Shown: in pieces, positions 1 through 5,454 of the stretch | How positions within the stretch are numbered: the stretch's first letter is position 1 | How the letters are laid out: every line of letters starts with the position of its first letter | Notes under the pieces: generated by a model | What the model was told of the DNA's origin: nothing | The model's input: the letters and a program-made list of their open reading frames with translations, nothing else | Database searches by the model: none | Assembly: GCA_012514775.1 (NCBI GenBank) | Contig: JAAYZQ010000203.1 | Coordinates: 1 to 5,454, forward strand | From: Anaerolineaceae bacterium | GTDB taxonomy: Bacteria > Chloroflexota > Anaerolineae > JAAYZQ01 | Reading direction: 5' to 3' | Length of the DNA: 5,454 nt | Translations under genes and position numbers: made by a program

Positions 1-1557
1 ATCCAGGCCGGCTTTCCCATCGCCTCGCCGCGCGAGTTCGAGGCGGTGCAAAAGGTCAGCGGCGCCGTGCGCGAGAGCGTGGTCTGTGCCCTGGCCCGGG
101 CAAGGGCCGAGGATGTGGACGTGGCCGCCGCCGCCCTCAAGGCCGCCGCCCGGCCCCGCATCCAGGTGGGCCTGGGCGTGTCCGATTCCTACGTCCGCGG
201 CAAGCTGGGGGTCACGCCCGACGAGGCCCTGGAGATGGGCGTGCGGGCTGTGCGCCACGCCCGGCGCTACGTGGACGAGGTGCAGTATTACGCCTCCGAC
301 GCCTGCCGCGCCGAGGCCGAGTACCTCTACCGCGTCCTGGAAGCGGTCATCGACGCCGGGGCGACGGTGATCAATGTCGCCGACGCCATCGGCTTTTACA
401 CGCCTCGCGAGTGGGGCAGCCTGGTGGCCGGCATCCTCGAGAACGTGCCCAACGCCGGCCGGGCGGTCATCTCGATTCACTGCCACGACGACCTGGGCAT
501 GGCCACGGCCAACACGCTGGAGGCCCTGGCCAGCGGCGCCCGCCAGGCCGAGTGCTCGGTCAACGGCATCGGCGAGCGCACGGGCACGGCCTGCCTGGAA
601 GAGATCGTCATGGCCCTCCGCGCCCGCCGCGACGTCCTGGGGCTGGACACCGGCCTGGACACGACCAAGATCTATCCCGCCAGCCGCCTGGTGAGCCACT
701 TTACCGGGTTGCCGGTACAGCCCAACAAGGCCATCGTGGGCGACAAGGCCTTTGCCTACACCTCGGGCATGTACCAGAACGGCGTGCTGCGGGGCCGCAC
801 CGAGGCCGAGTTCCTCGATCCGGCGGCCATCGGCCTGCTCCAGACCCGGGCCGAGGTGCCGCTCCTCACCGGCCGCGAGGGCCTGGGCCGCCGCCTGCGA
901 GAGCTGGGCTTTGCCCTGAGCGAGGCCGAGTTCGACCAGGTCTACAACCGGTTCCGCGACCTGGCCCGCAAGAAGCCCGACCTGGAGGTCCGCGACCTGG
1001 AGGCCATCGTCGGTGGCGAGACGGGCATCTACATCGAGGAGACCTACCAGTTGGAGAACGTACAGGTGACCTGCGGCACCAGCGCCCTGCCCCTGGCGGC
1101 CGTCTGCCTGCAGGGCCGCGAGAGCGAGCCCGTGTGGGCCTCGTGCCACGGCAACGGGCCGGTGGACGCCACCTTCAAGGCCATCGACAGCATCGTCAAG
1201 GTGCCCGTCGAGCTGCTGGAGTATTCGGTGGAGGCCATCACCGAAGGGATCGACGCCCTGGGCAAGGTGGCGGTGCGCATCCAGGGCGACGTGACCCTGG
1301 GCGACACCGGCGCCGTGGAAAGGCGCGTCTTTGTGGGGCGCGGCGCCGACACCGACATCCTGGTCGCCAGCGCCAAGGCCTACCTCTTTGCCCTCAACCG
1401 CCTCCTGGCCGCCCAGCAGGCCAGCCTCCGCCGCCAGGCCGTCGCCGAAGAGGTGCGCCAGGCGCTGGAAGAGATGCGGGCGCGCTACGGCTCGGCGCAC
1501 ACGGGCGACTTTATGGGCTTTAGCGCCATGCGCGACGAAGAGCTGCGAGCCTTCTAG
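1..1557 (+). CDS. leuA: 2-isopropylmalate synthase family protein (LeuA-like), 5' end outside window
   Basis: The reading frame is open from base 1 and ends at TAG 1555-1557. The 518 visible residues lack roughly the first 40-45, including the metal-binding Asp of the DTTLRDGEQ motif. LeuA condenses acetyl-CoA with 2-ketoisovalerate as the first committed step of leucine synthesis. The visible part starts in the TIM barrel (AGFPIASP) and contains the metal-binding His-Cys-His-Asp-Asp (478-492), GIGERTG (565-585) and PNKAIVG. It continues into the C-terminal LeuA regulatory domain with GNGPVDA (1150-1170) and GRGADTDI near 1336-1359, then ends in a charged helical tail. The domain order and the regulatory domain favour LeuA over homocitrate or citramalate synthase. 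Oddly, several residues needed for LeuA catalysis are replaced: Glu to Ser at 295, Pro/Thr to Ala/Ala in the ADAIG motif, the metal-ligand Asn to Thr at 586, and the catalytic His to Tyr at 772. The family call is firm, but the reaction is uncertain. It may have a different specificity or a non-catalytic role. Confidence 0.88.
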   Translation: MQAGFPIASPREFEAVQKVSGAVRESVVCALARARAEDVDVAAAALKAAARPRIQVGLGVSDSYVRGKLGVTPDEALEMGVRAVRHARRYVDEVQYYASDACRAEAEYLYRVLEAVIDAGATVINVADAIGFYTPREWGSLVAGILENVPNAGRAVISIHCHDDLGMATANTLEALASGARQAECSVNGIGERTGTACLEEIVMALRARRDVLGLDTGLDTTKIYPASRLVSHFTGLPVQPNKAIVGDKAFAYTSGMYQNGVLRGRTEAEFLDPAAIGLLQTRAEVPLLTGREGLGRRLRELGFALSEAEFDQVYNRFRDLARKKPDLEVRDLEAIVGGETGIYIEETYQLENVQVTCGTSALPLAAVCLQGRESEPVWASCHGNGPVDATFKAIDSIVKVPVELLEYSVEAITEGIDALGKVAVRIQGDVTLGDTGAVERRVFVGRGADTDILVASAKAYLFALNRLLAAQQASLRRQAVAEEVRQALEEMRARYGSAHTGDFMGFSAMRDEELRAF

Positions 1558-1565
1558 CGATGACA

Positions 1566-1571
1566 GGGGAG
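1566..1571 (+). promoter_or_regulatory. Ribosome binding site of the leader peptide
   Basis: GGGGAG sits nine bases before ATG 1581, a good Shine-Dalgarno match that decides the leader start. An in-frame ATG at 1560, two bases after the leuA stop, would add seven residues (MTGENTA). It has no comparable site upstream, so it would need translational coupling from leuA. Confidence 0.6.
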
Positions 1572-1580
1572 AACACTGCC

Positions 1581-1703
1581 ATGCTTCTGGTCCTGCGCGC
1601 AGCCACAGCCCTCCGCATCGAGGGTATGACCATGACCATGACCACGACTCACACTCCGGCCGTGAGCCGGTGCTTTGTGTTGGGAGGGTCATGGCGGATC
1701 TGA
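1581..1703 (+). CDS. Thr/Met-rich attenuator leader peptide, 40 aa
   Basis: This short ORF begins at ATG 1581 behind a good GGGGAG site and ends at TGA 1701-1703. Residues 16-25 read MTMTMTTTHT, from three ATGACC hexamers (1626-1643) followed by ACG ACT CAC ACT. That gives six Thr and three Met in ten codons; the whole peptide has seven Thr and four Met. I see no domain, signal peptide or membrane segment. The peptide lies 23 bases after leuA and directly before a terminator/antiterminator pair and the aspartate kinase gene. By analogy with ThrL, I infer that it is translated as a sensor: ribosome stalling at scarce Thr (or Met) codons would alter the folding of the RNA downstream. The peptide itself probably has no function. 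The Thr run and the RNA pairings are seen directly; the regulatory role is inferred. Confidence 0.72.
   Translation: MLLVLRAATALRIEGMTMTMTTTHTPAVSRCFVLGGSWRI
1652..1672 (+). promoter_or_regulatory. Possible 1:2 (pause/protector) hairpin of the attenuator
   Basis: CGGC 1657-1660 can pair with GCCG 1666-1669 around the loop CGTGA, and CAC 1652-1654 with GTG 1670-1672 across a two-base bulge. Alternatively, CCGGC 1656-1660 pairs with GCCGG 1666-1670. The 3' side overlaps the antiterminator strand beginning at 1669, so the hairpin would compete with antitermination. It lies immediately after the Thr codons, where a stalled ribosome would melt it. It is a short stem in GC-rich sequence and the least certain part of the attenuator. 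Confidence 0.4.
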
Positions 1704-1741
1704 CGTAGGCCGACGAGGAACCCAACGAGCGCAAAGCCACC
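1669..1741 (+). promoter_or_regulatory. Predicted antiterminator (2:3 pairing)
   Basis: GGTGCTTTGTGTTGGG (1669-1684) can pair with 1721-1741. GGG-CCC and TT-AA join 1680-1684 to 1721-1725. After a four-base bulge (1726-1729), GTG and CTTT (1673-1679) pair with CGCAAAG (1730-1736). After a single bulged C (1737), GGTG 1669-1672 pairs with CACC 1738-1741. This makes 16 base pairs with one G-U. It uses the whole 5' arm and loop of the terminator, so the two structures exclude each other. A ribosome translating past the Thr codons would cover 1669-1684 and allow termination. A ribosome stalled at 1629-1655 would leave this strand free and permit readthrough into the aspartate kinase gene. Confidence 0.65.
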
Positions 1742-1763
1742 GGCTTTGCGCTCGTTTTTATTT
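1724..1763 (+). terminator. Strong intrinsic terminator (attenuator 3:4 hairpin)
   Basis: AACGAGCGCAAAGCC (1724-1738) is perfectly complementary to GGCTTTGCGCTCGTT (1742-1756), giving a 15-bp stem with a three-base loop ACC. A T-rich tail, TTTATTT, runs to 1763, and the T tract begins inside the stem end. There is no A tract on the 5' side, so it acts only on the + strand. It lies 21 bases after the leader stop and 122 bases before the aspartate kinase start. It could simply end the leuA transcript, but the overlapping antiterminator and Thr-rich leader favour a conditional terminator controlling the downstream genes. Confidence 0.9.
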
Positions 1764-1769
1764 CCCGGG

Positions 1770-1796
1770 GGTAGGGGCAACCCTCGCGGTTGCCCG
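1770..1796 (+). repeat. REP-like palindromic repeat, copy 1
   Basis: This 27-base unit starts GGTAGGGGCAACC and is identical to the copy at 1815-1841. Its core is an inverted repeat, GGGCAACC (1775-1782) against GGTTGCCC (1788-1795), with a five-base loop CTCGC. It lies seven bases after the terminator tail. A third partial GGTAGGGG occurs at 1798-1805 between the copies. The unit resembles dispersed intergenic palindromes of GC-rich bacteria. With no T tract after it, it is not itself a terminator. Confidence 0.8.
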
Positions 1797-1814
1797 GGGT
1801 AGGGGTAAGGAAAC

Positions 1815-1841
1815 GGTAGGGGCAACCCTCGCGGTTGCCCG
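1815..1841 (+). repeat. REP-like palindromic repeat, copy 2
   Basis: This is an exact second copy of the 27-base unit, 45 bases downstream of the first and in the same orientation. The hairpin arms are 1820-1827 and 1833-1840. It ends 44 bases before the aspartate kinase TTG, so it would be transcribed in the 5' leader of that gene. It could stabilise the RNA 5' end or slow transcription, but nothing here shows that. Confidence 0.8.
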
Positions 1842-1872
1842 CGGTCCAAACCGTGGAAACATATGCGTGGAG

Positions 1873-1878
1873 AAGGAG
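1873..1878 (+). promoter_or_regulatory. Ribosome binding site deciding the aspartate kinase TTG start
   Basis: AAGGAG lies seven bases before TTG 1886, an ideal spacing. The next in-frame ATG (1901) is 22 bases away, too far for this site, so TTG is the preferred start. Confidence 0.7.
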
Positions 1879-1885
1879 AACGAGG

Positions 1886-3289
1886 TTGAGCACATTGACG
1901 ATGAAATTTGGAGGGACATCGGTGGGCAGCGGCGAGGCCTTCCGGCAGGCCGCGGCCATCGTCCGGGAGCAGGCGGCCGCCTGGGACCGGGTCGTGGTGG
2001 TGGTCTCGGCCATGAGCGGCGTGACCGATGCCCTGGTGCGGGGGGCGAGCACGGCCGCCGCCGGCGACGGCGAGACCTATGGCGCCATCGCTGCCGAGCT
2101 GCGCGCCCGCCATCGGGACGTCGTGGGCGCGCTGCCGTCGCTGGACGGCGAGGGCGCCGCCTTGCTGGCCGACGTGGACGGCGTCCTGGACGCCTTTGCC
2201 ACCCTTTGCCGGAGCGTCCACGTCCTGGGCGAGGCGACGCCCCGGGCCATGGACGCCATCAGCTCCCTGGGCGAGCGCCTGAGCGCCGGCATCCTGGCCG
2301 CGCTGCTGCGTCGCCAGGGCTGCCCCAGCCAGGCCGTGGACGCCCGGCAGCTCGTCGTCACCGACGACAAGTTTCAGGGCGCCGTCCCCCTCCTGGACGA
2401 GACGCGCGCCGCCGTGGCCCGGCGGCTGCTGCCCCTCCTGGAGGGCGGGATCGTGCCCGTGGTCACGGGCTTTCTGGGGGCCAACCGCCAGGGGGTGACC
2501 ACCACCCTGGGCCGGGGCGGCAGCGACTGTTCGGCGGCCATCCTGGGCGTCGCCGCGGGCGCCGACGAGGTGTGGATCTGGACCGACGTGAACGGCGTCA
2601 TGAGCGCCGATCCCCGACTGGTGGCCGCGGCGCGGACGGTCCCCTGCCTGTCCTACGCCGAGGTGGGCGAGCTGGCCTACTTTGGGGCCAGGGTGCTCCA
2701 CCCGCGCACGATACGCCCCGTGGTGGAGCGCGGCATTCCCCTGTGGGTCAAGAACACGTTCGACCCGGCCTGCCCGGGCACGCGCATCGTCGCCGGCCCC
2801 GAGTCCACGCCGGGCACCGTCAAGGCCGTCACCGCCATCGAGGGCCTGAGCATGGTCACCGTCGAGGGGCGGGACATGCTGGGCGTGCCCGGCATCGCGG
2901 CCCGCACCTTTGCCGCCGTCTCCGGGCAGGGGGCCAGCGTGCTCATGATCTCCCAGGCGTCGTCTGAGCAGTCCATCTCGTTCGTCGTCCCCGGCGCCGC
3001 CGTGGAGCCCGTGGTGGGCGCCGTGGAGGGCGAGATGGCGCGGGAGCTGGCGCGGCGCGACGTCGACCGCGTCTGGTTGCTGGACGACGTGACCATCGTC
3101 ACCGCCGTGGGGGCCGGCATGCGCGCCACACCCGGCGTGGCCCACCGCATCTTTGGCGCCCTGGCCCGGGCGGGCATCAACGTCGTGGCCATCGCCCAGG
3201 GCTCGGAATGCAGCCTGTCGCTGCTCCTGGCCGCCGCCGACGCCCGCGAGGCCGTGCGGCGCATCCACGAGGAGGTCATCGAGCTATGA
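1886..3289 (+). CDS. lysC: Aspartate kinase, monofunctional, ThrA-type ACT domains
   Basis: Phosphorylates aspartate with ATP to 4-phosphoaspartate, the entry step to threonine, methionine, lysine and isoleucine; cytoplasmic. From TTG 1886 the product is 467 aa and begins MSTLTMKFGGTSVG. The kinase domain (about 1-300) carries KFGGTS (7-12, ATP-binding Lys7), SSLGERLSA, TTTLGRGGSD (205-214), WTDVNGVMSADPR (from 232) and FGARVLHP. Two ACT domains follow, at about 315-385 and 402-467. They closely follow the Thr-inhibited AK-homoserine dehydrogenase pattern: ISQASSEQSISF holds Gln357 and VVAIAQGSE holds Gln438, matching the two Thr-binding glutamines of plant and ThrA enzymes. There is no fused homoserine dehydrogenase, because the stop comes directly after ACT2. 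Feedback inhibition by threonine is therefore inferred. Expression is probably set by the upstream attenuator. The stop overlaps the next start as ATGA. An ATG start at 1901 is possible but would leave only MKFGG at the N terminus. Confidence 0.96.
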   Translation: MSTLTMKFGGTSVGSGEAFRQAAAIVREQAAAWDRVVVVVSAMSGVTDALVRGASTAAAGDGETYGAIAAELRARHRDVVGALPSLDGEGAALLADVDGVLDAFATLCRSVHVLGEATPRAMDAISSLGERLSAGILAALLRRQGCPSQAVDARQLVVTDDKFQGAVPLLDETRAAVARRLLPLLEGGIVPVVTGFLGANRQGVTTTLGRGGSDCSAAILGVAAGADEVWIWTDVNGVMSADPRLVAAARTVPCLSYAEVGELAYFGARVLHPRTIRPVVERGIPLWVKNTFDPACPGTRIVAGPESTPGTVKAVTAIEGLSMVTVEGRDMLGVPGIAARTFAAVSGQGASVLMISQASSEQSISFVVPGAAVEPVVGAVEGEMARELARRDVDRVWLLDDVTIVTAVGAGMRATPGVAHRIFGALARAGINVVAIAQGSECSLSLLLAAADAREAVRRIHEEVIEL

Positions 3290-4332
3290 ACCGCATCCCT
3301 GTCGGAGTGCTCGGCGCGACGGGCGCCGTCGGGCAGCGTTTTGTCCAGCTCCTGGCGGGCCATCCCTGGTTCGAGCTGACCGCCGTGGCGGGCTCGGAGC
3401 GCAGCGCCGGCCGGCGCTACGGCGAGGCGTGCCGGTGGGTCATCGGCGGCGACCCGCCCCCCGAGGTGGCCGCCCTGACCGTCCGGCCCCTGGAGCCGGG
3501 GTTGCCGGCGCGGCTGGTCTTTTCGGCGCTGCCCGGCGGCGTCGCCCGCGACGTGGAAGAGTCCTTTGCCCGGGCGGGCTATGCCGTCTGCTCCAACGCC
3601 GCCGCCTGCCGCCAGGACCCCTCCATCCCGCTCCTGTGCCCCGAGGTCAACGCCGGGCACCTGGCCCTCGTCCGGCGGCAGAAGGCCGAGCGGGGCTGGT
3701 CGGGGTTCATCGTCACCAGCCCCAACTGCACGACCACGGGCATCGTCCTGCCCCTCAAGCCCCTGGACGAGGCCTTTGGCCTGGAAAGGGTCCAGGCCGT
3801 GTCCATGCAGGCCACCTCGGGCGCGGGCTATCCCGGCGTGGCCAGCCTCGACATCCTGGGCAACGTCGTGCCCTACATCGACGGCGAAGAGTGCAAAATA
3901 GAGCAAGAGACCGTCCTGCTCCTGGGACGGCTGGTGGACGGCCGGCGAGAGCCGGCGGCGGTGGCCGTCAGCGCCCAGGCCAACCGCGTGCCGGTCCTCG
4001 ACGGCCACACCACCTGCCTCTCCCTGGGCTTTCGCCGGCCGCCGGCCGTGGAAGAGGCGGTCGCCGCCCTGGAGGGCTTTCGCGGGCCCGAGGTCGTCCG
4101 CGGCCTGCCCAGCGCCCCGGAGCGGCCCGTGGTGGTGCGCCGCGAGCCCGACCGGCCCCAGCCCCAGCGTGACCGGGACGCCGGCGGCGGCATGGCGGTG
4201 AGCGTCGGGCGGGTGCGCCCCTGCCCGCTGCTGGACCTGCGCCTGGTGAGCGTGTCACACAACACGCTGCGCGGGGCTGCCGGCGGCGCGGTGTTGAATG
4301 CAGAACTTCTGGTGGCGGAGGGATTGGTATGA
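3286..4332 (+). CDS. asd: Aspartate-semialdehyde dehydrogenase, archaeal/fungal type
   Basis: Reduces 4-phosphoaspartate with NADPH to aspartate 4-semialdehyde, the branch compound for lysine and for homoserine-derived amino acids. The product is 348 aa, starting at ATG 3286, which overlaps the kinase stop by four bases; AGGAGG (3270-3275) precedes it by ten bases. The N-terminal Rossmann motif is GVLGATGAVGQRF (residues 7-19). The catalytic Cys148 lies in SPNCTTTG and the acid/base His241 in RVPVLDGHT. Other family signatures are SGAGYPGVASLDILGNVVPYI and HNTLRGAAGGAVLNAELL near the C terminus. The SGAGYPGVxSLDI stretch and the absence of the longer enterobacterial insertions place it in the archaeal/fungal-like class of ASADH, which also occurs in various bacteria. 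All catalytic residues are present. It directly uses the product of the preceding gene. Confidence 0.96.
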   Translation: MNRIPVGVLGATGAVGQRFVQLLAGHPWFELTAVAGSERSAGRRYGEACRWVIGGDPPPEVAALTVRPLEPGLPARLVFSALPGGVARDVEESFARAGYAVCSNAAACRQDPSIPLLCPEVNAGHLALVRRQKAERGWSGFIVTSPNCTTTGIVLPLKPLDEAFGLERVQAVSMQATSGAGYPGVASLDILGNVVPYIDGEECKIEQETVLLLGRLVDGRREPAAVAVSAQANRVPVLDGHTTCLSLGFRRPPAVEEAVAALEGFRGPEVVRGLPSAPERPVVVRREPDRPQPQRDRDAGGGMAVSVGRVRPCPLLDLRLVSVSHNTLRGAAGGAVLNAELLVAEGLV

Positions 4333-5454
4333 AGCACAGTGGATGCACGTCGGTGCACGAGTTCGTGGGCGATTTCATCGTCTATCGCAACCTGGAGGCC
4401 GTGGACGAGCGGCTGCCGCGCCTGGCGGAGGCGCGGCGGGTGCTGGGCGACGGGCAGGGGCCGGTGCCGCGCAAGAGCGAGGCAAGCTATGCCCGGGTGG
4501 TGGCCCATCTGCTGCGGGCCGCCCGCGCCCTGGATGCCCCGGGGGTCGCCCTGCGGCGCCTGATCTTTGTGGGCGACACGCGCCTCAACGACGGGACGGC
4601 CTTTGCCAACCTGTGCGACGTGGGCGGCTGGCCCGGCGCGGCCTTTATCGGCGCCGAGGATGCGGAGCCGGAGCGGGTCGAGTTGGTGGAGCAGGGCCCC
4701 ACGGCCCTCTACCTGGCCAACCGCTGGGCGGCCCTGGCCGGGTTCGAGGGCTTTTGCCACGAGCGGGGGCTGCCCGTCGACGAGGGCACGGCCGTGGTGC
4801 TGGACCTGGACAAGACGACGGTGGGCGCCCGGGGACGCAACGACCGGGCCATCGACCGCGCCCGGGTAGAGGCGGTGCGCGAGACGGTGGCCGGGCTCCT
4901 GGGAGGCGAGTACGACGGCAGCGCCTTCCAGGCGGCCTATGACCTCCTCAACCGGCCCGAGTTCCACCCCTTTACAGCCGACAACCAGGACTACCTGGCC
5001 TACATCTGCCTGGTCCTGGGCAGCGGGCTGATGGGCCTGGACCGCCTGGTGGCCCAGGTGCGCGCCGGCCGGCTGGCCTCCTTCGCGCAGTTTATCGCCG
5101 CCGTCGACGGGCAGGCGGGCTACCTGCCCCGCGGGCTGCGCGAGGTCCACGGCGAGGTGTTGGGCCGGGTGCAGGCCGGCGACCCGACGCCGTTCAAGGC
5201 CTTTCGGGCCAACGAGTATCGCGCCACGGCGGCGCGCTTTGGCTTTCTGTCCGACGACTGGCCCCTGGAGCACATGGTGGGCGAAGAGATCCTGGTCACC
5301 CAGGAGGTGCGCGAGGCGGCCCTGCGCTGGCGGTCGCAGGGCGCGCTGATCTTTGCCCTCTCCGACAAGCCCGACGAGGCCTCGTTCCCGCCCGCCGACC
5401 TGGCGGCCCGGGGCGGCCGGGCCATCCACCGCATGGAGACCCACGCCGGCGGGC
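4329..5454 (+). CDS. HAD-like hydrolase-family protein, 3' end outside window
   Basis: The frame is open from ATG 4329 to the window edge (375 codons, no stop). The ATG overlaps the asd stop as ATGA, and GGAGG (4317-4321) precedes it by seven bases, so translation is coupled to asd. I do not recognise the exact family. Residues 155-163 (AVVLDLDKT) look like HAD motif I, with candidate nucleophile Asp159 and Asp161. ALIFALSDKP (about 339-348) ends in Ser345, a plausible motif II. Motifs III and IV of this unit would lie beyond the window. Earlier, LIFVGDTRLNDGTAF holds GDTRLND at 82-88, which looks like HAD motif IV although it precedes motif I. This suggests two HAD-related units or a rearranged fold. 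The middle (about 190-330) is helical with no named motif. No signal peptide or membrane span is visible. A phosphatase in the aspartate pathway is possible from context but unproven. Confidence 0.7.
   Translation, partial: MKHSGCTSVHEFVGDFIVYRNLEAVDERLPRLAEARRVLGDGQGPVPRKSEASYARVVAHLLRAARALDAPGVALRRLIFVGDTRLNDGTAFANLCDVGGWPGAAFIGAEDAEPERVELVEQGPTALYLANRWAALAGFEGFCHERGLPVDEGTAVVLDLDKTTVGARGRNDRAIDRARVEAVRETVAGLLGGEYDGSAFQAAYDLLNRPEFHPFTADNQDYLAYICLVLGSGLMGLDRLVAQVRAGRLASFAQFIAAVDGQAGYLPRGLREVHGEVLGRVQAGDPTPFKAFRANEYRATAARFGFLSDDWPLEHMVGEEILVTQEVREAALRWRSQGALIFALSDKPDEASFPPADLAARGGRAIHRMETHAGG

Follow-up and report, generated by a model that had tools for sequence, protein, structure and literature searches.

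What does the 328 nt gap between leuA and lysC contain in an Anaerolineaceae genome in which lysC is followed directly by asd? In the 5,454-nucleotide stretch of DNA analysed here (the window), the gap very probably holds a ribosome-mediated transcription attenuator of the classical kind, with charged tRNA-Thr and probably also tRNA-Met as its signals and with lysC-asd under its control. An earlier sequence-only reading had placed a leader ORF, a run of regulatory codons, a terminator and an antiterminator at 1560-1763, and all are confirmed there, the antiterminator with a slightly different extent; the parts are present, they are conserved and co-vary in relatives, and a switch point emerges from computation.

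Elements of the leuA-lysC gap

The elements are listed in Table 1. Re-reading the sequence upheld the SD-led ORF of 40 codons with a dense run at 1626-1655 (ATG ACC ATG ACC ATG ACC ACG ACT CAC ACT, encoding Met-Thr-Met-Thr-Met-Thr-Thr-Thr-His-Thr), so that the window has the short, cognate-codon-rich leader ORF by which an attenuator is recognized; the ORF is presumably translated. NCBIfam leader-peptide models, run against four of the leaders, gave no family for any of them. The attenuator's second hallmark, an intrinsic terminator behind the leader ORF and ahead of the structural gene, was likewise found again where it had been reported: three terminator-like sites occur in 1300-1900 against 0.4 expected, with 15 pairs in that at 1724-1756 and five in each of the other two.

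Table 1. Features of the window and their coordinates.
Feature	Position	Strand	Remarks
leuA, 2-isopropylmalate synthase, 3' part	1..1557	+	NCBIfam NF002086 above cut-off; 5' end outside window
Shine-Dalgarno AGGGGAG of leader ORF	1565..1571	+	anti-SD duplex -8.3 kcal/mol; 9 nt before ATG
Leader peptide ORF, 40 aa, MLLVLRAATALRIEGMTMTMTTTHTPAVSRCFVLGGSWRI	1581..1703	+	ATG 1581, TGA 1701-1703; homologous leader in L102
Regulatory codon run, 3 Met + 6 Thr + 1 His	1626..1655	+	
Region 1 strand, inside run	1630..1637	+	pairs with 1687-1694, sequesters antiterminator strand; MFE fold
Region 2, antiterminator 5' strand	1668..1690	+	core 1668-1681; in distal leader ORF
Region 1 partner	1687..1694	+	pairs with 1630-1637; MFE fold
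Region 3, antiterminator 3' strand	1718..1742	+	overlaps terminator 5' arm
Intrinsic terminator	1724..1763	+	15-bp stem 1724-1756, loop 3, T tail 1757-1763 (TTTATTT)
lysC, aspartate kinase	1886..3289	+	AA_kinase + ACT domains; TTG start
asd, aspartate-semialdehyde dehydrogenase	3286..4332	+	TIGR00978 type

The antiterminator is present and competes with the terminator, as had been proposed, and its extent needs slight revision: instead of 16 bp between 1669-1684 and 1721-1741 we find a core of 14 bp between 1668-1681 and 1728-1742 with one bulged base (duplexfold, coordinates mapped by hand), with outer pairs at 1683:1726 and 1686-1690:1718-1723. Compared with shuffled sequences this duplex has z -2.5 (p 0.018). 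A third stem, absent from the earlier reading, joins CCATGACC (1630-1637) to GGTCATGG (1687-1694) and, when the full-length segment is folded, closes around the antiterminator strand. The segment 1560-1763 as a whole folds at -86.4 kcal/mol (z -3.5), and none of 200 shuffles folds as well.

The TTG start of lysC is supported by an ATG at the same place in L001, the sister of the window on the LysC tree. A consensus scan of 1300-1900 yielded no promoter-like site, and the leader ORF begins 23 nt past the leuA stop, which together argue that the attenuator probably lies inside a leuA-lysC-asd operon. On the simplest reading the element would lack a promoter of its own and act within a leuA-lysC-asd transcript, lysC-asd being co-transcribed with leuA.

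Two further features of the window are recorded here. Between the terminator and lysC, GGTAGGGGCAACCCTCGCGGTTGCCC occurs in two exact, partly palindromic copies at 1770-1795 and 1815-1840, resembling a dispersed REP-type repeat. Behind asd, the ORF at 4329-5453 has no Pfam or NCBIfam match; its homologues in L033, L041, L054, L059, L063, L068, L071 and L075 all lie 3' of asd, so that it may represent an unknown family linked to asd.

The leader among lysC relatives

A LysC scan of genome contigs matched 271 stretches, 183 of which were confirmed, and the best 80 were kept as loci. By their titles ten of these come from other phyla (Acidobacteria, Caldisericota, Acetothermia), and the remainder, L007 aside, are Chloroflexota or close to them (L060 is titled Sphaerobacter). 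A Thr-rich ORF precedes a terminator in 16 of the 79 loci with a usable lysC start, L075, which lacks one, being left out. A second set was drawn from the class to which G005 belongs (G005 being the Anaerolineales genome that contains L006): of 298 genomes, 233 have LysC. This set supplied 30 loci and the upstream regions of another 100 rows, with G267, G071, G176 and the rows after G269 left out. Scanned from stop to stop, the 210 lysC upstream regions (205 distinct) gave 40 with a Thr-rich leader and a terminator, and five were dropped: L115 and L116 duplicate L002 and L006, L003 and L113 are one locus whose Thr run is a coding artefact inside a 420-codon ORF, and L223 is a T-box locus. The 35 distinct members that are left include the window, and in every one the terminator lies 19-39 nt past the leader stop, a condition of selection. 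L069, with only three Thr in eight codons, stands outside the 35 and is counted in the 17-member set used for duplex shuffles and in the census given below.

Such leaders occur more often than expected by chance. The same scan run for seven control residues with four-codon boxes (Ala, Pro, Gly, Val, Ser, Leu and Arg) returned between 0 and 5 of the 210 regions. Requiring at least five Thr in eight codons and a terminator 8-60 nt past the stop, 28 of the 210 regions (26 distinct) qualify, against none for any of the seven control residues. Terminators swapped in at random from elsewhere still leave a mean of 7.8 Thr runs and a maximum of 15. On both strands of L001-L129, which were mostly fetched by lysC and sample other genes only nearby, 19 of 20 matches with at least five Thr and a terminator lie just upstream of lysC (17 of 18 without two duplicate loci). 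At 19 hom loci, scanned on the stored strand, there are three weak Thr-rich ORFs (L086, L090, L093), and five Thr with a terminator occur on neither strand of the hom loci. The 30 thrC loci gave three matches, of which L239 is the same leader as the lysC copy of L042; L233 and L236 were judged from their peptides to be chance.

The sequence-only reading had looked to relatives for conserved Thr/Met codons and compensatory changes in both stems, and for the converse, terminators that outlive their Thr codons. The first expectation is borne out: codons, terminator and antiterminator are kept in relatives and the stems co-vary. L102, whose LysC is 73% identical, aligns well with the window and has the same anatomy, with paired changes in the terminator (two) and in the antiterminator, by eye on the alignment. 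The second may have a few true instances. Some other terminator stands in 32 of the 205 distinct regions; among these, the Thr/Met runs of L194 and L199 are weaker, the terminator of L194 recurs in L181, and many of the rest resemble, by eye, those of riboswitches or T-boxes. The setting in Chloroflexota that had been suspected for the leader is also borne out, by the LysC relatives and by the tree. The leuA-lysC adjacency did not prove general: it is seen in the window only, with no leuA match in the 80 loci within a fetched flank of at most 4 kb.

Relatives differ in how the leader is likely to be transcribed and translated. Under a TTGACA/TANNNT-type promoter rule, with the distance of the -10 box counted to the in-frame leader start codon, 27 of the 34 relatives have a promoter near the leader start. 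In 16 of the 35 members, the window not being of this class, the -10 box lies 5-11 nt before an in-frame start (mean 0.5, maximum 3 in a shuffled control), so that a leaderless leader mRNA is predicted for these 16; L165 is a doubtful case, with a poor -35 box and a TTG start far from the run. Thus the strong SD that was described stands for the window, and 16 of the 34 relatives are apparently leaderless. A promoter lies 12-45 nt before the leader start in 11 of the 35, and the same rule finds none in eight, the window among them. Weaker promoter candidates are those of L006, L015 and L074, and L102 has both a promoter of its own and an SD. Apparent leaderless leader mRNAs, together with the intra-operon copy of the window, are testable twists on the attenuator.

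Co-variation was measured on 30 non-redundant members, with the run of the window cut to its best eight codons (ending at 1649, not 1655) here and in the residue counts and family masking below. The duplex of region 2 with its own terminator arm averages -21.2 kcal/mol, compared with -16.2 kcal/mol when the arm is taken from another species (double-centred z -7.5, p 0.0002, for relatives that are not independent, with no tree correction), and regions 1 and 2 also co-vary between species (z -5.4). The control pair of region 1 with the terminator arm gives a species-specific signal too (z -2.6), and part of the co-variation may therefore be composition or kinship. An antiterminator that excludes the terminator is thus kept by co-variation, as expected of an attenuator and with that control in view. 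Shuffles of single sequences reach p <0.05 for the antiterminator in six of 17 members (the window, L015, L022, L028, L066 and L069), and the duplex z is above zero in seven of 17 (first set).

Other RNA sensors before lysC

On the LysC tree (78 rows) the sister of the window is L001 (100/99), which has a T-box instead of the leader (86 bits, under the gathering score of 93; E 2e-19). The 17 leader-type genes then known, window included, fall within one supported clade of 33 rows (100/97). A T-box motif stands just before lysC in 12 of the first 79 loci; Rfam matches ten of these, three above the gathering score, and a scan at gathering only gave no match for L026 and L047. At the usual place of the specifier stands ACC (Thr) in all seven of the alignments that were read. 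SAM riboswitches precede lysC in L025, L041, L058, L059, L062 and L064; by title, four of these six loci belong to Caldilineales, Caldilineaceae or Litorilinea. Upstream of lysC the window itself has neither a T-box (RF00230 match or GGTGGNACC-type motif), nor is it matched by the SAM riboswitch model RF00162.

A census of the 205 distinct regions counts 36 of the leader type (L069 included), at least 19 with a T-box motif, at least six with a SAM riboswitch, 32 with another terminator, 110 with none and two too short. The T-box and SAM counts are lower bounds because Rfam covered only part of the regions (the window, 51 of the first 80 loci, 20 of L100-L129 and none of L130-L229). More than half of the regions are without a known element, and the attenuator is therefore one solution among several in the class.

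Further features were noted near lysC and asd. At ten of the 12 motif loci the T-box-type lysC leader is preceded by a gene for tRNA-Val (GAC) (L026, L031, L034, L046, L047, L050, L052, L056, L065 and L072), with none found in L001 (ARAGORN) or in L027 (Rfam). SAM riboswitches occur just 3' of asd at L066:6551-6674 and L069:6589-6709, in genomes that both have a Thr/Met leader before lysC. Three close LysC relatives, L104, L107 and L112, share a conserved GC-rich leader about 120-210 nt before lysC, with GCGACGCCGGCGTCGCGG at -165 to -145 and then GCCGGCTGGCCCC; it has no terminator and no Rfam match at gathering, and is a candidate for an unknown regulatory RNA.

Ribosome position and the sensed amino acids

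To follow the proposed switch, the RNA was folded up to the terminator loop with the ribosome footprint, assumed to extend 17 nt to the 5' side and 13 nt to the 3' side of the A-site codon, masked at each codon in turn. With the ribosome at any of the codons 1626-1653 the antiterminator pairs at 0.71-0.75, and this falls to 0.68 at 1656 and 0.34 at 1659; between 1662 and the stop it is 0.00-0.07. Clearly permissive positions thus continue for one codon past the last Thr codon (1653), and the permissive stretch takes in both the Thr and the Met codons. The earlier proposal that a ribosome stalled on Thr frees the antiterminator, and that one reading on to TGA 1701 covers it, is thereby reproduced by computation (0.75 on the last Thr codon against at most 0.07 from 1662), and ribosome position decides the structure in the window, as computed. 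Codons 8-11, before the run, are as permissive as the run (0.74-0.75; codon 13 gives 0.36), and hence the sensed amino acid is set by codon content and not by position alone. Among the 35 members the mean antiterminator pairing is 0.55 at Thr codons and 0.05 at the stop, with the former above the latter in all 35. A strict rule (run >=0.4, stop <0.1) selects 21 of the 35, and mean pairing at Thr codons is below 0.35 in eight (L005, L006, L030, L042, L074, L131, L175 and L211).

Equilibrium folding favours the finished terminator at every ribosome position (0.70-0.92), and the switch must therefore be kinetic, presumably a competition between antiterminator and terminator as the RNA is made. 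When Thr (or Met) is plentiful, a ribosome would pass the run and cover region 2 as it moves on to TGA 1701, so that the terminator would form. A ribosome stalled on the run would leave region 2 free to pair with the terminator 5' arm while the 3' arm has yet to be transcribed, and with the antiterminator formed RNA polymerase would continue into lysC-asd. In the window the element would most likely act on transcripts out of leuA. A response of transcription to Thr is the likely prediction, and one to Met is plausible.

The pairing of Thr with Met, with Ile absent from the run, which had been noticed in the window, is supported as a family trait. Counted from the first to the last Thr of the best eight codons, the runs of the 35 leaders hold 171 Thr, 52 Met and one Ile among 253 residues, with Met inside the run in 28 leaders and Ile in one. 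It remains nearly an even chance that the Thr codons alone are the sensor and that the Met codons are by-products of region 1 pairing or spare starts, since the ATGACC repeats form the 1630-1637:1687-1694 stem, seven of the 35 leaders have no Met in the run and the T-boxes read on orthologues are of the Thr type. Against this, Met makes up 52 of the 82 non-Thr run residues (63%), compared with about 10% elsewhere in the peptides, in leaders whose stems differ, and the SAM riboswitches at six lysC loci indicate that the methionine branch is read elsewhere. An attenuator with two inputs, the charging of tRNA-Thr and of tRNA-Met, which in Chloroflexota swaps with Thr T-boxes and SAM riboswitches on the same gene and in the window tunes only the distal half of a leu-asp operon, we advance tentatively, as somewhat under an even chance; were it true, the shared aspartate-kinase step would answer to both branch end products.

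Two alternatives set attenuation itself aside. One is that 1724-1763 is the ordinary end-of-operon terminator of leuA, that lysC-asd is served by a promoter of its own at 1764-1885, and that the leader ORF is fortuitous. The terminator does sit between genes of different pathways; however, the stretch 1300-1900 is the one in which no promoter-like site was seen, leader and terminator accompany lysC and not leuA in relatives, and antiterminator and terminator arm co-vary, and we consider this account highly improbable. That the leader ORF acts through translation or Rho-dependent polarity, and not through intrinsic termination, could draw on an untranslated default that is not clear-cut (antiterminator 0.69 in the truncated window RNA without a ribosome), but deserves scarcely any credence beside the terminator that follows the leader stop so closely in all 35 members, by selection, and the 122 nt that separate T tail from lysC in the window.

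Known attenuators and other leaders

In E. coli, the thrL leader is rich in Thr, with Thr/Ile codons, and its overlapping antiterminator and terminator govern aspartate-pathway genes. The ribosome-mediated attenuator of the window shares with it the Thr-rich leader peptide, the overlapping structures and the pathway controlled, and differs in that its codons are Thr/Met, in that separate lysC and TIGR00978-type asd genes are controlled and not thrABC, and in the apparently leaderless state of many relatives. The Rfam model of that leader (RF00506, Thr_leader) covers 1609-1760 with a score of 14.8 bits (E 2.8), where gathering requires 55; no Rfam family matches the element at gathering, and only chance-level matches appear at E up to 10. 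The Thr T-boxes on Chloroflexota lysC (L001, L046, L052 and others) act on the same gene, with uncharged tRNA-Thr as the signal and a transcriptional terminator; unlike the element of the window, they have no leader peptide, and the RNA reads the tRNA directly.

Leader-peptide attenuators of Actinobacteria and Firmicutes are likewise cases of attenuation outside Proteobacteria in the portions of PMC1262725, PMC2965389 and PMC9413887 that we draw on. In excerpts, PMC2965389 gives leader peptides as confined until then to Proteobacteria and Actinobacteria, ermC aside, before its own Firmicutes cases, and has T-box and leader peptide able to exchange; those of PMC1262725 describe threonine and methionine operons of Actinobacteria without a conserved upstream RNA element. 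Chloroflexi are absent from the main text of PMC1262725 and PMC2965389, appear only in a reference of PMC9413887 and are named in passages of PMC4833913 only as a group with few genomes. Passages of PMC3766115 suggest an origin of amino-acid attenuator motifs in gammaproteobacteria and place Chloroflexi among T-box users, and passages of PMC2494555 list Chloroflexi T-boxes for Ile and Trp only. Among the matches listed from excerpts of the open-access literature there is no report of a leader peptide or attenuation in Chloroflexi, Chloroflexota or Anaerolineae. The type of attenuation is thus old, and the phylum, the Thr/Met pairing and the exchange of sensors on lysC look new: leader-peptide attenuation of amino-acid genes apparently extends to Chloroflexota, and since lysC stands under a leader peptide, a Thr T-box or a SAM riboswitch, three RNA sensors unrelated to one another, their exchange can be traced on one tree.

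Other amino-acid genes of the same genomes were also inspected. At the trpE loci L260-L272 a T-box motif GGGTGGCACC occurs in ten of 13 (L271 and L272 probably share one site) and a Trp leader with a terminator in none of the 13, and the genomes therefore seem to mix sensor types. A branched-chain leader with a terminator was found at one of 13 ilvB loci, L278; at L273:120-270 a terminator comes after a short ORF MRNHSIISIILVVLVLVGLISGGI, with over 1 kb still to go to ilvB. The leader ORF before ilvB at L278:1290-1450, in the genome of L001, reads ...ALSLLIIVIIILLLSGSGWRLRWHG with a window of ten Leu/Ile/Val in ten codons, and GGTTGGCGGCTGC behind it can pair, by eye, with an arm of the terminator GCAGCCGCC..GGCGGCTTTTTT, so that it is likely to be a branched-chain attenuator in the same phylum.
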